Positions 1 to 64,000 of a stretch of 64,000 nt of DNA are shown one piece after another. The DNA is from Caldilineaceae bacterium. Lineage in GTDB: Bacteria > Chloroflexota > Anaerolineae > Caldilineales > Caldilineaceae. The stretch is from positions 124,001 through 188,000 of the forward strand of contig JAJDTL010000018.1 of assembly GCA_022827195.1 (NCBI GenBank), in the 5' to 3' direction. The notes below the pieces were generated by a model. The model made no database searches, had not been told where the DNA came from, and saw only the letters and a program-made list of their open reading frames with translations. The translations under genes and the position numbers were made by a program. Within the stretch, counting starts at the first letter, position 1. Every line of letters starts with the position of its first letter.

Positions 1-1
1 A

Positions 2-313
2 GCCTACCAGGCGGCCAAGGGAGGGTTGCTTGCACTGACCCGTGCGCTCGCGGCCGACTACGCGCCGCACATCCGCGTGAACACAGTTCTTCCCGGCGCG
101 GTCGTGACCGGGCTGTGGGACCCGATTTCGGAAGAAGACAGGGAAAGGATCGCGCAGATGTGCGCGCTCAAGCGAAACGGCAGACCGGAGGAGATCGCGC
201 AGGCGGTGCTCTTCCTGGCATCCGACATGTCAAGCTACATGACGGGAAGTCACGTCGTGGTCGACGGCGGGTTGAGCTCGATCATGATGTTACCGGATGA
301 CATTTCGCTTTAG
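2..313 (+). CDS. SDR-family oxidoreductase, C-terminal fragment (5' end outside window)
   Basis: This is the C-terminal third of a short-chain dehydrogenase/reductase, an NAD(P)-dependent oxidoreductase with a Rossmann fold. The frame is open from base 2, and its first residues read A-Y-Q-A-A-K, which fits the catalytic YxxxK motif (Tyr at bases 5-7, Lys at 17-19). It continues with the NTVLPG segment and ends with the VVVDGG strand that typically closes classical SDRs. The Rossmann glycine motif and the catalytic Ser lie before the window, so the substrate cannot be predicted. An ATG-like internal start at base 26 is not the true start because the catalytic Tyr and Lys lie upstream of it. 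A good intrinsic terminator follows about 105 bases after the stop, so this is probably the last gene of its transcript. Confidence 0.9.
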   Translation, partial: AYQAAKGGLLALTRALAADYAPHIRVNTVLPGAVVTGLWDPISEEDRERIAQMCALKRNGRPEEIAQAVLFLASDMSSYMTGSHVVVDGGLSSIMMLPDDISL

Positions 314-418
314 CCGGGAGAATCGGACAGGCGAGCCTGGTTCGGTCTCCAAGCGTTGCGAGGTCTCCTGCGAGGGGATCCAGTGGCTGTGCGAATCACT
401 CCATGCAGCGCCCCTGCC

Positions 419-448
419 GGCCCGGCGCCTTCAGCCCGGGCTTTTTTT
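419..448 (+). terminator. Rho-independent terminator after the SDR gene
   Basis: A GC-only stem (GCCCGG at 420-425 pairing with CCGGGC at 436-441, loop of about 10 bases) is followed directly by seven T residues at 442-448. This is a textbook intrinsic terminator for the plus-strand SDR gene that ends at 313. Confidence 0.75.
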
Positions 449-1485
449 GAATGAAGTACCTGGTCGCGGGCCACTTCGCCTGCGCGCGCCGAAATCAGGG
501 TCGAGGTCAGAGTCGAAGTCAGAGGTGGCGTCGGTCTCCTTGTCGGTAGCGCCGCGCAGGTGCGCAAAAGTGGGGCCGATTCTGTCTGACATTGGCCCGG
601 GGGCGTCCGGATGTGACGCAAAGGGGCTGCTAGTTTCTCGGAAACCGGGTATCTACTGGGTATCGATAGGGTATCGAATGCGCTGTTTTGGCCTGATTGG
701 TCCAATTTTGAAAAAAAATTCTCTCTCCTCGTGACAGGATATTGGCATGGACTTTCGTAGCAGGATGCGGTCGCGGTCAGTTCTTTGTCGTTTTTGGACA
801 GAAAGTGCGCAAAAAGTGTCGTTTTGGTGCAGAAAGGGCGCAAAACGGTGACAGTGGCATCCTTTTCGTGACAGGATACCGAGGCGGGTGGCGGCGGCGC
901 AGGCATGGGCGGTCGGGTAGTACATTTCGGGGAGGTAGCGGCAAGGCCCGGTGCGATGTGCGATGGGGACAGGGTTAGGACGTGTCGTTCAGAGTGGGTC
1001 GGCATGGTTGGGGGCCTGGGCAAGGTGGGCGGGCAGTTGTGCGATGCGGCGCATTCGGGTCCGGCCTTGCAGTATAGCACGTTTCGGAGACTCTTGCAGG
1101 GGACTGCGGGAGCGGATTGAGGGACTGCAGTGGATAGTGGGTAGTGGACAGTGGGTAGTGGCCAGTGGTCGGTGGCCAGTGGTCGGTGGGCAGTGGCCAG
1201 TGGTCGGTGGGCAGTGGCCAGTGGTCGGTGGCCAGTAGTCGGTTGCCGGGGACTGCAGGGGACGAGAATGAAACGGTTGCTGCGCGAGGGATGGGGATTT
1301 GTACCCCTTTTTGGCACTGCAGGCCCTAGATTGAAGGCGGTGACAAGCGCCGGTGATTGTGTTAGGATTGCTCTCCAGAACGAGCAAGCGGGCGTCAGCA
1401 GTACACCCGGGCTCCGGCGAACCGACGGGCCGAACAGTTCCCGATGTGACTTGACCGGCCGCAGTCCTACGAGCGAGAGGCAGCA
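449..1485. other. Long intergenic region with several short direct repeats
   Basis: About 1 kb between the SDR terminator and the cupin gene has no convincing gene. Open frames on either strand here have no recognisable domains and run through repeats. It holds three 11-base tandem units beginning GGGTATC (647, 658 and 669), two copies of CGTGACAGGATA (near 731 and 868), two GTGCGCAAAA-type copies (near 559 and 804), and a heptameric tandem array listed separately. The segment looks like a repeat-accumulating spacer. Confidence 0.6.
1133..1245. repeat. Degenerate heptanucleotide tandem repeat array
   Basis: From about 1133 to 1245 the sequence is built from 7-base words such as AGTGGTC, GGTGGCC, GGTGGGC and AGTGGCC in tandem, roughly 15 units. 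The array is most regular between 1165 and 1235 and degenerates at both ends. It resembles the short tandemly repeated heptamers described in filamentous cyanobacteria, but that is only a likeness of form. No coding or RNA role is evident. Confidence 0.8.
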
Positions 1486-1869
1486 ATGGCAAAGACGATA
1501 GTCCTGTCAGCTTCCGAAGCGACGGTGCAGGCGTTCGACTTCGGGGAGCTGATCTGGTATGCCAACGGCAAGTTGGGCAACAGCGCGACGATGACCTTCG
1601 GGCGCGCCATTCTGAAGGCCGGGCAGGCCAATTTTCGCCACTACCATCCCAACTGTGAGGAGATTCTGCACGTCCTCAGCGGGCAGATTGTCCACTCGCT
1701 CGGGGATGAGCTCTACCCGATGGGGCCGGGAGACACGATCGTGGTACCGCCGAACGTCATTCACAATGCCAGCAATGAAGGCGACGGGACAGCGGTCATG
1801 TCGATCCTCTTTTCGACCCCGGACCGGCAGACGGTTGTTGTTGACGATGGAGAGCAGGCCGGCGGATAG
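1486..1869 (+). CDS. Cupin domain-containing protein
   Basis: A 127-residue single-domain cupin, a small beta-barrel protein that usually binds a metal. Cupin motif 1 is seen as H-Y-H-P-N-C-E-E-I-L-H-V around residues 53-64, supplying the two His and the Glu that normally hold the metal. Motif 2 follows as PGDTIVVPPNVIHNA with its conserved His. The start ATG is preceded by GAGAGG at a suitable distance. There is no signal peptide, so it is probably cytoplasmic. The next gene, a desaturase, starts 62 bases downstream on the same strand and may be co-transcribed. Cupins of this size include isomerases, dioxygenases and sugar-binding proteins, and the sequence does not decide between them. Confidence 0.85.
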   Translation: MAKTIVLSASEATVQAFDFGELIWYANGKLGNSATMTFGRAILKAGQANFRHYHPNCEEILHVLSGQIVHSLGDELYPMGPGDTIVVPPNVIHNASNEGDGTAVMSILFSTPDRQTVVVDDGEQAGG

Positions 1870-1931
1870 GGTGAAGCGGCGGTCGCCGCATTCTTCGCAA
1901 TCCGCCGCCGCCAGCGATAGGAGGAAGTGAG

Positions 1932-2954
1932 ATGCAGTCCACCCAGGAAAGTCGCGATGCCCTGAAGATCGATTGGTACCGTGTGCCCGTGGCGCGCGCC
2001 GATCTCAACGCGCTCAATCAACGCAGCGACTGGCAGGGAACGCTGCAGGTCGCCGGACACCTTGGCCTGGTGCTGATCAGCGGCGCTGCAGGCTGGTATG
2101 CGGCGGCACACCTGCCGCTGCCCGCGCTTCTCCTGCTCCTGTTCCTGCACGGCACATTCTACTCCTTTCTTTTCAACGGCACGCACGAGCTCCTGCACAA
2201 CACCGTATTCAAGACGAAGACGCTGAATGTCCTTTTCGCCCGCACGCTCAGCTTCCTCGTATGGCGCAACCACCTGATGTTTTCGACGAGCCACGTCGAG
2301 CACCACAAGTACACGCTGCACCCGCCGGACGACCTCGAAGTCGAGCTGCCGATGGAGTTGACCGCGGCCGGCTTTCTCAAAAACGCATTGGTCGACCCGT
2401 GGGTTTTCTTTGATACCATAAAGGCGACCGTGCGCCTTGCCTGCGGTCGGCTGGAAGGGGAATGGGAGCACTCGCTCTTTCCACCAGAAGAGGCACAGAA
2501 GCGGCGTCAGCTTTTCGCCTGGGCGCGCTGGCTGCTGCTGGGGCATGGCCTGATCCTGGCGGTGTCGCTCTACTTCGGCTGGTGGTTTCTTCCCGTCCTG
2601 ACGACCTTCGCGCCATTCTACGGGGGATGGCTGCGCTACCTGTGCAACAATCTGCAGCACGCCGGCTTGCAGGACAACGTGCCCGACTTTCGCCTCTGCT
2701 GCCGCACCGTCTATCTCAATCCGTTTACCAGTTTCCTATACTGGCAGATGAACTATCACACCGAACACCACATGTACGCGGGCGTTCCCTGCTACAATCT
2801 GCCCAAGCTGCACCGCCTAATCAAGCCGGAGATGCCTGCGTGCAAACGGGGTCTGCTGCCCGCGTGGATTGAAATCATCAGGATCATGAGGAAGCAGAAA
2901 GCGGACCCCGCCTACCAGCACGTCCCAGAGCTACCTACGCCCGCACCGATCTGA
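1932..2954 (+). CDS. Membrane fatty acid desaturase family protein
   Basis: A 340-residue integral membrane di-iron enzyme of the fatty acid desaturase/hydroxylase superfamily. The three histidine clusters that bind the two irons are visible: HELLH in a GTHELLHN context, HVEHH, and HTEHH before MYAGVPCYNLPKLH. Hydrophobic stretches before the first box and between boxes two and three fit a four-helix membrane core. The GGAGG ribosome site sits just before the ATG. The third-box context, with a Tyr-Asn-Leu-Pro-x-Leu-His tail, is shared with several desaturases and beta-carotene-type hydroxylases, so the lipid substrate remains open. It lies 62 bases after the cupin gene, probably in one transcript. 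Confidence 0.88.
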   Translation: MQSTQESRDALKIDWYRVPVARADLNALNQRSDWQGTLQVAGHLGLVLISGAAGWYAAAHLPLPALLLLLFLHGTFYSFLFNGTHELLHNTVFKTKTLNVLFARTLSFLVWRNHLMFSTSHVEHHKYTLHPPDDLEVELPMELTAAGFLKNALVDPWVFFDTIKATVRLACGRLEGEWEHSLFPPEEAQKRRQLFAWARWLLLGHGLILAVSLYFGWWFLPVLTTFAPFYGGWLRYLCNNLQHAGLQDNVPDFRLCCRTVYLNPFTSFLYWQMNYHTEHHMYAGVPCYNLPKLHRLIKPEMPACKRGLLPAWIEIIRIMRKQKADPAYQHVPELPTPAPI

Positions 2955-3082
2955 GCTCGCGCGTAAGCCCGCGGCGGAGCGTTCTTGCCGCGCCCTAATA
3001 TGGCAGCTGCAATCCGGGGTTTGAAGCTGTTCCGATTACAACAGATTAATCGCAGACCAAAGTCACAGGCAGGAGATGCGCC

Positions 3083-4141
3083 ATGACGGAACGTACGCTG
3101 TATGTCGGCACTTATACACATCGAGACAGCGAAGGCATCTACATCTATCGTTTTGACACGGTGAGCGGTTCACTGCGCCGGGAGGCCGTTTGCGCCGGGC
3201 TGGACAGCCCCTCATTCCTTGCGCTGCATCCAGGCGGGCAGGTTCTCTACGCCGTACACGAGAGCGAGGAAGCAGGACAGGTCAGCAGTTTTGCGATCGA
3301 CAGCAGGTCCGGAGGCCTGACCTTCCTGAACCGCCAGCCGACGCACGGAAGCTCGCCCTGTCATCTGGCCGTCGAGCCGGGGGGGAATACGCTGGTCGTG
3401 GCCAACTACTACAGCGGCAACGTGGCGGTCTATCCACTGGATGCCGACGGTACCATCGGCGACCCGGTGCAGGACATTCAGCACCATGGCAGCGGCCCGA
3501 ACCAGGAGCGGCAGGAGGCCGCGCATGCGCACTCGGCAACGGTCAGCCCCGACGGCGGCCGCGTCTACGTGGCCGACCTGGGCATTGACAAGGTGATGAT
3601 CTACCGCATCGTCGACGGGCAAATGGAGGCCAACGACCCCGATCATACGCCTTTGCACGCAGGCGCCGGGCCGCGCCACTTTGATTTCCATCCCAACGGG
3701 CGCCTGGCGTATGTAATCAACGAACTCGACCTGACGGTTACAGCCTGTGCCTACGATGGCGAAAGCGGCGGCTTGACGCCAATTCAGACGCTCTCCACGC
3801 TGCCGGAGGATGTGCAAGATCGCAGTGGATTCAGCTGTGCCGACATCCACGTCTCAGGCGACGGCCGCTTCGTATACGGTTCGAACCGCGGCCACGATAC
3901 CATCGCAATCTTTGCGGTTGACGACGGCAGCGGTCAGCTGACTTCGGTCGGGCATGCTTCGACGCGCGGCCGGACGCCGCGCAACTTCACGCTCGACCCG
4001 ACCGGGGCGTGGCTCCTGGCCGCCAATCAGGACTCAGACGACATCGGCGTTTTCGGGCGTGACATTGACACGGGCCAACTGACTCCTCACGGCGAAATGG
4101 TCTGGGCGCCGATGCCGGTCTGCCTGCTGTTCGGCCCGTAG
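3083..4141 (+). CDS. Lactonase family protein (YbhE/Pgl-type seven-bladed beta-propeller)
   Basis: A 352-residue beta-propeller of the 6-phosphogluconolactonase family related to E. coli YbhE. It opens with YVGTYT, and repeated blades carry HPGGQVLYAVHE, SPDGGRVYVADLG, HPNGRLAYVINEL and DPTGAWLLAANQDSD, the typical alternation of propeller strands. The central H-A-H-S-A sequence matches the conserved region of this family. The length is usual for a complete propeller. AGGAG precedes the ATG. There is no signal peptide. In this neighbourhood a role in opening sugar lactones during sugar-acid catabolism is plausible, but many family members have not been tested biochemically. Confidence 0.85.
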   Translation: MTERTLYVGTYTHRDSEGIYIYRFDTVSGSLRREAVCAGLDSPSFLALHPGGQVLYAVHESEEAGQVSSFAIDSRSGGLTFLNRQPTHGSSPCHLAVEPGGNTLVVANYYSGNVAVYPLDADGTIGDPVQDIQHHGSGPNQERQEAAHAHSATVSPDGGRVYVADLGIDKVMIYRIVDGQMEANDPDHTPLHAGAGPRHFDFHPNGRLAYVINELDLTVTACAYDGESGGLTPIQTLSTLPEDVQDRSGFSCADIHVSGDGRFVYGSNRGHDTIAIFAVDDGSGQLTSVGHASTRGRTPRNFTLDPTGAWLLAANQDSDDIGVFGRDIDTGQLTPHGEMVWAPMPVCLLFGP

Positions 4142-4161
4142 CGGCAAAGGGAGAGTCTTTC

Positions 4162-5421
4162 GTGCAGTTCGGAATCTTCTACGAACATCAGCTGCCGCGT
4201 CCATGGGGCGAGGAGGGCGAGCACCGCCTGCTCAAGGAGGCGCTGGAGCAGGTCGAGCTGGCGGACCGCCTGGGGATCGAATACGCCTGGGAGGTGGAGC
4301 ACCACTTCCTTGAGGAGTACTCCCATTCGTCGGCGCCCGAGGTCTTTCTGGCGGCCTGCAGCCAGCGCACCAAGCGGATCCGGCTGGGCCACGGGATCGT
4401 GCTGATGCCGTGCGGCTTCAATCATCCGGCGCGTGTTGCCGAGCGGCTTGCCACGCTGGACCTGATCAGCGACGGGCGCGTCGAATGGGGCACCGGCTCG
4501 GCCAGCAGCCGCAGCGAGCTCGAGGGATTCGGCATCGATCCCGACCAGAAGCACCTGATGTGGGAAGAAGCGGTGCGCGAAGCGGCCAAAATGATGGTGA
4601 TGGAACCGTACGCCGGCTACGAGGGGCAGAGTTTTGCCATGCCGGCGCGCAACGTGGTGCCCAAGCCGCTGCAGAAGCCGCATCCTCCGCTGTGGCTGGC
4701 CTGCTCGAACAGGGAGACGATCAAGATCGCGGCCCGCTACGGAATGGGCGCGCTGACCTTTGCATTTATCGATCCCGCGGCCGCGGCCCACTGGGTGGAA
4801 GAGTACTATGAGACGTTTCAGCGGGAGTGCAGGCCGATAGGCAGGGCCGTCAACCCAAACATTGCCATCGTGGCCGGGTTCATGCTGCACGGGGACGGCG
4901 CCGAGGCCGTGCGGCGCGGCGCGCGAAACTTTCAGTTCTTCGGCTACGCGCTGAGCCACTTTTACATCAGCGGCAGCCACCAGCCCGGCAACTTCGACCT
5001 CTGGGAAGACTTCCAGCGCAATATGCCGCCGAGTACCGAACCGGCTGCCGGCATCGGGAGCCCCGACCAGGTGCGGAGCAACCTGGAGGCGCTCGAGGCC
5101 GCGGGCGTCGACCAGGTCGTGTTTGTGCAGCAGGCGGGCAACAACCGGCACGAACACATCTGCGAATCGTTGGAGCTATTCGCGGAGCGGCTGCTGCCGG
5201 CGTTCAAAGAGCGGGACGAAGTCCACCGGCGGCGCAAAGCGGCAAGGCTGGCGCCTGCGATCGAGCTGGCGATGGCGCATGTGAGCGAACTGCCGCAAAT
5301 GGAGGAGATGCCCGCTCTGGACGCCTATCCGCTGCAGGCGGCCAAAGAGGGGCTGGCTGAAGAGCCGCAACGTCCTGTCGACGGCGACAATATCGTGACC
5401 GCGATCGCGGGCCGGGGCTGA
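4162..5421 (+). CDS. LLM-class flavin-dependent oxidoreductase (luciferase-like monooxygenase)
   Basis: A 419-residue TIM-barrel protein of the bacterial luciferase-like family, which uses reduced FMN or F420 to oxidise small organic molecules. Family features are the N-terminal F-Y-E-H-Q, the W-E-V-E-H-H-F segment (residues about 50-56), GHGIVLMP, and RVAERLATLDLISDGRVEWGTG. The start is GTG with AAGGGAG upstream, 20 bases after the lactonase stop, so the two genes are likely in one operon. The C-terminal 70 residues, about 350-419, form a charged extension beyond the barrel that I do not recognise. The substrate cannot be assigned. Confidence 0.87.
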   Translation: MQFGIFYEHQLPRPWGEEGEHRLLKEALEQVELADRLGIEYAWEVEHHFLEEYSHSSAPEVFLAACSQRTKRIRLGHGIVLMPCGFNHPARVAERLATLDLISDGRVEWGTGSASSRSELEGFGIDPDQKHLMWEEAVREAAKMMVMEPYAGYEGQSFAMPARNVVPKPLQKPHPPLWLACSNRETIKIAARYGMGALTFAFIDPAAAAHWVEEYYETFQRECRPIGRAVNPNIAIVAGFMLHGDGAEAVRRGARNFQFFGYALSHFYISGSHQPGNFDLWEDFQRNMPPSTEPAAGIGSPDQVRSNLEALEAAGVDQVVFVQQAGNNRHEHICESLELFAERLLPAFKERDEVHRRRKAARLAPAIELAMAHVSELPQMEEMPALDAYPLQAAKEGLAEEPQRPVDGDNIVTAIAGRG

Positions 5422-5475
5422 CTACCGGTTACCCACTTCAGACATGCAGGCCGGTAGGGTTGCCGAAATGGCAGC

Positions 5476-7293
5476 TCAGCCGCTTTCAATCGCGGCGCGC
5501 ACCTGCTGCGCGGACCTGATGCGCGCCATGTCGAACTTCGCCGAGCGGTCGAAGCGGTAGATTCCGTTCTGCTCCTGGTAGATGTCGGTCAATTGCGTAT
5601 AGCAATAGCCAAAGTGGGCGGGGTCGTCGAGCAGAACGGCGCACAGCCGCGTGAACCGCTGGTAGAACTCCTCGATCGAGCGCGGGCGTTCGCCGTAGCC
5701 CCATGAGTATTCCTCCTCTCCTGCATCCGGATTCCACCAGATGCCGCCGAACTCGCTGACGAAGAAGGGCTGGCCACGGTAAGGCATCGACCACGGTTGC
5801 CCATCCCGTCCGTTGAAGTGTGGACGGCCGCCGCCGGTGCCGGCGTGGTTCGAGGCGAAGGTATCGACGTCCTGCGTATAGTCGTGGCAGTCGTAGACGT
5901 CCGCTTCGGGCACACGGTGGGAATAGCCGGACGTATCCAGCACAGGACGGGTCAGGTCCATCGCCTTGGTGGCCAGGAACAGGCCGCGCGTGACCGCGTC
6001 GAGGGTCGTGATGCGGTCGTGCAGCGGTTGCCAGGTCTCGTTCAGCGGACACCAGCCGATGATCGAAGGGTGCGAATAGTCCCGCTCCAGCACCTCCAGC
6101 CATTCGGTGATGTAGGAGGCTGTGGGCTGCTGATGCGTTTCCTGCGGCCCGTAGGCGCGGCAACCCCAGTCGCCGAATTCCCCCCAGAGCAGGTAACCGA
6201 GACGGTCGGCGTGATAGAGGAAGCGCTCTTCGAAGACCTTTTGGTGTAGCCGGGCACCATTGAATCCGGCGTCGATGCTCAACTCTATGTCGCGTCTCAG
6301 TGCTTCGTCGCTCGGCGCGGTCATGATGCCGTCCGGGTAGTAGCCCTGGTCGAGCACGAGCCGCTGGAAGACCGGGTCACCGTTGAGTGTGATTGCCTTT
6401 CCATCGATCGCGACGCTGCGCAGACCGGCGTAGCTGCGGGCCTCGTCGAGGGTTGTACCGTCCCCGTCCACCAGGCGCAGGATGACATCGTACAGATGCG
6501 GGTCCTCGGGCGACCACAGCCTTCGTCGCTCTGCGCGGACCGCCAGGTCAAGGTTCAGGCCAAGGTCGAGCTCGGCGGAACACGACGCTTCGCTGACAAG
6601 GCCGGCGGCATCGAGCAGTTGTGCGTGCAGCTTGAGCCCCTTTCTGCTGACAGGTTTCGCCTGCTCTGCTACGCCCGGTCGATGAACGAGCGGCTGTTCA
6701 AGCCGGAAGACGCCATTGGCTGTGTCGGGTGTAAGGCGAGGACGGCCAAGATGTATGTCGGGAACGGGCTCCATCCAAACGCTCTGCCAGATGCCGGTCG
6801 TGCGCAGGTAGATGGCGCCGCGCGGGGCGTACGTCTGGGCCTGTTTGCCACGCGGCTGGGGATCGCGGTGGCTGTCGCGGGCGCGTACGACAATGTCAGT
6901 GCGATCGCCGGGCGCGGCCGCGCCGCTCAGGTCACAGGTGAACGGGCTGAAACCGCCCCTGTGCCGGCCGACCTCCTGCCCGTTGACCCAGACCGTGGCG
7001 TCATAGTCGACGGCCTGGAAGTGCAGCAGAAGGCGCCGTCCCGCCCAGCTGCTGGGAATCTCAACCTGGCGGCGATACCATACGGCCTCCAGGAAGTCGT
7101 TGTTCCCTACGCCTGAGAGCTGCGACTCCGGGCAGAAGGGCACTGTGATGCTGCCGACGAGCGGGCGTTCCAGCAGCCCGCGTTCCAGGCCGCTGTCGCC
7201 CTGGTCGATTTCAAACTCCCACTCGCCGTTGAGACAGAGCCAGTCAGAGCGGACGAACTGCGGCCGCGGGTACTCGGGTCGCGGGATCGACAT
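5476..7293 (-). CDS. Glycoside hydrolase family 2 protein (beta-galactosidase/beta-glucuronidase type)
   Basis: A 605-residue retaining glycosidase with the GH2 order: N-terminal sugar-binding jelly roll (about 1-170, with NGEWEFEIDQGD and VDYDATVWVNGQEVGRHRGGFSPF), an immunoglobulin-like domain (about 180-290), and a catalytic TIM barrel. The acid/base is Glu419 in PLNETW and the nucleophile Glu514 in VSEFGG. I chose the ATG at 7293 because GGAGG lies six bases upstream. The frame is open further upstream but that stretch has no domain content and would run into the neighbouring gene. No signal peptide is seen, so it is probably cytoplasmic. The dehydrogenase upstream on the same strand ends 38 bases before, suggesting co-transcription in sugar breakdown. 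Confidence 0.9.
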   Translation of the reverse strand: MSIPRPEYPRPQFVRSDWLCLNGEWEFEIDQGDSGLERGLLERPLVGSITVPFCPESQLSGVGNNDFLEAVWYRRQVEIPSSWAGRRLLLHFQAVDYDATVWVNGQEVGRHRGGFSPFTCDLSGAAAPGDRTDIVVRARDSHRDPQPRGKQAQTYAPRGAIYLRTTGIWQSVWMEPVPDIHLGRPRLTPDTANGVFRLEQPLVHRPGVAEQAKPVSRKGLKLHAQLLDAAGLVSEASCSAELDLGLNLDLAVRAERRRLWSPEDPHLYDVILRLVDGDGTTLDEARSYAGLRSVAIDGKAITLNGDPVFQRLVLDQGYYPDGIMTAPSDEALRRDIELSIDAGFNGARLHQKVFEERFLYHADRLGYLLWGEFGDWGCRAYGPQETHQQPTASYITEWLEVLERDYSHPSIIGWCPLNETWQPLHDRITTLDAVTRGLFLATKAMDLTRPVLDTSGYSHRVPEADVYDCHDYTQDVDTFASNHAGTGGGRPHFNGRDGQPWSMPYRGQPFFVSEFGGIWWNPDAGEEEYSWGYGERPRSIEEFYQRFTRLCAVLLDDPAHFGYCYTQLTDIYQEQNGIYRFDRSAKFDMARIRSAQQVRAAIESG

Positions 7294-7331
7294 GGATAAC
7301 CTCCAGGCTGGGGTCTTAGAGAGGGAAAGAC

Positions 7332-8381
7332 TCAGTTTTTGTCCGGCACGAGCAGCACCTTCGAGACATTGCCGGGGCTGTGGATGAGCCTTTGAAACCA
7401 TTCGCCGCCATCGGCCAGAGGGGCTTCGACTATCCACGGATCAAGGCGATAGTTTCCAGCGTGGAGCTGGTCCAGGCCCTGAGCGAAGTCAGTTGCAGCG
7501 TAGGCAAAGCTGCCGCGCACGGTCAGCTCCTGGCGGATAATGGCCGCGGCCGGCATTGCGCTCGTCTCCTCGTGCAGCCCTGAAAGGATGAGCGTACCGG
7601 CGCTGCGGGTGGCGGCCACACACTGGCTGCGCGTCCCGCCGGTGCCGACCGCATCGACCGAGACGGCCACGCCGTCGCCCGCGGTCTCCTCTTTGACGAA
7701 CTCAACGAGATCGGGGCCCTGGCCGGCGACGTCTGTTCCCGGCGCGGCGGGCGAGAAGGTTATGCCGCCGAGGGCGCCGCCCATCGCCAGCCGTTCGGGA
7801 TCGAGATCGGCGATGAAGATCCGCTCCGCGCCTGCCAGCTTCAGTGCCTGCAGCGCGAGCAGCCCGATCGGACCGGCGCCAATGATCAGGGCCGACTCGC
7901 CGGCGACCTCACCTGCCAGGGCGCCGATGCGTACACCGACCCCCACAGGCTCGGTCAGGGCGCCGGTACGCAGCGACATTCCATCCGGCAGTTTGTGAAC
8001 GAGGAATGCCGGGATGCTGACATATTCTGCGAATGCCCCCGGGCGGTGCGCGCCGACCAGTCGCCGCTCGGGGCACAGTTGGGTCAGCCCCAAGCGGCAG
8101 GTGCGGCAGTGGCCGCAGTAGGTGAGCGGGTTGACAGTGACGGCGTCGCCGGTCTCGAAGCCGGTTACGTCGCGACCGGTCTCCACGATCTCTCCGGCAA
8201 ACTCATGGCCCATGACGAGCGGCGGCGTACGCAGGGCGTTATGGCCAAGGTAGCCGCTCAACTCGGAACCACAGATGCCGGCATAGGCGACGCGGATTAC
8301 AACTTCCGAGGCTGTCGGCGCAGGCTCAGGCTGCTCCTGCATCTCCATCCTTTCCGGCGCGGTCCATACGAGCGCTCGCAT
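7332..8381 (-). CDS. Zinc-dependent alcohol/polyol dehydrogenase (MDR superfamily)
   Basis: A 349-residue medium-chain dehydrogenase of the sorbitol/threonine dehydrogenase type, expected to oxidise a sugar alcohol or similar substrate with NAD(P). Catalytic zinc ligands are in GICGSELSGY and GHEFAGEI. The structural zinc is held by four Cys in CGHCRTCRLGLTQLC. The Rossmann motif GAGPIGLL follows near residue 170. The ATG at 8381 is preceded by GGAGG. An in-frame upstream extension lacks support. It is transcribed away from the dehydratase at 8627 and probably together with the GH2 gene downstream. Confidence 0.9.
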   Translation of the reverse strand: MRALVWTAPERMEMQEQPEPAPTASEVVIRVAYAGICGSELSGYLGHNALRTPPLVMGHEFAGEIVETGRDVTGFETGDAVTVNPLTYCGHCRTCRLGLTQLCPERRLVGAHRPGAFAEYVSIPAFLVHKLPDGMSLRTGALTEPVGVGVRIGALAGEVAGESALIIGAGPIGLLALQALKLAGAERIFIADLDPERLAMGGALGGITFSPAAPGTDVAGQGPDLVEFVKEETAGDGVAVSVDAVGTGGTRSQCVAATRSAGTLILSGLHEETSAMPAAAIIRQELTVRGSFAYAATDFAQGLDQLHAGNYRLDPWIVEAPLADGGEWFQRLIHSPGNVSKVLLVPDKN

Positions 8382-8421
8382 TGAAATCCTCCACAGATTG
8401 GTTGGCCTATCGTCTGGCAAC

Positions 8422-8450
8422 ATGATACGGAATCGCGGCTCGAACTGCAA
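8422..8450 (-). promoter_or_regulatory. Candidate sigma-70-type promoter for the 7332-8381 dehydrogenase
   Basis: Read on the minus strand, TTGCAG (8450-8445), a 17-base spacer and TATCAT (8427-8422) lie about 40 bases upstream of the start codon. The -10 matches five of six consensus bases and the -35 three of six. The spacing is ideal. Confidence 0.45.
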
Positions 8451-8626
8451 TTGGGACAGAGCCTCAGTTTGCTGCAGAGCACGACGTTGCGTTGCGCTTT
8501 TGCGCCTCTTTCCCAGGGGCTGCAGCTTGCGTCGATCGCAGCTTGCGGGTAGGCTTGCAGGAGCGAACAGCCGCCGGAAAACTCCGTTCAGCCACCAATG
8601 TTGTCTGCTACTTCGAGGAGCCTTCT

Positions 8627-9766
8627 ATGAAGATTACCGACATTACCGCCTACCCTGTTTGGGCCGGCCAGCGCAACTTTCTCTTTGTCGTCGTTGACAC
8701 AGACGAAGGCATTTACGGCGTGGGCGAGTCCGGCCTGACAGGCCGCGAAGAGGCGGTAATCGGCGGCATCAGCCATTTCAAGGAGCTGCTCGTTGGCGAG
8801 GACCCGTTCCGCATCGAGCACATCTGGCAGGTGATGTTCCGCGGCGGCTTCTTCCCCGCGCAGCGAGTGCTCAGTTCGGCGATGTCCGCCATCGACATCG
8901 CGCTGTGGGATATCAAAGGCAAGGCGCTGGGCGTGCCGGTCTACGAACTGCTTGGCGGCCGCGTGCGCGACAAGGTCGTCTGCTACCCCCACAACCATGT
9001 CGATGCCCTGGAGGTCGAGCCGCTAGTCGAGAGCTGCCTGGAGACGAAGGAGCAGGGCTGGAAATTCGTGCGCTGGGGTTTGCCGCAGGACGGCGAAATT
9101 CTTGAGCCGCGCGATTCGGTGCGCGCGGCCTTACGCCAGGTTGAGGCGGTGCGCGCGGCCGTCGGCGACGAGGTCGACATCTGCTTCGACGTGCATACCC
9201 GGCTCGACCTGCCCGACGTCGTCTGGTTCTGCCGCGAGGTCGAGCAGTACGCGCCCTTTTTCATCGAAGACCCGCTGCGCAGCGAAAACCCGGACTCCTT
9301 CAAGACCTTGCGCCCGCGCACGCACGTCCCGCTGGCCGCGGGCGAGCAGTTCTCATCGAAGTGGGAGTTTCGCCAGCTGATCGAGGAGGAGTGGATCGAC
9401 TACGCACGCGTTGACATGTGCATTGCCGGCGGCTTCACCGAGGCGCGCAAGATCGCCGGCTGGTGCGAGACGCATTACATTAAGCTGGTCGTTCACAATC
9501 CGCTCGGGCCGGTCTCCTCGGCCGCCTGTTTGCAGATGAACATGGCGACGCCGAATTTCGGCGTGCAGGAGCAGCCGCGCAAGCCCGGCGAGACGCTGCC
9601 CGAAATCGTGCCGGTCTATCCCCACTGGGAGGACGGCTACATGACGCCGACCGACCTGCCCGGCCTCGGCATCGAATTCGACCGGGAGGAAGCCGCCCGC
9701 AATCCCTACCGAAAGCGGGACATGCCGAGAGTGAGGCGTAAGGACGGCTCCTTCACAAACTGGTGA
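8627..9766 (+). CDS. Mandelate racemase/muconate lactonizing (enolase superfamily) dehydratase
   Basis: A 379-residue enolase-superfamily enzyme resembling galactonate/gluconate-type acid sugar dehydratases. It starts MKITDITAYPVW, a typical capping-domain strand, and continues GVGESGLTGRE. The barrel carries the magnesium ligands in DICFDVH, FFIEDPL and LAAGEQF, and a His in VVHNPLGPVSSAA for proton abstraction. The ATG at 8627 follows GAGGAG. An in-frame extension to 8492 has no family similarity. Together with the neighbouring dehydrogenases and lactonase this suggests an oxidative sugar-acid route: oxidation, lactone opening, dehydration. The exact acid sugar cannot be read from sequence. 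Confidence 0.88.
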   Translation: MKITDITAYPVWAGQRNFLFVVVDTDEGIYGVGESGLTGREEAVIGGISHFKELLVGEDPFRIEHIWQVMFRGGFFPAQRVLSSAMSAIDIALWDIKGKALGVPVYELLGGRVRDKVVCYPHNHVDALEVEPLVESCLETKEQGWKFVRWGLPQDGEILEPRDSVRAALRQVEAVRAAVGDEVDICFDVHTRLDLPDVVWFCREVEQYAPFFIEDPLRSENPDSFKTLRPRTHVPLAAGEQFSSKWEFRQLIEEEWIDYARVDMCIAGGFTEARKIAGWCETHYIKLVVHNPLGPVSSAACLQMNMATPNFGVQEQPRKPGETLPEIVPVYPHWEDGYMTPTDLPGLGIEFDREEAARNPYRKRDMPRVRRKDGSFTNW

Positions 9767-9820
9767 GCAAACCAGGCAGCCGCGCCGATCTGCCGGCGAG
9801 GTCCACAAGGGGCGAGAGAG

Positions 9821-10843
9821 ATGAAAAAAGCAGCCGTGTTCGGACGGCAACAGGGGGGCGTCGTGGATGCTCCCGAGCCCAAGGCGTCGGATGAGTGGGT
9901 CGTCGTCAAGATCCATTCAGCGCCGATGTGTACCGAGTTCAAAGTCTACATGAGCGGGGACGAGGCCCCCTACCTGGGCCACGAGGCGGCCGGAGAGGTC
10001 GTTGCCGTGGCGCAGCCGTGCCGCGTCAAAGTGGGCGACAGGGTGGTGGTAATGCCCCAGACGCCCTGCGGTCGGTGCGAGCTCTGCCTCGAAGGCGAGT
10101 ACATTCACTGCCAGGACACAACCTCGCCACCCCTGGAATCGGGCGATGAGGAGGGCCGGGCGACGATGGCGCAGTTCATGCTCAAGCAGGACTGGCTGCT
10201 GGTCCCCATTCCCGACGGCATCTCCTACGACCACGCGTCGATGGCCTGCTGCGGGCTCGGCCCTACCTTTGGCGCGGTGCGGCGGGCCGGGGTTGGACCG
10301 GATGATACGCTGCTGATCACCGGGCTTGGGCCGGTCGGCCTGGGCGGCGTCATCAACGGCGCCCATCGCGGGGCAACGGTCATCGGCGTCGACACAAACA
10401 AATACCGGGCGTCCGTTGCCCTGGAGCTGGGCGCGACCGCAGTCATCGACCCGGCTGCTCCCGATGCGCTGGCAGAGACGCTGGCTCTCACGAGGGACGG
10501 CCGCGGCGTCGACCATAGCATTGATTGTTCCGGCGTCGTCGCCGCGCACCGCCTCTGTATCGACGCAACGCGGCGCAAGGGTACAGTCAGCTTCGTCGGC
10601 GAGAGCCGCCAGGAGACGCCAATCACGGTGAGCTCGGACATGATTCGAAAGGGGCTCAGCCTGCACGGCTCCTGGCACTACAACATGGCCGATACACCGC
10701 AGATTCTGCGTGTGATTGCGGCCAACCGCGCCAAGCTGGACCGGCTAATCACCCACAGTTTCCCCCTCGATCGCGTTGCTGAAGCTTGGGAGCTGCAGGC
10801 TAGCGGCGAGTGCGGCAAGGTGCTGCTCAAGCCGTGGGCGTAA
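9821..10843 (+). CDS. Zinc-binding alcohol dehydrogenase family protein (MDR)
   Basis: A 340-residue medium-chain dehydrogenase, shorter than classical ADHs. It has PMCTEFKVY in place of the usual GICGTD zinc site, GHEAAGEVV, a structural zinc site CGRCELCLEGEYIHC, and the Rossmann motif GLGPVGLGG. A conserved D-C-S-G follows in the cofactor domain. Plain ATG start after GGGGCGAGAGAG. It lies 54 bases after the dehydratase, same strand, and probably shares its transcript. The altered first zinc loop (Cys-Thr-Glu) resembles branches acting on polyols or sugars, but no substrate can be named. Confidence 0.87.
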   Translation: MKKAAVFGRQQGGVVDAPEPKASDEWVVVKIHSAPMCTEFKVYMSGDEAPYLGHEAAGEVVAVAQPCRVKVGDRVVVMPQTPCGRCELCLEGEYIHCQDTTSPPLESGDEEGRATMAQFMLKQDWLLVPIPDGISYDHASMACCGLGPTFGAVRRAGVGPDDTLLITGLGPVGLGGVINGAHRGATVIGVDTNKYRASVALELGATAVIDPAAPDALAETLALTRDGRGVDHSIDCSGVVAAHRLCIDATRRKGTVSFVGESRQETPITVSSDMIRKGLSLHGSWHYNMADTPQILRVIAANRAKLDRLITHSFPLDRVAEAWELQASGECGKVLLKPWA

Positions 10844-10897
10844 TCGTGGAAGAGGTGCGATTCGGTCGTGTTGACATGAAAGGACTAGCATATCCCC

Positions 10898-13057
10898 ATG
10901 CGAGACCTGCTCAAACAGTACTTTGGCTATGATGAGTTTCTCCCGCTTCAGGAAGAGATCATTTCAGGCGTCATGGCTGGAAACGACGCGTTGGTGCTCA
11001 TGCCGACCGGCGGGGGCAAATCATTGTGCTACCAGTTGCCTGCCCTGCAACTTGACGGGATGACACTGGTTGTCTCACCCCTTATCGCGCTGATGAAGGA
11101 CCAGGTCGACGCGCTGAGAGCAAACGGCATCGAAGCGGCCTTCATCAACAGCACGCTCCCATTCGCAGAGATCGATCGCGTACAGGCCCGGGCCCAGCAG
11201 GGCATTCTCAAGATCCTTTACGTCGCGCCGGAGAGACTGGCACAGGAAGGTTTCCGCTACTTTCTCTCCCGTCTCAAAGTCAGCCTTGTCGCCGTAGACG
11301 AGGCCCACTGTATCTCAGTGTGGGGGCACGATTTCCGTCCTGACTACCGCAAGCTGGGGGAACTTCGTCGCAGTCTCCCCCATGTACCCTTCCTGGCTCT
11401 GACCGCGACGGCCACCGAGCGCGTGCGCAAGGACATCGTTGAACAGCTGCAGCTGGACCAACCGCAGCAGTTCGTTGCCAGCTTCAACCGTCCTAATCTC
11501 AACTATGCCGTTCTCCCCAAGCAAGGGGACACCTTTGATTCGCTGGTGGATCTGCTCCAGAAGCACAAGGGCGAGTCCGCCATCATCTATTGCACTTCGC
11601 GTAGCGATACCGAAGGTCTGTCGGTCCGCTTGCGCAAAAACGGGTTCGACGCTCAGCCCTACCATGCCGGCCTGGACAGCAACGTTCGGCGCGCGACGCA
11701 AGAACGCTTCATTCGCGACGAGCTCTCGATCGTCGTCGCGACCATCGCCTTTGGCATGGGCATTGACAAGCCGAATATCCGGGTGCTGGTCCACTATGAT
11801 CTGCCCAAGTCGCTGGAAGGATACTATCAGGAGACGGGCCGGGCCGGGCGCGATGGGCTGCCCAGCGAGTGCGTCCTCTATTACACCTATGGGGACACGG
11901 ACAGGCAAAAGTTTTTCATCGACCAGTTGGAGGACGAGGCGGAACGGGCCAACGCCCGAGAGAAACTGGCGCAGATTGTCGAATTTTGCCAGCTTCAAGC
12001 ATGTAGGCGAAAACACATTCTCGGCTACTTTGGCGAGGATTGGCAGGAGGCAAACTGTGGCGGCTGTGATTTCTGCCTGACGCCGAGGGAGGAGTTCGAC
12101 GCAACCGTTATCGCCCAGAAGATCCTGTCGGCGGTGATCCGCACCGGTGAACGCTTCGGCGTCAACCATGTTTGCGCCGTGCTGCGGGGTGGCAATACGA
12201 AAGGCATCCGGCAGTGGCAACACAGCGAACTCAGCGTCTATGGCATCGTCAGAGACTTCTCAAACGCTGAGATCAAGGAGATCTTCGGTCTTTTGGTTGC
12301 CGAAGGTCTGCTCTACAAGAACAGCAGGGAGTTGCCGACGTTTGGCGTAACCGAAAGGGGCAGAAGCTTTTTGAGCGAGCGCGAGACGTTGACGCTGGCC
12401 AGACCCAGGCGCGAGGGGGAGAAGGCGTCAAGCGCCAGCCGCGCGGCGCTCGACTATGATCAGACGTTGTTCGGCGCGTTGCGAGAGCTGAGACGCCGGC
12501 TGGCCGCAGAAAGGAACGTGCCCCCATATGTCATTTTCGGCGATGCCACGCTTCAGGAGATGGCATTTTACCTGCCTCAGAGCCGTCAGAGCCTCTCCAA
12601 CATCAGGGGCGTGGGCGCGGCGAAACTCGAACAGTATGCCGAAACGTTTCTGCCGGTCGTTCAAGAGCATGCCCGCGCGCACCACCTAGAGGAGCGCGAG
12701 ATTCGACCGCAAAGTAACAAGAGGAGCCGGGCGGCGGTACGTGCGGGTTCGACCTACGAACAGACTATGCAGTTGTTGCAGCAAGGGATGACGATCGCGC
12801 AGGTCGCGCAAGAGCGGGGTCTGGCCAGAAGCACGATTGAAAGACACCTGGAGCGACTGATTCGTGCGGGCGCGCAGATTGACCTTCGACCTCTCATGCC
12901 GCCGAGGGAGCGGTTCGAGAATATCAGGAAGGCTTTCAAGCAATCGGGAGGCACGCTTCTGTCGCCCGTCAAGGAGACTCTTGGCGAGGAATACTCCTTT
13001 GACGAGATCAGGCTGGTTTGGATGTATCTTAACCAGCTGTCTGAGAAGACACAGTAG
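10898..13057 (+). CDS. recQ: ATP-dependent DNA helicase RecQ
   Basis: A 719-residue 3'-5' DNA helicase of the RecQ family, acting in recombination and fork repair. Domain I (about 1-200) has Walker A in MPTGGGKS and the DEAH box in DEAHCISVWGHDFRP. Domain II (about 210-340) ends with QETGRAGRDG. The RecQ zinc-binding Cys cluster follows (QACRRKH ... NCGGCDFC, about 365-395), then the RQC winged helix, an HRDC domain (about 525-600), and a C-terminal helix-turn-helix (GMTIAQVAQERGLARSTIERHL, split about 630-655) as in many bacterial RecQ proteins. All key motifs are present and the length is usual. It starts 54 bases after the dehydrogenase but has no functional link with it. Confidence 0.95.
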   Translation: MRDLLKQYFGYDEFLPLQEEIISGVMAGNDALVLMPTGGGKSLCYQLPALQLDGMTLVVSPLIALMKDQVDALRANGIEAAFINSTLPFAEIDRVQARAQQGILKILYVAPERLAQEGFRYFLSRLKVSLVAVDEAHCISVWGHDFRPDYRKLGELRRSLPHVPFLALTATATERVRKDIVEQLQLDQPQQFVASFNRPNLNYAVLPKQGDTFDSLVDLLQKHKGESAIIYCTSRSDTEGLSVRLRKNGFDAQPYHAGLDSNVRRATQERFIRDELSIVVATIAFGMGIDKPNIRVLVHYDLPKSLEGYYQETGRAGRDGLPSECVLYYTYGDTDRQKFFIDQLEDEAERANAREKLAQIVEFCQLQACRRKHILGYFGEDWQEANCGGCDFCLTPREEFDATVIAQKILSAVIRTGERFGVNHVCAVLRGGNTKGIRQWQHSELSVYGIVRDFSNAEIKEIFGLLVAEGLLYKNSRELPTFGVTERGRSFLSERETLTLARPRREGEKASSASRAALDYDQTLFGALRELRRRLAAERNVPPYVIFGDATLQEMAFYLPQSRQSLSNIRGVGAAKLEQYAETFLPVVQEHARAHHLEEREIRPQSNKRSRAAVRAGSTYEQTMQLLQQGMTIAQVAQERGLARSTIERHLERLIRAGAQIDLRPLMPPRERFENIRKAFKQSGGTLLSPVKETLGEEYSFDEIRLVWMYLNQLSEKTQ

Positions 13058-13105
13058 CCCGCTAATGATACTTGTCCAGCGAAGGGCCCTCGAGGTCCGT
13101 CTGAC

Positions 13106-14140
13106 ATGACCTACAAATGCGCTATCGTCGGCGTCAGCGGCGGGCGCGCCAACGGCCATGCCGACGCCTATGCACACATCCCGCGCGGAAGACTGGCCTG
13201 CATCGCCACGCGCAATCGCGACAACCTGGACGCATTCGGCGAACGCTGGTCGGTGGACAGCCGCTTTACCGATTACCGCGATATGTTCGTGCGCGAAAAG
13301 CCGGACTTGGTGCACGTAAACACGCCGCCCGACGTACGCCTGGAGGTGATGGAGGCCGCCGAGGCCGCCGGGGTCGGCGCGCTGATCATTGAGAAGCCGC
13401 TCGCGATCCAGGCCGAGGACTACCTGGCGATATTGGAGTTCTCGCGCCGCTGCAGGCTGAAGGTAGCCATCAACCATCAGCTCCACTTCCATCCGCGGCG
13501 CAAGCACCTGCAGGAACTGGTCGGCGAGGGCGCTATCGGCGAGCCGCGCTTCATCGACGCCAGCGCGCGCATGAACATGGCTTACCAGGGCACCCATGTC
13601 CTGCAATCCATCGCCGCCTTTCACCCGTTGGGCGTGCCGAGCGCCGTTTTCGCCCAGGTTTCCGGTCCCAACGGCTTGCAGGCGAGCCGGCGCAACCACT
13701 ACGCGCCCGACGCGACCGCGGCGACGATCCGCTACGAGGATGGCGTCAGCGCGTTGCTGCGCTGCGGCACAAACGGCGCCTACGTGCTGGCCGACGATGA
13801 ACGGGTCAACGTCCATAAGCAGCTGACCGTCTTCGGCGCCGAAGGCCATGTCCACTGGAGCATGTGGGGCTGGGAGACGCTGGTGCGGGGCCGGCGCGAG
13901 CGCGGGGACCACAACTATCCCGATGAGGACATCCTGGGCCAGGCGGCGATGACCGAAGCTGCCTTCGACTGGCTGGAGGACGATAGCCAGCTGCATCCGC
14001 TCAATCTCGACGCGGCGCTGCGCGACTTTCACATTGTTCTCAAGGCCTACATGAGCGCGTTGCAGCGCAAGGAGGAGACGCTCGCGAGCGAGCTGCAGCC
14101 TGGCCTGATCGATGCGCTGCGCAAGGCGTTGTCGGGCTAA
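13106..14140 (+). CDS. Gfo/Idh/MocA family oxidoreductase
   Basis: A 344-residue NAD(P)-dependent oxidoreductase of the glucose-fructose oxidoreductase/inositol dehydrogenase family. An N-terminal Rossmann fold starts AIVGVSGGRANGHADAY, a modified glycine-rich loop. The family motif EKPLAI lies near residue 98, and AINHQLHFHPRRK carries conserved basic residues of the active site. The C-terminal half is the alpha/beta substrate domain. Such enzymes interconvert hydroxyl and keto groups on sugars or inositols. It starts 48 bases after recQ on the same strand and is convergent with the 2-hydroxyacid dehydrogenase. Confidence 0.88.
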   Translation: MTYKCAIVGVSGGRANGHADAYAHIPRGRLACIATRNRDNLDAFGERWSVDSRFTDYRDMFVREKPDLVHVNTPPDVRLEVMEAAEAAGVGALIIEKPLAIQAEDYLAILEFSRRCRLKVAINHQLHFHPRRKHLQELVGEGAIGEPRFIDASARMNMAYQGTHVLQSIAAFHPLGVPSAVFAQVSGPNGLQASRRNHYAPDATAATIRYEDGVSALLRCGTNGAYVLADDERVNVHKQLTVFGAEGHVHWSMWGWETLVRGRRERGDHNYPDEDILGQAAMTEAAFDWLEDDSQLHPLNLDAALRDFHIVLKAYMSALQRKEETLASELQPGLIDALRKALSG

Positions 14141-14175
14141 GCCAGGATCTGACTTTGTTGAGTGGGCATGCCCTG

Positions 14176-15213
14176 TCACCGGGTCCGGCGGCCCTTGACG
14201 CGCGTGCTGGCGTACCGCAGCGCCAGCTCCGGCTCAGCCCGCTGCATGCGCAGCGGCGGCATGCCCTTGCCTATCGCCTCCAGGTCGTCCAACACCATTT
14301 CGCCGATCTCCCACAGCGCCTCTTTCACCGAGCCGGCGCGATGCGCCGAGAGTACCACGTTGAGGGCGTTGCGGATCGGATGGTCCGGGTCGAGCGGCTC
14401 CTGAGGGAAGACGTCGATTGCGGCGTGGAACCTGCCCGCCTGCAAGAGTTCGGTCAGGGCGTCGAAGTCAACCAAGTGGGCGCGGCTGATGAGGACCAGC
14501 GCCGCGTCCGGGCGGATCTTTTCCAGCAGGGAGCGGTCGAGCAAGGACCGGTTCTCTTGCGAGGGTACCGCCAGCACGAAGATCACTTGCGACGTTGAGA
14601 CCAGCTCCTCCAGCGGGAGCGGCGTGACGCCTTGGCGCCGCAGGTAGCGCTCGCCAAGCCAGGCGTCGTAGGCGGCAACACGGCAGCCGAACGGCTTGAG
14701 CAGCGGATGCAAACAGCGCGCCAGCCCGCCGTACCCGATCAGGCCGACCTGCTTTTCGTATAGAGTGAACGTCCCGACGTTGCCGGCGTGCAGATAGGCT
14801 TCGTTCCCCTCTTGCATCGCCGCGTGCCCGTCGACAATCCCGCGCCCGCACGCGATCGCCATACCCAGCGCCATCTCTGCGACTTGGCGGCCAAAGGCCG
14901 GCGCGGCCGAGAGGACCCGGATCCCGTTGCGAAAACAGTACGCATAGTCAAGACGGGAAGGGAACGCGCCTGACACGGACAGAATCGCGCGCAGCTTCTC
15001 AAATTGCGGCAGTACGTTGCCATAGCGCCATTCCGAGCAGACCACGGCGTCCGCGCCGGCGAGGGCATCGACGGCGCTATCCAGCGGCATCGGTTCCGAC
15101 TTCCCCCAGACGACGTCGACGACTTCGGGCAGGCGGTGCAGGTCCTCCGGAGAAAAGATCTCGTCCATTCTGCGAAAGGAAGGGTCCACGAGCACTCTTG
15201 GTTTGCCGGGCAT
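14176..15213 (-). CDS. D-isomer-specific 2-hydroxyacid dehydrogenase family protein
   Basis: A 345-residue NAD-dependent oxidoreductase of the phosphoglycerate/glycerate dehydrogenase family. The NAD-binding glycine motif is GLIGYGGLARCL (about 175-186), with a C-terminal acid in AAYDAWLGE. The active-site Arg is in LISRAHLVDFD, the Glu in DVFPQEPLD, and the His in LSAHRAGS. Two start codons exist six bases apart. The GGAGG site overlaps too closely with the first ATG (15219) and is well spaced for the second at 15213, so I use that one. The substrate is open: hydroxypyruvate, glyoxylate or a sugar acid are all possible. Confidence 0.88.
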   Translation of the reverse strand: MPGKPRVLVDPSFRRMDEIFSPEDLHRLPEVVDVVWGKSEPMPLDSAVDALAGADAVVCSEWRYGNVLPQFEKLRAILSVSGAFPSRLDYAYCFRNGIRVLSAAPAFGRQVAEMALGMAIACGRGIVDGHAAMQEGNEAYLHAGNVGTFTLYEKQVGLIGYGGLARCLHPLLKPFGCRVAAYDAWLGERYLRRQGVTPLPLEELVSTSQVIFVLAVPSQENRSLLDRSLLEKIRPDAALVLISRAHLVDFDALTELLQAGRFHAAIDVFPQEPLDPDHPIRNALNVVLSAHRAGSVKEALWEIGEMVLDDLEAIGKGMPPLRMQRAEPELALRYASTRVKGRRTR

Positions 15214-15283
15214 TTTCATTCCTCCGTGAGCGGGCCGGCTATCGCGATTGGCGTCTTTTCCGAGATCCGGCCTTTTGTTTCAC

Positions 15284-15312
15284 TTGATCTGTACCGCGGT
15301 GCCGACTAGAAT
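15284..15312 (+). promoter_or_regulatory. Candidate promoter for the NUDIX gene
   Basis: TTGATC (15284-15289), a 17-base spacer and TAGAAT (15307-15312) make a good sigma-70-type match on the plus strand. It would give a leader of about 215 bases before the start codon at 15537. Confidence 0.45.
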
Positions 15313-15332
15313 AGTTTGCATTGCTCAATCCA

Positions 15333-15361
15333 ATCGTACAAACGGCACGGCCCTATCCCAA
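15333..15361 (-). promoter_or_regulatory. Candidate promoter for the 2-hydroxyacid dehydrogenase
   Basis: On the minus strand TTGGGA (15361-15356), a 17-base spacer and TACGAT (15338-15333) lie about 115 bases before the start codon. It sits just downstream of the opposing NUDIX promoter, so transcripts from the two would overlap. Confidence 0.35.
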
Positions 15362-15536
15362 CCGCAATAATAATTTCGTATAGAAATTGAAAGAATTTTG
15401 ATCCGCGCCTTCGCGGGAATCAGATCCGTCCGGGGCTCGTTGGTCCCATGAGTCCGCGTCTGCGAACACGTGCAGGCGGCGAAAGTCATGGGGCGCCCTA
15501 CCCGGCAAGCCAGCTCCAATCTCACAGGGTGAACCC

Positions 15537-16292
15537 ATGAACATTCTGCCGCACGCCGTCAACCGCTTCAACGGGATCGAAATCAATACCGATGAACTGC
15601 CCTATGATGCCGCAGTCTTTGAGCAGGACCTTTCCGCCTCGCTGGTCAAATGGGTCCAGGATGCGCGCTTCCTGGTCTGGCTGCATCTGCCCATTGAACG
15701 GGCTGCGCTTGTCCCGATCGCGACTGCGGCCGGATTTGTTTTTCACCACACCGAGCCCAATTATTTGCTGCTTGTACGCAAACTGCAGGAAGACACCCTG
15801 GTCCCCGGATACGCCACCCACTACATTGGCGCCGGAGGCGTCGTCATCAACGACCGGCGCGAGCTGCTGGTCGTTTCCGAGCGGCACCGCGGTTCGGCGC
15901 GTCCCTACTACAAGCTGCCAGGAGGCGCGCTCCATCCCGGCGAACACCTGGCGACGGCGGTAATCCGCGAGGTCTACGAAGAGACCGGGGTCGAGACCGA
16001 GTTCGAGGCCGTCGTCTGCTGGCGCCACTGGCACGGCTACCGCTACGGCAAGTCGGACATCTACTTCATCTGCCGTCTATCGCCGTTGACGGAAAGGATC
16101 GAGCGCGACGACTGGGAGATCGACGAGTGCCTGTGGATGCCGGTTGACGAGTACCTGCAGCACGAGCTTGTAGGTGATTTCAACCGGGCCATCGTCGAGG
16201 CCGCCATCAAGACGCCCGGCCTCAAAAACCTGTGGATGGACGGATACGACGACCCAACCAAGCGGGAGTTCTACTGGCCTGATTCCGAATAG
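15537..16292 (+). CDS. NUDIX hydrolase with N-terminal pre-NUDIX domain (NUDT6-like)
   Basis: A 251-residue NUDIX protein that would hydrolyse a nucleoside-diphosphate-linked compound with a divalent metal. The NUDIX box is complete: GALHPGE, seven residues, then REVYEETGV (about residues 124-146). The first 80 residues form a separate domain (FNGIEINTDELP, LVKWVQDARFLVWLHLP, FVFHHTEPNYLLL) that matches the pre-NUDIX domain of eukaryotic NUDT6 and plant homologues. The ATG follows AGGGTG. The gene stands alone, between a divergent dehydrogenase and a decayed gene. Confidence 0.88.
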   Translation: MNILPHAVNRFNGIEINTDELPYDAAVFEQDLSASLVKWVQDARFLVWLHLPIERAALVPIATAAGFVFHHTEPNYLLLVRKLQEDTLVPGYATHYIGAGGVVINDRRELLVVSERHRGSARPYYKLPGGALHPGEHLATAVIREVYEETGVETEFEAVVCWRHWHGYRYGKSDIYFICRLSPLTERIERDDWEIDECLWMPVDEYLQHELVGDFNRAIVEAAIKTPGLKNLWMDGYDDPTKREFYWPDSE

Positions 16293-16502
16293 CCGACGCC
16301 AGCAGACGGTATCTTCCGCGTGATCCTACGAAAACGAGAGTGATCAGCAGAAATGGATATTGCGTATGGCGGCGGCAGACGCAAGGTGTTCAGTTTTCGT
16401 TGGGCCGAAAGAGTTCCACTTAGGCACTCGCTCGCATAACGTATTGCACTTCACCCTAGCGGAACCCTCTTCGATTGAGTTTCGGCCGCGTGTTCCCGCG
16501 TA

Positions 16503-17685
16503 GTGACTATTTTCTGGCCGACTGGCCCGTACCCCGACGCCTGCGAACAGGCCGACCCCGTCGCAGTTAAGGACTGCGAATTCCCTTTCGGCAACGGAGA
16601 CTCCCTGGCGGGTGAAGCCTCGCTCAGCTGGCATGCAGAGATCCCAATTGGCGACTTGGAGGGTGCCGAAGTCGATGTCTCAGTGCTTCGGGCACGCGTT
16701 TCGGCCCTTGCACTGATCGAACAGGGTATCTCCGGGCGGATTCCGCCGGAACTGTGCAGCATCCTCGTGCTGAAAGAGCTGGATCTTTCCCATCACGAAT
16801 TAACCGGCGAGATACCCACCGAACTGGGGAGGATATCCATGCTGGTCGGCCTGCAAATCGGCTAAAGCCGCCCGACAGGGAACATCCCTCATGAAGTTGG
16901 GCCAACTCTCGAGTCTCCTGGGCCTGTGCATCTTCCAGAATCCCCTGGAAGGAGGCATGCCGTCAGAGCTGGCCCCTCTTCCAAACCCGCGCCATTTCGG
17001 GTTGTCCTCCATCCGGCTGACAAGCGGCATTTCTCCTGATCTGGGCAGATTCTCAAGGCTCCGCCACTGTGGCTCTCGGGCAAAACCGCTGGCAGGCGAG
17101 ATTCCTGCAGAGCAGGTCGGTCTCCGCTGGCTCTGCGAATTGCGTCTTTCCGCCAACAATCTGGAAGGAGAGATTCGAGCGGATTTGGGCCCCTTGTCAC
17201 GTCTCGGCACGTTTTTCGTTTCCGGCAATCGATTGGGTCGGTGCATTCCTGAGAACTGGCGTAGAATCCATATGAATGATCTCTCGGACACAGGAGTTCC
17301 CTCCTGCAACCGTCAGGCCCCTTGTTCCAACGGCGTTGCCGTTGAAAGTCCGGCGGAAAACGGCGGGCTGTTCTTCGACTGCGCACTGCTTCTGGATTTC
17401 CGGGGCACGCTGGTGGGCTGTGGCTCGCAGAGCTGGAGCGAAGATCTCTCAATCAGCGGGCCGAAAGGCCAGATTCCGGCCAGGCTGGCGGTCGTGGACC
17501 GCTTGCAGACTTTATGCCTCTCTTGGAATCAACTAGGGGGAGGTGTTCCGAGCTGTCTGGGCGGGCACGATGGACTATGGGAGCAACTTCTTGAATGGAA
17601 CCGGCTGTGGGGATGTAAGCCGTCGCCTTGGCGAACACTTCAAGATAGCGATCCAGCCGAGACGAGGCTACCACTTTGGCAGTAG
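16503..17685 (+). pseudogene. Decayed plant-type leucine-rich-repeat protein gene
   Basis: The region encodes leucine-rich repeats of the LxxLxLxxNxLxGxIPxxLGxL type, recognisable in GISGRIPPELC, LDLSHHELTGEIPTELG, NPLEGGMPSELAPL and SANNLEGEIRADLG. The reading frame is broken. A TAA at 16863-16865 lies inside a repeat, and the same frame continues after it as TGNIPHEVG. A frame shift near 16895-16905 then joins GQLSSLLGL in another frame, which stays open to 17685. Both breaks fall where the repeat register shows the protein should continue, so this is a pseudogene (or contains assembly errors). Many repeat positions are also eroded. No signal peptide or clear original start is visible. Intact relatives are usually secreted proteins. 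Confidence 0.75.
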
Positions 17686-17778
17686 GGTATCCTTGCGTCT
17701 TTTGGCCGCCATTTATAGGGTTGCAAAACAGTGCCCTCCCATTCCGGGAAGGCGCCGCACTCTAGCGAGAAGAAGCCA

Positions 17779-19941
17779 ATGACTATCCCATCCGACTACA
17801 CTGAGCGCGTCTACGCCGGCGTCCTCGGCAAGTTGATCGGCGTCTATCTCGGCCGCCCCTTCGAGGGTTGGACGTACGAGAGACTTAGCGAGCGGTTCGG
17901 CGAGGTCAACTACTACGTCCATGAAGAGATGGGCGTGCCTCTCATCGTCACCGACGACGACATCTCGGGCACCTTCACCTTCCTGCGCGCCTTGCCCGAC
18001 TACGGCAACCGGCGCGAGATTACGCCCGCCCAGATCGGCCAGAGCTGGCTCAACTACATCATCGAGGAGCGCACCATCCTCTGGTGGGGCGGCATGGGCA
18101 ATTCGACCGAACACACCGCATTTCTACGCCTTAAGGAGGGCGTCCCCGCGCCTCTCAGCGGCTCAAGCGCCCTCAACGGCCAGGTCGTGGCCGAGCAGAT
18201 CGGCGCACAGATCTTCATTGACGGCTGGGCCATGGTTGCGCCGGGCGACCCGGGGCTCGCGGCCGAGCTGGCGCGCAAGGCGGCCAGCGTATCCCACGAC
18301 GGTGTCGCCGTCCACGGCGCGCAGGTGCTGGCGGCGATGGAGGCGCAGGCCTTCGTTGAGAGTGACATTGACCGCCTGATCGACACCGGCCTCTCCGTCA
18401 TCCCTGCCGACTCGCTCATCCGAACCATGATCGACCGGATCCGCGAGTGGCACGCCGCCCACGGCGACGACTGGCGCGCCACTCGTCACAAAATAGCCGC
18501 CAACTACGGTTACGAAAAGTACGGCGGCAACTGCCACATGGTGCCCAACCACGCGCTTATCATCCACGCGCTTCTACACGGGAACGACGACTTCCAGAGG
18601 TCGCTGATGATCGTCAACACCAGCGGCTGGGACACCGACTGCAACTCGGGCAACGTCGGCTGCCTGCTGGGCATCAAGAACGGCGTCGCCGGAATCGAGA
18701 GCGGCGCCGACTTTCGCGGCCCCGTCGCCGATCGTCTCTATCTTCCAACTGCCGACGGCGGCCGTGCCGTCACCGACGCCGCGACCGAGAGCATCCGCGT
18801 CGCCAATGTTGGCCGCGGCCTGGCGCGGGAGCCCGCCCTCGAGCCAAAGGAAGGCGCGCGCTACCACTTCGAGCTGCCCGGCTCGGTGCAGGGATTCATG
18901 CCCGACGAGAGCCCGGACAGTCGCGGGACCCTGAGGCTGGAGAACGTTGCCGGTCATAGCACGAATGGCAGCCGCAGTCTGGCGCTTCACTTCAGCGGCG
19001 TGGCCGCCGGTCGCGTGGCGCGCGCCGCCACACACACGTTTATCCCCTCCAATGAGGTCGCCGGCTACTTCGAGCAACGCGGCTACGCTCTGCTCGCCTC
19101 GCCTTCCCTCTATCCGGGCCAGACGGTTTCAGCCGAGCTGGAGGCCGACGCCGGCAACGGGCGCGCCGTCGAGGCCAGCCTCTTTCTGCGGCGCTATAGC
19201 GCCCAAGACGATCGGCTGACCTTGGTCCCCGGACCATCGTGCACGCTTGAGCCTGGTGCCCGCCATATCTTCAACTGGCGGCTGAAGGGATCCGGCAACG
19301 AGCCGATCGCCGAGGTTGGATTGGCGATTGACAGCCGAGAGCGCACGCAGGGGACCGTATATCTCGACTATCTCACGTGGTCGGGTGAAGCGAAGGCGGC
19401 ATTCAGCCGCCCGGACGGGCCCCCTGACCGCCGCCGTCGGACGTCAGCGCCCCAGATGTGGCGTCGCGCCTGGGTCAACGGTGTCGACAGCTATGACTCG
19501 CGCTGGCCGGAAGCCTTCCGCATCGTGCAGAACCGCGGCCGCGGCCTCTTGATGACCGGCACGCGCGAATGGCGCGATTACGTCGTCAAGTCAGCAGTCA
19601 ACCTGCACCTCTGTGCGGCTGCGGGCATTGCCGCACGCGTGCAGGGCATGAGACGCTACTACGCTTTGCTCCTGTGCCGCGACGCCGCTGGTAACGGGGT
19701 CGCCAGCCTCGTACGCGCACTCGACGGCGATACGGTCCTCGCCGAGGCCCCCTTCGCCTGGACGTACGGCGAGTCGCACACCTTTTCGCTGCGCGTCACC
19801 GGCAGCCGTCTCCGGGCCGCCATCGACGACCTCGAAGAACCCCTCTTCGAGGTCAGGGACGAGGCGCTCGACGGCGGCGGTATCGCGCTCGTCGTCGAAG
19901 AAGGCCGCGTAATGAGCGATGAGGTCATCGTTCAGCCCTAG
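17779..19941 (+). CDS. ADP-ribosylglycohydrolase-family protein with C-terminal beta-sandwich region
   Basis: A 720-residue protein. Residues about 1-330 belong to the ADP-ribosylglycohydrolase (DraG/COG1397) family: YAGVLGKLIGVYLGRP at the start, the acidic metal motif TDDDISGTF (about residues 58-66), and the second metal motif SGWDTDCNSGNVG (about 290-302). The remaining 390 residues are not part of DraG. They look like one or two beta-sandwich domains, with repeated GTVYLDYLTW and ARVQGMRRYYALLLC strands as in glycosidase accessory or laminin-G-like modules. I chose ATG 17779 over an in-frame ATG at 17731, whose extra residues lack family similarity. No signal peptide. In a sugar-catabolic setting it may hydrolyse an N-ribosyl or similar glycosidic bond rather than act on proteins. 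Confidence 0.82.
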   Translation: MTIPSDYTERVYAGVLGKLIGVYLGRPFEGWTYERLSERFGEVNYYVHEEMGVPLIVTDDDISGTFTFLRALPDYGNRREITPAQIGQSWLNYIIEERTILWWGGMGNSTEHTAFLRLKEGVPAPLSGSSALNGQVVAEQIGAQIFIDGWAMVAPGDPGLAAELARKAASVSHDGVAVHGAQVLAAMEAQAFVESDIDRLIDTGLSVIPADSLIRTMIDRIREWHAAHGDDWRATRHKIAANYGYEKYGGNCHMVPNHALIIHALLHGNDDFQRSLMIVNTSGWDTDCNSGNVGCLLGIKNGVAGIESGADFRGPVADRLYLPTADGGRAVTDAATESIRVANVGRGLAREPALEPKEGARYHFELPGSVQGFMPDESPDSRGTLRLENVAGHSTNGSRSLALHFSGVAAGRVARAATHTFIPSNEVAGYFEQRGYALLASPSLYPGQTVSAELEADAGNGRAVEASLFLRRYSAQDDRLTLVPGPSCTLEPGARHIFNWRLKGSGNEPIAEVGLAIDSRERTQGTVYLDYLTWSGEAKAAFSRPDGPPDRRRRTSAPQMWRRAWVNGVDSYDSRWPEAFRIVQNRGRGLLMTGTREWRDYVVKSAVNLHLCAAAGIAARVQGMRRYYALLLCRDAAGNGVASLVRALDGDTVLAEAPFAWTYGESHTFSLRVTGSRLRAAIDDLEEPLFEVRDEALDGGGIALVVEEGRVMSDEVIVQP

Positions 19942-19959
19942 CCGGCGCGCGCCAACCGG

Positions 19960-19988
19960 TTGAGCCGGTGGATCAGTTGTGCGATAAT
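19960..19988 (+). promoter_or_regulatory. Candidate promoter for the adenine methylase gene
   Basis: TTGAGC (19960-19965), a 17-base spacer and GATAAT (19983-19988) precede the methylase start by about 40 bases. The spacer contains one GATC at 19971-19974. Confidence 0.5.
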
Positions 19989-20026
19989 GGGGCGGGATTC
20001 CGCCTCATCTGCGCCTGTTTACCTCT

Positions 20027-20986
20027 ATGACCCGCTCCTATCCAACCCAGCTCGCGTTCCCCTTCTCACACAATCGCGGCCCCGGCGCGAGACCTTTCCT
20101 CAAGTGGGCGGGCGGCAAGGGCCAACTTCTGGACCAGATTGGAAGACATTTGCCCGCGGAACTTAGAGAAGGCCGCATAACCAAGTACGCCGAACCCTTT
20201 ATCGGCGGCGGCGCGGTCTTCTTCTCGATCGCCAACCGGTTCGGCGTGCGCGAACGCTTCATCTCCGACATGAACGAGGACCTTATCCTGGCCTACCGTA
20301 CGATTCAGCAGCAGGTCGAGGCGCTGATCGATCGCCTGGACGGGATCCAGCGCCAATACTACGGACTGATGCCGGGCGGGCAGAAACAGTTCTACTATGA
20401 GGTTAGGGAGACATTCAATCAAGGGCGCGGCGCGAGCGCGGGAAACGTGTGGCGCCGCGACGCGTCCCTGCACGTAGCCCGTCTCATCTTTTTGAACCGG
20501 ACCTGTTTTAACGGGCTATACCGGGTCAATTCGCGCGGCGACTTCAACGTGCCGTTCGGCAACTACCGCAAGCCGAGAATCTGCGACGCGCCCAACTTGC
20601 GCTCAGTATCGCATTCGTTTCAGAAAGCCGAGATTCACTTCGGCGATTTCACCGCCTGTAAGGGATTTGTCGACGAGACCACCTTCGTCTACCTGGACCC
20701 TCCCTACCGCCCGATCAGTCGCACCGCCAGTTTCAATTCCTATTACAAGAATCCATTCGACGACGCGGAACAACGCCGTCTGGCCGGCTTCTACCACGAG
20801 CTGGGCAGCGCCGGCGCCAGGCTTATGCTGAGCAATTCTGACCCGCACAATGAGGATCCGCAGGACATGTTTTTCGAAGAACTCTATTCCGGGTTCAGTA
20901 TCCACAGAGTGGTCGCGAGCCGTCGGATCAACAGCAATGCCGCAAAACGGGGTCCAGTCACGGAGCTGTTGATTACGAACTATTGA
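20027..20986 (+). CDS. Dam-family DNA adenine methylase
   Basis: A 319-residue N6-adenine methyltransferase of the alpha class. The S-adenosylmethionine motif is FLKWAGGKGQLLDQI (about residues 24-38) and the catalytic motif is DPPY at 224-227. Between them lies RVNSRGDFNVPFGNYRKP, which closely matches the target-recognition region of E. coli Dam and DpnII-type enzymes, so GATC is the likely target. No restriction endonuclease gene is adjacent, which suggests an orphan regulatory or protective methylase. The ATG has no clear Shine-Dalgarno site but a good promoter about 40 bases upstream. The MNT/HEPN pair follows 87 bases later on the same strand. Confidence 0.9.
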   Translation: MTRSYPTQLAFPFSHNRGPGARPFLKWAGGKGQLLDQIGRHLPAELREGRITKYAEPFIGGGAVFFSIANRFGVRERFISDMNEDLILAYRTIQQQVEALIDRLDGIQRQYYGLMPGGQKQFYYEVRETFNQGRGASAGNVWRRDASLHVARLIFLNRTCFNGLYRVNSRGDFNVPFGNYRKPRICDAPNLRSVSHSFQKAEIHFGDFTACKGFVDETTFVYLDPPYRPISRTASFNSYYKNPFDDAEQRRLAGFYHELGSAGARLMLSNSDPHNEDPQDMFFEELYSGFSIHRVVASRRINSNAAKRGPVTELLITNY

Positions 20987-21073
20987 GGGGCAAGGGAAAG
21001 TTGCCGGTTTCATCAGAATTGGCAGTAGAATAGAGAAAGTGTCAGGTCAGGATCCGTTTGCAGGAGGCCACTC

Positions 21074-21391
21074 GTGAAGGCACGCATTGACATTCCGTCA
21101 GCAAGGATCGCCGCGTTCTGCCAGCGCAACCAGATCGTGCGTCTGGCGCTGTTCGGTTCGGTGCTGCGGGACGACTTTACGCCCGAGAGCGACGTGGACG
21201 TCCTGGTAGATTTTGCACCGGAGGCAAGCGTCGGCTACTTCGCGCTCGGAAGAATGGAAGCTGAGTTAGAACGCATCCTGGGGCGGAAGGCGGATATTCA
21301 CACTTTTGCAGGCGTCGAGAGGAGTCCCAACTGGTTGCTTAGGGAAGAGATTCTTGGATCAGCGGAGGCTGTGTATGACCAAACGGGATGA
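21074..21391 (+). CDS. MntA-type nucleotidyltransferase antitoxin (MNT domain)
   Basis: A 105-residue minimal nucleotidyltransferase. The signature FGSVLRDDF followed by SDVDVLVDF supplies the Gly-Ser pair (28-29) and metal-binding Asp residues (40 and 42, with a further Asp at 46). In the HEPN/MNT (type VII) toxin-antitoxin systems studied, the MNT protein neutralises its HEPN partner by adding AMP to a Tyr. Its stop overlaps the start of the HEPN gene by 17 bases, the usual coupled arrangement, which makes this assignment firm. AGGAGG precedes the start. It follows the adenine methylase. Confidence 0.88.
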   Translation: MKARIDIPSARIAAFCQRNQIVRLALFGSVLRDDFTPESDVDVLVDFAPEASVGYFALGRMEAELERILGRKADIHTFAGVERSPNWLLREEILGSAEAVYDQTG

Positions 21392-21746
21392 TCGGGTCAG
21401 TTTAGTAGACATGCTGGTCTATTTCGAGGAAGCAGTCGAACTGCTGGGGGAGGCGAGCGCAATCGATCTGGCGGATGATAGATTGTTGCAGCTCGCCCTC
21501 GAGAGGCTGGTTGGAATCGTCGGAGAAGCAGCCAGTAGAGTTTCGCCAGCTACGCAGCAACGGCATCCAGAAATCCCATGGGCGCAGATCATTGGCATGC
21601 GGAACCGGGTGGTTCACGGCTACGACGCAATTGTTTTGAGCAGAATGTGGGACACCGTTAGGTATGAAATGCCCCCATTGGTCGAGCAACTGGTTGCGAT
21701 CGTGGGCAGAGACCCGGGCCGGTCCGTTCAAGGCGACGGGCCATAG
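21375..21746 (+). CDS. HepT-type HEPN domain toxin (DUF86)
   Basis: A 123-residue HEPN-domain protein, probably an RNase toxin. The catalytic and modification motif RxxxxHxY is seen as R76-N-R-V-V-H81-G-Y83, with Tyr83 as the expected AMPylation site. The start at 21375 overlaps the antitoxin gene by 17 bases and begins MTKRDDR. A longer in-frame extension upstream would lie wholly inside the MNT gene and has no family similarity. It is convergent with the DUF2085 gene, six bases away. Confidence 0.88.
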   Translation: MTKRDDRVSLVDMLVYFEEAVELLGEASAIDLADDRLLQLALERLVGIVGEAASRVSPATQQRHPEIPWAQIIGMRNRVVHGYDAIVLSRMWDTVRYEMPPLVEQLVAIVGRDPGRSVQGDGP

Positions 21747-21751
21747 GGGCA

Positions 21752-22408
21752 CTACCTCGCAAGCATCTCCTCAGCACGTATGACATCGCGCATCGCGGCA
21801 TCCAGGTAGGGGTAGGCCAACCAGACCGAGGCGCCGCCGAAGAGCCCGCCGGTCACCGTGCGCAGCCACCAGTTGCTCTCGCGCAGGCCGAATAGCTGGC
21901 TCAGGCCGTCCAGGGCCATGGGCACCAGAAGCAGGAGGTAGATCTTCAGGCTGGGCGACCGCATCCGGCCGCGCAGCAGCCCGAATAGCAGACCGGCCAG
22001 CACGACCGAACCGTAAATGGCAACGTCTCGCTGGCAGATCGCGATCTTGTAGCCGCTGGCCTCGTTGCCGCGGAATCGCCGCCGCTGGAACAGTCCGGCA
22101 TCCTCTTTCAGCCCCTCCGCCTGCAATGCCGCCAAACTATACAATGGCCGTTCGCCAAACAGGAAGTAGCTGCGGTCCGGCAACTGGTGACATGTCACCG
22201 AATAGGCGGAATAGATGAGCGAGGCCTGCGCGGCCAGGCCGGCGCTTGCGAGCGCCGGAGCCACGACCGGCAGGAGCAGGTAGACCGCTACCACCGAGTT
22301 GAAGAGGGCCAGCCAGTGTCGTGCGATCCAGATGACGAAGCCGTCAATGCGGCGGGCAAACTCCGTCTGGACGCGGTCCACTGGAGGCTGGCCAGGCTGG
22401 GTTCCCAT
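21752..22408 (-). CDS. DUF2085 membrane protein
   Basis: A 218-residue integral membrane protein of the uncharacterised DUF2085 family. The family signature is present as VTCHQLPDRSYFLFG and, after a short loop, AICQRDVAIYG, giving conserved Cys-His and Cys-x-Arg-Asp residues facing the membrane surface. About five hydrophobic segments are seen. Two starts are possible: TTG at 22420, with GGGAG too close, or ATG at 22408. I use the ATG. It is the last gene of the cytochrome maturation/thiol-redox series and begins 26 bases after the glutaredoxin-like gene, so a redox or membrane-homeostasis role is suggested only by context. Confidence 0.82.
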   Translation of the reverse strand: MGTQPGQPPVDRVQTEFARRIDGFVIWIARHWLALFNSVVAVYLLLPVVAPALASAGLAAQASLIYSAYSVTCHQLPDRSYFLFGERPLYSLAALQAEGLKEDAGLFQRRRFRGNEASGYKIAICQRDVAIYGSVVLAGLLFGLLRGRMRSPSLKIYLLLLVPMALDGLSQLFGLRESNWWLRTVTGGLFGGASVWLAYPYLDAAMRDVIRAEEMLAR

Positions 22409-22434
22409 CGCGCGAGTCAAGCTCCCACGTCCGC

Positions 22435-22692
22435 CTACCGTCCCATTTCGACGCGGATGGCGCGGCGCAATTCAATCTGCTTCACCGGGAATTCAAAGCG
22501 AACTGTAGAGCCGTCCGACCTTTCCATGTCGACATAGGGGACGTGCTTTTTCTCGTCCTCGCTGCGGCCCTGAACGTCATCCACGAAATGCTCGCTGAAG
22601 CCGAAGCCATACTCGGCTTGCAGGTCGAGCAACTCGTACTTCAGGGCATCGCAGAGCTGGCAGCTGTGTTTGGTGAACAAAGTCACCTGCAT
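22435..22692 (-). CDS. Glutaredoxin-like (thioredoxin-fold) protein
   Basis: An 85-residue single-domain thioredoxin-fold protein with a CQLC redox motif at residues 11-14 (HSCQLCDALK) and a short C-terminal half with VPYVDM, the cis-Pro segment. It belongs to the glutaredoxin 2/DUF836 group. I start at the ATG at 22692 because GAGGG lies five to six bases upstream. The in-frame GTG four codons earlier is less well placed. It starts within 10 bases of the TlpA stop codon, so the two are surely co-transcribed. No signal peptide, so it would act in the cytoplasm, possibly as a reductant partner for the membrane thiol transporter. Confidence 0.8.
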   Translation of the reverse strand: MQVTLFTKHSCQLCDALKYELLDLQAEYGFGFSEHFVDDVQGRSEDEKKHVPYVDMERSDGSTVRFEFPVKQIELRRAIRVEMGR

Positions 22693-22700
22693 CGGATCCC

Positions 22701-23297
22701 TCACTGTGGTGCGATCTGCTCGACGAATACGGTCAGCTGTTCAGCGGTAAGGAGGCCGGCCCAGCGGGCGTCGATCGTGCCGTCCACGTCGACGAAAACG
22801 GTCGTGGGCATGTTGCGCACGCCGTAGGCGCGGCCAATCGCGCCCTCCGCGTCGAGGATGACCGGCATCTTCATGCCGAACTCGGCGGCGAACGCCTCGA
22901 CAGCGTCCAGTTTTTCGCGCACGTTGACCTCGAGTACGACGACGGCCGGATTGTCATTGTGCAGTGCGACCAACTCCGGCATCTCGGCGCGGCACGGGCC
23001 GCACCAGGTTGCCCAAAAGTTGATAACGACCGGCCTTCCCTGCAAGGAGGCCAGGTCGGCGCCGCGGCCGTCGGCCAGGAAGAAGGCGAAGTTCGGCGCG
23101 GCGTCGCCCGCGGCGGTGTCGCCTTCTTCGACACGATCGGCAACGGGGAAGCCGGCGCCCAACCCCGCCGGGAACTCGTCGAGAGGGGTGGCGGTAAAGC
23201 CGTCGGGGGCAACCTCTTCGGACGCGTCGGGCACGCAAGCGGCGAGCGCCAGCGTAGCCAGGCCAGCGAAGAGCAGAAGGGCCAACCACTTCTTCAT
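22701..23297 (-). CDS. TlpA/ResA-like thioredoxin-fold lipoprotein
   Basis: A 198-residue extracytoplasmic thiol-disulfide oxidoreductase. The N-terminus is a lipoprotein signal with lipobox L-A-A-C, Cys21 being the lipid anchor. The redoxin domain carries WCGPC in FWATWCGPCRAEMPEL, and the cis-Pro region MPTTVFVD. Such proteins reduce apocytochrome Cys pairs or other exported thiols and are recharged by CcdA-type membrane proteins, which is exactly its upstream neighbour. The ATG at 23297 has AAGGA seven bases upstream and a GTG six codons earlier overlaps the previous gene. Confidence 0.9.
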   Translation of the reverse strand: MKKWLALLLFAGLATLALAACVPDASEEVAPDGFTATPLDEFPAGLGAGFPVADRVEEGDTAAGDAAPNFAFFLADGRGADLASLQGRPVVINFWATWCGPCRAEMPELVALHNDNPAVVVLEVNVREKLDAVEAFAAEFGMKMPVILDAEGAIGRAYGVRNMPTTVFVDVDGTIDARWAGLLTAEQLTVFVEQIAPQ

Positions 23298-23315
23298 TTC
23301 AGATTCCTTGCACAC

Positions 23316-24245
23316 TCAGTTCCGGACGCCCGAGAGCGCCGCGCCGCTCAGGTAGCCGATATAGGCCGGGATGAGCGGCAAAACGCAAGGGCTGATGAAA
23401 CTGATGATCCCGGCGACGAACGAAAGGGGTGCCGCGCTCAGGGCGCCGCTGTCGAAGGCGGCGCCAACTTCAACCGACTGCGAGACGCTGTCCTCCAAGA
23501 GGAAGACCCATTGATTCAGGAACGCAAACTGCGATGCCAACATGGTAAGCTGGTCGCTCCAGAGCAACCAGGCCACATAGAGAAGAAAGGCGCCGCTGAC
23601 GACGCTGACAATGTTGGCATGGCGATTAAGGCGGCGGAGAACGAGGGTCGCCCTGCTGAAGGCGGCCCCGGTAATCAGAAAGGGCAGGCCGAGCCCCAAG
23701 CTGTAGATTGCAAGCAGCAAGGCGCCCTGGCCGGCAGTGGCGCTGTCGCTGGCCAGGAAGAGGATGCTTGCCAGGATTGGACCGACACAGGGCACCCAGC
23801 CGGCGCTGAAGCTGACGCCCATCAGCGCGCTGCTAAGATAGCCCCAGCCGCGCTTCACCTTGTGAAGTTCGGTCACCCGGCGCTCAGTATACATCAGCGC
23901 GTTGAGAAAGCTCAGAATATCCACCAGCGCGGCAACGGCCGGATTGGCGGCCAGCCTCGCGTTGGCCTGGACGCGTCTGACGACCCATCCCAGGACTCCG
24001 AGAGTGGTCAGCCCAAAGATGAGAAGAAGCAGAGCTCCAACCCGCTGAATGAATGGCAGGTATTCGTTCAGGTTCTGCCCGATCAGCCCTGCGGCAGAGC
24101 CCAACAGGGTGAAGATTGCGCCGAATCCCAACACGAAGGCCAGCGAATGGAAGAACGTGCTGCTGCGACTAACCGGCGCCGCCTGAACTGTGGCGCCTTG
24201 CGTGCTGGCCTGTACGTTTCCTGCGCTGCCGATATTCTGTACCAT
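23316..24245 (-). CDS. CcdA/DsbD-beta-type thiol transporter with rearranged (apparently circularly permuted) helices
   Basis: A 309-residue membrane protein that would carry reducing power from the cytoplasm to TlpA across the membrane. It has six hydrophobic segments and exactly two Cys: Cys153 in GWVPCVGPILASIL and Cys287 in ISPCVLPLIPAYIGYLSG, the redox pair of the CcdA family. The order is unusual. In known CcdA proteins the SPCVLPL helix is the first segment and the GWTPCIGP helix the fourth. Here the chain starts with the segment normally second (SLAFVLGFGAIFTLLG, about 34-50), and the SPCVLPL helix is last (about 275-300). No such helix is encoded upstream in the frame, where a TGA occurs 17 codons before the ATG. 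No strong ribosome site is visible. It lies between ccmD and tlpA. Confidence 0.85.
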   Translation of the reverse strand: MVQNIGSAGNVQASTQGATVQAAPVSRSSTFFHSLAFVLGFGAIFTLLGSAAGLIGQNLNEYLPFIQRVGALLLLIFGLTTLGVLGWVVRRVQANARLAANPAVAALVDILSFLNALMYTERRVTELHKVKRGWGYLSSALMGVSFSAGWVPCVGPILASILFLASDSATAGQGALLLAIYSLGLGLPFLITGAAFSRATLVLRRLNRHANIVSVVSGAFLLYVAWLLWSDQLTMLASQFAFLNQWVFLLEDSVSQSVEVGAAFDSGALSAAPLSFVAGIISFISPCVLPLIPAYIGYLSGAALSGVRN

Positions 24246-24354
24246 GTTTCGATCTCGCCATCTACGATTTGCGCGAACCCTACCCTCTGCCGGTCACGCC
24301 TCAAGCCGGTGGAACAATAATACGGGTAGCCATTCGGTCATGAAGTAAACATGC

Positions 24355-24513
24355 TTACGAAGATCGGGAATCTTCGCGCGCGCTCTCTTCCTCCCACTGC
24401 CGACGTAAACTCGTCAAGGTCCTTTCCAGCGCCCGCTGGCGGTTCAGCAAGAAGAGCAGGTAGCCGCCGACCAGCAGCCAGAGCAGGATCATTACGGACG
24501 CCAGATAGATCAT
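24355..24513 (-). CDS. ccmD: CcmD-like small membrane protein
   Basis: A 52-residue protein. It begins MIYLASVMILLWLLV, giving one transmembrane helix (about 2-23), then a basic, charged tail (NRQRALERTLTSL) and an acidic Arg-rich end. This is the form of CcmD, the small subunit that helps release heme-loaded CcmE from CcmC. Its ATG at 24513 overlaps the ccmC stop in an ATGA, so translation is probably coupled. The position right after ccmABC is the conserved one. CcmD has little sequence conservation, so the call rests on size, topology and place. Confidence 0.75.
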   Translation of the reverse strand: MIYLASVMILLWLLVGGYLLFLLNRQRALERTLTSLRRQWEEESAREDSRSS

Positions 24514-25256
24514 TCGTCTCTCTCCATTTGCAGCTGCTCGATGCGCGCCTCCAGCGCAAGCTGGCGTACTCGGTGAAACAGCAGCGCCAAGAACAGGATT
24601 GCGAAGGCAATCATCGAAACGGTCAGAGCCTGTCCCATTGTCGCGCCGAGGGCAAAATCTCCCTGCGACTCCTGATTGGAGCCGGCGACGATCACCGGAT
24701 GAATCGAACGAAACAGGCGGGCACTGTAAAAAGTGAGCGGCACGCTCAGGAAGGCGAACAGCGCGTAGATGCTGGAGAAGAGGGCACGGGTCGCGGGATT
24801 CTCAAAACCGTTGCGGAACAGCATGTAGGCGACGTAGATCAGCACCGTGATTGCAGCGGTCGTCAATCTTGGATCCCAAGTCCAGTAGGTGTTCCAGGCC
24901 GGCTTCGCCCATATCGAACCCGACAGCAGCACGAAGAAGCCGAATATCGTGCCGATTTCGACGCTTGCCGCAGCCCAATGGTCAAAAACCAGCCGGCGGG
25001 TGAGCAGGTATCCGGCGCTGCCGGCAACCGAGCCCAGAAAGCCCAGGAGAGCGGCGATATTGCTGCCGATATGGAAATAGAAGATGCGCTGCGCGACCTG
25101 CTCTACGCCGGCGAGATTGACGGCGTCGCCAGCGTATATGAGCCCGGCCCAAATCGCCAGGGCCATCGTCAGCGCAGCGAGAACATCGAGGATCAGGAGC
25201 GGCCATAAGGGCGCGTCCGACCGCCTGGAATTTGGAAGAGTGCTCAGAGTGCTCAA
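24510..25256 (-). CDS. ccmC: Heme exporter/heme-CcmE transfer protein CcmC
   Basis: A 248-residue membrane protein of the heme-handling family that loads heme onto CcmE. The tryptophan-rich WWD segment is WAKPAWNTYWTWDPRLT (about residues 117-133), and the flanking heme-axial His residues are in FYFHIGSN and RSIHPVI. Six transmembrane segments are seen. The start appears to be TTG at 25256 with AAAGG upstream, since the next in-frame ATG lies inside the first helix. It follows ccmB by 21 bases and overlaps ccmD. Confidence 0.9.
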   Translation of the reverse strand: MSTLSTLPNSRRSDAPLWPLLILDVLAALTMALAIWAGLIYAGDAVNLAGVEQVAQRIFYFHIGSNIAALLGFLGSVAGSAGYLLTRRLVFDHWAAASVEIGTIFGFFVLLSGSIWAKPAWNTYWTWDPRLTTAAITVLIYVAYMLFRNGFENPATRALFSSIYALFAFLSVPLTFYSARLFRSIHPVIVAGSNQESQGDFALGATMGQALTVSMIAFAILFLALLFHRVRQLALEARIEQLQMERDE

Positions 25257-25277
25257 AGGACCTTTCTCTCCCCGTGT

Positions 25278-26003
25278 TCAGCCCTGCTCCCAGATCAGAT
25301 CGAAGAGCAGGAGCGCAATGGCAAGGAACAGTGCATCGTAGAGCGCCAGGACGACCAACCAGCGCCATACCTCACCGTCTGGCCGGGCGTCGAGCACGAC
25401 CGCGGTCAGGCTGACGCCGGCGATGAAGAGCGGCGCCAGCACGGGCAGGAGCAGGACCGGCAGCAGCGCCTCCCGCGCCCGGCTGCGGACGGTGAGCGCT
25501 GCGAATAGTGTGCCGACGATGGCGTAGCCGAGCGTGCCCAAGAAGAGCCCCAACAGTATGATGGGCCGCGCCAGGTTGACATCGAACAGGATGAGCAACG
25601 TCGGCGCAAGCAGCGCTTCAACAATCAGGAAATAGAGCAGATTGGCGGCGACTTTGCCAAAATAGATCGCCGATCGCTCTACGGGGGCCAGCAACAGTCC
25701 GGTCAGAGTGCCTCTGTCGGTCTCCGATCCGAAGGAACGCTGCAAGCCGAGAATGCCCGTAAAGAGTACGATGACCCACAGTATTCCCGGCACGACAAGC
25801 TCTGCACGGGGCACGCGCAGATCAAATGCCAGGCCGAAGATAACTGCGGCCAGAACGGCAAAGGCGGCCATCGTTATCACGATTTCGCCGGCGCGCAACT
25901 CCGTGCGCACTTCCCTTTCCGCTACAGCCAGGACCCTGCGCAAATAGGCGGCAAACCCGCTCTTCCTCTTGGAGACTGCGCCGCCCCCCGTAAGCTCATC
26001 CAT
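25278..26003 (-). CDS. ccmB: Heme exporter ABC permease CcmB
   Basis: A 241-residue permease of the CcmAB ABC complex. It has about six transmembrane segments and family features FGLAFDLR, LWVIVLFTGILGLQRSFGSE and DRGTLTGLLLAPVERSAIYFGK, the region that contacts CcmA. CcmAB uses ATP to release heme from the CcmC-CcmE complex. It lies 48 bases after ccmA on the same strand. The ATG-GAC start gives a 30-residue cytoplasmic N-terminus, a usual length. Confidence 0.92.
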   Translation of the reverse strand: MDELTGGGAVSKRKSGFAAYLRRVLAVAEREVRTELRAGEIVITMAAFAVLAAVIFGLAFDLRVPRAELVVPGILWVIVLFTGILGLQRSFGSETDRGTLTGLLLAPVERSAIYFGKVAANLLYFLIVEALLAPTLLILFDVNLARPIILLGLFLGTLGYAIVGTLFAALTVRSRAREALLPVLLLPVLAPLFIAGVSLTAVVLDARPDGEVWRWLVVLALYDALFLAIALLLFDLIWEQG

Positions 26004-26051
26004 AGTACCACGGGCGCGAAATATGCCGGCGATTGAAAGAGCCCGGTAGCC

Positions 26052-26735
26052 TTATCTCCATGACTCACTACGTTCCGAATCCGTGATTGGGTGCAGCCGG
26101 CCGTCGCGCAGTTCGCAAATCCGGTCGGACCAAGTCGCAGCAAGGCTCCGGTCGTGGGTCGACAACATAACGGCCCGCTCGCCGCGGCGGAACTCCGCCA
26201 ACAGCCCGGACAGTATGGTCAGGCTTTCGCCGTCCAACCCGCTATCCGGCTCGTCGAAGATCAGGACGGGCGGGTCGTGCAGGATTGAGCGGGCGATGGC
26301 GAGACGCTGGAGCATGCCACGGCTGAACGTGCGGACGGGCTCATCGCGCCGCGGCCAAAGTGCGAATGCGCGTAGGAGGCGGTTGATGCGGTCCTCCGGC
26401 GCATTCAGGTCGTACATACGGGCGAAGAATCGGAGGTTCTCTGCCGCGGTGAGGCTATCGTAGAGTAGGGGCGCGTGCGCGACCACGCCGATGTAGTGGC
26501 GGATCACGTGGCGTGCGGCTGAGAGAGGCACGGGACCCAGCCACACTTCGCCGGCATCCGATCTTTCCAACCCGGCGACGATACGCAGGAGCGTCGTCTT
26601 TCCCGACCCGTTGGCGCCAAGGAGCGAAAAAATCTCTCCGGCGCGAACGGAGAGGCTGATGTCGCGCAGGACGCGCTTGCCGCCGAAGCGCTTCGCAACC
26701 TTGTCGCAGCGGATCAGGGAATTCGCGCCGGTCAC
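26052..26735 (-). CDS. ccmA: Heme exporter ABC ATP-binding protein CcmA
   Basis: A 227-residue ABC ATPase. Walker A is GANGSGKTT (about residues 35-43), the signature is FSRGMLQRLAIAR rather than strict LSGGQ, which is common in CcmA, and Walker B is VLIFDEPDSGLD with the D-loop. The switch His is in LSTHD. It pairs with CcmB to power heme release. Its start overlaps the stop of the upstream diheme cytochrome gene by four bases (ATGA), so the two are translationally coupled. Confidence 0.92.
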   Translation of the reverse strand: MTGANSLIRCDKVAKRFGGKRVLRDISLSVRAGEIFSLLGANGSGKTTLLRIVAGLERSDAGEVWLGPVPLSAARHVIRHYIGVVAHAPLLYDSLTAAENLRFFARMYDLNAPEDRINRLLRAFALWPRRDEPVRTFSRGMLQRLAIARSILHDPPVLIFDEPDSGLDGESLTILSGLLAEFRRGERAVMLSTHDRSLAATWSDRICELRDGRLHPITDSERSESWR

Positions 26736-28624
26736 TGGGGAGGCTCCATGTCCTGCGCTGCCCGGGCTACGGCGAGCAGTTCCCGCTTGAGCTCCGCTCT
26801 TCTTTGTTGCCAGGCGCGTTCGTCCAGTTCGTCCAACGAGCGGAGATCGTCCATTCGGGCGATCTTCTCGATCAACGCCATGCGTTGGGCTGCCAGCTCT
26901 TCACCCGTCGGCGCGCGCCCGGCCCGCGCGCGGCGAATGAGCAGGAGAGTCGCCGCCAGCAGAACCATGGCGACGACACTGCCAAATCCAATCGGTATGC
27001 GGGGGTCCAGCGGCGGCCGTGCCACCGGCAAGGACCGGTTCATCTGTGTCTCTCCACCGGGGCGAGGATCGCGACCGCCGGCCGCAATCAGCCCGCCCAG
27101 TTCGACCTGGACCGGCGCGCCAGCGGGCAGTGTCGCGCTCCAGCGTCGGAAAAGGACACCTTGTATCGTGTCCTGACCTGTCGACGCGCCCGAGCTGCCA
27201 CCAAGCGAGACCGCCACTTCGAGATTGGGGAGGTCGGCCACCAGCAGGTTCAGCAGCTCGATGTCGTAAGTGACGGGAAAGGCGATCGCTGCCGAGCTTC
27301 CAGTGTATGGCAGATGAAAGCGGGCAAAGACTTGGCGCGATGTCTCGCCCGGCGGAACGGGGCGCGTGTCATAGATGACATCACCTTTCCGCCGGTAAGC
27401 ACTGCCGACTTCTCCGTCCTGCAAGTCGACTTCTTCCGCGTTCGGCGGCAGCGGAATCGCCAGCGTAACGGGGCTGTCGACGCCACTGATCGAGGTGCCG
27501 ACGAAGGTCCGGTCGCTGCGGTTTGCGAAACTGTACACCTGCCCGATCAGCAGCGAGCCGGGCTCGTGCTCAATGATCCAGTTGGCGCGGCTGACGAGGA
27601 GGCCGGCCGCATCGGTCGTCTTCTCGTAGACGGCGAGCGATGTACTGATAAGATCGGGAGCGACCCTGCCTTCGGTAAATTCCGGTCCGCTGAAGGCGAG
27701 GATTGGCGAGGTGTAACGAATGTCGAGGTACTCGGTCTCGACCAGGTAGTAGAAGCCCGCATCCACCGGCAGGTCTTCGAAGCGGAAGTTGCCTTCAGCG
27801 TCGATTGAGGCGGCGCGCGTCGACATCAGCTCGGTCTGTTGATAGATGTTGAGCTGAACTTCGCTTTGGGGCGGCGGCGGTCCATCTGCCGTACCTTGCA
27901 GAAGCTGGCCCGCGACCGAGCCCGGCCCGGTCAGGGATAGGGGCGCCCACTGCGGCAAGTAGGTGAATGTGCGGATGTACTCGAGCGCGGCCCTGCGTTC
28001 TTCCTCCGACCATCCGGCGCCGGCGTCGGGGTGTGCGACTTGCCACCTCTGCGCGAGGTCAGCATTGCTGACAAAGATCATCGACGACTGCGAAGAGAAA
28101 TCAGGCATCTGCTCGTCCGCGCTGGGGCCGTTCCCTCCGCCGTTTTCGCCGTGGCAGGCGGCGCAGGACTGGGCATAGAGATCGGCGCCGATTGCAATCT
28201 TCGTTTCGGTTGCCTGCAGATTCCAGGCATAGTAGACCGCCTGCCAGATCTGCTCGTCATCCAGGCTGTTGCGCCAAGGCGGCATCAGGTTTTCAATGCG
28301 GCCGAACTTGGTGACGAAGAATAGCTCGGCGGGGGACCGCTCCCATACCGAGTGGGGATCGGAAAACACGGTCGGCTCCATGGTTGCGCCCGCCTGCGCG
28401 GGCCCGTCGCCGTCGCCGCTGATTCCGTGGCAAGGCGCGCAGTTCTGCGCGTAGAGCTCGGCGCCAAGCGCGGCAACCGGAAGGCGTTCAGGAATTTGAA
28501 CTTGCTGTGGGTCGTAGGGCGGGGAAGGTTCTTGCGCCAGGGCTATTCCGGTCGTCAGAGTCACCAGTAGTGCCGCGATGCAGGCCGCTCGAATCCGCGC
28601 GTAACTGAACCATTTGGCACGCAA
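26732..28624 (-). CDS. Membrane-anchored diheme c-type cytochrome with beta-sandwich region
   Basis: A 630-residue exported protein. A signal peptide ends near residue 30 (TGIALAQ). Two class I cytochrome c domains follow: CAPCH at 62-66 with a possible Met ligand in LMPPW, and CAACH at 154-158. Residues about 215-530 look like beta-sandwich modules, the first similar to carboxypeptidase regulatory domains (NFRFEDLPVDAGFYYLVE). A transmembrane helix lies at about 548-567, then a charged helical cytoplasmic tail of 60 residues. It is a likely client of the adjacent Ccm machinery and may pass electrons at the outer face of the membrane. The last four bases overlap ccmA, so the link is more than proximity. 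The electron partner is unknown. Confidence 0.88.
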   Translation of the reverse strand: MRAKWFSYARIRAACIAALLVTLTTGIALAQEPSPPYDPQQVQIPERLPVAALGAELYAQNCAPCHGISGDGDGPAQAGATMEPTVFSDPHSVWERSPAELFFVTKFGRIENLMPPWRNSLDDEQIWQAVYYAWNLQATETKIAIGADLYAQSCAACHGENGGGNGPSADEQMPDFSSQSSMIFVSNADLAQRWQVAHPDAGAGWSEEERRAALEYIRTFTYLPQWAPLSLTGPGSVAGQLLQGTADGPPPPQSEVQLNIYQQTELMSTRAASIDAEGNFRFEDLPVDAGFYYLVETEYLDIRYTSPILAFSGPEFTEGRVAPDLISTSLAVYEKTTDAAGLLVSRANWIIEHEPGSLLIGQVYSFANRSDRTFVGTSISGVDSPVTLAIPLPPNAEEVDLQDGEVGSAYRRKGDVIYDTRPVPPGETSRQVFARFHLPYTGSSAAIAFPVTYDIELLNLLVADLPNLEVAVSLGGSSGASTGQDTIQGVLFRRWSATLPAGAPVQVELGGLIAAGGRDPRPGGETQMNRSLPVARPPLDPRIPIGFGSVVAMVLLAATLLLIRRARAGRAPTGEELAAQRMALIEKIARMDDLRSLDELDERAWQQRRAELKRELLAVARAAQDMEPPQ

Positions 28625-28745
28625 TCGAATTTCTTCCCTACGATCCTACGATGAGCAAAGACCCGACTGAGGATTCAGATGTGAAGGTACCGGGCCGCGA
28701 CGGCGACGGGCGCTTTCCCATGGCCTCCGGCGGCCGCGGCCCTGT

Positions 28746-29258
28746 TCAGGGTGCCGACTGGCGCAAGATTGCTTGCGGGTCTTCCTCGTAGCGGCTAGGG
28801 CACTTGAGCAGGAGTACGTCTGCCCTAAAGGTGCCGTCGTCCAGAAGCTCCCCTTCCACGATGACTGAGGCCGCCCGTTGGAAGTTGTCGGGCCGGGGCT
28901 CGTAAAAGACGACAGGCAACTGATGGCCTGGGTTCTCTTCATCTTCGATCATGAACTTCAGCGTCACTTGCTCGGCGTTCCAGAGTTCGCTGCCATCGAC
29001 CACGACTCCGTTCACGCGCAGACGCTGTGAAACGAGGGCATTGCCCTGCTGCATCACCTCGTCAACTGTGAGCCAGTAGGCCTTGGCGGTCGTCAGGCCG
29101 TAGACCATCAACGCCAGGATGACCCCGACGAGGATGAGCCCGGCCACCAGGAACTGCGGCCTGAGGCCCGACTTCCTGCGCGCCAGGCTGGCCGGGATCG
29201 GCCCTTCCCACAGACCGTCGTGGTCCAAACTGTCTTGAACAGACGAAGCGGTTGTCAT
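28746..29258 (-). CDS. ccmE: Cytochrome c maturation heme chaperone CcmE (Cys-type)
   Basis: A 170-residue membrane-anchored heme chaperone. One transmembrane helix (about 36-56) is followed by the CcmE beta-barrel (RLRVNGVVVDGS, VTLKFMIEDEE, LPVVFYEPRPDNF, ASVIVEGEL). In E. coli-type CcmE the heme-binding motif is HxxxY. Here the position reads C153-P-S-R-Y157, so Cys replaces the His. A CxxxY form is known from some archaeal and sulfate-reducer CcmE proteins. It begins the ccm gene series on this strand, 121 bases before the cytochrome gene. CcmF, CcmH and CcmI are not in the window. Confidence 0.88.
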   Translation of the reverse strand: MTTASSVQDSLDHDGLWEGPIPASLARRKSGLRPQFLVAGLILVGVILALMVYGLTTAKAYWLTVDEVMQQGNALVSQRLRVNGVVVDGSELWNAEQVTLKFMIEDEENPGHQLPVVFYEPRPDNFQRAASVIVEGELLDDGTFRADVLLLKCPSRYEEDPQAILRQSAP

Positions 29259-29365
29259 TGGATCAAGTGTCTGCCTTTGCTGAATGCCGGCTGTCTCTTT
29301 TTGCGCCGCGCCTACTCGGCTTAGGCCGCATCATATCTCTCTCGGCCGGCGATGCTCAAATCCCT

Positions 29366-29722
29366 CTACTCTTCTTCTTCCCCATCCAGCGCCCACTGGA
29401 CTTCCTCGGATAACAGGTCGCGGGCAGTCTCTGCCAGCGGCGCCGGCACGAGCACATCCCGCTCGGCCAGACCTCCGTAGACGAAACCGTATATCCGGCC
29501 CATTGCCTCGCCCTGCACAATGGCGGGAATGCCTGCACTCTGCAGACGGCCCTTCACGATCTGCGCCTCCATCGGGTTGGCAGCCTGCCAGACGACCTCC
29601 GGCTCCTGTGTGACCGAACCGCCGGTCGTGGCCGCGGGGTTCGAGCGCCCCGCCTCAGCAGGAGGTTCCTTTTCGCTGCGCTTTCCCCACAGCCTCTGGA
29701 GGCCTTGAGCGACTATCGACAT
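29366..29722 (-). CDS. DUF2007 domain-containing protein
   Basis: A 118-residue protein. Residues about 40-110 match the DUF2007 (putative signal-transducing) fold: VVWQAANPMEAQIVKGRLQ, then GIPAIVQGEA and RDVLVPAPLAETARDLL. The first 40 residues are basic and low in structure, the last few all Glu. No signal peptide. Function unknown. The domain has a ferredoxin-like shape and often occurs with membrane stress genes. It starts 18 bases after the MBL hydrolase stop on the same strand and precedes ccmE by 107 bases. Confidence 0.8.
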   Translation of the reverse strand: MSIVAQGLQRLWGKRSEKEPPAEAGRSNPAATTGGSVTQEPEVVWQAANPMEAQIVKGRLQSAGIPAIVQGEAMGRIYGFVYGGLAERDVLVPAPLAETARDLLSEEVQWALDGEEEE

Positions 29723-29740
29723 GGGCGTTCCAGTCCTTTG

Positions 29741-30400
29741 TCAGAAGCTGGGCAACGTCGCCGTCCGGCCCACAAACGGGTTGCTCTCTCGTTCGACCCC
29801 GATCGTCGTGGCTTCTCCGTGGCCGGGGTAGACGACGTAATCGTCGGGCAGGGTCAGCATCTGTTCGCGGATGCTGCGCAACAGGGCTGCGCCGTCAGCC
29901 AGGGGCAGGTCGTAGCGCCCGATGCTGCCGCGAAAGAGAGTATCACCGGCGAAGACCTGCCGATTGCCGTGGTCGACGAAGATCACGTGGCCGGGCGAAT
30001 GCCCGGGGGTCAGGCGCACTTCGAGCGACTCGTAGCCGAACTCGATCCGCTGCCCGTGCTCCAGAAAGCAGTCCGGCTCCACGATTGGTTCGACGCGCGC
30101 GCCCAGCCATTCGCGCACGCGGTCGGGCGCCGAGCGCAGGACGGGCAGATCATCCTCGTGCAGGTGGAAGCCGGCGCCGGTTGCCTCCCGCACCGCGTTG
30201 ACGGCCAGCACGTGGTCAAAATGGGCGTGCGTATTGATGATCTTCTCAATGGAAAGCCCCATTTCGTCAGCCTCTTTCAAGATCGCGCGTCCGCTGTCGC
30301 CCGGGTCGATGATCACCCCGCGCAGGGACTCTTCGCAACCCAGGATATAGCAGTTCTCCTGCAGCAGGCCCACGGTGAGGCCGGTAATCAACATGCTCAT
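29741..30400 (-). CDS. MBL-fold metallo-hydrolase (glyoxalase II-like)
   Basis: A 219-residue zinc hydrolase of the metallo-beta-lactamase superfamily. The metal motif HAHFDH sits in NTHAHFDHVLAVN, with further ligands in TPGHSPGHVIF, DTLFRGSIGR and VYPGHGEATTIG. The GDTLFRGSIGRYDLP segment is typical of hydroxyacylglutathione hydrolase-like proteins and persulfide dioxygenase relatives. I start at the ATG at 30400. A second ATG lies two codons on, and the upstream in-frame stretch has no family similarity. AGAAAG is a weak ribosome site. It may share a transcript with the DUF2007 gene. Confidence 0.88.
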   Translation of the reverse strand: MSMLITGLTVGLLQENCYILGCEESLRGVIIDPGDSGRAILKEADEMGLSIEKIINTHAHFDHVLAVNAVREATGAGFHLHEDDLPVLRSAPDRVREWLGARVEPIVEPDCFLEHGQRIEFGYESLEVRLTPGHSPGHVIFVDHGNRQVFAGDTLFRGSIGRYDLPLADGAALLRSIREQMLTLPDDYVVYPGHGEATTIGVERESNPFVGRTATLPSF

Positions 30401-30665
30401 TACGCTTTCTGTTCGGCCGTCGCATCTGCCAGAACAGGGACTGGCGCCGCCAGCGGTGTTGTCGCGACGCATTCATGGCCGGTCCGAACCGGCTTCGCCG
30501 ACTTCCGTTGTCCGCGGTCAGAGAGCGCCGGCGGCTGGCAACAATCCTACTATGCGCGGCGGCCCCTTGTCAAAGAGTGTCGGAAATGTCTGCCGCTTCA
30601 GGCTGTGACGGGCATGCGAGGCGGCAGCGCCGTAAGAGCGCCTCCCGGGTCGCGTTGCCGTTCAC

Positions 30666-33098
30666 CTATTTGGCCTGGGGAACAGTTCCCAAGTCGACGC
30701 GCGCGTCTCCGATCTCCAGCCACAGGGCTGGGTCGGAGCCTTCATAGACAATGTCGAACAGCGCACGCACCAGCTCACCCGCGCGCCATTCGGCGGTGGG
30801 ATATGCGCCGCCGGCCAGCGGGGCTTCGACAACCCGGTCTCCCAGCAGCAGCCGCAATTGCAGGTCGTCGGGCCAGTCCGCGGGGAGCGGCTGCGGGGCA
30901 AGCCAGTAGAGCACAACCTGGAGGATATCGCCGGGCGCGAGCGCGGTGGCCGGCGCATGGGCAAACGCCTTTCGGTAGGTGTCGTAACCGGCGAGCGTGA
31001 GGGGACCGGCTTCGCGATTTACCCGGTGCTGCATCGGAATGAAGGGAAGCGGGAGCGGACTCGCGGGGCGGCCCAATGCCGGTACGGCGATCTGTACGGC
31101 ATCGCCGCCGGCCGCGGCTAAGCGTGCGCCGGTCTCGTCGTTGTACAGCGCGACGATGAGACGGTAGTCTCCCGGCGGCGTCCCAGGCGGCAGCGGCAGA
31201 CCGTGATTGTCGATCACGACTTCGCCGGTATTCCAGCCCGGTGTCGGCAATGAGCCGCCGCCCGGCTCGCCGTCGCGCTGGACGATCACCTGATCGCGCC
31301 GGTCGAGCAGCTGCACTGAAACGACGAAGCGCTCCTCCGGCGGCTTCAGGGCGAGCCAGCGCAGTCCCACCAGGAGCGTATCTCCGGCGGAGAGCTGCTT
31401 CGTGCCGAGGCAGACTGCCGCCAGTTCGGCAACGTTTTCGAAGCGGGTCGGCGGGTCCGGCGCGGCACAGGACAGGTCTTGCGCGAGCGAGTAGGTCGCG
31501 AAACGCACATTGCCCTGCCAGCTCTCCAGCCCTTTGAATGCGTGCCGGCCCAGCCAGCTCTCGACGATGCCTTCGCTGTCCGACTGCTCGGTCGCCCACA
31601 AGAGGGCGAAAAGATTGCGCCGGTCCGCCATCAGCTTGGCGAGCGCGGCTTCGGTCGCGGTCCGGTTCGGCGGCCGTTCGGCCGGCAGGGGCAGCACTTC
31701 CAGGCCGGGATCGTAGTAGCGCCAGACATCAGCCTGGCCCGGCGCGTTCAGGATAACGAGGTCGCGGCCGGGATCGCCCAGCGCCGCGATTGTGCTGGCG
31801 ATGCCGGCGTAGTTGTCGCGTGCGGCCGGGTCAGCGTAGTAACCGGGAAGGACAGCCAGGGCCAGGGCGAGGCCCAGCGCGGCGACCGCGCCCGGCCCGG
31901 TATAGCGCAGGAAGTCGCCGAACCGGCGGGCTTCGGCAGGCGCGGCAGCAGCGTCTCTTCCGGGCCTCAAGCTGGAATGCCCAAGCGCAGACCTGGGAGT
32001 TCCGGGAAGTGCGGCGGCCGCGGTCAGCAAGCACCAGGCCGGCGACACTGCCAATAGAAACTTGAGGAAGGCCGGACTGAAGAGGCCGAAGCCGAACATG
32101 GAGCCGACCGGCAGCAGGGTCCACAGGAGCAAGGCCGCGCCGGCCCCGGTGCGCCGCAGCCGCCAGAGACCGAAGAGGGGCAATAACGCTACAATCAGCA
32201 TCCATCCCCACGCCAACTGCGGGGCACTGCGAACCGGGCCGGCGGCAAGCGTCTGCAGAATCAGACCCAGGCCCTCCAGCGGGCCGACGAAGCCGTCTTG
32301 CGCGGGCCAGTTCAGCAGGCGCTCGACGGCGGTAGGGAGCCAGGGCAGGAAGGAGACCAGCGCCAGCCCGTTGGCGAGGAGGTAGATCAGCAGCGGAGTC
32401 CGCAAAGAGGACCGTCCCGTTCCTCCCGACTGCCTACTCTCCGGTCGCGGGGGCCTCTCCCTTACCGCCGTGACAAGCCACCAGGCGAACGCGCCACCGG
32501 CCGCGGCCAGAACAGCGGCAAAGGTGTAGTGCGTCCACAGGCCGGCCGCAGCCGCAGCCAGGTAAAGGATCGCGTACGCGGCGACCGTTCCGGTGGCGGC
32601 GCCGCCTTCCCAGCGTCTCTTTGCCGCCACCAGTGCCCAGATGAGCACGGCCGACTCGAGCATCAGGAGCGCGTACATGCGCGCTTCCTGGCTGTAGAAG
32701 ACCTGGAACGGATTGAGTGCTGCGAGCAGGGCGGCGAGCAGGGCGAACTGTATTCGCGCGGGACGCGGAACGTCGCCGGTCTCCAGCCCCAGCCGGTAGA
32801 TGACTGCGACCGCCAGCAGGCCTGCCAGGGCCGAGAGGCTCCGCATCCCCCAAGCGGAGTAGCCAAAGGGCCCGCCCCAAAGTTTCAGCAGCCAGTAGTA
32901 GCCGGGTGGATGGATGTCGGCGGCGGCATCGACAGCAATGCGGGCAAAGCTGCGCTGCGCCAGCGCCCAGGCGTTGCCTTCGTCGTGCCACAGCGAGGAA
33001 CAGGTGAGGCAGTAGAAGCGGAGAAATGCTGCCAGCACCAGGACGGAGACGAGGACGGCGGCATAGAGCAGGGAGTTTCGCGCCGTCTCCTTCGCCAT
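30666..33098 (-). CDS. Large membrane glycosyltransferase (PMT/GT39-like)
   Basis: An 810-residue protein with about ten to twelve transmembrane segments in the first 470 residues. The catalytic-type acidic motif is in LWHDEGNAWALAQRSF, and DIHPPGYYWLLKLWG follows, as in lipid-phosphate-sugar-dependent GT-C glycosyltransferases. The C-terminal 340 residues are soluble and extracytoplasmic, with beta-rich sequence (LAGDTLLVGLRWLALKP-like) repeated in PLPADWPDDLQLRLLLG. It would add a sugar from a lipid carrier to a polymer or protein. Its start lies three bases beyond the glycosidase-like gene's stop, so the two are co-expressed. Confidence 0.82.
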   Translation of the reverse strand: MAKETARNSLLYAAVLVSVLVLAAFLRFYCLTCSSLWHDEGNAWALAQRSFARIAVDAAADIHPPGYYWLLKLWGGPFGYSAWGMRSLSALAGLLAVAVIYRLGLETGDVPRPARIQFALLAALLAALNPFQVFYSQEARMYALLMLESAVLIWALVAAKRRWEGGAATGTVAAYAILYLAAAAAGLWTHYTFAAVLAAAGGAFAWWLVTAVRERPPRPESRQSGGTGRSSLRTPLLIYLLANGLALVSFLPWLPTAVERLLNWPAQDGFVGPLEGLGLILQTLAAGPVRSAPQLAWGWMLIVALLPLFGLWRLRRTGAGAALLLWTLLPVGSMFGFGLFSPAFLKFLLAVSPAWCLLTAAAALPGTPRSALGHSSLRPGRDAAAAPAEARRFGDFLRYTGPGAVAALGLALALAVLPGYYADPAARDNYAGIASTIAALGDPGRDLVILNAPGQADVWRYYDPGLEVLPLPAERPPNRTATEAALAKLMADRRNLFALLWATEQSDSEGIVESWLGRHAFKGLESWQGNVRFATYSLAQDLSCAAPDPPTRFENVAELAAVCLGTKQLSAGDTLLVGLRWLALKPPEERFVVSVQLLDRRDQVIVQRDGEPGGGSLPTPGWNTGEVVIDNHGLPLPPGTPPGDYRLIVALYNDETGARLAAAGGDAVQIAVPALGRPASPLPLPFIPMQHRVNREAGPLTLAGYDTYRKAFAHAPATALAPGDILQVVLYWLAPQPLPADWPDDLQLRLLLGDRVVEAPLAGGAYPTAEWRAGELVRALFDIVYEGSDPALWLEIGDARVDLGTVPQAK

Positions 33099-33101
33099 TC
33101 T

Positions 33102-34388
33102 CTATTGTTCGCCGAGCGCGGCGATGTAGGTCCGGATCGACTCGTAGACGGGCTGGGGGGTGAAATCGGGCGCAAGCAGTCGGAAGTAAGCCTCTGGCTG
33201 GCAGTTCAGCTCCCATAGATCGGTAGCCCGCTTCATGAACCAGACGTTTGCGACGCCCAGCCAGGGCCAGTCGGCGCGGATGCGCTCGAAGGCGAGGGGC
33301 AGATTGGCGGCTTGCTCCTCGAGGCTGACCCGCCCGTAGCGCGGCTCGGCGCAGTCCGGGGCGGCGTTCCAGTTCAGTTCGCTGAGCCAGACAGGCTTGT
33401 GGGCGTCGCCGTTGGCGACCATAAGGTCGCGAATGTACTGCGGCCGGCCGAAGTTGATGATGCGCGGGTGCATGCGGCGGTCGGTCGGGCCCGACCAGAG
33501 ACCGTAGCCCTGTGCCGCCATCACGTCGAAGTAGGGGGCGGCGCCGGCGTCGTACATCCTCTGGAGGAAGAGCAGGTCGGAGAAGTTGCGGCCGCCGATG
33601 GTGGTGCCGTCGAGGTCGATGGTGGCGGCGAGCGCGCCGGCGATGATGACGGCCTCGGGGTTGGCGGCGCGAACTGCGGTCGCCCCGGCCTTGAGCAGAT
33701 CTGTATAGGTCTCGGGGTCGGAGGGGTATACGCCCCATTCGGGATAGATATTCGGTTCGTTCCAGATCTGATAGTAGCGGACTCTGCCGCGATAGCGTTC
33801 GGCGACTGCGGCGGCGAAATCGGCGTAGTCCTGGAAATCGTCGGGCGGGCCGTAGGCGCCGGCGTCGTTGCCCTGTGCGCGGCTCCAGGCCGGCGGGTTG
33901 GAGAGGCGCACGATCAGTTCGATGTCGTACTGTTCGGCCAGCGCGACGATGTGGTCGTATTTTTCCCAGGCCGAACGGGCCGGCTCGTTGCGACGGTCCT
34001 CGAAGTCGCCCTTGGCGTGGATCTCGATGTCCTCCCAGGGAAACTCCTGGCGCAGCCAGGTGAAGCCGGCTTCGGCGGCCATGCGCACGACGCGCTCGCG
34101 CTTGGCCGGCTCGACCTCCTGTTCGAGGAAGACGTTGACGCCGTAGGGCGGGACGTTGGCGTATGCCGTTACCTGTTGCGGGGCCAGCTGGACACGCGGG
34201 CGCAGCAGTCCCCCCGCCAGGTCGGTCAGCCCTTTGACTTGCGGTAGGAAGGCGGTCTCGCCGGTCTGTGCCTGCAGCCAGCTGCGGCTGGGGCCGAGGG
34301 CCAATATCAAGAGGGCCAACCCGCCGATCAGCAGCAGGCCGGCCCACAGGGTCAATGTTTCTCTTATGGCCGTTTTCAATGAACTCAA
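33102..34388 (-). CDS. Membrane-anchored glycosidase-like TIM-barrel protein
   Basis: A 428-residue exported protein. A single hydrophobic segment (about 10-33) serves as signal anchor. The TIM barrel shows an acid/base of the clan A type in YQIWNEPNIYP (Asn-Glu-Pro) near residue 205, with PEAVIIAGALA and ITNFGRPQYI-like strands after it and a possible nucleophile in VWLSELNWN. Overall it resembles GH39/GH5-type beta-glycosidases seen near exopolysaccharide genes. The next gene is the GT39-like transferase, starting three bases after the stop, which points to polysaccharide making or trimming at the cell surface. Family assignment is tentative. Confidence 0.8.
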   Translation of the reverse strand: MSSLKTAIRETLTLWAGLLLIGGLALLILALGPSRSWLQAQTGETAFLPQVKGLTDLAGGLLRPRVQLAPQQVTAYANVPPYGVNVFLEQEVEPAKRERVVRMAAEAGFTWLRQEFPWEDIEIHAKGDFEDRRNEPARSAWEKYDHIVALAEQYDIELIVRLSNPPAWSRAQGNDAGAYGPPDDFQDYADFAAAVAERYRGRVRYYQIWNEPNIYPEWGVYPSDPETYTDLLKAGATAVRAANPEAVIIAGALAATIDLDGTTIGGRNFSDLLFLQRMYDAGAAPYFDVMAAQGYGLWSGPTDRRMHPRIINFGRPQYIRDLMVANGDAHKPVWLSELNWNAAPDCAEPRYGRVSLEEQAANLPLAFERIRADWPWLGVANVWFMKRATDLWELNCQPEAYFRLLAPDFTPQPVYESIRTYIAALGEQ

Positions 34389-34420
34389 GGCCTTAAAAGA
34401 CTAATGCCGTAAATGACAAA

Positions 34421-35398
34421 CTATCTCTCTTGGAAGTCTATATTATTGCACTGCATGCTCTCGGTCAGCGTCCTAACCCACTTCTCGGAAATGGGCGTGA
34501 GGTCATCGCCGGCGAAGTTGCTCTTGGAAAACACCTTCCCCCCACGTTGACCTACCTGCAATTCGGCAGGGCAGTTGACCATATAGATTTCGACCGTAAC
34601 AGGGAACCCCTTAAACTGTAGTTTCCCGTCTGCTCCTGGTCCACCGAAGGGAGTGAATTCCCAGACGCCATGCGGTTTACCTTCGTCCGTGGGACACCCC
34701 GTACAAACAGTCTGGCGCGGCTGGAAGAAGTATACGTGGACGCACATGTCATTGCGTTTGCCGCCCGCGCGATCGACAACGACCCCTTTGAAGATTGTGG
34801 CTGCTTCGTTCCTGTGACAATCGCCGCGATTGCCAATAAACCACTTGTACTGTGGCGCCGGCGGCTGTGTCGGCGCGGGAATGGGTGTCGCGGTTGGTGG
34901 AGGCGTGGGTGTGCGCGTCGGCTCGGCCGGAATCACGGCGGCTATCGCTACGTTTTGCGTGTTCCTGGGAACCACCAGCTGGCTGTATACCCAGCCTCTC
35001 ACCTCCTCCGACCTGTACTTGATTTCCCACCAGTCGCCTAGGCCGGGGTTCCTCCCGGTGACTTCGAACTCTTCGCCGGGGTAGGCCTGGCCGATGATCA
35101 AGTATAGCAGGCTCGGGCCGGCGCGAACGTTCATCTGGGTTGTGCCGATCGTCACCATCGGAGGCTCCGGCGTTGGCGTGGCAGCCGGGACGGCCGTTGC
35201 CGCCGGCTGGACCTGTGTCTGGGTCTGCTGAACGTTCTGACCTCCGCTTGCTTCAACCCCTGCGACTGCCGGAGTCAAGGTAAAGGTTGGCACCGGCGTA
35301 ATCGTGGGCCGGGGCGGCTCGACCTGCGCGCGCCGCGGGCCACAGGCGGCCAGCAAGAGAACGGCTATGACGATGGTCAGAAAATGTGTCCAGCGCAT
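34421..35398 (-). CDS. SH3b-domain lipoprotein
   Basis: A 325-residue lipoprotein. The signal has a clear lipobox L-A-A-C (Cys19), then a Thr/Pro-rich linker, then a bacterial SH3 domain (VTIGTTQMNVRAGPSLLY, YPGEEFEVTG, WWEIKYRSEEVRGWVYSQLV, about 85-155). A second Pro/Thr linker leads to a C-terminal domain of about 130 residues with several Cys (DCHRNEA, VCTGCPTDEG) that I do not recognise. The start at ATG 35398 has GGGAG upstream. An in-frame upstream ATG would add basic residues before the signal. SH3b domains usually bind cell-wall peptides. Confidence 0.82.
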   Translation of the reverse strand: MRWTHFLTIVIAVLLLAACGPRRAQVEPPRPTITPVPTFTLTPAVAGVEASGGQNVQQTQTQVQPAATAVPAATPTPEPPMVTIGTTQMNVRAGPSLLYLIIGQAYPGEEFEVTGRNPGLGDWWEIKYRSEEVRGWVYSQLVVPRNTQNVAIAAVIPAEPTRTPTPPPTATPIPAPTQPPAPQYKWFIGNRGDCHRNEAATIFKGVVVDRAGGKRNDMCVHVYFFQPRQTVCTGCPTDEGKPHGVWEFTPFGGPGADGKLQFKGFPVTVEIYMVNCPAELQVGQRGGKVFSKSNFAGDDLTPISEKWVRTLTESMQCNNIDFQER

Positions 35399-35517
35399 CG
35401 GTCGAAACTCCCGTCTGTGCAGTAGGCAGTTCGTCTTGCGGCATTGGCGGAGGCGCAAGATCGGCTAAATTGTATCACATGCCGCGACGAAGACTAAAGC
35501 GTCTGCGAAATCACCGG

Positions 35518-36981
35518 TCATTCTCGCCATACGTTCGGATCGGGTTCTTCCTGCTTCAAAAGCGAGGGGCCGGGCCCGGACTGGTCTGCACTGACTTGGA
35601 AGCTTCCGGCTTTAATCTCCACCACCCGGCAACGGGATGTATCTCGTATGCGCGTTTCCAACCAAGGCTCCAGATCTTTCGCCTTGATGCTGGTTGTTAT
35701 TACGGTCGGCTTCAAAGCGTCGTCAAAGCGGCTCATGAGCAACTGGCGAAGTCTTGCCTTGGCCCAAGGCGTAGCACTCTCAGAGCCAAGGTCGTCCAGA
35801 ACAAGCAGGGGTACGCGTTTCAACTCGTCGAAGCGGCGCTCGTAGGAGTCGGCCGACTGGGAGCTAAAGGTTGCCCGCAGGTAATCCAAGAGGTCGGAGA
35901 CGACCGCAAACAGAACTTCATGTTGCCCGACTGCGCTTTGAGCAAGGGATATTGCGGCGGCCAGGTGCGTTTTGCCGGCCCCATTGTCTCCCGTCAGGAC
36001 GAACCACCCCAGGGGGTTCTCGGCGTAGGCCTTTGCCTGGTTCAGCGCATCGCGCAAGCTGGAGAGCCCTTCTGGTGTTGTGTTTCTACGCCACTCTTCG
36101 AACGTCTCAAACGTCTGGGACGCGTGATGGGAGAGTGTACTCAGGCCGCCCTGACGCGCGTTGGCGCCGGCGCGGAAATCAGGCGCGGTAATGTGAATGC
36201 GGTCCACGAGCGTCACGTCCTGGAGGCGGCTGCGAAGGCGTGGGTCCAGGTATTCGATTCGCTGGTTTGTCGTCAATAGAGTTGGCAACTGGCTATTGTA
36301 GCGGTGATTCAGGATCTGGAACAGCTTTTCCTGCGCCCAGGGCGTCGCGCTGTGGGCACCCAGGTCGTCAAGGATGAGCAGCTCTGTGCTGCGTACTTCG
36401 TCGAAAAGCTCGTCGTAGCTGGCCTCGCTGTTGGGGCCGAATGTCATGCGCAGATGGTCCAACAGGTCGGGCGCGACGGCGAAAGTAGCGGGGCGGCCAA
36501 CATCCAGTCGCTGGTTGGCAACGGCAGCGGCCAAGTGAGTTTTTCCGCAGCCGTAGCCGCCGGTCAGGAGAAGCCAGCCGCTCGGTTCCTCGGCAAATGC
36601 GATTGCAGCATCCAAGAAGCGGCCGAGCCTTGCGCGCTCGTTGGGCGGCAACCACGCCAGCTCCGGATCGAAGGATTCAAACGTGAAGCGGGCCAGCGCA
36701 TCGTGTTCGTTTACCCCCAGGTACCGGCTCCTGCGCCTCTGACTCCGTTCTTCCAACTTACACCTGCAGGGGACAGGCGTGCCGTAATCGGGATGTCCCA
36801 ATGGCAGATCGTCGAGGACGAAGCCTGCCCCGCCGCAGCGTTCGCAAGGTTCAGCCTGGGCGCCCTGCAGCCTCTGTGAACGGGACGGCAGACCGGGCGG
36901 AGGGGACCGGTCCAGGTACGGTCGCCTTTCCGAACCAGACTCCGGCGTCAACTTTCGCAGCAACTCGCTGATCTCATCCAT
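35518..36981 (-). CDS. DnaC/DnaI-like helicase-loader protein with two tandem AAA+ domains
   Basis: A 487-residue cytoplasmic ATPase. The N-terminus has a zinc-binding cluster, Cys46, 49, 72 and 74, in CERCGGAGF ... PCRCK, like DnaI/DnaC family proteins. Two full IstB/DnaC-type AAA+ modules follow. Module 1 has Walker A GGYGCGKT (141-148), Walker B LLILDDLG (201-208), TTN sensor and Arg residues at 248-252. Module 2 has GDNGAGKT (331-338), LLVLDDLG (392-399), TTS sensor and Arg 444/446. Each is introduced by a TFE-x-F segment, so the second arose by duplication. Usual family members have one module. Its start overlaps the end of the DnaD-like gene by eight bases, and DnaB lies just upstream, which supports a helicase-loading role. 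Confidence 0.85.
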
Positions 36982-37684
36982 GTTGATTGTCCTTGCCCTC
37001 GGCTTCCCAGCGTCGCAGAACGGCCCGAATGTAGTTCAGATGGCGCTTGTTGTTGACCAGCGCGATCTCCATCGCCTCGACGATCCAATTGGGCGGGTAG
37101 CTCTTCTCAAGGTCCCTCAACTGGTCGGCGATCATGGCGGTCATCAGACCGAAGTTCTGCTCGTAGAGAACGAAAACATTGGGCCGCTGCACCTGCAGGC
37201 GCGCCTCCGCCGGCACGACGGCCTGAAGCTCGGCGAGCCTTCCCTGGCGGATGGCCGCGACCGACTGGCGGCCCTTGGCCGTATTGAGGAAATACCAGTC
37301 CTCTGAGCGAGGCTTCTCTCCGGAATCTTCCCCATCCAGTCCTAGCTGCGGCTGGCCGGACTCGACTTCCAGATGCAGAAGCGTGTTGCGCGCCACCGCG
37401 CGTTGCAGCGCGTCCTCGAGCGCGGCGAGCGGGCTACGCAGCTCGCTCTCCAGGTTGAGACTGTTCAGCAGCGTCTCGTCGCCGCGCATGTCCTCGCCGC
37501 GAATGAAGCGCAAATCGCCTTCCCGCTCGTTGAGTAGCCAGAAGAAGTAGATTGTCACCTTAAGCTCGGCCAGGTCATCGATCTGGGGTAACAGGTCGAC
37601 AAAGAAGAGGTCCGGCACGGTGACGGCCAGCATTTTTGCGTCTGGGAAGCCGATGAACCCCGGCTGCGTTTTGGTCATGCTCAA
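36974..37684 (-). CDS. DnaD-like primosome protein
   Basis: A 236-residue protein. The C-terminal 70 residues (about 155-228) match the DnaD/DnaB2 domain: [34 protein letters not shown], and the [14 protein letters not shown] end that binds DNA. The N-terminal part (about 20-110) is helical, with [20 protein letters not shown], and may be the winged helix. In Firmicutes, DnaD acts with DnaI at initiation and restart. The same pairing appears here, since the gene overlaps the loader gene by eight bases. Two starts exist, at 37684 and 37678. Confidence 0.82.
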
Positions 37685-38172
37685 TCCGGGTCTAGCAAAA
37701 CAGGCGCGGTGGTAACGGAAAAGGCCCGACCTTCCGCGAGTGTCTCCAGGCTGAGACAGTTTGCGGTCCGAGATTCTGCCTCCATGCGGCCAAAACTCCC
37801 CAAGGGCATTCCTGATGTCTCATGGTGTCGCTTCATGATAATTCGCGGAAGTCCTTGGCTAGCTCGCTTGTTCGCGTTGGCACTGCTCCGTCGCCGGGGG
37901 TCCTGACGGATGGCGCCGGCAACAGATTGGCGATCCACGAAGGACACGAAATCACACGAATTGCGGGGTCGCGGGCGGTCATTTTCTTTCAGGGCTGGTT
38001 GACAATTGTCTGGACTCAGATTCATCTGTTTCACTCAGCTGACACAGTTCACTGCTGCGGCTCAGGCAACGGCCTTCGATCCAAGAAACAAGGGAACGGG
38101 AGCTGGAAATGTAGGCAGATAACCTGCCGATGACGACTCTTGCTGACCAGTCATTGGAAGTGACAACGATCC
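37685..38172. other. Intergenic region between DnaD-like gene and dnaB
   Basis: No gene is convincing in these 488 bases. Open frames on both strands are short and unlike any family. One small repeat is present at 37935-37960, where CACGAA occurs three times spaced by a few bases. A TTGACA at 37999-38004 has no fitting -10. Promoter elements for the minus-strand DnaD/loader genes should lie here but are not clear. Confidence 0.5.
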
Positions 38173-39537
38173 CTAGTATTCCAGGTCCTCGCGCCGCAGC
38201 TCCAGGTCGCGGAACTGTGTCAACTCCTTGCGGAAGTATAGGCTGACGGTGCCGGTGGTTCCGTGCCGGTGCTTGGCAACCATCAGGTCGGCGATGTTCT
38301 GGCGGTCGGTCTCCTCATTGTAGTAGTCCTCACGGTAGACGAAGATGACGACGTCTGAGTCCTGCTCAATCGACCCGCTCTCGCGCAGGTCGGACAGCAC
38401 GGGCTTGTTGTTTGCGCGGCTCTCGACGGCGCGGCTGAGCTGGCTGAGCGCGATGACGGGCACATTCAACTCGCGGGCCAAGCCCTTGAGCGAGCGGCTG
38501 ATGAAGCTGATCTCCTGCTGACGGTTTTCGCCGCGGTGCCCGCTGCCCCCGCCCGACATCAGCTGCATGTAGTCTACGAGGATCAGATCGATGCCATGCT
38601 CGGCGTAGAGACGGCGGGCCTTGGTGCGGATCTCCACCATCGTCGCGCCTGGTGTGTCGTCGATGAAGATTTTGGAGCCGGCCAGCGTGTTGGCCGCATC
38701 GACCAAGACTGGCCACTCCTCTTCGTCGATTTGACCGAGGCGCAGGCGGTGGCTGTCGATGGCAGTCTCGATAGCGAGCAGGCGTTGGACGACCTGCTCG
38801 CTGCTCATTTCGAGACTGAAGACGGCGACGCGCGCATTATGGCGCATGGCTGCGTTCTGCGCGATCGAGAGACCCAGGCTGGACTTGCCCATGCCAGGGC
38901 GGCCGGCAACGATGATCAGGTCGCTCTTCTGAAAGCCGCCGAGCATCTTGTCGAGGAGCACAAATCCGGTGGGAACGCCCATCATCCGGTCCTGATGGCG
39001 GGCGAGAAAGTCGATCTGATCGACGACGTCGGGCATCAGCTTGGCGAGCGGCGTGAGATCGCGGTGGATGCGGCTCTCGCTGATGCCGAAAATGAGGCGC
39101 TCGGCCCTGTCAACCACATCGTCAGTGTCGTTGCTTTCGTCGTACGCCATTTCGGCGATCTGACCGGCGGCGTTGATCAGGCGCCGCAGAGTGGCCGTGC
39201 GCTCGACGATGCGCGCGTAGTGGTCCACGTAGATGGCCGTCGGCGTGCTGTTGATCAGCTCCGTGATGTAGGCCGGGCCGCCGACACCGTCCAATTGCTC
39301 ATTGCGCTCCAGTTCATCGACCAGCGTCACGAAATCGGCCGGCTCGCGCCGTTCATACAGCGCCAAAAGCGCGCTGTATATCCACTGGTGGCGTTCGCGA
39401 TAGAAGTCGGTATCGCGCAGCGTTGTGGAAACCTTGATGATGGCGTCAGGATCGATCAGAAGGGAGCCGAGCACTGCCTGCTCCGCTTCCAGATTGGCGG
39501 GGACGGTCTTTATCGGGGATTCAGCTGTTTCGCTCAT
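38173..39537 (-). CDS. dnaB: Replicative DNA helicase DnaB
   Basis: A 454-residue hexameric helicase that unwinds DNA at the fork. The N-terminal helical domain (about 13-115) begins [13 protein letters not shown]. The RecA-like domain has Walker [10 protein letters not shown] (about 216-224), Walker [10 protein letters not shown], and DnaB motifs [23 protein letters not shown]-type, and [12 protein letters not shown] followed by YREDYY. All expected motifs are present and there is no intein. The DnaD-like and loader genes follow on the same strand. Confidence 0.96.
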
Positions 39538-39861
39538 CGTCAGGGTTGGTACTGTAGATCAGTTCGGTCCATTTCTGGGCATCGCCTACCGCCCAGCCAA
39601 ATCTGGCAGACCTTACTGCGCAAGTGGACCGCGTCTGGGCTGCAGCCGCCATGCGTCAGCTGTCTTGACCCGGCCTCCGGGCACGGGCGTACGGACCGTG
39701 CGTTGAGGTCTACCGCGCGTCAGGGAGCAAAAAACGGCGAGAACCGCATGGATGCGACTTCGCCGCCGTCTGAAACGCCGCCTCATTCAGTTGCGCAGTC
39801 AGCCCTTTCGCTCGGCTCTCTGCCATTTTGGGGGCGGGCGGCCAGCCCTTCGCCTGCCCGG
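39538..39861. other. Spacer between dnaB and the bifunctional nuclease gene
   Basis: A 324-base gap with no credible gene on either strand. An inverted repeat lies near 39832-39860 (GGGCGGGCG against CGCCTGCCC) but no T-run follows on the minus strand, so I do not call it a terminator. Confidence 0.4.
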
Positions 39862-40380
39862 CTAGTTGTCGATATCGAGTCCTTCGATGAAGTCGCGGAA
39901 AACATCCAGGTCTTCGTCGCCGGTTTCGCCCGGTTGCTCTTCCGGCGCCTCCCCGTCCCGGTCGAGCGGACCCAACTCCACTTCCGGTTCCATGCCTGCC
40001 TTCTCCATCACTTCGTCGGCAACATAGATTGGCACATTCACGCGCACTGCCAGCGCGACCGCGTCGCTGGGACGGCTATCGATTTCCAACGTTTCGCCTT
40101 TGGCTTCCAGAACGATTTCGGCGAAAAAGGTTTCGTTCTGCAGGTCGCTGATGACGACATGGGTGATTTCGCCGTCGAGTGACTCGGTAATCTGGCGCAG
40201 CAGATCGTGTGTCATCGGCCGGCCGGCCTCTATGCCCTGCAGTTGAATTGTGATGGCGTCGGCTTCGAATGGGCCGATCCAAATGGGAAGGTATCTTTCA
40301 CCGTTCTCTTCGCGCAGGACGACGATACGATGCTGGGACATCAGGCTGACGCGCACGCTATCGATCACAACTTCAATCAT
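39862..40380 (-). CDS. Bifunctional nuclease family protein (DUF151)
   Basis: A 172-residue protein of the bifunctional nuclease (BFN/DUF151) family. Typical sequence runs from [24 protein letters not shown] through [14 protein letters not shown] to [20 protein letters not shown], all strongly conserved in the family. Residues 130-172 form an acidic tail. Some plant homologues have nuclease activity, but the bacterial role is unsettled. A perfect TATAAT lies about 105 bases before the start codon. It precedes dnaB on the same strand but across a 324-base gap. Confidence 0.88.
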
Positions 40381-40484
40381 TCCCGACTCCTGCTCTCGAC
40401 TGTCAAGAACTGGTCAACGATGTCTCTCACACATTCGTCCACATCTGCTGACGCTGCGATGTTCAACTGCGTGCGTCGAGCGGA

Positions 40485-40512
40485 ATTATAGCATAGCCGC
40501 GAAATGGCGCAA
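40485..40512 (-). promoter_or_regulatory. Candidate promoter of the bifunctional nuclease gene
   Basis: On the minus strand a perfect TATAAT (40490-40485) is preceded by TTGCGC at 16-base spacing. The start codon is about 105 bases downstream. Confidence 0.45.
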
Positions 40513-40532
40513 AGTGATCTGCTGGAAGGGCC

Positions 40533-40570
40533 GAAAATCGGAACTCGAAACTTCGAAACTCGAACGGCGG
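40533..40570. repeat. Copy 1 of a direct repeat flanking the sugar dehydrogenase gene
   Basis: GAAAATCGGAACTCGAAAC at 40533-40551 recurs exactly at 42837-42855. Both copies continue into CTCGAACG-x-CGG. Copy 1 has an extra TTCGAAA. Internally it is built from near-heptamer ACTCGAA words. Confidence 0.8.
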
Positions 40571-40571
40571 A

Positions 40572-40707
40572 GCTGGAGTCGCGCACGCACGTTGGGTCCG
40601 CCCTGCTGCGCGGTGACGACAAGCTGGAGTCGCGCAGACACGGTCACTCCGCCTGGCTGGCGCGGGCGACAAGCTGGAATCGCGCACGCACGGTGGCGCT
40701 ACTTCAG
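40572..40707. repeat. Imperfect tandem repeat, about 50-base unit, 2.7 copies
   Basis: Units begin at 40572, 40623 and 40673, each starting GCTGGA(A/G)TCGCGCA. Unit 1 is 51 bases, unit 2 is 50, and unit 3 breaks off after about 35. No gene lies here: the 40381-41076 interval otherwise contains only short frames without similarity. Confidence 0.75.
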
Positions 40708-41076
40708 GGGGTGCTTTGCGGGGCCAGTCCCCACGCACTAGGCAGGGCCGAAGGCGCGACCGCCCAAACTGCGGGGGCCGGTGGTCAGCGGACAGGAACC
40801 GCAGGGGGCGGTGGACGTCATGTTTCGAGCACGGCACGGCGGGGAAGGGGTGGAATCAAGAGGGGACGTAGCCTGCTGAGGTTTCAGTTTTCGGTTCTGA
40901 CGAAGAGCGATTATCGCGAATTGCGGACTGTGATATGATGGTAAGACACGGTCGAAACAAATGCGTAAGCCGGCGCATCAGAAGCCAGGAATGCCCCCCC
41001 ACACAGCGAAAGCGGGCAGCCAAAGACCCGGATTGGCGGGTAGGTCGCGCTCGCCTCGCAAAGGGGTTTTACAATA

Positions 41077-42810
41077 ATGAAGACCGGTTTCACGCATTCA
41101 GTCGGGCTCCTTGCCCTGTTGTGTACCAGCGCATGCACTCTAATCACCTCTCGCGAGCCCGCTGCGACGCCTTCGCGGTCCGACCCGCCTGCCGTCATCC
41201 TGATTCCGGAAGAGGCCGCCGCGCCCGAACCATTGTCGGTTTTGACAGCGTCGCAGGTGACGGAAAGTCCCGGGCCAGCCTCGCGACAGGCAGAGAATGT
41301 TGCAATTGCAGGTGTCGCACAGGCCTCGGCCAACGGAGAAGAAGCACGGCTGGCTATTGATGGCGACCCTGAAACACACTGGAACGCCAATCTCCATGGG
41401 ATGCAGTGGCTTACGGTGTCACTTGATGCGCTCCATCTGACGGCGCGCATCGAGTTGGTCGTGGAGCAGTCGCCTGCCGGACCTACAACGCATGAGGTCT
41501 GGCTGGGAAACGGGACCGGAATGCAAACGTTGCACCGGCGGTTTTCCGAACAGTACACGGAACAGGGGCAAGTGCTGACGATCGAACTGGACCCGCCTGT
41601 CCGCGTCGATGCGGTGTCGATACTTACGCTCAGCAGTCCGAGCTGGGTCGCCTGGGGAGAGGCGCGTGTGATAGGCGTCGAGGCTGAAGAGCCGCAGCGA
41701 CCCGAAGGAGATTGGGCGTGGAGGCTGCAGAGAGTTGCCGGCGGGCTTGAGAAACCGGTCCACCTGGCACATGCCGGGGACGGCAGCGGGCGCCTCTTTG
41801 TCGTTGAGCATCCCGGCCGCATCCGAATTGTGAAGGACGGTTCGGTTGCGGAGAGGCCGTTTCTGGACATAACGGACCGCGTCAAGTGCTGTGGCGAAGA
41901 GGGGCTTGTCGGGCTTGCGTTTCCGGCGGGTTACGCCAACACGGGGCTCTTCTACGTGGGATACACAAACGCCGCGGGTGCGACAACGGTAAGTCGATTT
42001 GCGTCGACAAGCGACCCGGACGCGGCAGATCCCGGTAGCGAGGAGGTGTTATTGACTGTGAGCCAGCCGCGGGATAACCACAACGGCGGGCACATGGCGT
42101 TCGGTCCGCGGGACGGCTACCTCTACATTGGCATCGGCGACGGCGGTGAGACCGGAGTCGTCGTCACGCCAGGACTAGGGCCCGACACGCTATTGGGCAA
42201 GATTCTGCGAATCGATGTGGGGTCGGGCCCTGAGCCGTACCGCGTGCCGTCGGAGAATCCCTTTTTTGGCGACGCCGGCTTTCGAAGTGAGATTTGGGCG
42301 TCTGGCGTACGAAACCCCTGGGGTTTCGCCTTTGACCCAACGACCGGCGACCTGTACATCACCGACGTGGGCGACACACTTCATGAGGAGATAAACTTCC
42401 AGCCTGCGTCGAGCGCAGGGGGTGAGGATTACGGATGGCCGGCGATGGAAGGCCACGTCTGTTCACCTTTCTTTCCCACAAATTGCAGCGCCGACGGTTT
42501 GACGTTGCCTGTGGCGGCTTACGGTCATTCGCAAGGCTGCGCAATTGTCGGAGGCGCGGTCTACCGTGGAGCGAAACACGCTCACCTGAACGGTGCCTTC
42601 GTCTACGGTGATTTCTGTAGCGGCCGAATCTGGGCGCTGAAACGGTCACAGGACTCAAACGCAGGCTTTCGGCAGGATAGGTGGCAGAGCGAACTGCTGC
42701 TGCTTGGGCAGGCAGCCGTTCCGATGAGCAAGGTCGGAGTCGGCGAAGACGGCAGCCTGTATGCCTTGAACTACATGACCGGCTCGCTCTACGAGTTAAC
42801 TGATCGGTAG
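41077..42810 (+). CDS. Exported PQQ-type glucose/sorbosone dehydrogenase with discoidin-like domain
   Basis: A 577-residue exported protein. The signal peptide ends in a possible but weak lipobox (T-S-A-C near residue 20). Residues about 80-200 resemble an F5/8 type C (discoidin) sugar-binding domain: AIDGDPETHWNA and VDAVSILTLSS. The rest is a six-bladed glucose/sorbosone dehydrogenase propeller: GLEKPVHLAHAGDGSGRLFVVEHPG, CCGEEGLVGLAFP, DNHNGGHMAFGPRDGYLYIGIGDGG and the Arg/Asn-rich RNPWGFAFD. These enzymes oxidise sugars using PQQ. The discoidin module may hold it to a polysaccharide. The gene is isolated, with repeats on both sides. Confidence 0.87.
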   Translation: MKTGFTHSVGLLALLCTSACTLITSREPAATPSRSDPPAVILIPEEAAAPEPLSVLTASQVTESPGPASRQAENVAIAGVAQASANGEEARLAIDGDPETHWNANLHGMQWLTVSLDALHLTARIELVVEQSPAGPTTHEVWLGNGTGMQTLHRRFSEQYTEQGQVLTIELDPPVRVDAVSILTLSSPSWVAWGEARVIGVEAEEPQRPEGDWAWRLQRVAGGLEKPVHLAHAGDGSGRLFVVEHPGRIRIVKDGSVAERPFLDITDRVKCCGEEGLVGLAFPAGYANTGLFYVGYTNAAGATTVSRFASTSDPDAADPGSEEVLLTVSQPRDNHNGGHMAFGPRDGYLYIGIGDGGETGVVVTPGLGPDTLLGKILRIDVGSGPEPYRVPSENPFFGDAGFRSEIWASGVRNPWGFAFDPTTGDLYITDVGDTLHEEINFQPASSAGGEDYGWPAMEGHVCSPFFPTNCSADGLTLPVAAYGHSQGCAIVGGAVYRGAKHAHLNGAFVYGDFCSGRIWALKRSQDSNAGFRQDRWQSELLLLGQAAVPMSKVGVGEDGSLYALNYMTGSLYELTDR

Positions 42811-43368
42811 CGTGTCCGAGTCGTTGGCTGTATGTTGAAAATCGGAACTCGAAACTCGAACGACGGTCTGATGCACACAGTACGGCGTGGGACGGTCGAG
42901 GCTCGAAACTCTAAGGGCTGCCCCTTGCACACGTTTTGGCTTGGGGTTTTTGCGAAGACCCGGGCTTGCGGCAGCCGTTTGCGGGCAGTGCCTGTGGGCA
43001 GGGAGAGTCCAGCAAGTGTCCACTTCGTGCAAAGACGGGTCAACTAGCGGAAAGATCTGGGAATTTACGGGGATCGAGGCTCCGGCTCAATTGGGGGAAT
43101 CTACCTGGCCACAGGAACCCGAGAGCAAGGTTAAACAAGGCCTTTCTTCGGGTAGATTCGTCCTTCTGCGGGGAATGATTTGAAAAGCTAACCGAGTTCG
43201 GGCACCCGTATTCGCAAAGGAACCAGTTCGGCTCTCAGGCTTTTGCCTAAGTTTGGAGCCCTCGCCGCCGGCGATGAGCAGTTGCGGAGCAGAGTGGACT
43301 TTTGCCTTGACGCTCCGGCACTGTTCTTTCTCTCAGAGGCCGGTAATCCCGCCCTGGCAGCCGGCTGG
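42811..43368. other. Intergenic region with direct-repeat copy and no gene
   Basis: These 558 bases hold the second copy of the flanking repeat near 42837 and a further CTCGAAAC match near 42902. Open frames are short, mutually overlapping and without recognisable similarity. Confidence 0.5.
42837..42866. repeat. Copy 2 of a direct repeat flanking the sugar dehydrogenase gene
   Basis: Identical to 40533-40551 over 19 bases and similar for about 10 more. It starts 27 bases after the dehydrogenase stop codon. Confidence 0.8.
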
Positions 43369-44118
43369 CTACCAGGTTACGTGGGTGACACCGTCGTGCT
43401 CGTCAACCGTGAATACGTAAGGCTTGTTCTGCGCGGTATCCGAGTCTTCGTAGTAGGTGCTGATTCGAAGCAGCTCCTGGTCGGGCAGGTATTCGACAAC
43501 GACCGACTTGGAAGTCAGCGGGTTCTGGCCGCGGTATAGTTCGATTGGTACGGTTCCGGTCGGATGCAGCTCGGACAGCGTGTCGACTGTTGCCAGGAAG
43601 GGCCCGGTATCCGTCTGGTCGGTGCCGATAAAGTAGTACTGGTAGCCGTCCTCGACGATGCAAAGTTGAGCCGGCGTTGCCTGGTGCATCACGATGCAGT
43701 TTGCTGATTCGACCGATTCGACCCAGCTCGAGTATTGGCCAAAACAGTCCGGTCTTCGGGTCTTAGGCCCGGTAAAAATGTGAATTCTGTCTGATGTCTG
43801 GGGCGGGACGGGTCGATCGATTAGGCCGACCAGCTCCATTGCGTTCAGGCAGTCCGCCTTTGGCGTGGGAGTGGGCGTCGGAGTCGGCGTTGGTGTTGGT
43901 GTAGGCGTCGAATTTCTGGGAGGGCCGGAGTGTTTCGGGCCGGCATCGCCGAAAAAAGTAGAGCGGTCGCGGTGCGCATTGTGCGCCTGTACGCCGACCG
44001 CGAACAGGATCAGAAGAGTCAGCGCTCCAGCGCCGGCGGCCAAGGCGCCCCTGGAGGTCAGGAGCCTCCGGGAGTTGGACGAATACGAGGCGAGAGGGAA
44101 TTTTGGTTGTTTGGACAT
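43369..44118 (-). CDS. Hypothetical membrane-anchored protein with Thr-Pro linker
   Basis: A 249-residue protein that I do not recognise. A basic N-terminus precedes one transmembrane segment (GALAAGAGALTLLILFAVGV, about 24-44), so it is a single-pass or signal-anchored protein. A run of eight Thr-Pro pairs (about 71-86) is a flexible linker. The remaining 160 residues are probably a globular outer domain with four Cys (about residues 90, 121, 137 and 149), which could form disulfides. The linker codons form a small simple-sequence repeat near 43864-43910. It stands between two plus-strand genes and has no partners on its strand. Confidence 0.7.
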   Translation of the reverse strand: MSKQPKFPLASYSSNSRRLLTSRGALAAGAGALTLLILFAVGVQAHNAHRDRSTFFGDAGPKHSGPPRNSTPTPTPTPTPTPTPTPKADCLNAMELVGLIDRPVPPQTSDRIHIFTGPKTRRPDCFGQYSSWVESVESANCIVMHQATPAQLCIVEDGYQYYFIGTDQTDTGPFLATVDTLSELHPTGTVPIELYRGQNPLTSKSVVVEYLPDQELLRISTYYEDSDTAQNKPYVFTVDEHDGVTHVTW

Positions 44119-44415
44119 TTTTTTGGTGTGAATCCGATGTTTCTTTCAAGACCCGGACTTCACAATGCCCAAGTTGGGCACCGTCTGTGAAGACTCGATT
44201 GGCCTGGCGTCAGCACCGGCTTCTTTCAAACCGGCCGGTGTTAATCGCCGATACAGTCGGCCGAATCGTACAGTTCAGATTAAGCGGGCAGCGCGGCAAC
44301 AGTCAAGTAGAATCAGATTCAGGGGCGTCGTAAATTGGGCGTTTCGGAGCGAAATGCGCGAATCGTCGAAATGGCGTAGGCAAAATGCCGCAGGTACATC
44401 GAAAACGGGTCCGCG

Positions 44416-45636
44416 GTGAACGTAAAGACGAAACGGGCAATGGCAATTCGCAATGACGACAGCCACAGTTTCAAGGAAGCAGGAGCGGCGGCGGCTCAGT
44501 TTCATGGCTTAGACTGGACTGAGGCCGAAAAGGGACTGAGAGTCTGGCTGCTCTCCCCATACCATACCGGCAGCCACAGGGCGTGGGCGGAGGGGTATCA
44601 GCGCCACAGCAAGCATATTGTGCGTCTCTTGACATTGGCGGGGCGTTTCTGGAAGTGGCGCATGCAGGGAGGTGCGATCGAGCTGGCGGCGCAGGTGCAG
44701 TCGGAGTTGGCAGCCGGACCGCCCGACCTGGTTCTGGCGACCGATATGACACATTTGCCGGCCTGGCTGGCGCTCTCTCGGCGCACATTGCCGGCGAAAG
44801 TGCCGCTCGTGCTCTACATGCACGAGAACCAGCTCACATATCCGTGGCAAGAAGGTCAGAAGCCGGACCTGACCTATGCGATGATCAACTGGCTCGGTCA
44901 GCTCTGTTCGGACCGGATTCTGTTCAACTCCGAGTTTCATCGCCGCAGCTGGTTTGGGGCGCTGCCAAACCTGCTCAAGCATTTTCCGGACTACAACCAC
45001 TTGGAGCTGATTGAAGAGGTGAAGGCACGGGCGGGCGTTCTGCCGGTCGGCGTGGAACCCTTGCCGGGCCCGGGGCGACAAAGGCAGGCGGGCGCGCCGC
45101 TCATTGTCTGGAATCAGAGATGGGAGTACGACAAGCGGCCGCGGGCGTTTTTTGAACTGCTTTACAGGCTCGAACAGGATGCCCACGACTTTTCGCTGGC
45201 AGTTGCAGGCGAGAACTTTCGCAATTCGCCGGACGAGTTCGAGGAAGCGAGGGGACGGCTGGCGCACCGCATCGAGCATTGGGGCTATCTGCGGTCGCGT
45301 CAAGCCTACCTTGACCTGCTTCGGAGGGCCGATCTTGTTATCAGCACGGCGGGCCACGAGTTCTTCGGCATCAGCATACTCGAAGCGGTGCAGGCGGGCG
45401 CCTTTCCGCTGCTGCCAAACCGTCTAAGCTACCCGGAGCTGATCCCCGCCAGCCTTCACCCGGCGTGTCTGTACGACGATGAAGAAGAGCTGTTCCTCAT
45501 GGCGGCGGCGAGGTTAAGGATGCCGCGCGCGGCGCCGCCGTCGCTGCAGCGCTCAGTGCGCGAACGTTACAGCTGGCCCGTCGTCGCGGCAGCCTACGAT
45601 AGTTTTTTCGAATCGCTTGTTGATGCGGTAGGCTGA
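44416..45636 (+). CDS. Glycosyltransferase, DUF3524 family (putative tRNA-queuosine mannosyltransferase)
   Basis: A 406-residue GT-B glycosyltransferase. The N-terminal DUF3524 domain is clear: [35 protein letters not shown] and [12 protein letters not shown]. The C-terminal Rossmann half ends with [15 protein letters not shown], the nucleotide-sugar site. The human relative GTDC1 (QTMAN) mannosylates queuosine in tRNA-Asp. Bacterial homologues of the same family exist, so a queuosine-glycosylating role is a fair guess. The longest frame starts at GTG 44416. An ATG at 44440 is an equal candidate, since neither has a strong ribosome site. Confidence 0.82.
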
Positions 45637-45647
45637 GACTGGGCGGC

Positions 45648-46040
45648 CTAGGCGGAGTCCCCGGATCGAACGGAAGAGTTTGGCCGCGACTCCGCTTTTC
45701 GGGGTCGGAAAAGCAGTTGGATATCCACGGCTTCGGGCCCTTTCTCGCCCTGCGCGATCGTAAATTCGACCAGATCGCCCTGTCGCAGGCGGCCGAAATC
45801 GATGAAGCTGGAGCGGTGAGCGAAGAGGTCCGGCCCGGAGTGCGGCGTGATGAAACCGTATTTCTTGCGCGCGCTGTACCACTTGACCAGCCCCCTTGCT
45901 CTCTCCGGGTCTGGCAAGAGGAACGCGCAGCCCATACACCGGGGAGGCGTCTTGGGCCGGCCCGTTGCGCTCCGTTGGTCTTCGATGGTCCACAGAAAGG
46001 TGACGCCGCACCTTTCGCAGAGGATCATCTGGTCGTTCAT
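45648..46040 (-). CDS. Zinc-ribbon/cold-shock domain protein
   Basis: A 130-residue protein. A zinc ribbon at the start (LCERCGVTF ... RCMGCAF, Cys 8, 11, 35 and 38) is fused to a cold-shock domain (residues about 48-112) with the RNA-binding motifs VKWYSARKKYGFITP and DLFAHRSSF, as in CspA. It would bind single-stranded RNA or DNA. The frame is open further upstream but that stretch lies on the opposite strand of tRNA-Cys, so it cannot all be coding, and I start at ATG 46040. The ribosome site is weak. It is convergent with the DUF3524 gene. Confidence 0.83.
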   Translation of the reverse strand: MNDQMILCERCGVTFLWTIEDQRSATGRPKTPPRCMGCAFLLPDPERARGLVKWYSARKKYGFITPHSGPDLFAHRSSFIDFGRLRQGDLVEFTIAQGEKGPEAVDIQLLFRPRKAESRPNSSVRSGDSA

Positions 46041-46116
46041 GGCGATATCGCGGGAATGTAGTCGAAACGTCTTGGATCCGCCGTTCAGGCGTACAGGATA
46101 CATCCGGCGGAAACAT

Positions 46117-46145
46117 TTGACAATCGGGGGGGCCCCTGCTAGCAT
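46117..46145 (+). promoter_or_regulatory. Promoter of tRNA-Cys
   Basis: A perfect TTGACA (46117-46122), a 17-base spacer and TAGCAT (46140-46145) are followed by the tRNA about 31 bases later. The position and spacing fit a strong constitutive promoter. Confidence 0.75.
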
Positions 46146-46175
46146 TATCGGGAGGTACAATCCCCCTTGGCAGAG

Positions 46176-46247
<72 letters not shown>

Positions 46248-46248
46248 C

Positions 46249-46275
46249 AAACCGCTCTTGTGGGCGGTTTTCTTG
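46249..46275 (+). terminator. Intrinsic terminator of tRNA-Cys
   Basis: AACCGCTC (46250-46257) pairs with GGGCGGTT (46262-46269) around a TTGT loop, followed by T-rich TTCTT. It begins two bases after the tRNA end. Confidence 0.8.
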
Positions 46276-46656
46276 TCTGCGGACTCTATTGCGGTTACGG
46301 TGTAGGCGCGCCTGTGGGCCCTGGGCGTATGCAAGTCTTCAGGGCAGAGTTTTTCTTCACGCCGGCGGGCGCTTTTCATGTGATACAATTCAGATTCCGG
46401 CAGTCCGCTCTTCTCAATTCCCCTGGTGGGATGGCCGGTCCGTCTCTTGCTCCAAGCGCGGCGGGGGCTATTGCACCGAACGGAAAATGGAAGTCCTCCA
46501 GGGAAACTGATGGGAAGAAGAGAAAGTAATTGCGTTATTGGGACGATCACTTTTTCAGCACCGATGCAGACGTTTGCGCGCAGCCTGCTAGGTCAGCGGC
46601 CCAGGTTCGGCGGCAGGGTACACACCAGCTATTGCAATATCTGAGCAGGTTCTCCA
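46276..46656. other. Spacer between tRNA terminator and penicillin-binding protein gene
   Basis: These 381 bases contain no convincing gene. A TACAAT at 46384-46389 may be a -10 box for the downstream gene, but no matching -35 is visible. Confidence 0.4.
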
Positions 46657-49584
46657 ATGAATAACAAACTAACGTCACTCTTTTTCCAATTGCAGACGGT
46701 TCGGTTGGAGCCCGGCGCCGGCCGACTGTGGGTCACAGTGCTGCTGGCCGTACTGGTGCTGGCCAGTTGTTCCGACGGGGATGCCCAGGAGTCGGATGGA
46801 GCCCTGGAGGGCTTGCCCTTCAACCTCAACGGGCTCGAAGCTCCGCCGTTGGAGGAACCCGTGGCCTGGCGTTTGGGCCCGAGGCCGAATGGTTCGATCA
46901 AGACGGTTGTAGAGCACTATCTTCAGCACTATCAGCCGGAGGGCAAGCTGCCCAAGCTGTTCGAAACGACGCGTCTCTACGACCGCAACGGCGTGCTGCT
47001 GGCCGAGTTTTACGAAGAAGGGCGCCGGACCTGGGTCACCCTTGACCAGATATCGCCGGCGCTTGTCTCCGCAACCGTTGCCACGGAGGACGCTTCGTTC
47101 TTCACCAACCGGGGGGTGGACAGCCGCCGCATCGTCGGCGCGGCGCTGCAGAACGTGCAGACCCAGTCGATCGCGTCCGGCGCGAGCACTATCACCATGC
47201 AGCTGGCACGCAATCTTTTTCTGGATCCCAGCGAACGGTTCGAACAGACCGTCGATCGCAAGCTGCAGGAAATCGGACTGGCCCATGACCTTACAATATT
47301 GTTCAGCAAGGAAGAGCTGCTGGAAATCTATCTCAATCTTGTGAACTACGGACATCAGGCGTACGGCCCGGAAGCGGCCTCCCAGGTCTATTTTGGCAAG
47401 AGCGCGATCGACCTCAACTGGGCCGAGGCGACGATTCTGGCCGGCGTGCCTCAGCAGCCTGCCGCCTATGACCTTTTCAGCAACTTCGAAGCAGCCAAGG
47501 AACGCCAGCGCGTTGTGCTGGACCTGCTCGTGCGCCACGAAATGTTATCTCAGGTGGAGGCGGATGCCGTCTTCGGTGAAGAGATACTGCTCATTGGGTC
47601 CTCGCAAAAGAAGGACCTCTTGGCGCCGCACTTTGTTTTTTACGTCGAGAAAGCGTTGGAAGAGCAGATGGCTGAAGCACTGGGCATTGAAGTGGGACGC
47701 TGGGAGATGCGCCGGTCCGGCATGCACATCATTACAACGCTGGACATGCCCATGCAATGGTTGGCTGAGCTTGAATTGCAAAAGTGGATCGACAGGGTCG
47801 GTGAGGCGTATCGCATGACCAACGGCGCGCTCGTCGCCATCCAACCGCAGACGGGCGAGCTGCTGGCGATGGTAGGGGGCGTCGACTTCAACGAGGAGGA
47901 TGCGGGCCAGGTCAACCTTTCAACCAGTTTGCGCCAACCCGGCAGCTCCTTCAAACCAATCCTGTACGCGACTGCGCTCGGTGAGGACATGATTTCTCCG
48001 GCGACTGTGATATGGGACACGCCGACATCCTTTACGGTCGGCATGGGCCACGTCTACGTCCCGCGCAATTACGACCGCAAGTTTCACGGCCCCGTAACCG
48101 TCCGCACGGCACTGGCGAACAGCTACAATGTTCCGGCGGTGAAACTGCTGGCAACGCTCGGCAATGAGCACCTTGTGGCCAAAGCCAAAGAGTTCGGCAT
48201 TACAAGCTTTACCAGGGAACCGAACTCCTACGGCCTTAGCATTTCGCTGGGAGCGGCCGAAGTTTCCCTGCTGGAGCTTACGAATGCCTTCCGCACGTTC
48301 GCCAATCAGGGGCTCTATTCGGAACCCAGGTTTGCGCTCTTCATGGTCGACGATCTGGGCCGTTACCGCTCGACGCCCGAGGTCGAGCGCAAGAGAATCA
48401 TTTCGCCCGAGGTCGCCTTTCTGGTTGCCGACATTCTCAGCGACAACCAGGCCCGCAAGCCGGCCTTCGGACTCAACAGCTCGCTGAACCTGAGCATGCC
48501 GGCCGCTGCCAAGACCGGAACGACGACCAATTTCAAGGACAACTGGACGGTCGGCTTCACGCGCTATCTGGTCGCGGGTGTCTGGACGGGCAACAGCGAC
48601 GGCCAGACGATGTGGGGCAACAGCGGCGCCGCCGGAGCGGCCCCTCTCTGGCGCAATTTCATGGAGGCGGTAATCGAAGACAAGGGGATGCGCGAGTTGA
48701 TCGGCGCGCCGGACAATCCCAGTCTGTGGACATTTGAGGTACCGGACACCGTTGTTCAATTGCCCGACTGTCCACCTGCCGTGCAGTGCCGTGAGGGGGG
48801 CGAATACTTCAGCTCTAGCTGGTTGAGCAAGACGCGGGGGAATGGCCTGCTGGCCGGTACGGTCGTAACGGCCAGGACCCTCCCCACCCATTTTGCGCGT
48901 ACAAACGACTTCGTCGACTTTTCCTTTTGCACGGTGAATGATGAGGCCGGTGCAGGCAGGGGGGGAAGGACGTCCGGCCCGCCGGAAATCCGTTCTCTCC
49001 TGCGGCTTTCGAGCATGGTAGGCCTCTCCTTTCCGCCTGGTTACAGTACCGTCGGCCGACCGCTGCCCCCCAATACAGATCCGCCCCCCGAGACCGATGA
49101 CAGGGGAATAAACGTGCCGCCGCCTGTATTCAGGGAGGATCTCTACTATTATCCTGCGACAGAACTTGAGAAATTCCGTCTATTGTCGTGGAGCATGAAG
49201 GAAGGCATCCCAGTTTCGCTGGGATCGTGTTCCGACCTGCGTTACTATACTGCGAGGGCGGGCGACAGTTGGCGTGTTCTCGCACGAGCGCACGATCTGC
49301 CCGAAAGTGTGCTGCGCGGGGCCAATCTACACGTGCGCGGCGCGCTTCCGGGGGAAAGACTGCTTCTGCCGAGGGGAATTCCGATCCGCTATCACGTGGA
49401 CAGCATTCTGCACGAAGTGCAATCGGGCGATTCCTGGGTCAACATTGCAGCCAGGTACGACATTCCCGTGCGTCTGCTCCGGGCCGCCAACCCTGAGGCC
49501 GTGCGTGCCTACAACATACTTCGCCCCGGCGACCTCCTGCACGTGCCGGAGAATCTTGAACTCTACCAGAACCCTTTCGAATAG
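46657..49584 (+). CDS. Class A penicillin-binding protein with lipobox and two LysM domains
   Basis: A 975-residue bifunctional peptidoglycan synthase. The N-terminal hydrophobic segment ends in lipobox L-A-S-C (Cys38), not in a long anchor helix. The transglycosylase (about 100-290) has Glu144 in ATEDASFF and GASTITMQLARNLFL. The transpeptidase carries SSFK (Ser430-Lys433), SYN (489-491) and KTG (619-621). A linker region (about 700-860) is followed by two LysM wall-binding domains, GDSWRVLARAHDL (about 870-910) and GDSWVNIAARYDI (about 920-970). All catalytic motifs are intact. It lies upstream of a paralogue with the same N-terminal plan, 181 bases away. Confidence 0.92.
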   Translation: MNNKLTSLFFQLQTVRLEPGAGRLWVTVLLAVLVLASCSDGDAQESDGALEGLPFNLNGLEAPPLEEPVAWRLGPRPNGSIKTVVEHYLQHYQPEGKLPKLFETTRLYDRNGVLLAEFYEEGRRTWVTLDQISPALVSATVATEDASFFTNRGVDSRRIVGAALQNVQTQSIASGASTITMQLARNLFLDPSERFEQTVDRKLQEIGLAHDLTILFSKEELLEIYLNLVNYGHQAYGPEAASQVYFGKSAIDLNWAEATILAGVPQQPAAYDLFSNFEAAKERQRVVLDLLVRHEMLSQVEADAVFGEEILLIGSSQKKDLLAPHFVFYVEKALEEQMAEALGIEVGRWEMRRSGMHIITTLDMPMQWLAELELQKWIDRVGEAYRMTNGALVAIQPQTGELLAMVGGVDFNEEDAGQVNLSTSLRQPGSSFKPILYATALGEDMISPATVIWDTPTSFTVGMGHVYVPRNYDRKFHGPVTVRTALANSYNVPAVKLLATLGNEHLVAKAKEFGITSFTREPNSYGLSISLGAAEVSLLELTNAFRTFANQGLYSEPRFALFMVDDLGRYRSTPEVERKRIISPEVAFLVADILSDNQARKPAFGLNSSLNLSMPAAAKTGTTTNFKDNWTVGFTRYLVAGVWTGNSDGQTMWGNSGAAGAAPLWRNFMEAVIEDKGMRELIGAPDNPSLWTFEVPDTVVQLPDCPPAVQCREGGEYFSSSWLSKTRGNGLLAGTVVTARTLPTHFARTNDFVDFSFCTVNDEAGAGRGGRTSGPPEIRSLLRLSSMVGLSFPPGYSTVGRPLPPNTDPPPETDDRGINVPPPVFREDLYYYPATELEKFRLLSWSMKEGIPVSLGSCSDLRYYTARAGDSWRVLARAHDLPESVLRGANLHVRGALPGERLLLPRGIPIRYHVDSILHEVQSGDSWVNIAARYDIPVRLLRAANPEAVRAYNILRPGDLLHVPENLELYQNPFE

Positions 49585-49765
49585 CGTCCCCTCAAAAGGC
49601 AAGACTGCCCCACTTTTTGCTCCGGTTCGGTGGAACCGGCGCCCCCTTGTACTCGTTACTTCAATGCAGAGCCGGCGTTCCCGAAAGGGATATTGACCGG
49701 AGCGCAAGGTCGCTGAGAGGACGCGAGTCCGACCTCATTCCCATCACGGCAGAAACAAGTGCATC

Positions 49766-52678
49766 ATGCGCCACACGAATCCAGACCTGCGCCGCATTCG
49801 ACAGCTGCTGTTGCTGATCGTCCTGCTCGCTGCCGGGTGCAGCTCCAGGGAACGCGTTGTCGACAAGCGCCCGGCCATCGCGCTGGCGACAGTCGCCGAG
49901 GCCTATCTGCAACAGTTTCAGCCGGGCCCCGTCCCGCGCCTGTTTCAGACGACATTTGTCTACGACCGCAACGGCGTCCTGCTGGCTGAACTGATCGGGG
50001 AAGGCCGCCGCGAGTGGGTCCCGCTAGACCAGGTATCGCCGCATCTGATCAACGCGACCATTGCGACGGAAGACGCGACCTTCTTCACAAACCAGGGTGT
50101 TGACCCGATCAGGATCGCGGGCGCGGCGCTGCAGAACGTCGAGAGTGGCGAGATCGTCTCCGGTGCCAGCACGATCACGATGCAGCTGGCGCGCAACCTG
50201 TTTCTGGGTGTCGAAGAGCGGTACGATCAGACATTCGACCGCAAAATCATCGAAGCCGGGCTGGCGACCGAGCTGACGCAGGCCTACCATAAAGAAGAGT
50301 TAATGGAGATCTACCTGAATCTCCTGAACTATGGCAATCATTCTTACGGTCCCCAAGCGGCTGCGCGCAGCTACTTTGGCAAGTCGGCCAACGATTTAAA
50401 CCTAGCCGAAGCTACGCTGCTGGCCGGGATTCCCCAGTCACCGGCGCTGTTTGATCTGTTCGAGGACTTAGGGGCGGCCAAGGCCCGGCAGAGGGTCGTG
50501 CTTTCGCTGATGGTACGCCACGGCTTCCTGACGCTCGACGAGGCCAACGCCGTGTTCGGTACGCCCATACAGCTGAACGGTTCGCGCGAGCTTCCCCCGG
50601 TGCGTGCGCCTCATTTTGTCGAGTATGTCGTCCAGGAGCTGGAGAAAACACTGAGGGAGGGCTACGTTCGGCGCGGCGGGCTGCACATTTTCACCACGCT
50701 CGACCTGCAACTTCAGGAGACAGCTGAACGCATCGTCACTGACAAAGTCGAGGAGCTGCAACCGCGCTTCGACATGGATAATGGCGCGCTGGTCGCGCTT
50801 AGGCCCGGCACCGGGGAAATACTGGCGATGGTGGGCAGTGTAGACTACGACGACACCGATATTGACGGTCAGGTCAACGTTGCAATCAGCCCGCGCCAGC
50901 CGGGGAGCTCGATCAAGCCGCTGCTCTATGCGACTGCGCTCCACGACAACCTCATCAGCCCTGCCACAGTTCTGTGGGACACCCCGATCACCTACACGAT
51001 CAGCTCGATTGAAGAGTATGAACCAATCAATTACGACCGCAGAGTTCACGGTCCGGTCACAGCGCGCGCGGCCCTGGCCAATAGCTATAACATTCCTGCG
51101 GTGAAGCTACTTGACGCGGTTGGCGTCGAGAGAATGCTAGAAAGCGCGCGCTCGATGGGTGTGAGCAGCCTGCACCGCGGAACCGACTGGTACGGCCTGA
51201 GCCTGACCCTTGGCGGTGGCGAGATAACGCTGCTCGACTTGGCGACGGCCTACCACACGATGGCGAATGGCGGCCGCTTTCTTCCGCCGCGCTCGATCCT
51301 GACAATTACCGACGGACAAGGGTTGACCCAGGTGGAGAAAGCTGCCGACGAGGGAAAGCAGGTTCTTTCGGAAGCGGCGGCAACGCTGGTAACCGATATC
51401 CTCAGCGACAATCCAGCCCGTGTTCCGATGTTTGGCAGCCAAAGTCAGCTGACCCTCGACAGGCCGGTTGCGGCAAAGACGGGAACGACCGATAACAACC
51501 GGGACGCCTGGACGATGGGCTATACGCGATACCTCCTAGCCGGGGTATGGGTAGGCAATACAGATGGCCGCCCGATGCGAAACGCGACCGGGGCCGGGGC
51601 CGCGGCTCCGATCTGGAACGAGTTCATGAGGACAGTGCTGGCCGATACCACTTTTCTGGATGGGTTGGGCGCGCCGCAAGCGGAAGGAGCTTGGGAGTTC
51701 AGTCTAAGCGACGATGTCCAGAAGCTGGATGCTTGTCCCCCGGGCCTGACCTGCCGGCAGGGGGGCGGAGAGCTTTTCAGCGCTGCCTGGCTGGAGGCGG
51801 TCAATCCGAAGAGCGCCGGGAACGAGGCTGAACAGTCAATTGAGGAAGACCGAAATCCTGCAGTTGGTGAAGAGTCCCAAATCGGACGCGGCGAGGAGGC
51901 ATCGCCCCTGGTCGACAGTGTCGAATCCACACCATCGGCCCCAGTCTATTGGACGCGGCAGAGCGAATCGGGGGAAGAGACGCGTCTGCTTGGCTTTTGC
52001 GGCTTTGCCGAAGGGGCGGCACGAACTCTCCTGGCCCTTCCCGACCCGTTCGGCCTGCCGCAGCAATCGACCGAAGCGTGCCGACATTGCTGGCAAGTGG
52101 AAGGTGCGCAGGAAGAGCTCCTTGACGCCGACAGAATGCTGCGAGACCGGAGAGGCGCGCTGGCGTGGAACTTGGGCGCGAGTTTTCCGGTCTACCTTGG
52201 CCCGTGCGAGGAGATGGAGAGCCTGTCGGCTTTCACTGGATGGCGGGTGGCAATCGATTTTGCCAACGCAGGCGCCGACATTGCCGGCGCGTTGGCGCCG
52301 GGGCAGCTGGTAAGCGTGGGCAGTCAGATCGCCGAGGGCTCTGCTTTCTTCAATCTGGACCGGCTTTGGCACGATGCCCAGTGCCCCGGTCAGTACGTCA
52401 TGGGCCTTGCTCTGACCAGCAGCGGAGAAGCGCTGCCGGGCGTTCGAATTCGCCTAACCGACGCTTGGGACAACAGTTACGAGACTGTAAGCAAGAGCGG
52501 CACTTTAGACGCCGGTCGGTTCGACTTTCCAATCTACAGCCATGATTCCTCGCAGAACCTCCTCTTGCACATCCTGGACCAGAATGGTATTCCTCGCGGC
52601 CAGCCGATTCTCATCCCACATCGAACGGACAGTGCCAGTAACGCCCCCTGCCATCACGTTGTCGTCAGGCGCAGATGA
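49766..52678 (+). CDS. Class A penicillin-binding protein with lipobox, second paralogue
   Basis: A 970-residue bifunctional peptidoglycan synthase, closely related to the gene before it. The signal ends LLAAGC with lipid-anchor Cys25. The transglycosylase Glu is in ATEDATFF. The transpeptidase has SSIK (Ser381-Lys384), SYN (440-442) and KTG (571-573). The C-terminal part differs from its neighbour: no LysM is seen. There is a segment (LGASFPVYLGPC) resembling the neighbour's GIPVSLGSC, and the last 90 residues look like a beta-sandwich (GLALTSSGEALPGVRIRLTDAWDN). Ribosome site not strong. The pair probably arose by tandem duplication with later change in wall-binding ends. Confidence 0.92.
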   Translation: MRHTNPDLRRIRQLLLLIVLLAAGCSSRERVVDKRPAIALATVAEAYLQQFQPGPVPRLFQTTFVYDRNGVLLAELIGEGRREWVPLDQVSPHLINATIATEDATFFTNQGVDPIRIAGAALQNVESGEIVSGASTITMQLARNLFLGVEERYDQTFDRKIIEAGLATELTQAYHKEELMEIYLNLLNYGNHSYGPQAAARSYFGKSANDLNLAEATLLAGIPQSPALFDLFEDLGAAKARQRVVLSLMVRHGFLTLDEANAVFGTPIQLNGSRELPPVRAPHFVEYVVQELEKTLREGYVRRGGLHIFTTLDLQLQETAERIVTDKVEELQPRFDMDNGALVALRPGTGEILAMVGSVDYDDTDIDGQVNVAISPRQPGSSIKPLLYATALHDNLISPATVLWDTPITYTISSIEEYEPINYDRRVHGPVTARAALANSYNIPAVKLLDAVGVERMLESARSMGVSSLHRGTDWYGLSLTLGGGEITLLDLATAYHTMANGGRFLPPRSILTITDGQGLTQVEKAADEGKQVLSEAAATLVTDILSDNPARVPMFGSQSQLTLDRPVAAKTGTTDNNRDAWTMGYTRYLLAGVWVGNTDGRPMRNATGAGAAAPIWNEFMRTVLADTTFLDGLGAPQAEGAWEFSLSDDVQKLDACPPGLTCRQGGGELFSAAWLEAVNPKSAGNEAEQSIEEDRNPAVGEESQIGRGEEASPLVDSVESTPSAPVYWTRQSESGEETRLLGFCGFAEGAARTLLALPDPFGLPQQSTEACRHCWQVEGAQEELLDADRMLRDRRGALAWNLGASFPVYLGPCEEMESLSAFTGWRVAIDFANAGADIAGALAPGQLVSVGSQIAEGSAFFNLDRLWHDAQCPGQYVMGLALTSSGEALPGVRIRLTDAWDNSYETVSKSGTLDAGRFDFPIYSHDSSQNLLLHILDQNGIPRGQPILIPHRTDSASNAPCHHVVVRRR

Positions 52679-52951
52679 GTTGAACTCAAATTCAACGATT
52701 TCAGTGCGTTGTACCTACGGACGCGCCACGACGTTTCAGACGGGCGAGAAAAGTGGGCCAGACCGCCTCCACTTGGCAATTGCACATTGGAACTGGGTTA
52801 AATGATTCGATACACTGAAACTCAGTCCGCGCGTTGCGCCTTTCCGCGGATGCAAATCAATTGCGCGTTTGGCGAAAAGTCCGCCAAACATCCGGTCTCA
52901 AGGATTACGGGCGTCTCGCTCGTGCGTTCCAAGTTACATTGGAGGTGATAA

Positions 52952-54775
52952 GTGCAGCTGAACATGAAATGGCGTATAGCAAGAATCGCCTCTGCAGTGG
53001 CGTTGATTCTGGTCGCAATTCCCTACGCGGTGACCGCGCAGAACGGTATAGTTTCTTCAACAGTCAGCGGTCAGCTCAACGAGCAGTTCGCTAAGCACTA
53101 CCTGGGCCTACAGGTCATCGACCCGATGCAGCCGGTCGAGATCAACATGGCCTACGAACCACAAGACAGCCTGCCGTTGGATCAAAACGCTGGAATGTAT
53201 GCTTTCGACGCCAGCAATTTCAATCGTTACGTAAATGCCGCGCCGGCTTCCGAGACCGCGTATCGGTCATCCACTTTGCAGACAGTGGGAGGCACAAAAC
53301 GGAAATCGATCGATTACGGGGCCGATGTCGCGTCATCGATCGTGACCCTGGTTGTTTACAACGATTCGACCACAGCACTATCCTACACGCTTACAGGGAC
53401 GAACGTCCGGTTCGTCGACGACTCGGGGATCCAGGTTGTGGCGGGAAGCACGCCCGCCCCTGCGGCGACGCCCGGTTCAGCAGCTCCGACACCCGCACCC
53501 GCATCAGGAGCGACGGCGAGCCAGTCGGCGCCCACACCCACAGCGATGGTGGCCGGAGTAAAGTCGACCTGGGTTCGCGGCACACTGAGCGAGCTGTTTG
53601 CCAAGCACTACCTGGGACTGGAGGTTGTCGATACCAGCCTGCCGGTTTCCATCAAGATGGCCTACGATCCCCAGGATAGTCCGACGCTTGATGCCGATTC
53701 CGGTTTCTACGTCTTTACCGAAAGTGGATTCAACCAGTATACGTCCGCTGTGCCGCCTTCACAGAGCGCGCTCGTATCTTCGCATCAGGAAACGACCGAC
53801 GGCGTAAAGATAAAGGCTGCCGAAGTCACATCTGAAAACGCGTCCACGATTGTGACGCTGGTCACATACAATGACACGACAACTCCGATTTCCTACACAC
53901 TGACGGGTACGAATGTCAAGTTCATTGACGAATCCGGTACGCAGGTAGAGGGTGACAGAATGGCAGCGCCGGCCGGTACACCTGCTGCCGCTTCGCCCGC
54001 GCCGTCAGGAACCGACATTACGCCTGGAACTACCTATACCGTGCAGACTGGGGACACACTGGGCACGATCTCCAACCGGGCTTATGGGTCAACGACACAC
54101 TGGTCTGACATTTGCAACGCCAATTCGCTGGCCAATTGTGACTATATCGAGGTCGGCGCTGTTCTGAATATCCCGACACTGGCCCAGACTGACACGCAAC
54201 AGCCGGTAGCGACGGCAACGCCGGAGCCGACCGCCGACGCGATGACGCCGCAGCCGACCGCCGAGGCGATGACGCCGGAGCCGACTGCGGATGCAATGAC
54301 ACCGGAACCGACGACTGAGGCGTTGCCGGAACCGACGGCCGAAGCGACCCCTGGCGTGGGCAATCTGGTCGAAGTGGCGGAAGACTACGAGGACCTGGAC
54401 ATTCTGCTGCTGGCGCTGGACCTAGCAGGACTGACCTCTACCATTTCCGACGGTGGTCCCTATACGATATTCGCGCCGACGAATGCCGCGTTCGCGTCGC
54501 TTCCCGAGACCAGGCTTGACACGTTGATGGCAGACTCAGCTCAGCTGGCGGAAACCCTTAAATACCACGTCGTTTCAGGGACTCTAACGTCGTCCGATCT
54601 GGCATCGCAGACGTCGCTGACGACGCTCGAAGGCAGCACAATTTCGATCACGACCGAGAATGGCATGTTGAAGGTTGAAGGTGTTAGTGTCGTTACGTCC
54701 GACGTGAGCGCCTCCAACGGCGTCATCCACTTCATCAACGAGTTGCTGCCCGAACCGGACGACAACTCACAGTAA
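52952..54775 (+). CDS. Secreted fasciclin/LysM protein with duplicated N-terminal domain
   Basis: A 607-residue secreted protein. A signal peptide ends near residue 30 (YAVTAQ). A domain of about 125 residues occurs twice, at about 36-160 and 203-331. Both begin L-x-E-x-F-A-K-H-Y-L-G-L and both end in YTLTGTNV-[RK]-F-[VI]-D-[DE]-SG-x-QV. I do not know a family for it. A LysM domain (about 360-405, YTVQTGDTLG) follows, then a Thr/Pro/Ala repeat linker, then a fasciclin domain (about 470-603) with YTIFAPTNAAFASLP and VIHFINELL. The start is GTG at 52952 behind a perfect GGAGGTGAT. A strong terminator follows. It is likely a wall-attached adhesion protein. Confidence 0.85.
   Translation: MQLNMKWRIARIASAVALILVAIPYAVTAQNGIVSSTVSGQLNEQFAKHYLGLQVIDPMQPVEINMAYEPQDSLPLDQNAGMYAFDASNFNRYVNAAPASETAYRSSTLQTVGGTKRKSIDYGADVASSIVTLVVYNDSTTALSYTLTGTNVRFVDDSGIQVVAGSTPAPAATPGSAAPTPAPASGATASQSAPTPTAMVAGVKSTWVRGTLSELFAKHYLGLEVVDTSLPVSIKMAYDPQDSPTLDADSGFYVFTESGFNQYTSAVPPSQSALVSSHQETTDGVKIKAAEVTSENASTIVTLVTYNDTTTPISYTLTGTNVKFIDESGTQVEGDRMAAPAGTPAAASPAPSGTDITPGTTYTVQTGDTLGTISNRAYGSTTHWSDICNANSLANCDYIEVGAVLNIPTLAQTDTQQPVATATPEPTADAMTPQPTAEAMTPEPTADAMTPEPTTEALPEPTAEATPGVGNLVEVAEDYEDLDILLLALDLAGLTSTISDGGPYTIFAPTNAAFASLPETRLDTLMADSAQLAETLKYHVVSGTLTSSDLASQTSLTTLEGSTISITTENGMLKVEGVSVVTSDVSASNGVIHFINELLPEPDDNSQ
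54217..54345. repeat. In-frame minisatellite encoding a Pro/Thr/Ala linker
   Basis: A 24-base-type unit coding for variants of TPEPTADAM is repeated about four to five times inside the fasciclin gene, with codons varying (GCCGGAGCCGACCGC-like words). It should vary in copy number between strains. Confidence 0.75.
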
Positions 54776-54825
54776 GTGCAGCAAAAGAGGGCCGCTGACA
54801 AAGCGCCCGGAGCGTACGGCAAGAG

Positions 54826-54863
54826 ACGCCCTTGGTTCGCCGAACCAGGGGCGTTATTCTTTT
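54826..54863 (+). terminator. Strong intrinsic terminator after the fasciclin gene
   Basis: ACGCCCTTGGTT (54826-54837) pairs with AACCAGGGGCGT (54843-54854) with one G-T pair and a very short loop, followed by TTATTCTTTT. It ends the fasciclin transcript and abuts the DinG promoter. Confidence 0.85.
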
Positions 54864-54890
54864 GGACGCCTTGCACATTTGTGCTACGAT
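54862..54890 (+). promoter_or_regulatory. Candidate promoter of the DinG-like helicase gene
   Basis: TTGGAC (54862-54867), a 17-base spacer and TACGAT (54885-54890) lie right at the gene start. The expected transcription start, six to seven bases after the -10, coincides with the ATG at 54897. Confidence 0.5.
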
Positions 54891-54896
54891 CATGCC

Positions 54897-57356
54897 ATGG
54901 AAAACATTGACCAGCTCTACGTTGAGGAACTGTCCGGCACACCGTCCCTGGCGCATGTCAAGGAGTTGGACGGGCGCTACGGCGATGAAAGGGAAGACGA
55001 GAAACCGTCTCCCCTGGAAACAGCCGACCTATCGGCCCTGGTCGGGGAACGAGGCCGGCTGGCAGAGACGATGCCCGACTACGAGGCGCGACCCGGACAG
55101 GCCGAGATGGCAGAGGTTGTCAAGCAGGCGATACTAGACGAGTGCACCGCTCTGATCGAAGCGCCAACGGGGACAGGCAAGTCGATAGCCTACCTGCTTC
55201 CTGCCCTGCTTAGCGAGCGAACAGTTGTTGTCGCGACAGCCAACAAGTCGCTGCAAAACCAACTCTTTCGCAAAGACATTCCGCTCCTGGCCGAAGTCTT
55301 GGGAAGACCGGTCGAGGCCGTCGTCGTGAAGGGTCGCAGCAACTATGTCTGCAATCTGAAGTGGGAAAAGGAGTCGGTCGAACGGAAGCGCCTCGCCCTG
55401 TATGACAAAGAGGATGAGCAGGTCACTTTTCTGCGGCGCTGGCTCGGGGAGACGGGCACGGGGGATATCGACGACCTGCCTTTTGTACCGTCCAACGATC
55501 TTCGTACACGCGTTGTCAGCTTCCCTGACGACTGCATCGGGCGCAGCTGCGGCCATTTCGAAGACAACTGCTTCGTAAATCAGATGCGCGACAAGGCCCG
55601 CCAGGCGCAGGTCATCATCACAAATCATCACCTGCTTCTCAACGCCTTGGAACTGGGCGAGATCGGCTTCGCCATTCTGCCTGAAGCATCGATATACGTC
55701 ATCGATGAGGCGCATCAGCTCGAAAGCACTGCGACCTCGGTCTTTGAAGTGGAGACATCGGACTATGCTCTCGAGCAGCTACTGGCGAGGGCGGTATTCA
55801 AAGCGCATCTGGAACAAGAACAGCTGGAGTCTTTGCGCTGGCAGAACAGATTGGCCTTTGCCGAGGCGGAGGGTCTGTCCGAGGGGAAAGTATTCCGCCT
55901 GGACAGTGAACTGGAGGAATTGCAAAAGCTGGCGGGTGGATTGAAACAGGTGCAGGACGAATTGCGCCAGGCCAACCCTTATGAGCTCCCTGAGGAGGAA
56001 GGGCGCCCGCAGCTAACGCCCGACGAGACCGAAGACGCAGCCAACTACGACCTGGCCGTGAAGGGCCTTGGATCACTGGCGGCGAAATTTCAAGCCGTGG
56101 CTAGCGGTTCGCTCGATGACAGGGTCGTCCGCTATGGAGAGAAGATCAGCGGTTCGCGTCATCTTCGTCTGCGCCTGCATGCCACGCCAATCGACCCGGC
56201 AGATGAGTTGGCAAAGCATCTCTTCGCTGAAGAGGGCCGCACTGTCATCTGCACGAGTGCGACGCTAGCTACAGACGGAAACTTCGACCACTTCAAAAGC
56301 CGGTGCGGTGTGAAGCGTCAGACGCATGAGTTCGTCGCCGGCCAGGTCTTTGACTATGCACAGCAGGCCGTGCTGTATCAGCCCCAATTGCCTGCTTTCG
56401 ACTGGCGCGAGCGGGAGCGATTCTACGACGGCGTCGCGGCGGAGATCGAACGGCTGCTCAATGTAAGCCGCGGGCGGGCGTTGTGCCTCTTTACAAGCTG
56501 GACCGGATTGCGCCAGGTGCAAGAGCGGCTGGCCGACGTCGTCTGGCCCCTGAAGGCCCAAGGCCAGCTGCCCCGCAATCGGCTTCTGGACTGGTTTCGG
56601 GAGACGCCTCACAGTGTTCTGCTGGCGACGAAATCCTTCTGGGAAGGGGTCGATCTGCCGGGCGACGACCTGAGCCTGGTCGTCCTCGACAAGCTGCCGT
56701 TTCCGTCTCCGAGCGACCCGCTGCATGAGGCTCGCATGAACGTGCTGGACGAAGCCAAGGCCGGCAGCAGCTTCAACAGATACACGGTCCCGCTGATGAC
56801 GCTGGCGCTCAAGCAGGGATTCGGCCGGCTCATCCGGCGTAAGACCGACCGGGGCGTGGTGGCGATCCTGGACGAACGGTTGTCGAGTCGAAGGTACGGC
56901 AACCGTACGCGCCGCGATCTGCCTCCGGCCCGCTTCAGCCGCCAAGTCCGCGACGTGCACGAATTCTACCGCAACGCGCTTGGCAGCAAGGCGGACTTCG
57001 CCCTGAATGTCTCAGCAAATGAGGATGAGGGGACTAAGGAAACCAAATGGCGCTGGCAGCTGGTCCGGCTTCAGGACGGCAAGACCGACGACCAGACCTC
57101 CGCCCTGGCCGCCTGCAGCACTACGGAAGCGGAGATTCAAGCTGCGCTGGCAGGGATCCGCAATCTGCGCAACCGTATCGAGGGCGCCGGGCGGTTCACA
57201 AGCAGTTTCGGTGTCGAGCTTCGTTGCAGTGCGGAGGCGCAACGGAGCCTGTCGGGAGGAGAGTTGCCACCCGCGCTCGGCCTGAATTGGACCGACGAAT
57301 GTGCCGTCTGGAGGTCGCTGGAAATCATGGGCCTACGCGGCTTCAATTACGAATAG
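54897..57356 (+). CDS. DinG/Rad3-family ATP-dependent DNA helicase
   Basis: An 819-residue 5'-3' helicase of the XPD/DinG family. Walker A is APTGTGKS near residue 88, and the Walker B/DEAH box is VIDEAHQLES. Four Cys between them (YVCNLK, DDCIG, RSCGH, DNCFV) form the iron-sulfur site typical of the family. Helicase domain 2 shows SATLA, LFTSWTGL, TKSFWEGVDLPGD and QGFGRLIRRKTDRG. There is no N-terminal exonuclease domain. I use the ATG at 54897. An in-frame TTG six codons upstream would overlap the -10 box. No Shine-Dalgarno site precedes it. Confidence 0.92.
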   Translation: MENIDQLYVEELSGTPSLAHVKELDGRYGDEREDEKPSPLETADLSALVGERGRLAETMPDYEARPGQAEMAEVVKQAILDECTALIEAPTGTGKSIAYLLPALLSERTVVVATANKSLQNQLFRKDIPLLAEVLGRPVEAVVVKGRSNYVCNLKWEKESVERKRLALYDKEDEQVTFLRRWLGETGTGDIDDLPFVPSNDLRTRVVSFPDDCIGRSCGHFEDNCFVNQMRDKARQAQVIITNHHLLLNALELGEIGFAILPEASIYVIDEAHQLESTATSVFEVETSDYALEQLLARAVFKAHLEQEQLESLRWQNRLAFAEAEGLSEGKVFRLDSELEELQKLAGGLKQVQDELRQANPYELPEEEGRPQLTPDETEDAANYDLAVKGLGSLAAKFQAVASGSLDDRVVRYGEKISGSRHLRLRLHATPIDPADELAKHLFAEEGRTVICTSATLATDGNFDHFKSRCGVKRQTHEFVAGQVFDYAQQAVLYQPQLPAFDWRERERFYDGVAAEIERLLNVSRGRALCLFTSWTGLRQVQERLADVVWPLKAQGQLPRNRLLDWFRETPHSVLLATKSFWEGVDLPGDDLSLVVLDKLPFPSPSDPLHEARMNVLDEAKAGSSFNRYTVPLMTLALKQGFGRLIRRKTDRGVVAILDERLSSRRYGNRTRRDLPPARFSRQVRDVHEFYRNALGSKADFALNVSANEDEGTKETKWRWQLVRLQDGKTDDQTSALAACSTTEAEIQAALAGIRNLRNRIEGAGRFTSSFGVELRCSAEAQRSLSGGELPPALGLNWTDECAVWRSLEIMGLRGFNYE

Positions 57357-57390
57357 TAGCAGGTGACTTTGTTCTACCGTTCCGCCATGC

Positions 57391-58497
57391 CTACACATCA
57401 AACAGCAACATGCCGCGTGCGTTCTTGCCTGCTTCCATGTCGGCGAAGGCCTGGTTGATCTGTTCCAGCCGGTAAGTCTGTGTGATCAGTTCATCCAGCT
57501 TCAGTTTGCCTTCGTCGTAGTATCGCAGGTACTGCGGCATATCGACGCGAGGGCGGGAGGAGCCGTAGTAAGAGCCGATCAGGTTCTTTTCGCCCCAGAT
57601 CAGGTCCTGGGGCGGGACCGGCACCAGGTCTTCGGCGCGCGCCAGCCCGATTGCAACGGCCGTTCCAGCCGGGCGGACCATGTCGAACGCCTGTCGGATC
57701 GTCGCAGAGCTGCCTATGGCCTCAAATGCGTAGTCAACACCAAGGCCGCCCGACAATTCCCGCACCGCCTCAACCGCGTCCACCTCAGAGGCGTTGACCG
57801 TGTCTGTCGCGCCGAACTGGCGGGCGTATTCCAGCTTGTTTTCCATCAGATCGACGGCAATTATGCGCTCGGCGTCGGCCAGGACCGCGCCCTGAATTGC
57901 GTTCAGCCCCACGCCGCCGCTGCCAATCACAGCGACGCTGCTGCCAGGCTCGACCTGCGCCGTCTTGAGGACCGCCCCTACACCGGTGGTTACGCCGCAT
58001 CCTACAAGGGCAGCCCTGTCCAACGGGTATCCGGGATCGATTTTGATCAAGGCCTGCTCCGGCACGACGGAAAGCTCGGACATTGTGCCGATGCGGGACA
58101 TCTGAATGATGTCCTGGCCGCGCGCGTTGTGGAGGCGGCAGGTATCGTCGAGGAGATAGCCCCTGCGGGCGGAAAAGCCCTTGCAAAGGCAGACCCTGTC
58201 GATTACGCACAGCGGGCAATTGCCGCAATAGGTGACGAAGGAGAGGATGACGTGATCGCCCGGCTTGACGTAAGTTACATTGTCGCCGACGCGTTCGACG
58301 ATGCCCGCGCCTTCGTGGCCCAGCGCGACCGGCGGGTCAAAGTAGATCGTTCCATTGACGACCGAAAGATCGGAGTGGCAGACGCCGCTGGCGCCCATGC
58401 GCAAAAGGACTTCGTTTTCCCTGGGATCGTCAAGAGTCAGGGTATCGACGACGACAGGGGCGTCGTGTTCATAGACTACGGCTGTCTTGGTCTGCAT
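57391..58497 (-). CDS. Zinc-dependent alcohol dehydrogenase (class III/MDR type)
   Basis: A 368-residue medium-chain alcohol dehydrogenase. Zinc ligands: GVCHSDLSV, GHEGAG, and a four-Cys structural site in CGNCPLCVIDRVCLC, with the third ligand region GCGVTTGVGA. The Rossmann motif is GSGGVGLNAIQG. This is like the class III and NDMA/mycothiol-dependent branches, which oxidise primary alcohols or S-hydroxymethyl thiols. The ATG at 58497 has AAGGAG upstream. Although the frame is open for another 96 codons, they do not resemble the family. It is divergent from the SufR-like regulator, with a shared 380-base spacer. Confidence 0.9.
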   Translation of the reverse strand: MQTKTAVVYEHDAPVVVDTLTLDDPRENEVLLRMGASGVCHSDLSVVNGTIYFDPPVALGHEGAGIVERVGDNVTYVKPGDHVILSFVTYCGNCPLCVIDRVCLCKGFSARRGYLLDDTCRLHNARGQDIIQMSRIGTMSELSVVPEQALIKIDPGYPLDRAALVGCGVTTGVGAVLKTAQVEPGSSVAVIGSGGVGLNAIQGAVLADAERIIAVDLMENKLEYARQFGATDTVNASEVDAVEAVRELSGGLGVDYAFEAIGSSATIRQAFDMVRPAGTAVAIGLARAEDLVPVPPQDLIWGEKNLIGSYYGSSRPRVDMPQYLRYYDEGKLKLDELITQTYRLEQINQAFADMEAGKNARGMLLFDV

Positions 58498-58877
58498 TGC
58501 GAACTCCTTCTGGCTCTTTCTCTCAACTTTCATTTGGCAGTCAGAGCGAACTGGGTGCGCACCGGCGCTGGACGGCGTAGGCGGCCGCGCGGCCGCTCTG
58601 CCGCTGATTCTCTTCGGTCGTCGCCACAGGTGCGACCGGGAAACCGCCCAGTTTCGGGTTGCGCTGATGTTAGCGTATTGGCGGCCCGATCTCAAAATCC
58701 GCCAAATGACTATAGGCCCTGCGGCCGGCGAGATTGGGCAGGCGGGAAACAGCGGCGTTACTTGGCGAAACCAGGTTTGCAACATATTATTACAAGAAGT
58801 TTATAAAAATTGACAGCCCCGGCAAAACCTGCTACACTTGAGGAAATCATGAGCCGACCGGGAGGCGGAGCGATCCC
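58498..58877. other. Divergent regulatory spacer between alcohol dehydrogenase and SufR-like regulator
   Basis: This 380-base region holds the plus-strand promoter of the regulator (58810-58838) and, just upstream of it, an AT-rich stretch (58780-58810) that is unusual for this GC-rich sequence. The AT-rich part could host an operator or the minus-strand promoter. I see no gene. Confidence 0.5.
58810..58838 (+). promoter_or_regulatory. Promoter of the SufR-like regulator gene
   Basis: A perfect TTGACA (58810-58815), a 17-base spacer and TACACT (58833-58838) lie about 40 bases before the GTG start. Confidence 0.7.
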
Positions 58878-59537
58878 GTGCAAGAAATCCGAAGTCGCAT
58901 ACTGGAGACGTTGAAGCAGATGGGGCCTTCGTCGGCGGGAACACTGGCCGACTCCTTGAACGTGCCCCAGGTCACGGTCAGGTATCATCTCGATATCCTG
59001 CTGGGTGACGATCTGATCGCGGTCGCCAAGGCAAAGCGGAGACGGGCTGTTGGGAGACCGCAGCAGCTCTATTCCCTGACGGCCGAGGCGGACACCCATT
59101 TTCCCGACAATTTTGCCGCCTTGACGGCAGGCGTCGTGAGGCAACTGAAGCAGCTGCTGCCGGCCGACAAGGTGGAGGGTTGCTTCCGTACGCTGGCCGA
59201 GGAGATGGCCCAGCCGCTTACGAACGAGATTCCGGTTGGGGAGAAGCTAGACAAGCGCATGGATCGGGTCGTTGCCTTTCTCAACGAGCGGGGATACATG
59301 GCGCAGTGGGAGCCGGGCAGCGGCCTGCTCCGCACGCACAACTGTCCCTATGCCGGCGTTGCCGGCGAACACCGGGAGCTGTGCTGCATGGACCTGGTGT
59401 TGATCGAATCGCTCAGCGGGCAGAGTTGCGAGCGTATTGAGGCCATTGCCGAGGGCGGGCGCTGTTGCAGCTATCAGGTCCACGAAGACAGAGCAGAAGT
59501 TGCGGCGCAACCACAGATGGTTGAGCTGGTTGTTTAA
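58878..59537 (+). CDS. SufR-like iron-sulfur helix-turn-helix regulator
   Basis: A 219-residue transcription regulator. The N-terminal winged helix (about 5-66) has LADSLNVPQVTVRYHLDIL. The C-terminal half carries Cys156 in THNCPYAG, Cys169/170, Cys184 in GQSCERI and Cys196/197 in GRCCSYQ. This spacing resembles the cluster-binding Cys pattern of SufR, which senses iron-sulfur status and represses suf genes. The start is GTG 58878 with GGAG at good distance. Genes for MoaA and an IscA-type carrier follow on the same strand, starting 28 bases later, which agrees with an iron-sulfur role. Confidence 0.82.
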   Translation: MQEIRSRILETLKQMGPSSAGTLADSLNVPQVTVRYHLDILLGDDLIAVAKAKRRRAVGRPQQLYSLTAEADTHFPDNFAALTAGVVRQLKQLLPADKVEGCFRTLAEEMAQPLTNEIPVGEKLDKRMDRVVAFLNERGYMAQWEPGSGLLRTHNCPYAGVAGEHRELCCMDLVLIESLSGQSCERIEAIAEGGRCCSYQVHEDRAEVAAQPQMVELVV

Positions 59538-59565
59538 GAAATCCTGGACTCCTTAGCCGGAGTTA

Positions 59566-60702
59566 ATGAATATGCCTACGACCGTCCGCAATCCGGATAT
59601 ACCCGAGCTACCGCTGGCCAAGGCCGTACCGAAGGGGAATAACGGCCACCGTTACCGAAACGGATACGGCCGAGTGACCGTGGCGGCGGCTCCGGGAGAA
59701 GACGCGTTGGCGGCGATGACTGAGCCGGTCCACGACAGCTACGGCCGCCGCGTCCGCTACCTGCGTATAAGCCTGACCGACGCCTGCAATCTCCGCTGTG
59801 TCTACTGCATGCCGGAAGACATGCAGTTCCGCCCGCGGCAGGATTTGATGTCCGATGAAGAGGTCCTTTTTCTGGTCAAAGTCGGCGCCAGCCTGGGTGT
59901 CGACAAGATCAGATTGACTGGCGGCGAGCCGACGATTCGTCCCGGAGTGGTCGACCTCGTGCGCCAGATGGCCGTCATTCCGGGTATTCGCGACATGGCG
60001 ATGACGACCAATGCCCTGCTGCTTGACGAGATGGCCCAGCCGCTGGCCGACGCAGGTCTCAACCGGGTGAACATCAGCATCGATACGATCGATGCCGAGA
60101 GATTCCGGCGCATCACCCGTTGGGGAGACATCGACGACGTTTGGCGCGGCATCGCCGCAGCCGAACGCGCCGGGCTGCGCCCGGTCAAGCTCAACTGTGT
60201 CGTAACGCGCGGCTTCAACGAGGAGGATGTCATCGACCTTGCCCGCCTGACACTGGAGAACGACTGGGAAGTCCGCTTCATCGAGTTGATGCCTTTCGGC
60301 GAGGTGAGCGACTTCCAGCTAAGCCACGTCGTCTCCTTCCGCGAGATGCGCGAGCGGGTTGAGTCGGTCTTTGGCGAGCTGGAGGAGGCAAGCTATGATT
60401 TTGTCGATCCCAGCCGCCCCTTCCGCATCCCCGGCGCAGCCGGCACGCTCGGTTTCATCAGCAGCGTAACCGAACCATTCTGCCAGGGCTGCGGCCGCGT
60501 ACGGTTGACGGCAGACGGCAAGCTGCGGCTCTGTCTGTTGCGCGACGACGAGGTGGACCTGCTTTCTCCGCTTCGCGGCGGCGCCAGTTTCGACGAGATC
60601 AGGGCGCTCATGGAGGAGGGTGCTTACCATAAGCCGTGGGGCCACGGCCTGGCTTCGGGCGACTTCGCCGAGAACCGGGCGATGAATCAGATCGGGGGCT
60701 GA
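59566..60702 (+). CDS. moaA: GTP 3',8-cyclase MoaA
   Basis: A 378-residue radical SAM enzyme that starts molybdopterin synthesis from GTP. The S-adenosylmethionine cluster is C74-N-L-R-C78-V-Y-C81. LTGGEPTIR follows, and the C-terminal cluster Cys are in FCQGCGRVR and LRLCLL. It ends MNQIGG, the Gly-Gly tail needed for activity in this family. The first 55 residues are an extra low-complexity N-terminus not usual in MoaA. A later start with the core RRVRYLRISLTDACN is possible, but the ATG at 59566 follows AGCCGGAG. It lies 28 bases after the regulator. Confidence 0.95.
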   Translation: MNMPTTVRNPDIPELPLAKAVPKGNNGHRYRNGYGRVTVAAAPGEDALAAMTEPVHDSYGRRVRYLRISLTDACNLRCVYCMPEDMQFRPRQDLMSDEEVLFLVKVGASLGVDKIRLTGGEPTIRPGVVDLVRQMAVIPGIRDMAMTTNALLLDEMAQPLADAGLNRVNISIDTIDAERFRRITRWGDIDDVWRGIAAAERAGLRPVKLNCVVTRGFNEEDVIDLARLTLENDWEVRFIELMPFGEVSDFQLSHVVSFREMRERVESVFGELEEASYDFVDPSRPFRIPGAAGTLGFISSVTEPFCQGCGRVRLTADGKLRLCLLRDDEVDLLSPLRGGASFDEIRALMEEGAYHKPWGHGLASGDFAENRAMNQIGG

Positions 60703-60802
60703 GTCGAAGGTCGCAGGTGCTATCAAAACGACAGACGCAAGCAAGTCTAGGTACTGACGATATAACCTTTCAGAGACACCCGCACAGGCAAGGAGAGCAG
60801 AG

Positions 60803-61219
60803 ATGGACATTGCACTGACCGACACGCAGACAAAGGCGATCACACTGACCGAGATGGCTGCCGAGAAGCTGGGTGGCATTCTCGAACAGAAGGGCCTGCG
60901 CGCGTCCCATGCGCTGCGCGTATTCGTCAAAGGCGGTGGCTGCGGAGGGATGCAGTACGGCATGACCTTCGACGATGACATTCAGGAGGCCGATCAGGTC
61001 TTCGAGCAGCACGGCCTGCGCGTCGTTATCGATCCGACGAGCTTCCTCTATGTCGGCGGCTCCAGCATCGATTACATCGACAATCTCATGGGCGGCGGGT
61101 TTCACATCGAGAATCCCAACGCTGTCAGCTCCTGTGGTTGCGGCAGCAGTTTCCGCACCAATGGGGCCCCGGAAGGGGCGGCGGCCGGCGCGGGCTGCGG
61201 TAGCGGCTGCGGGCACTAG
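60803..61219 (+). CDS. IscA/ErpA-type iron-sulfur carrier protein
   Basis: A 138-residue A-type carrier of iron-sulfur clusters. The HesB/IscA fold begins ITLTEMAAEKL, with the first Cys in GGGCGGMQY, then VVIDPTSFLYVGGSSIDYI and the C-terminal Cys pair SSCGCGSSF (about 114-116). An extra tail of 20 residues with two more Cys (CGSGCGH) is unusual for the family. The GGAGAG ribosome site precedes the ATG. It follows moaA by 100 bases and probably supplies clusters to MoaA and other radical SAM proteins here. Confidence 0.9.
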   Translation: MDIALTDTQTKAITLTEMAAEKLGGILEQKGLRASHALRVFVKGGGCGGMQYGMTFDDDIQEADQVFEQHGLRVVIDPTSFLYVGGSSIDYIDNLMGGGFHIENPNAVSSCGCGSSFRTNGAPEGAAAGAGCGSGCGH

Positions 61220-61337
61220 ACCGGGCAGAGCCAACACAAAAAGAGGACGGTTGGGACAGCTATCGCTTCGCCTTCGTTTCCGAGATGGGACGGGTGCGAC
61301 GGGCTGGCCCGCCCTACTCAGTGCAGGGACGATTCTC

Positions 61338-61730
61338 GTGCAGGCCAAATACTACACTTTGGAACAGGCCAAAGCCGCGCTGCCCCAAGTCAAAAAGTTG
61401 ATGGGCCGGGTGCAGGAGGCGCGCTCCGAAATCATGCGGCTGCGGCCGGATGTGTGGCCTGTCCTGCAAAAGGCGGCCAGCAACGGCGGCAACGCTGCGG
61501 CCGGCGAGGTCTATACCCATTTCCACAAGCTGGAGAGCGGCGTGAAGGGGATTCTGGAGATGGGCATCCTGGTCAAGGACATCGATATGGGCCTGATCGA
61601 TTTCCTTTCGATTCGAAACGGGCGCGAGGTCTATCTTTGTTGGAAGCACGGGGAGGACGAGCTGGCCTACTGGCACGATGTCAACGCCGGCTACGGAGGC
61701 CGGCAGCCGATCGATCCCGATGATTTCTGA
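61338..61730 (+). CDS. DUF2203 domain-containing protein
   Basis: A 130-residue protein of the uncharacterised DUF2203 family. Family features are KYYTLEQAKAALPQVKKLM at the start, then GILVKDIDMGLIDFLSIRNGREVYLCWKHGED and WHDVNAGY. The start is GTG 61338 with AGGGA upstream. The open frame continues back into the IscA gene in another phase, but that stretch is a shadow of that gene. It has a long N-terminal helix and no signal peptide. It sits in the iron-sulfur group but no role is known. Confidence 0.8.
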   Translation: MQAKYYTLEQAKAALPQVKKLMGRVQEARSEIMRLRPDVWPVLQKAASNGGNAAAGEVYTHFHKLESGVKGILEMGILVKDIDMGLIDFLSIRNGREVYLCWKHGEDELAYWHDVNAGYGGRQPIDPDDF

Positions 61731-61817
61731 GTGAACCCCTATTCAGTCGCCCCTGACCTGGTTCGGCGCCGCGCCAAAGGAAGAGTACCGACAGCAAGAA
61801 TTCAGCGAGTAAGCGAC

Positions 61818-62189
61818 ATGCCCAATCCCTATGGCGCCCCCGAAATCAGTGTGAAGGAAGTGCATGCGAAGCAGGAGGGCGGCGAAGCGTTCATCCTGGT
61901 GGACGTGCGTGAACCAAATGAGTTGGAGCTGGCCAGCCTGCCGGAGGAAGCCTTCATCAGCATGCCGCTGAGCGACCTGCGCGAACGGCGGCTTGAGGCT
62001 GTGCCGGATGCGCTGAACGAAAACAAGGATGCCGATGTCGTCGTGTTCTGCCACAAGGGTCTGCGCAGCGCACAGGTTACCGTCTTTCTGCGCCAGCAGG
62101 GCTGGAATAACGCGGTGAGCATGGCGGGGGGAATCGACTCCTGGGCCGAAGAGATCGACGAAACGGTTGGCCGGTACAAGAGTATGTAG
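61818..62189 (+). CDS. Rhodanese-like domain protein
   Basis: A 123-residue single-domain rhodanese (sulfurtransferase). Conserved parts: ILVDVREPNELELASLP, then the active-site Cys in VVFCHKGLRSAQV, and NAVSMAGGIDSWAEEID. I start at ATG 61818. An in-frame GTG at 61731 would add 29 residues without family similarity. It could deliver sulfane sulfur to cluster or cofactor assembly, in line with its neighbours. Two short gaps separate it from DUF2203 and the radical SAM gene, so one transcript is likely. Confidence 0.88.
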   Translation: MPNPYGAPEISVKEVHAKQEGGEAFILVDVREPNELELASLPEEAFISMPLSDLRERRLEAVPDALNENKDADVVVFCHKGLRSAQVTVFLRQQGWNNAVSMAGGIDSWAEEIDETVGRYKSM

Positions 62190-62297
62190 CGGATGCGGGC
62201 TGCGCTCGCGGTAAAGTGGGATCGAGCAAGAACAGGCGTTGCGGCTGGGCCAGGCGGGTACCGGAAGTCCTGGCAGATGTGAACTGAGGAGCATCGC

Positions 62298-63755
62298 GTG
62301 GGCACAAGCTGGCCCTGGAGTAAGGAACGCAAGAGCGACATCGTCTGGATCGACCTGGGCGACTTGGGCGACCTGGTCTATCCTCAGGGTCCCCACGAGC
62401 AGTGGCAAGACCACGGGCTTGGCTTGCTGCGCACCATTCTACACAAGAACGGGATCGAGACCGATATTGTCTCCACGCGTGCGGTCACCTCGTGGCGGCA
62501 TCTGGCGCGCAATCTGTCGGGCTACAGAATGGCGCTGATGAATGTGCGGAGCTACACCTTTCCCGTCGGCCTTAAGGCGGCACGCATCTTCAAAGAGGTC
62601 AATCCCGGCGGCCTGGTTCTGGCCGGAGGAATGCACGCAACGGTTGCGCCCGAGGAAATGGAGGCCGAAGAGGTCTTCGACAGGATCTGCCAGGGCGCGG
62701 GCGAGGAAGTCATCGTAGAATTGGTGCGGGACCCGCTCAGTTTTCCGAGGGTGTTCCGCGGGCAGGGCTCCCGTTCGATGTCCGAATGGCCGGCCATCGA
62801 TCGCGAACTGTGGCCGAAACCGGCCGGCTGGAAGGATGCGCTGGCTCATCTGCGGCCGCGGCGCGCGGTTCGCGCTCTCAAACTGGCGCGCGGCTTCAAC
62901 TGGCCGATGGAGCCGGAGTGCGGCTGGGGACCGCCGCCGGTAGCAACCATTATCACCAGCCGTGTCTGTCCGTGGCAATGTGTATTCTGCAACGAGGCCT
63001 CATACATCCCCAACATGGGCCGGCGTCCGGTCAACATGATAATCGACGAGCTGAACGAGCTGGACGAGAAGTACGGCGTCGGGTCGGTTGTCATTCACGA
63101 CTCAATGTTCCTTCAGAATCCGAAGTGGCTTCAGGAGTGGATCAAGGAGTACCCGCGCCGCGCCAACAAGGTCTGGCCCTACTGGGCCGCGGGGCGCGCT
63201 GACACCGTGCGCCAGTGGCCGGAGCTTTTCGAGTCGCTGGTGCGCGAGACGAATTGGAACCTGATCTCGATCGGTTTCGAGTCGGGCAGCGACCGAATCC
63301 TTAAGCTGCTCAACAAGGAGTGCACTGAGGAGGACAACGACTTCGCGATCGACCTGGTGAACCGTATCGGCGACGATATGGAGGCGGAGGGCAGGGAGCC
63401 GCCTGTCTTCTGGTCGAACATCATGCTCGGCATCCCCGGCGAAGCAGAGGAGGACGCCTTCAAGACGATGCGCATGGTAAAGCGAATGAAGCGCGTATTC
63501 CCGTCAATCTCCTACTATGCGCCCTATCCCGGTTCGGCGCTCGGCTTTCAGCTGATCGCCGAGGGCAAGAGCCTGATGAGCAAGGACAACTACCACCGCT
63601 TCCCCGATGACGAGAAGGTCAAGGGGGTGAATTACGGCTTTTACCGCGAGCTCCTGGCCGGAAAATACGACGCCGAAGTAAACCGGGGCCTATCGGAGGA
63701 AGAGCGGGAGCGCGGCTACGCCGGGCTTTACCAGCAGGCGCTGGCAAAGGCGTAG
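62298..63755 (+). CDS. B12-binding domain/radical SAM protein
   Basis: A 485-residue radical SAM protein. The first 150 residues form a cobalamin-binding-like Rossmann domain (LGLLRTILHKNGIETDIVS, GLVLAGGMHATVAPEEM), with no DxHxxG His motif, so B12 would bind base-off without His or not at all. The iron-sulfur motif CPWQCVFC sits near residue 224-231. The barrel continues with SIGFESGSDRILKLLNKE and WSNIMLGIPGEAEED. It starts GTG 62298 with GAGGAG upstream. The class includes methyltransferases and other chemists of unreactive carbons, substrate unknown. A 68-residue gene follows after three bases. Confidence 0.87.
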   Translation: MGTSWPWSKERKSDIVWIDLGDLGDLVYPQGPHEQWQDHGLGLLRTILHKNGIETDIVSTRAVTSWRHLARNLSGYRMALMNVRSYTFPVGLKAARIFKEVNPGGLVLAGGMHATVAPEEMEAEEVFDRICQGAGEEVIVELVRDPLSFPRVFRGQGSRSMSEWPAIDRELWPKPAGWKDALAHLRPRRAVRALKLARGFNWPMEPECGWGPPPVATIITSRVCPWQCVFCNEASYIPNMGRRPVNMIIDELNELDEKYGVGSVVIHDSMFLQNPKWLQEWIKEYPRRANKVWPYWAAGRADTVRQWPELFESLVRETNWNLISIGFESGSDRILKLLNKECTEEDNDFAIDLVNRIGDDMEAEGREPPVFWSNIMLGIPGEAEEDAFKTMRMVKRMKRVFPSISYYAPYPGSALGFQLIAEGKSLMSKDNYHRFPDDEKVKGVNYGFYRELLAGKYDAEVNRGLSEEERERGYAGLYQQALAKA

Positions 63756-63758
63756 CCC

Positions 63759-63965
63759 ATGAGCAGTTTTTCCAATCCCCACTTCATGTACCTCTTCGAC
63801 ATGACAAACGGCAAGAAAAAGCTCGCCTACGGCCAGAGCCCGGCGGACGCGCTGGAGATCCTGAGGATTCGGCTGTCCGAAGAGGAGATGGCGCAGATCA
63901 AGCCCGACCAGTATGTGAAGATCAGCCAGCGCAAGCTGCAGGAACACGTCGACGAGTTGGGATGA
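63759..63965 (+). CDS. Conserved-looking small protein downstream of the radical SAM gene
   Basis: A 68-residue protein I do not recognise. It begins MSSFSNPHFMYLFDMTNGKKK and is mostly helical and charged, without Cys or a signal peptide. It begins three bases after the radical SAM stop, so it is probably co-translated. Its residue content is not that of a peptide precursor with a leader and core. It may be a small accessory subunit. Confidence 0.6.
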   Translation: MSSFSNPHFMYLFDMTNGKKKLAYGQSPADALEILRIRLSEEEMAQIKPDQYVKISQRKLQEHVDELG

Positions 63966-64000
63966 ACCTCCGCTCCATTCTTCGCCGCCGCTCGAATTCT
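63962..64000 (+). CDS. Possible next gene, 5' fragment
   Basis: An ATG at 63962 overlaps the previous stop in an ATGA and the frame is open to the window edge (13 codons, M-N-L-R-S-I-L-R-R-R-S-N-S). The overlap pattern is that of coupled genes here, but 39 bases are too few to say more. Confidence 0.35.
   Translation, partial: MNLRSILRRRSNS

Follow-up and report, generated by a model that had tools for sequence, protein, structure and literature searches.

The window, the whole 64,000-nucleotide stretch of a Chloroflexota contig that was analyzed, carries two adjacent genes on the same strand whose products, here called P1 and P2, have the domain content of class A penicillin-binding proteins (PBPs). 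The positions of the genes and of their predicted parts are listed in Table 1. Pfam profiles place a GT51 transglycosylase domain and a transpeptidase domain in each protein with scores far over the cut-offs (E<1e-55 for PF00912 and E<1e-27 for PF00905 in each case), and a LysM domain at the end of P1 that is also found in P1-type relatives and in some other sequences. The catalytic residues of GT51 are intact (E144/D145 in P1, E102/D103 in P2), and the transpeptidase domains have the SxxK, SxN, and KTG motifs. When P1 and P2 were aligned with 34-44 other sequences, the catalytic residues of both domains were invariant, as were the R-K-E of motif III and the remaining GT51 motifs. The profiles and alignments thus confirm the initial annotation, which had described the transglycosylase and transpeptidase motifs of both proteins as intact. 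With the TIGR02074 model (PBP_1a_fam), P1 and P2 score 498.1 and 506.3, just under the curated cut-off of 508.75. The nearest named relative of P2 is encoded by an uncultured Caldilineaceae MAG (88% identity).

Table 1. Positions in the window of the P1 and P2 genes and of the predicted parts of their products
Feature	Position	Strand	Details
P1 ORF	46657-49584	+	975 aa; GT51, transpeptidase, and C-terminal LysM
P1 lipoprotein signal peptide (predicted)	46657-46767	+	residues 1-37, ending ...LWVTVLLAVLVLAS; short h-region ending at the Cys
P1 lipobox Cys38	46768-46770	+	LAS^C; invariant in a 20-row alignment and in 87 readable clade members
P1 linker	46771-46989	+	63 residues from the Cys to the GT51 anchor; low-confidence in the AF2 model except for a helix at 80-92
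P1 GT51 transglycosylase domain	46990-47526	+	residues 112-290; motif I E144; PF00912 E=9e-57
P1 transpeptidase domain	47824-48567	+	residues 390-637; S430xxK433, S489-Y-N491, K619-T-G621; PF00905 E=4.5e-29
P1 C-terminal LysM domain	49411-49548	+	residues 919-964; PF01476 E=9.5e-10
P2 ORF	49766-52678	+	970 aa; GT51 and transpeptidase
P2 lipoprotein signal peptide (predicted)	49766-49837	+	residues 1-24, MRHTNPDLRRIRQLLLLIVLLAAG, then ^CSSRE
P2 lipobox Cys25	49838-49840	+	LAAG^C; same conservation as P1 Cys38
P2 linker	49841-49978	+	34 residues; disordered ~26-37, helix 35-49, clade motif EAYLQxYQPGPLPR
P2 GT51 transglycosylase domain	49979-50512	+	residues 72-249; motif I E102; PF00912 E=2e-56
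P2 transpeptidase domain	50783-51628	+	residues 340-621; S381xxK384, S440-Y-N442, K571-T-G573; PF00905 E=2.9e-28
P2 C-terminal region	51846-52675	+	~residues 694-970; mostly low-confidence in the AF2 model

The AF2 model of P2 is confident over approximately residues 61-680, is disordered at ~25-37, and includes a moderately confident helix at 35-49. By structure matching, residues 55-680 of the model have the class A PBP fold. The matches include Acinetobacter baumannii PBP1A (3ue1; Z 46.9, rmsd 7.5 over 489 residues), entry 4oon (Z 45.6, rmsd 2.4 over 375 residues), and Escherichia coli PBP1b (3vma; Z 39.6, rmsd 7.2 over 594 residues). The layout of the P1 model resembles that of P2. No Pfam family matched the ∼280 C-terminal residues of P2, the last part of which, judged by eye, has a beta-rich, carboxypeptidase-regulatory-like look.

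Lipobox cysteines and their conservation

The N-terminal hydrophobic segments of the two proteins had initially been described as ending in L-A-S-C and A-A-G-C. This description is accurate, and it places the lipobox Cys at position 38 of P1 (...RLWVTVLLAVLVLAS^CSDGDAQ) and at position 25 of P2 (...RIRQLLLLIVLLAAG^CSSRERV), where ^ marks the predicted cut. Both sequences have the basic n-region, the short h-region, and the lipobox Cys of bacterial lipoproteins. Read from the annotated ATG, P1 begins MNNKLTSLFFQLQTVRLEPGAGRLWVTVLLAVLVLAS^CSDGD and its n-region is long (∼22 residues), which counts somewhat against the lipoprotein reading. A shorter P1 that starts at an internal TTG is possible.

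The comparison drew on GT51 proteins encoded in this genome and in 40 relatives, on 62 loci of named genomes, and on 39 loci added later from further members of the family and class. The lipobox proteins among them group in a single clade, and the Cys is present in 87/87 clade members with a readable N-terminus, which come from several families of one Chloroflexota class. Left out of this count are two members whose N-terminus is lost to a contig end or a stop, and locus L301, where a lipobox (LAS^C) sits in another frame just upstream of the ORF and a frameshift in the assembly is therefore likely. In a 20-row alignment of the clade, the Cys is the sole invariant column before column 58, and its neighbors vary: position -3 is mostly L/A/V, -2 is A/S, and -1 is G/A/S. 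Two P1-type genes (L037 and L043) encode Ser at -3 together with the lipobox Cys. As a control within the same genome, 27 of the top 30 SBP_bac_1 solute-binding proteins were found to carry the same lipobox consensus.

A chance origin of the lipoboxes in P1 and P2 was rejected, given the conservation of the Cys throughout the clade and the near absence of such a Cys in 95 other class A PBPs. The initial annotation had likewise argued against chance because the feature occurs in both paralogues. That conclusion holds, as judged from the 87 members and the sole invariant column. However, the paralogues are not independent evidence, since the lipobox apparently arose once, prior to their divergence. 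Loss of the Cys in homologues, or an uncleaved helix in the family, had been named as grounds for abandoning the idea; the Cys is retained in every readable member, and uncleaved helices are not seen inside the clade.

One P1-type gene, L050 (G022:C14 ∼81300-82109), is broken by an in-frame TAG, which reflects either decay or an assembly error. The same lipobox pattern picks out three further predicted lipoproteins in the window, at 41134 (+), 35344 (-), and 23237 (-), one of which is a glucose/sorbosone dehydrogenase that also carries an F5/8 type C domain.

Contrast with transmembrane enzymes and distribution of the clade

Class A PBPs usually have a single N-terminal transmembrane (TM) anchor, which is a customary trait of the class and has no part in catalysis, and P1 and P2 depart from this rule. 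All 95 non-clade class A PBPs examined carry an ordinary uncleaved TM helix, including the third paralogue of the same genome (G000:C2), and both class B PBPs of this genome also have plain TM anchors. The TM-group class A PBPs encoded in the same genomes do not have the lipobox Cys. Outside Chloroflexota, the comparison comprised Patescibacteria loci, which are of the TM type. Judged by their predicted anchor, P1 and P2 are a variant of class A and not standard members. A lipobox regular expression matches just two of the 95 sequences (L103 and L109), and both were rejected as lipobox proteins because the TM helix runs on past the Cys.

When measured by a simple maximal-segment method, the hydrophobic segment has a median length of 17 residues in the clade versus 30 in TM relatives (p ∼6e-17, with relatedness ignored). 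The distance from the end of this segment to the GT anchor is 33 residues in the clade versus 14 in the others. The clade linker is polar or charged, begins directly after the Cys, and is mostly 33-63 residues long; its motif (Table 1) was found in 0 of the 132 non-clade sequences compared. A His-to-Asn change in motif I was considered as another mark of the clade and was rejected, as it is common to many TM relatives. The earlier suggestion that a lipid-held enzyme would face the membrane differently is correct in that the anchor differs. However, the linker differs as well, and thus the protein would be tethered rather than simply re-oriented.

The lipobox clade has FastTree support of 98-100 and, under LG+C20 in IQ-TREE, an SH-aLRT value of 97, with one state change. 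A profile of the signal, linker, and GT domain was used to search genomes of the family, class, and phylum. In the family, clade matches score at least 387 bits and include the N-terminus (one contig-truncated match scores 308), whereas non-clade matches score at most 249 bits and begin after the N-terminus. At least one clade member is present in 40/46 family genomes, and tandem double copies are common within the home family. The profile found no member in the congeneric single-contig genome G004, in any of the four genus g26 genomes (G041-G044), or in the 86%-complete genome G048. G004 and the g26 genomes have just one other class A PBP each, and the lack of the lipoprotein pair from G004 and g26 suggests that it is dispensable in some lineages. 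Beyond the home family, the clade extends within the class to families f97, f107, f15, and f100, and to f106 with a likely frameshift. Among 300 genomes across the phylum, the best profile matches outside the home genome were of the TM type.

The nearest sister of the clade, L300 (G382:C181:34400-38300), has neither a lipobox nor a typical long TM helix. Its N-terminus resembles a cleavable signal peptidase I signal (..PQSALAL), and the protein is possibly an unanchored class A PBP; this single sequence is too few to establish the ancestral state.

Within the clade, the membrane-facing GT51 jaw has also changed. The conserved flap Arg (SaMGT Arg117) is replaced by Gly or Ala, mostly Gly, in 79/82 later members; in motif II, all 82 have Met in place of the first Gln (SaMGT Gln136). 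SaMGT numbers were assigned by counting from the Glu of motif I and the S-T-x-T string of motif II. Arg and Gln are still present at both sites in the lipoprotein members that branch early (f100 and G484). With a root on the TM side, the lipid anchor would therefore seem older than the jaw changes.

Predicted anchoring and polymerase function

The genome encodes the lipoprotein pathway, with two matches to Lgt and one to LspA. The second Lgt-family protein (G000:C37:76051-76740, 80 bits) is divergent and might serve some lipoproteins. Omp85 was not detected in the genome, which makes an outer-membrane destination unlikely, and the Chloroflexota are taken to have neither BAM nor LPS (PMC13319060). 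Because Lgt and LspA are encoded and Omp85 was not found, the enzymes are expected to be lipid-anchored in the cytoplasmic membrane, on its outer leaflet, where lipid II resides. The explanation that we consider likely is that P1 and P2 are class A PBP lipoproteins on this leaflet that polymerize and cross-link peptidoglycan.

Under this explanation, the proteins would be exported by Sec through their lipoprotein signal peptides, Lgt would place diacylglycerol on the lipobox Cys, and LspA would then cut before it. The mature enzymes would hang by their acyl chains and a flexible linker, from which the GT51 jaw could still dip into the membrane for lipid II while the transpeptidase cross-links the product. 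The LysM domain of P1-type proteins may add grip on peptidoglycan. Lipid and linker would have replaced the TM helix once, in the ancestor of the Chloroflexota clade, and would have been retained through duplication. More tentatively, the jaw may have compensated later for this replacement (Arg117 to Gly, Gln136 to Met), leaving a natural polymerase on a lipid tether, a scenario to which we give somewhat less than even weight.

Different readings of the N-terminus must be weighed against lipid anchoring. It is very unlikely that the segment escapes cleavage and remains a signal-anchor helix like that of ordinary class A PBPs, with a Cys that is incidental. Incidental cysteines do exist: the helix of E. 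coli PBP3 (FtsI) contains a lipobox-like Cys that is without clear physiological importance, and a Cys of this kind occurs by chance in the TM enzymes L103 and L109. Moreover, the segments of P1 and P2 resemble TM anchors in being hydrophobic and preceded by basic residues. However, these segments are short, stop at the Cys, and give way directly to a polar or charged linker; the Cys persists without exception in a fast-evolving region; and TM groups of the same genomes lack it. It is extremely improbable that the lipobox is real but the proteins have left the cytoplasmic membrane for another site, such as an outer layer of a multilayered envelope. Such an envelope, with layers of unknown composition, is described for Litorilinea aerophila of the Caldilineae (PMC13319060), but GT51 requires membrane-bound lipid II, and the lack of an Omp85 match in the genome, like the reported lack of BAM and LPS in Chloroflexota, argues against this location.

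It is also unlikely that the lipoproteins have ceased to be glycan polymerases and act mainly as lipid-tethered transpeptidases or scaffolds with an altered GT domain. GT activity cannot be assumed, because the clade jaw departs from the consensus at the flap Arg. A Gln136Glu change in SaMGT abolished polymerization (PMC6053601). In addition, removal of the anchor from Streptococcus pneumoniae PBP2a leaves the enzyme severely impaired, with shorter strands (Helassa 2012 as cited in PMC4632607). As the anchor matters for GT activity in this one tested TM enzyme, polymerization by a lipid-anchored enzyme might be weak. However, the catalytic Glu, motif III, and the other GT51 motifs are invariant, and early-branching lipoproteins retain both Arg and Gln. 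The solved PBP1a of entry 4oon also has Met at the motif II position, and thus the Gln-to-Met change need not inactivate, which weakens the argument from this residue.

P1 and P2 share domain order, catalytic motifs, and fold with class A PBPs (the PBP1A family of TIGR02074; 3ue1, 3vma). However, the described enzymes are anchored by one TM region (PMC4632607), whereas P1 and P2 have a lipobox and a long linker. The literature searched, which consisted of open-licence papers, yielded no class A lipoprotein PBP. The closest precedent is the class B mycobacterial PBP-lipo (MAB_3167c), which, like P1 and P2, is a high-molecular-weight PBP whose lipoprotein signal has a conserved Cys. In Mycobacterium abscessus it is needed for normal peptidoglycan synthesis and division; its lipidation is putative, and the protein is found in both fractions (PMC9170245). 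PBP-lipo has only a transpeptidase and no GT51 domain, whereas P1 and P2 both have GT51. LpoA and LpoB are likewise lipoproteins, but Lpo proteins are separate outer-membrane activators of TM-anchored PBPs and not synthases. LpoP is similar to P1 and P2 in being a lipoprotein that works in class A PBP synthesis (PMC7267771). Anchor-less PBP2a resembles the clade in being a class A PBP that lacks a TM helix; it is artificial, unanchored, and strongly impaired (PMC4632607), whereas the clade would be a natural swap of the anchor for a lipid.

A natural lipid-anchored clade would allow direct tests of what the anchor contributes to processivity, mobility, and lipid II capture. If the TM helix was replaced with compensation in the jaw, these enzymes would show which steps of processive glycan synthesis depend on the helix and which do not. 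Peptidoglycan polymerases would also join the substrates of the lipoprotein pathway, and inhibition of LspA should therefore hit cell-wall synthesis directly in these bacteria. The clade bears, moreover, on the envelope of filamentous Chloroflexota, which is poorly understood.

The genome encodes two FtsW/RodA proteins, each sharing a contig with a class B PBP, which suggests that the lipoprotein class A enzymes are probably accessory; their absence from some near-complete genomes agrees with this role. The product of the next gene downstream from P2 (52952-54775) combines LysM and fasciclin domains and may share the same envelope function. A protein encoded elsewhere in the window, at 44416-45636, is homologous to the tRNA-queuosine alpha-mannosyltransferase family (PF12038, E=2e-57), here in a bacterium.
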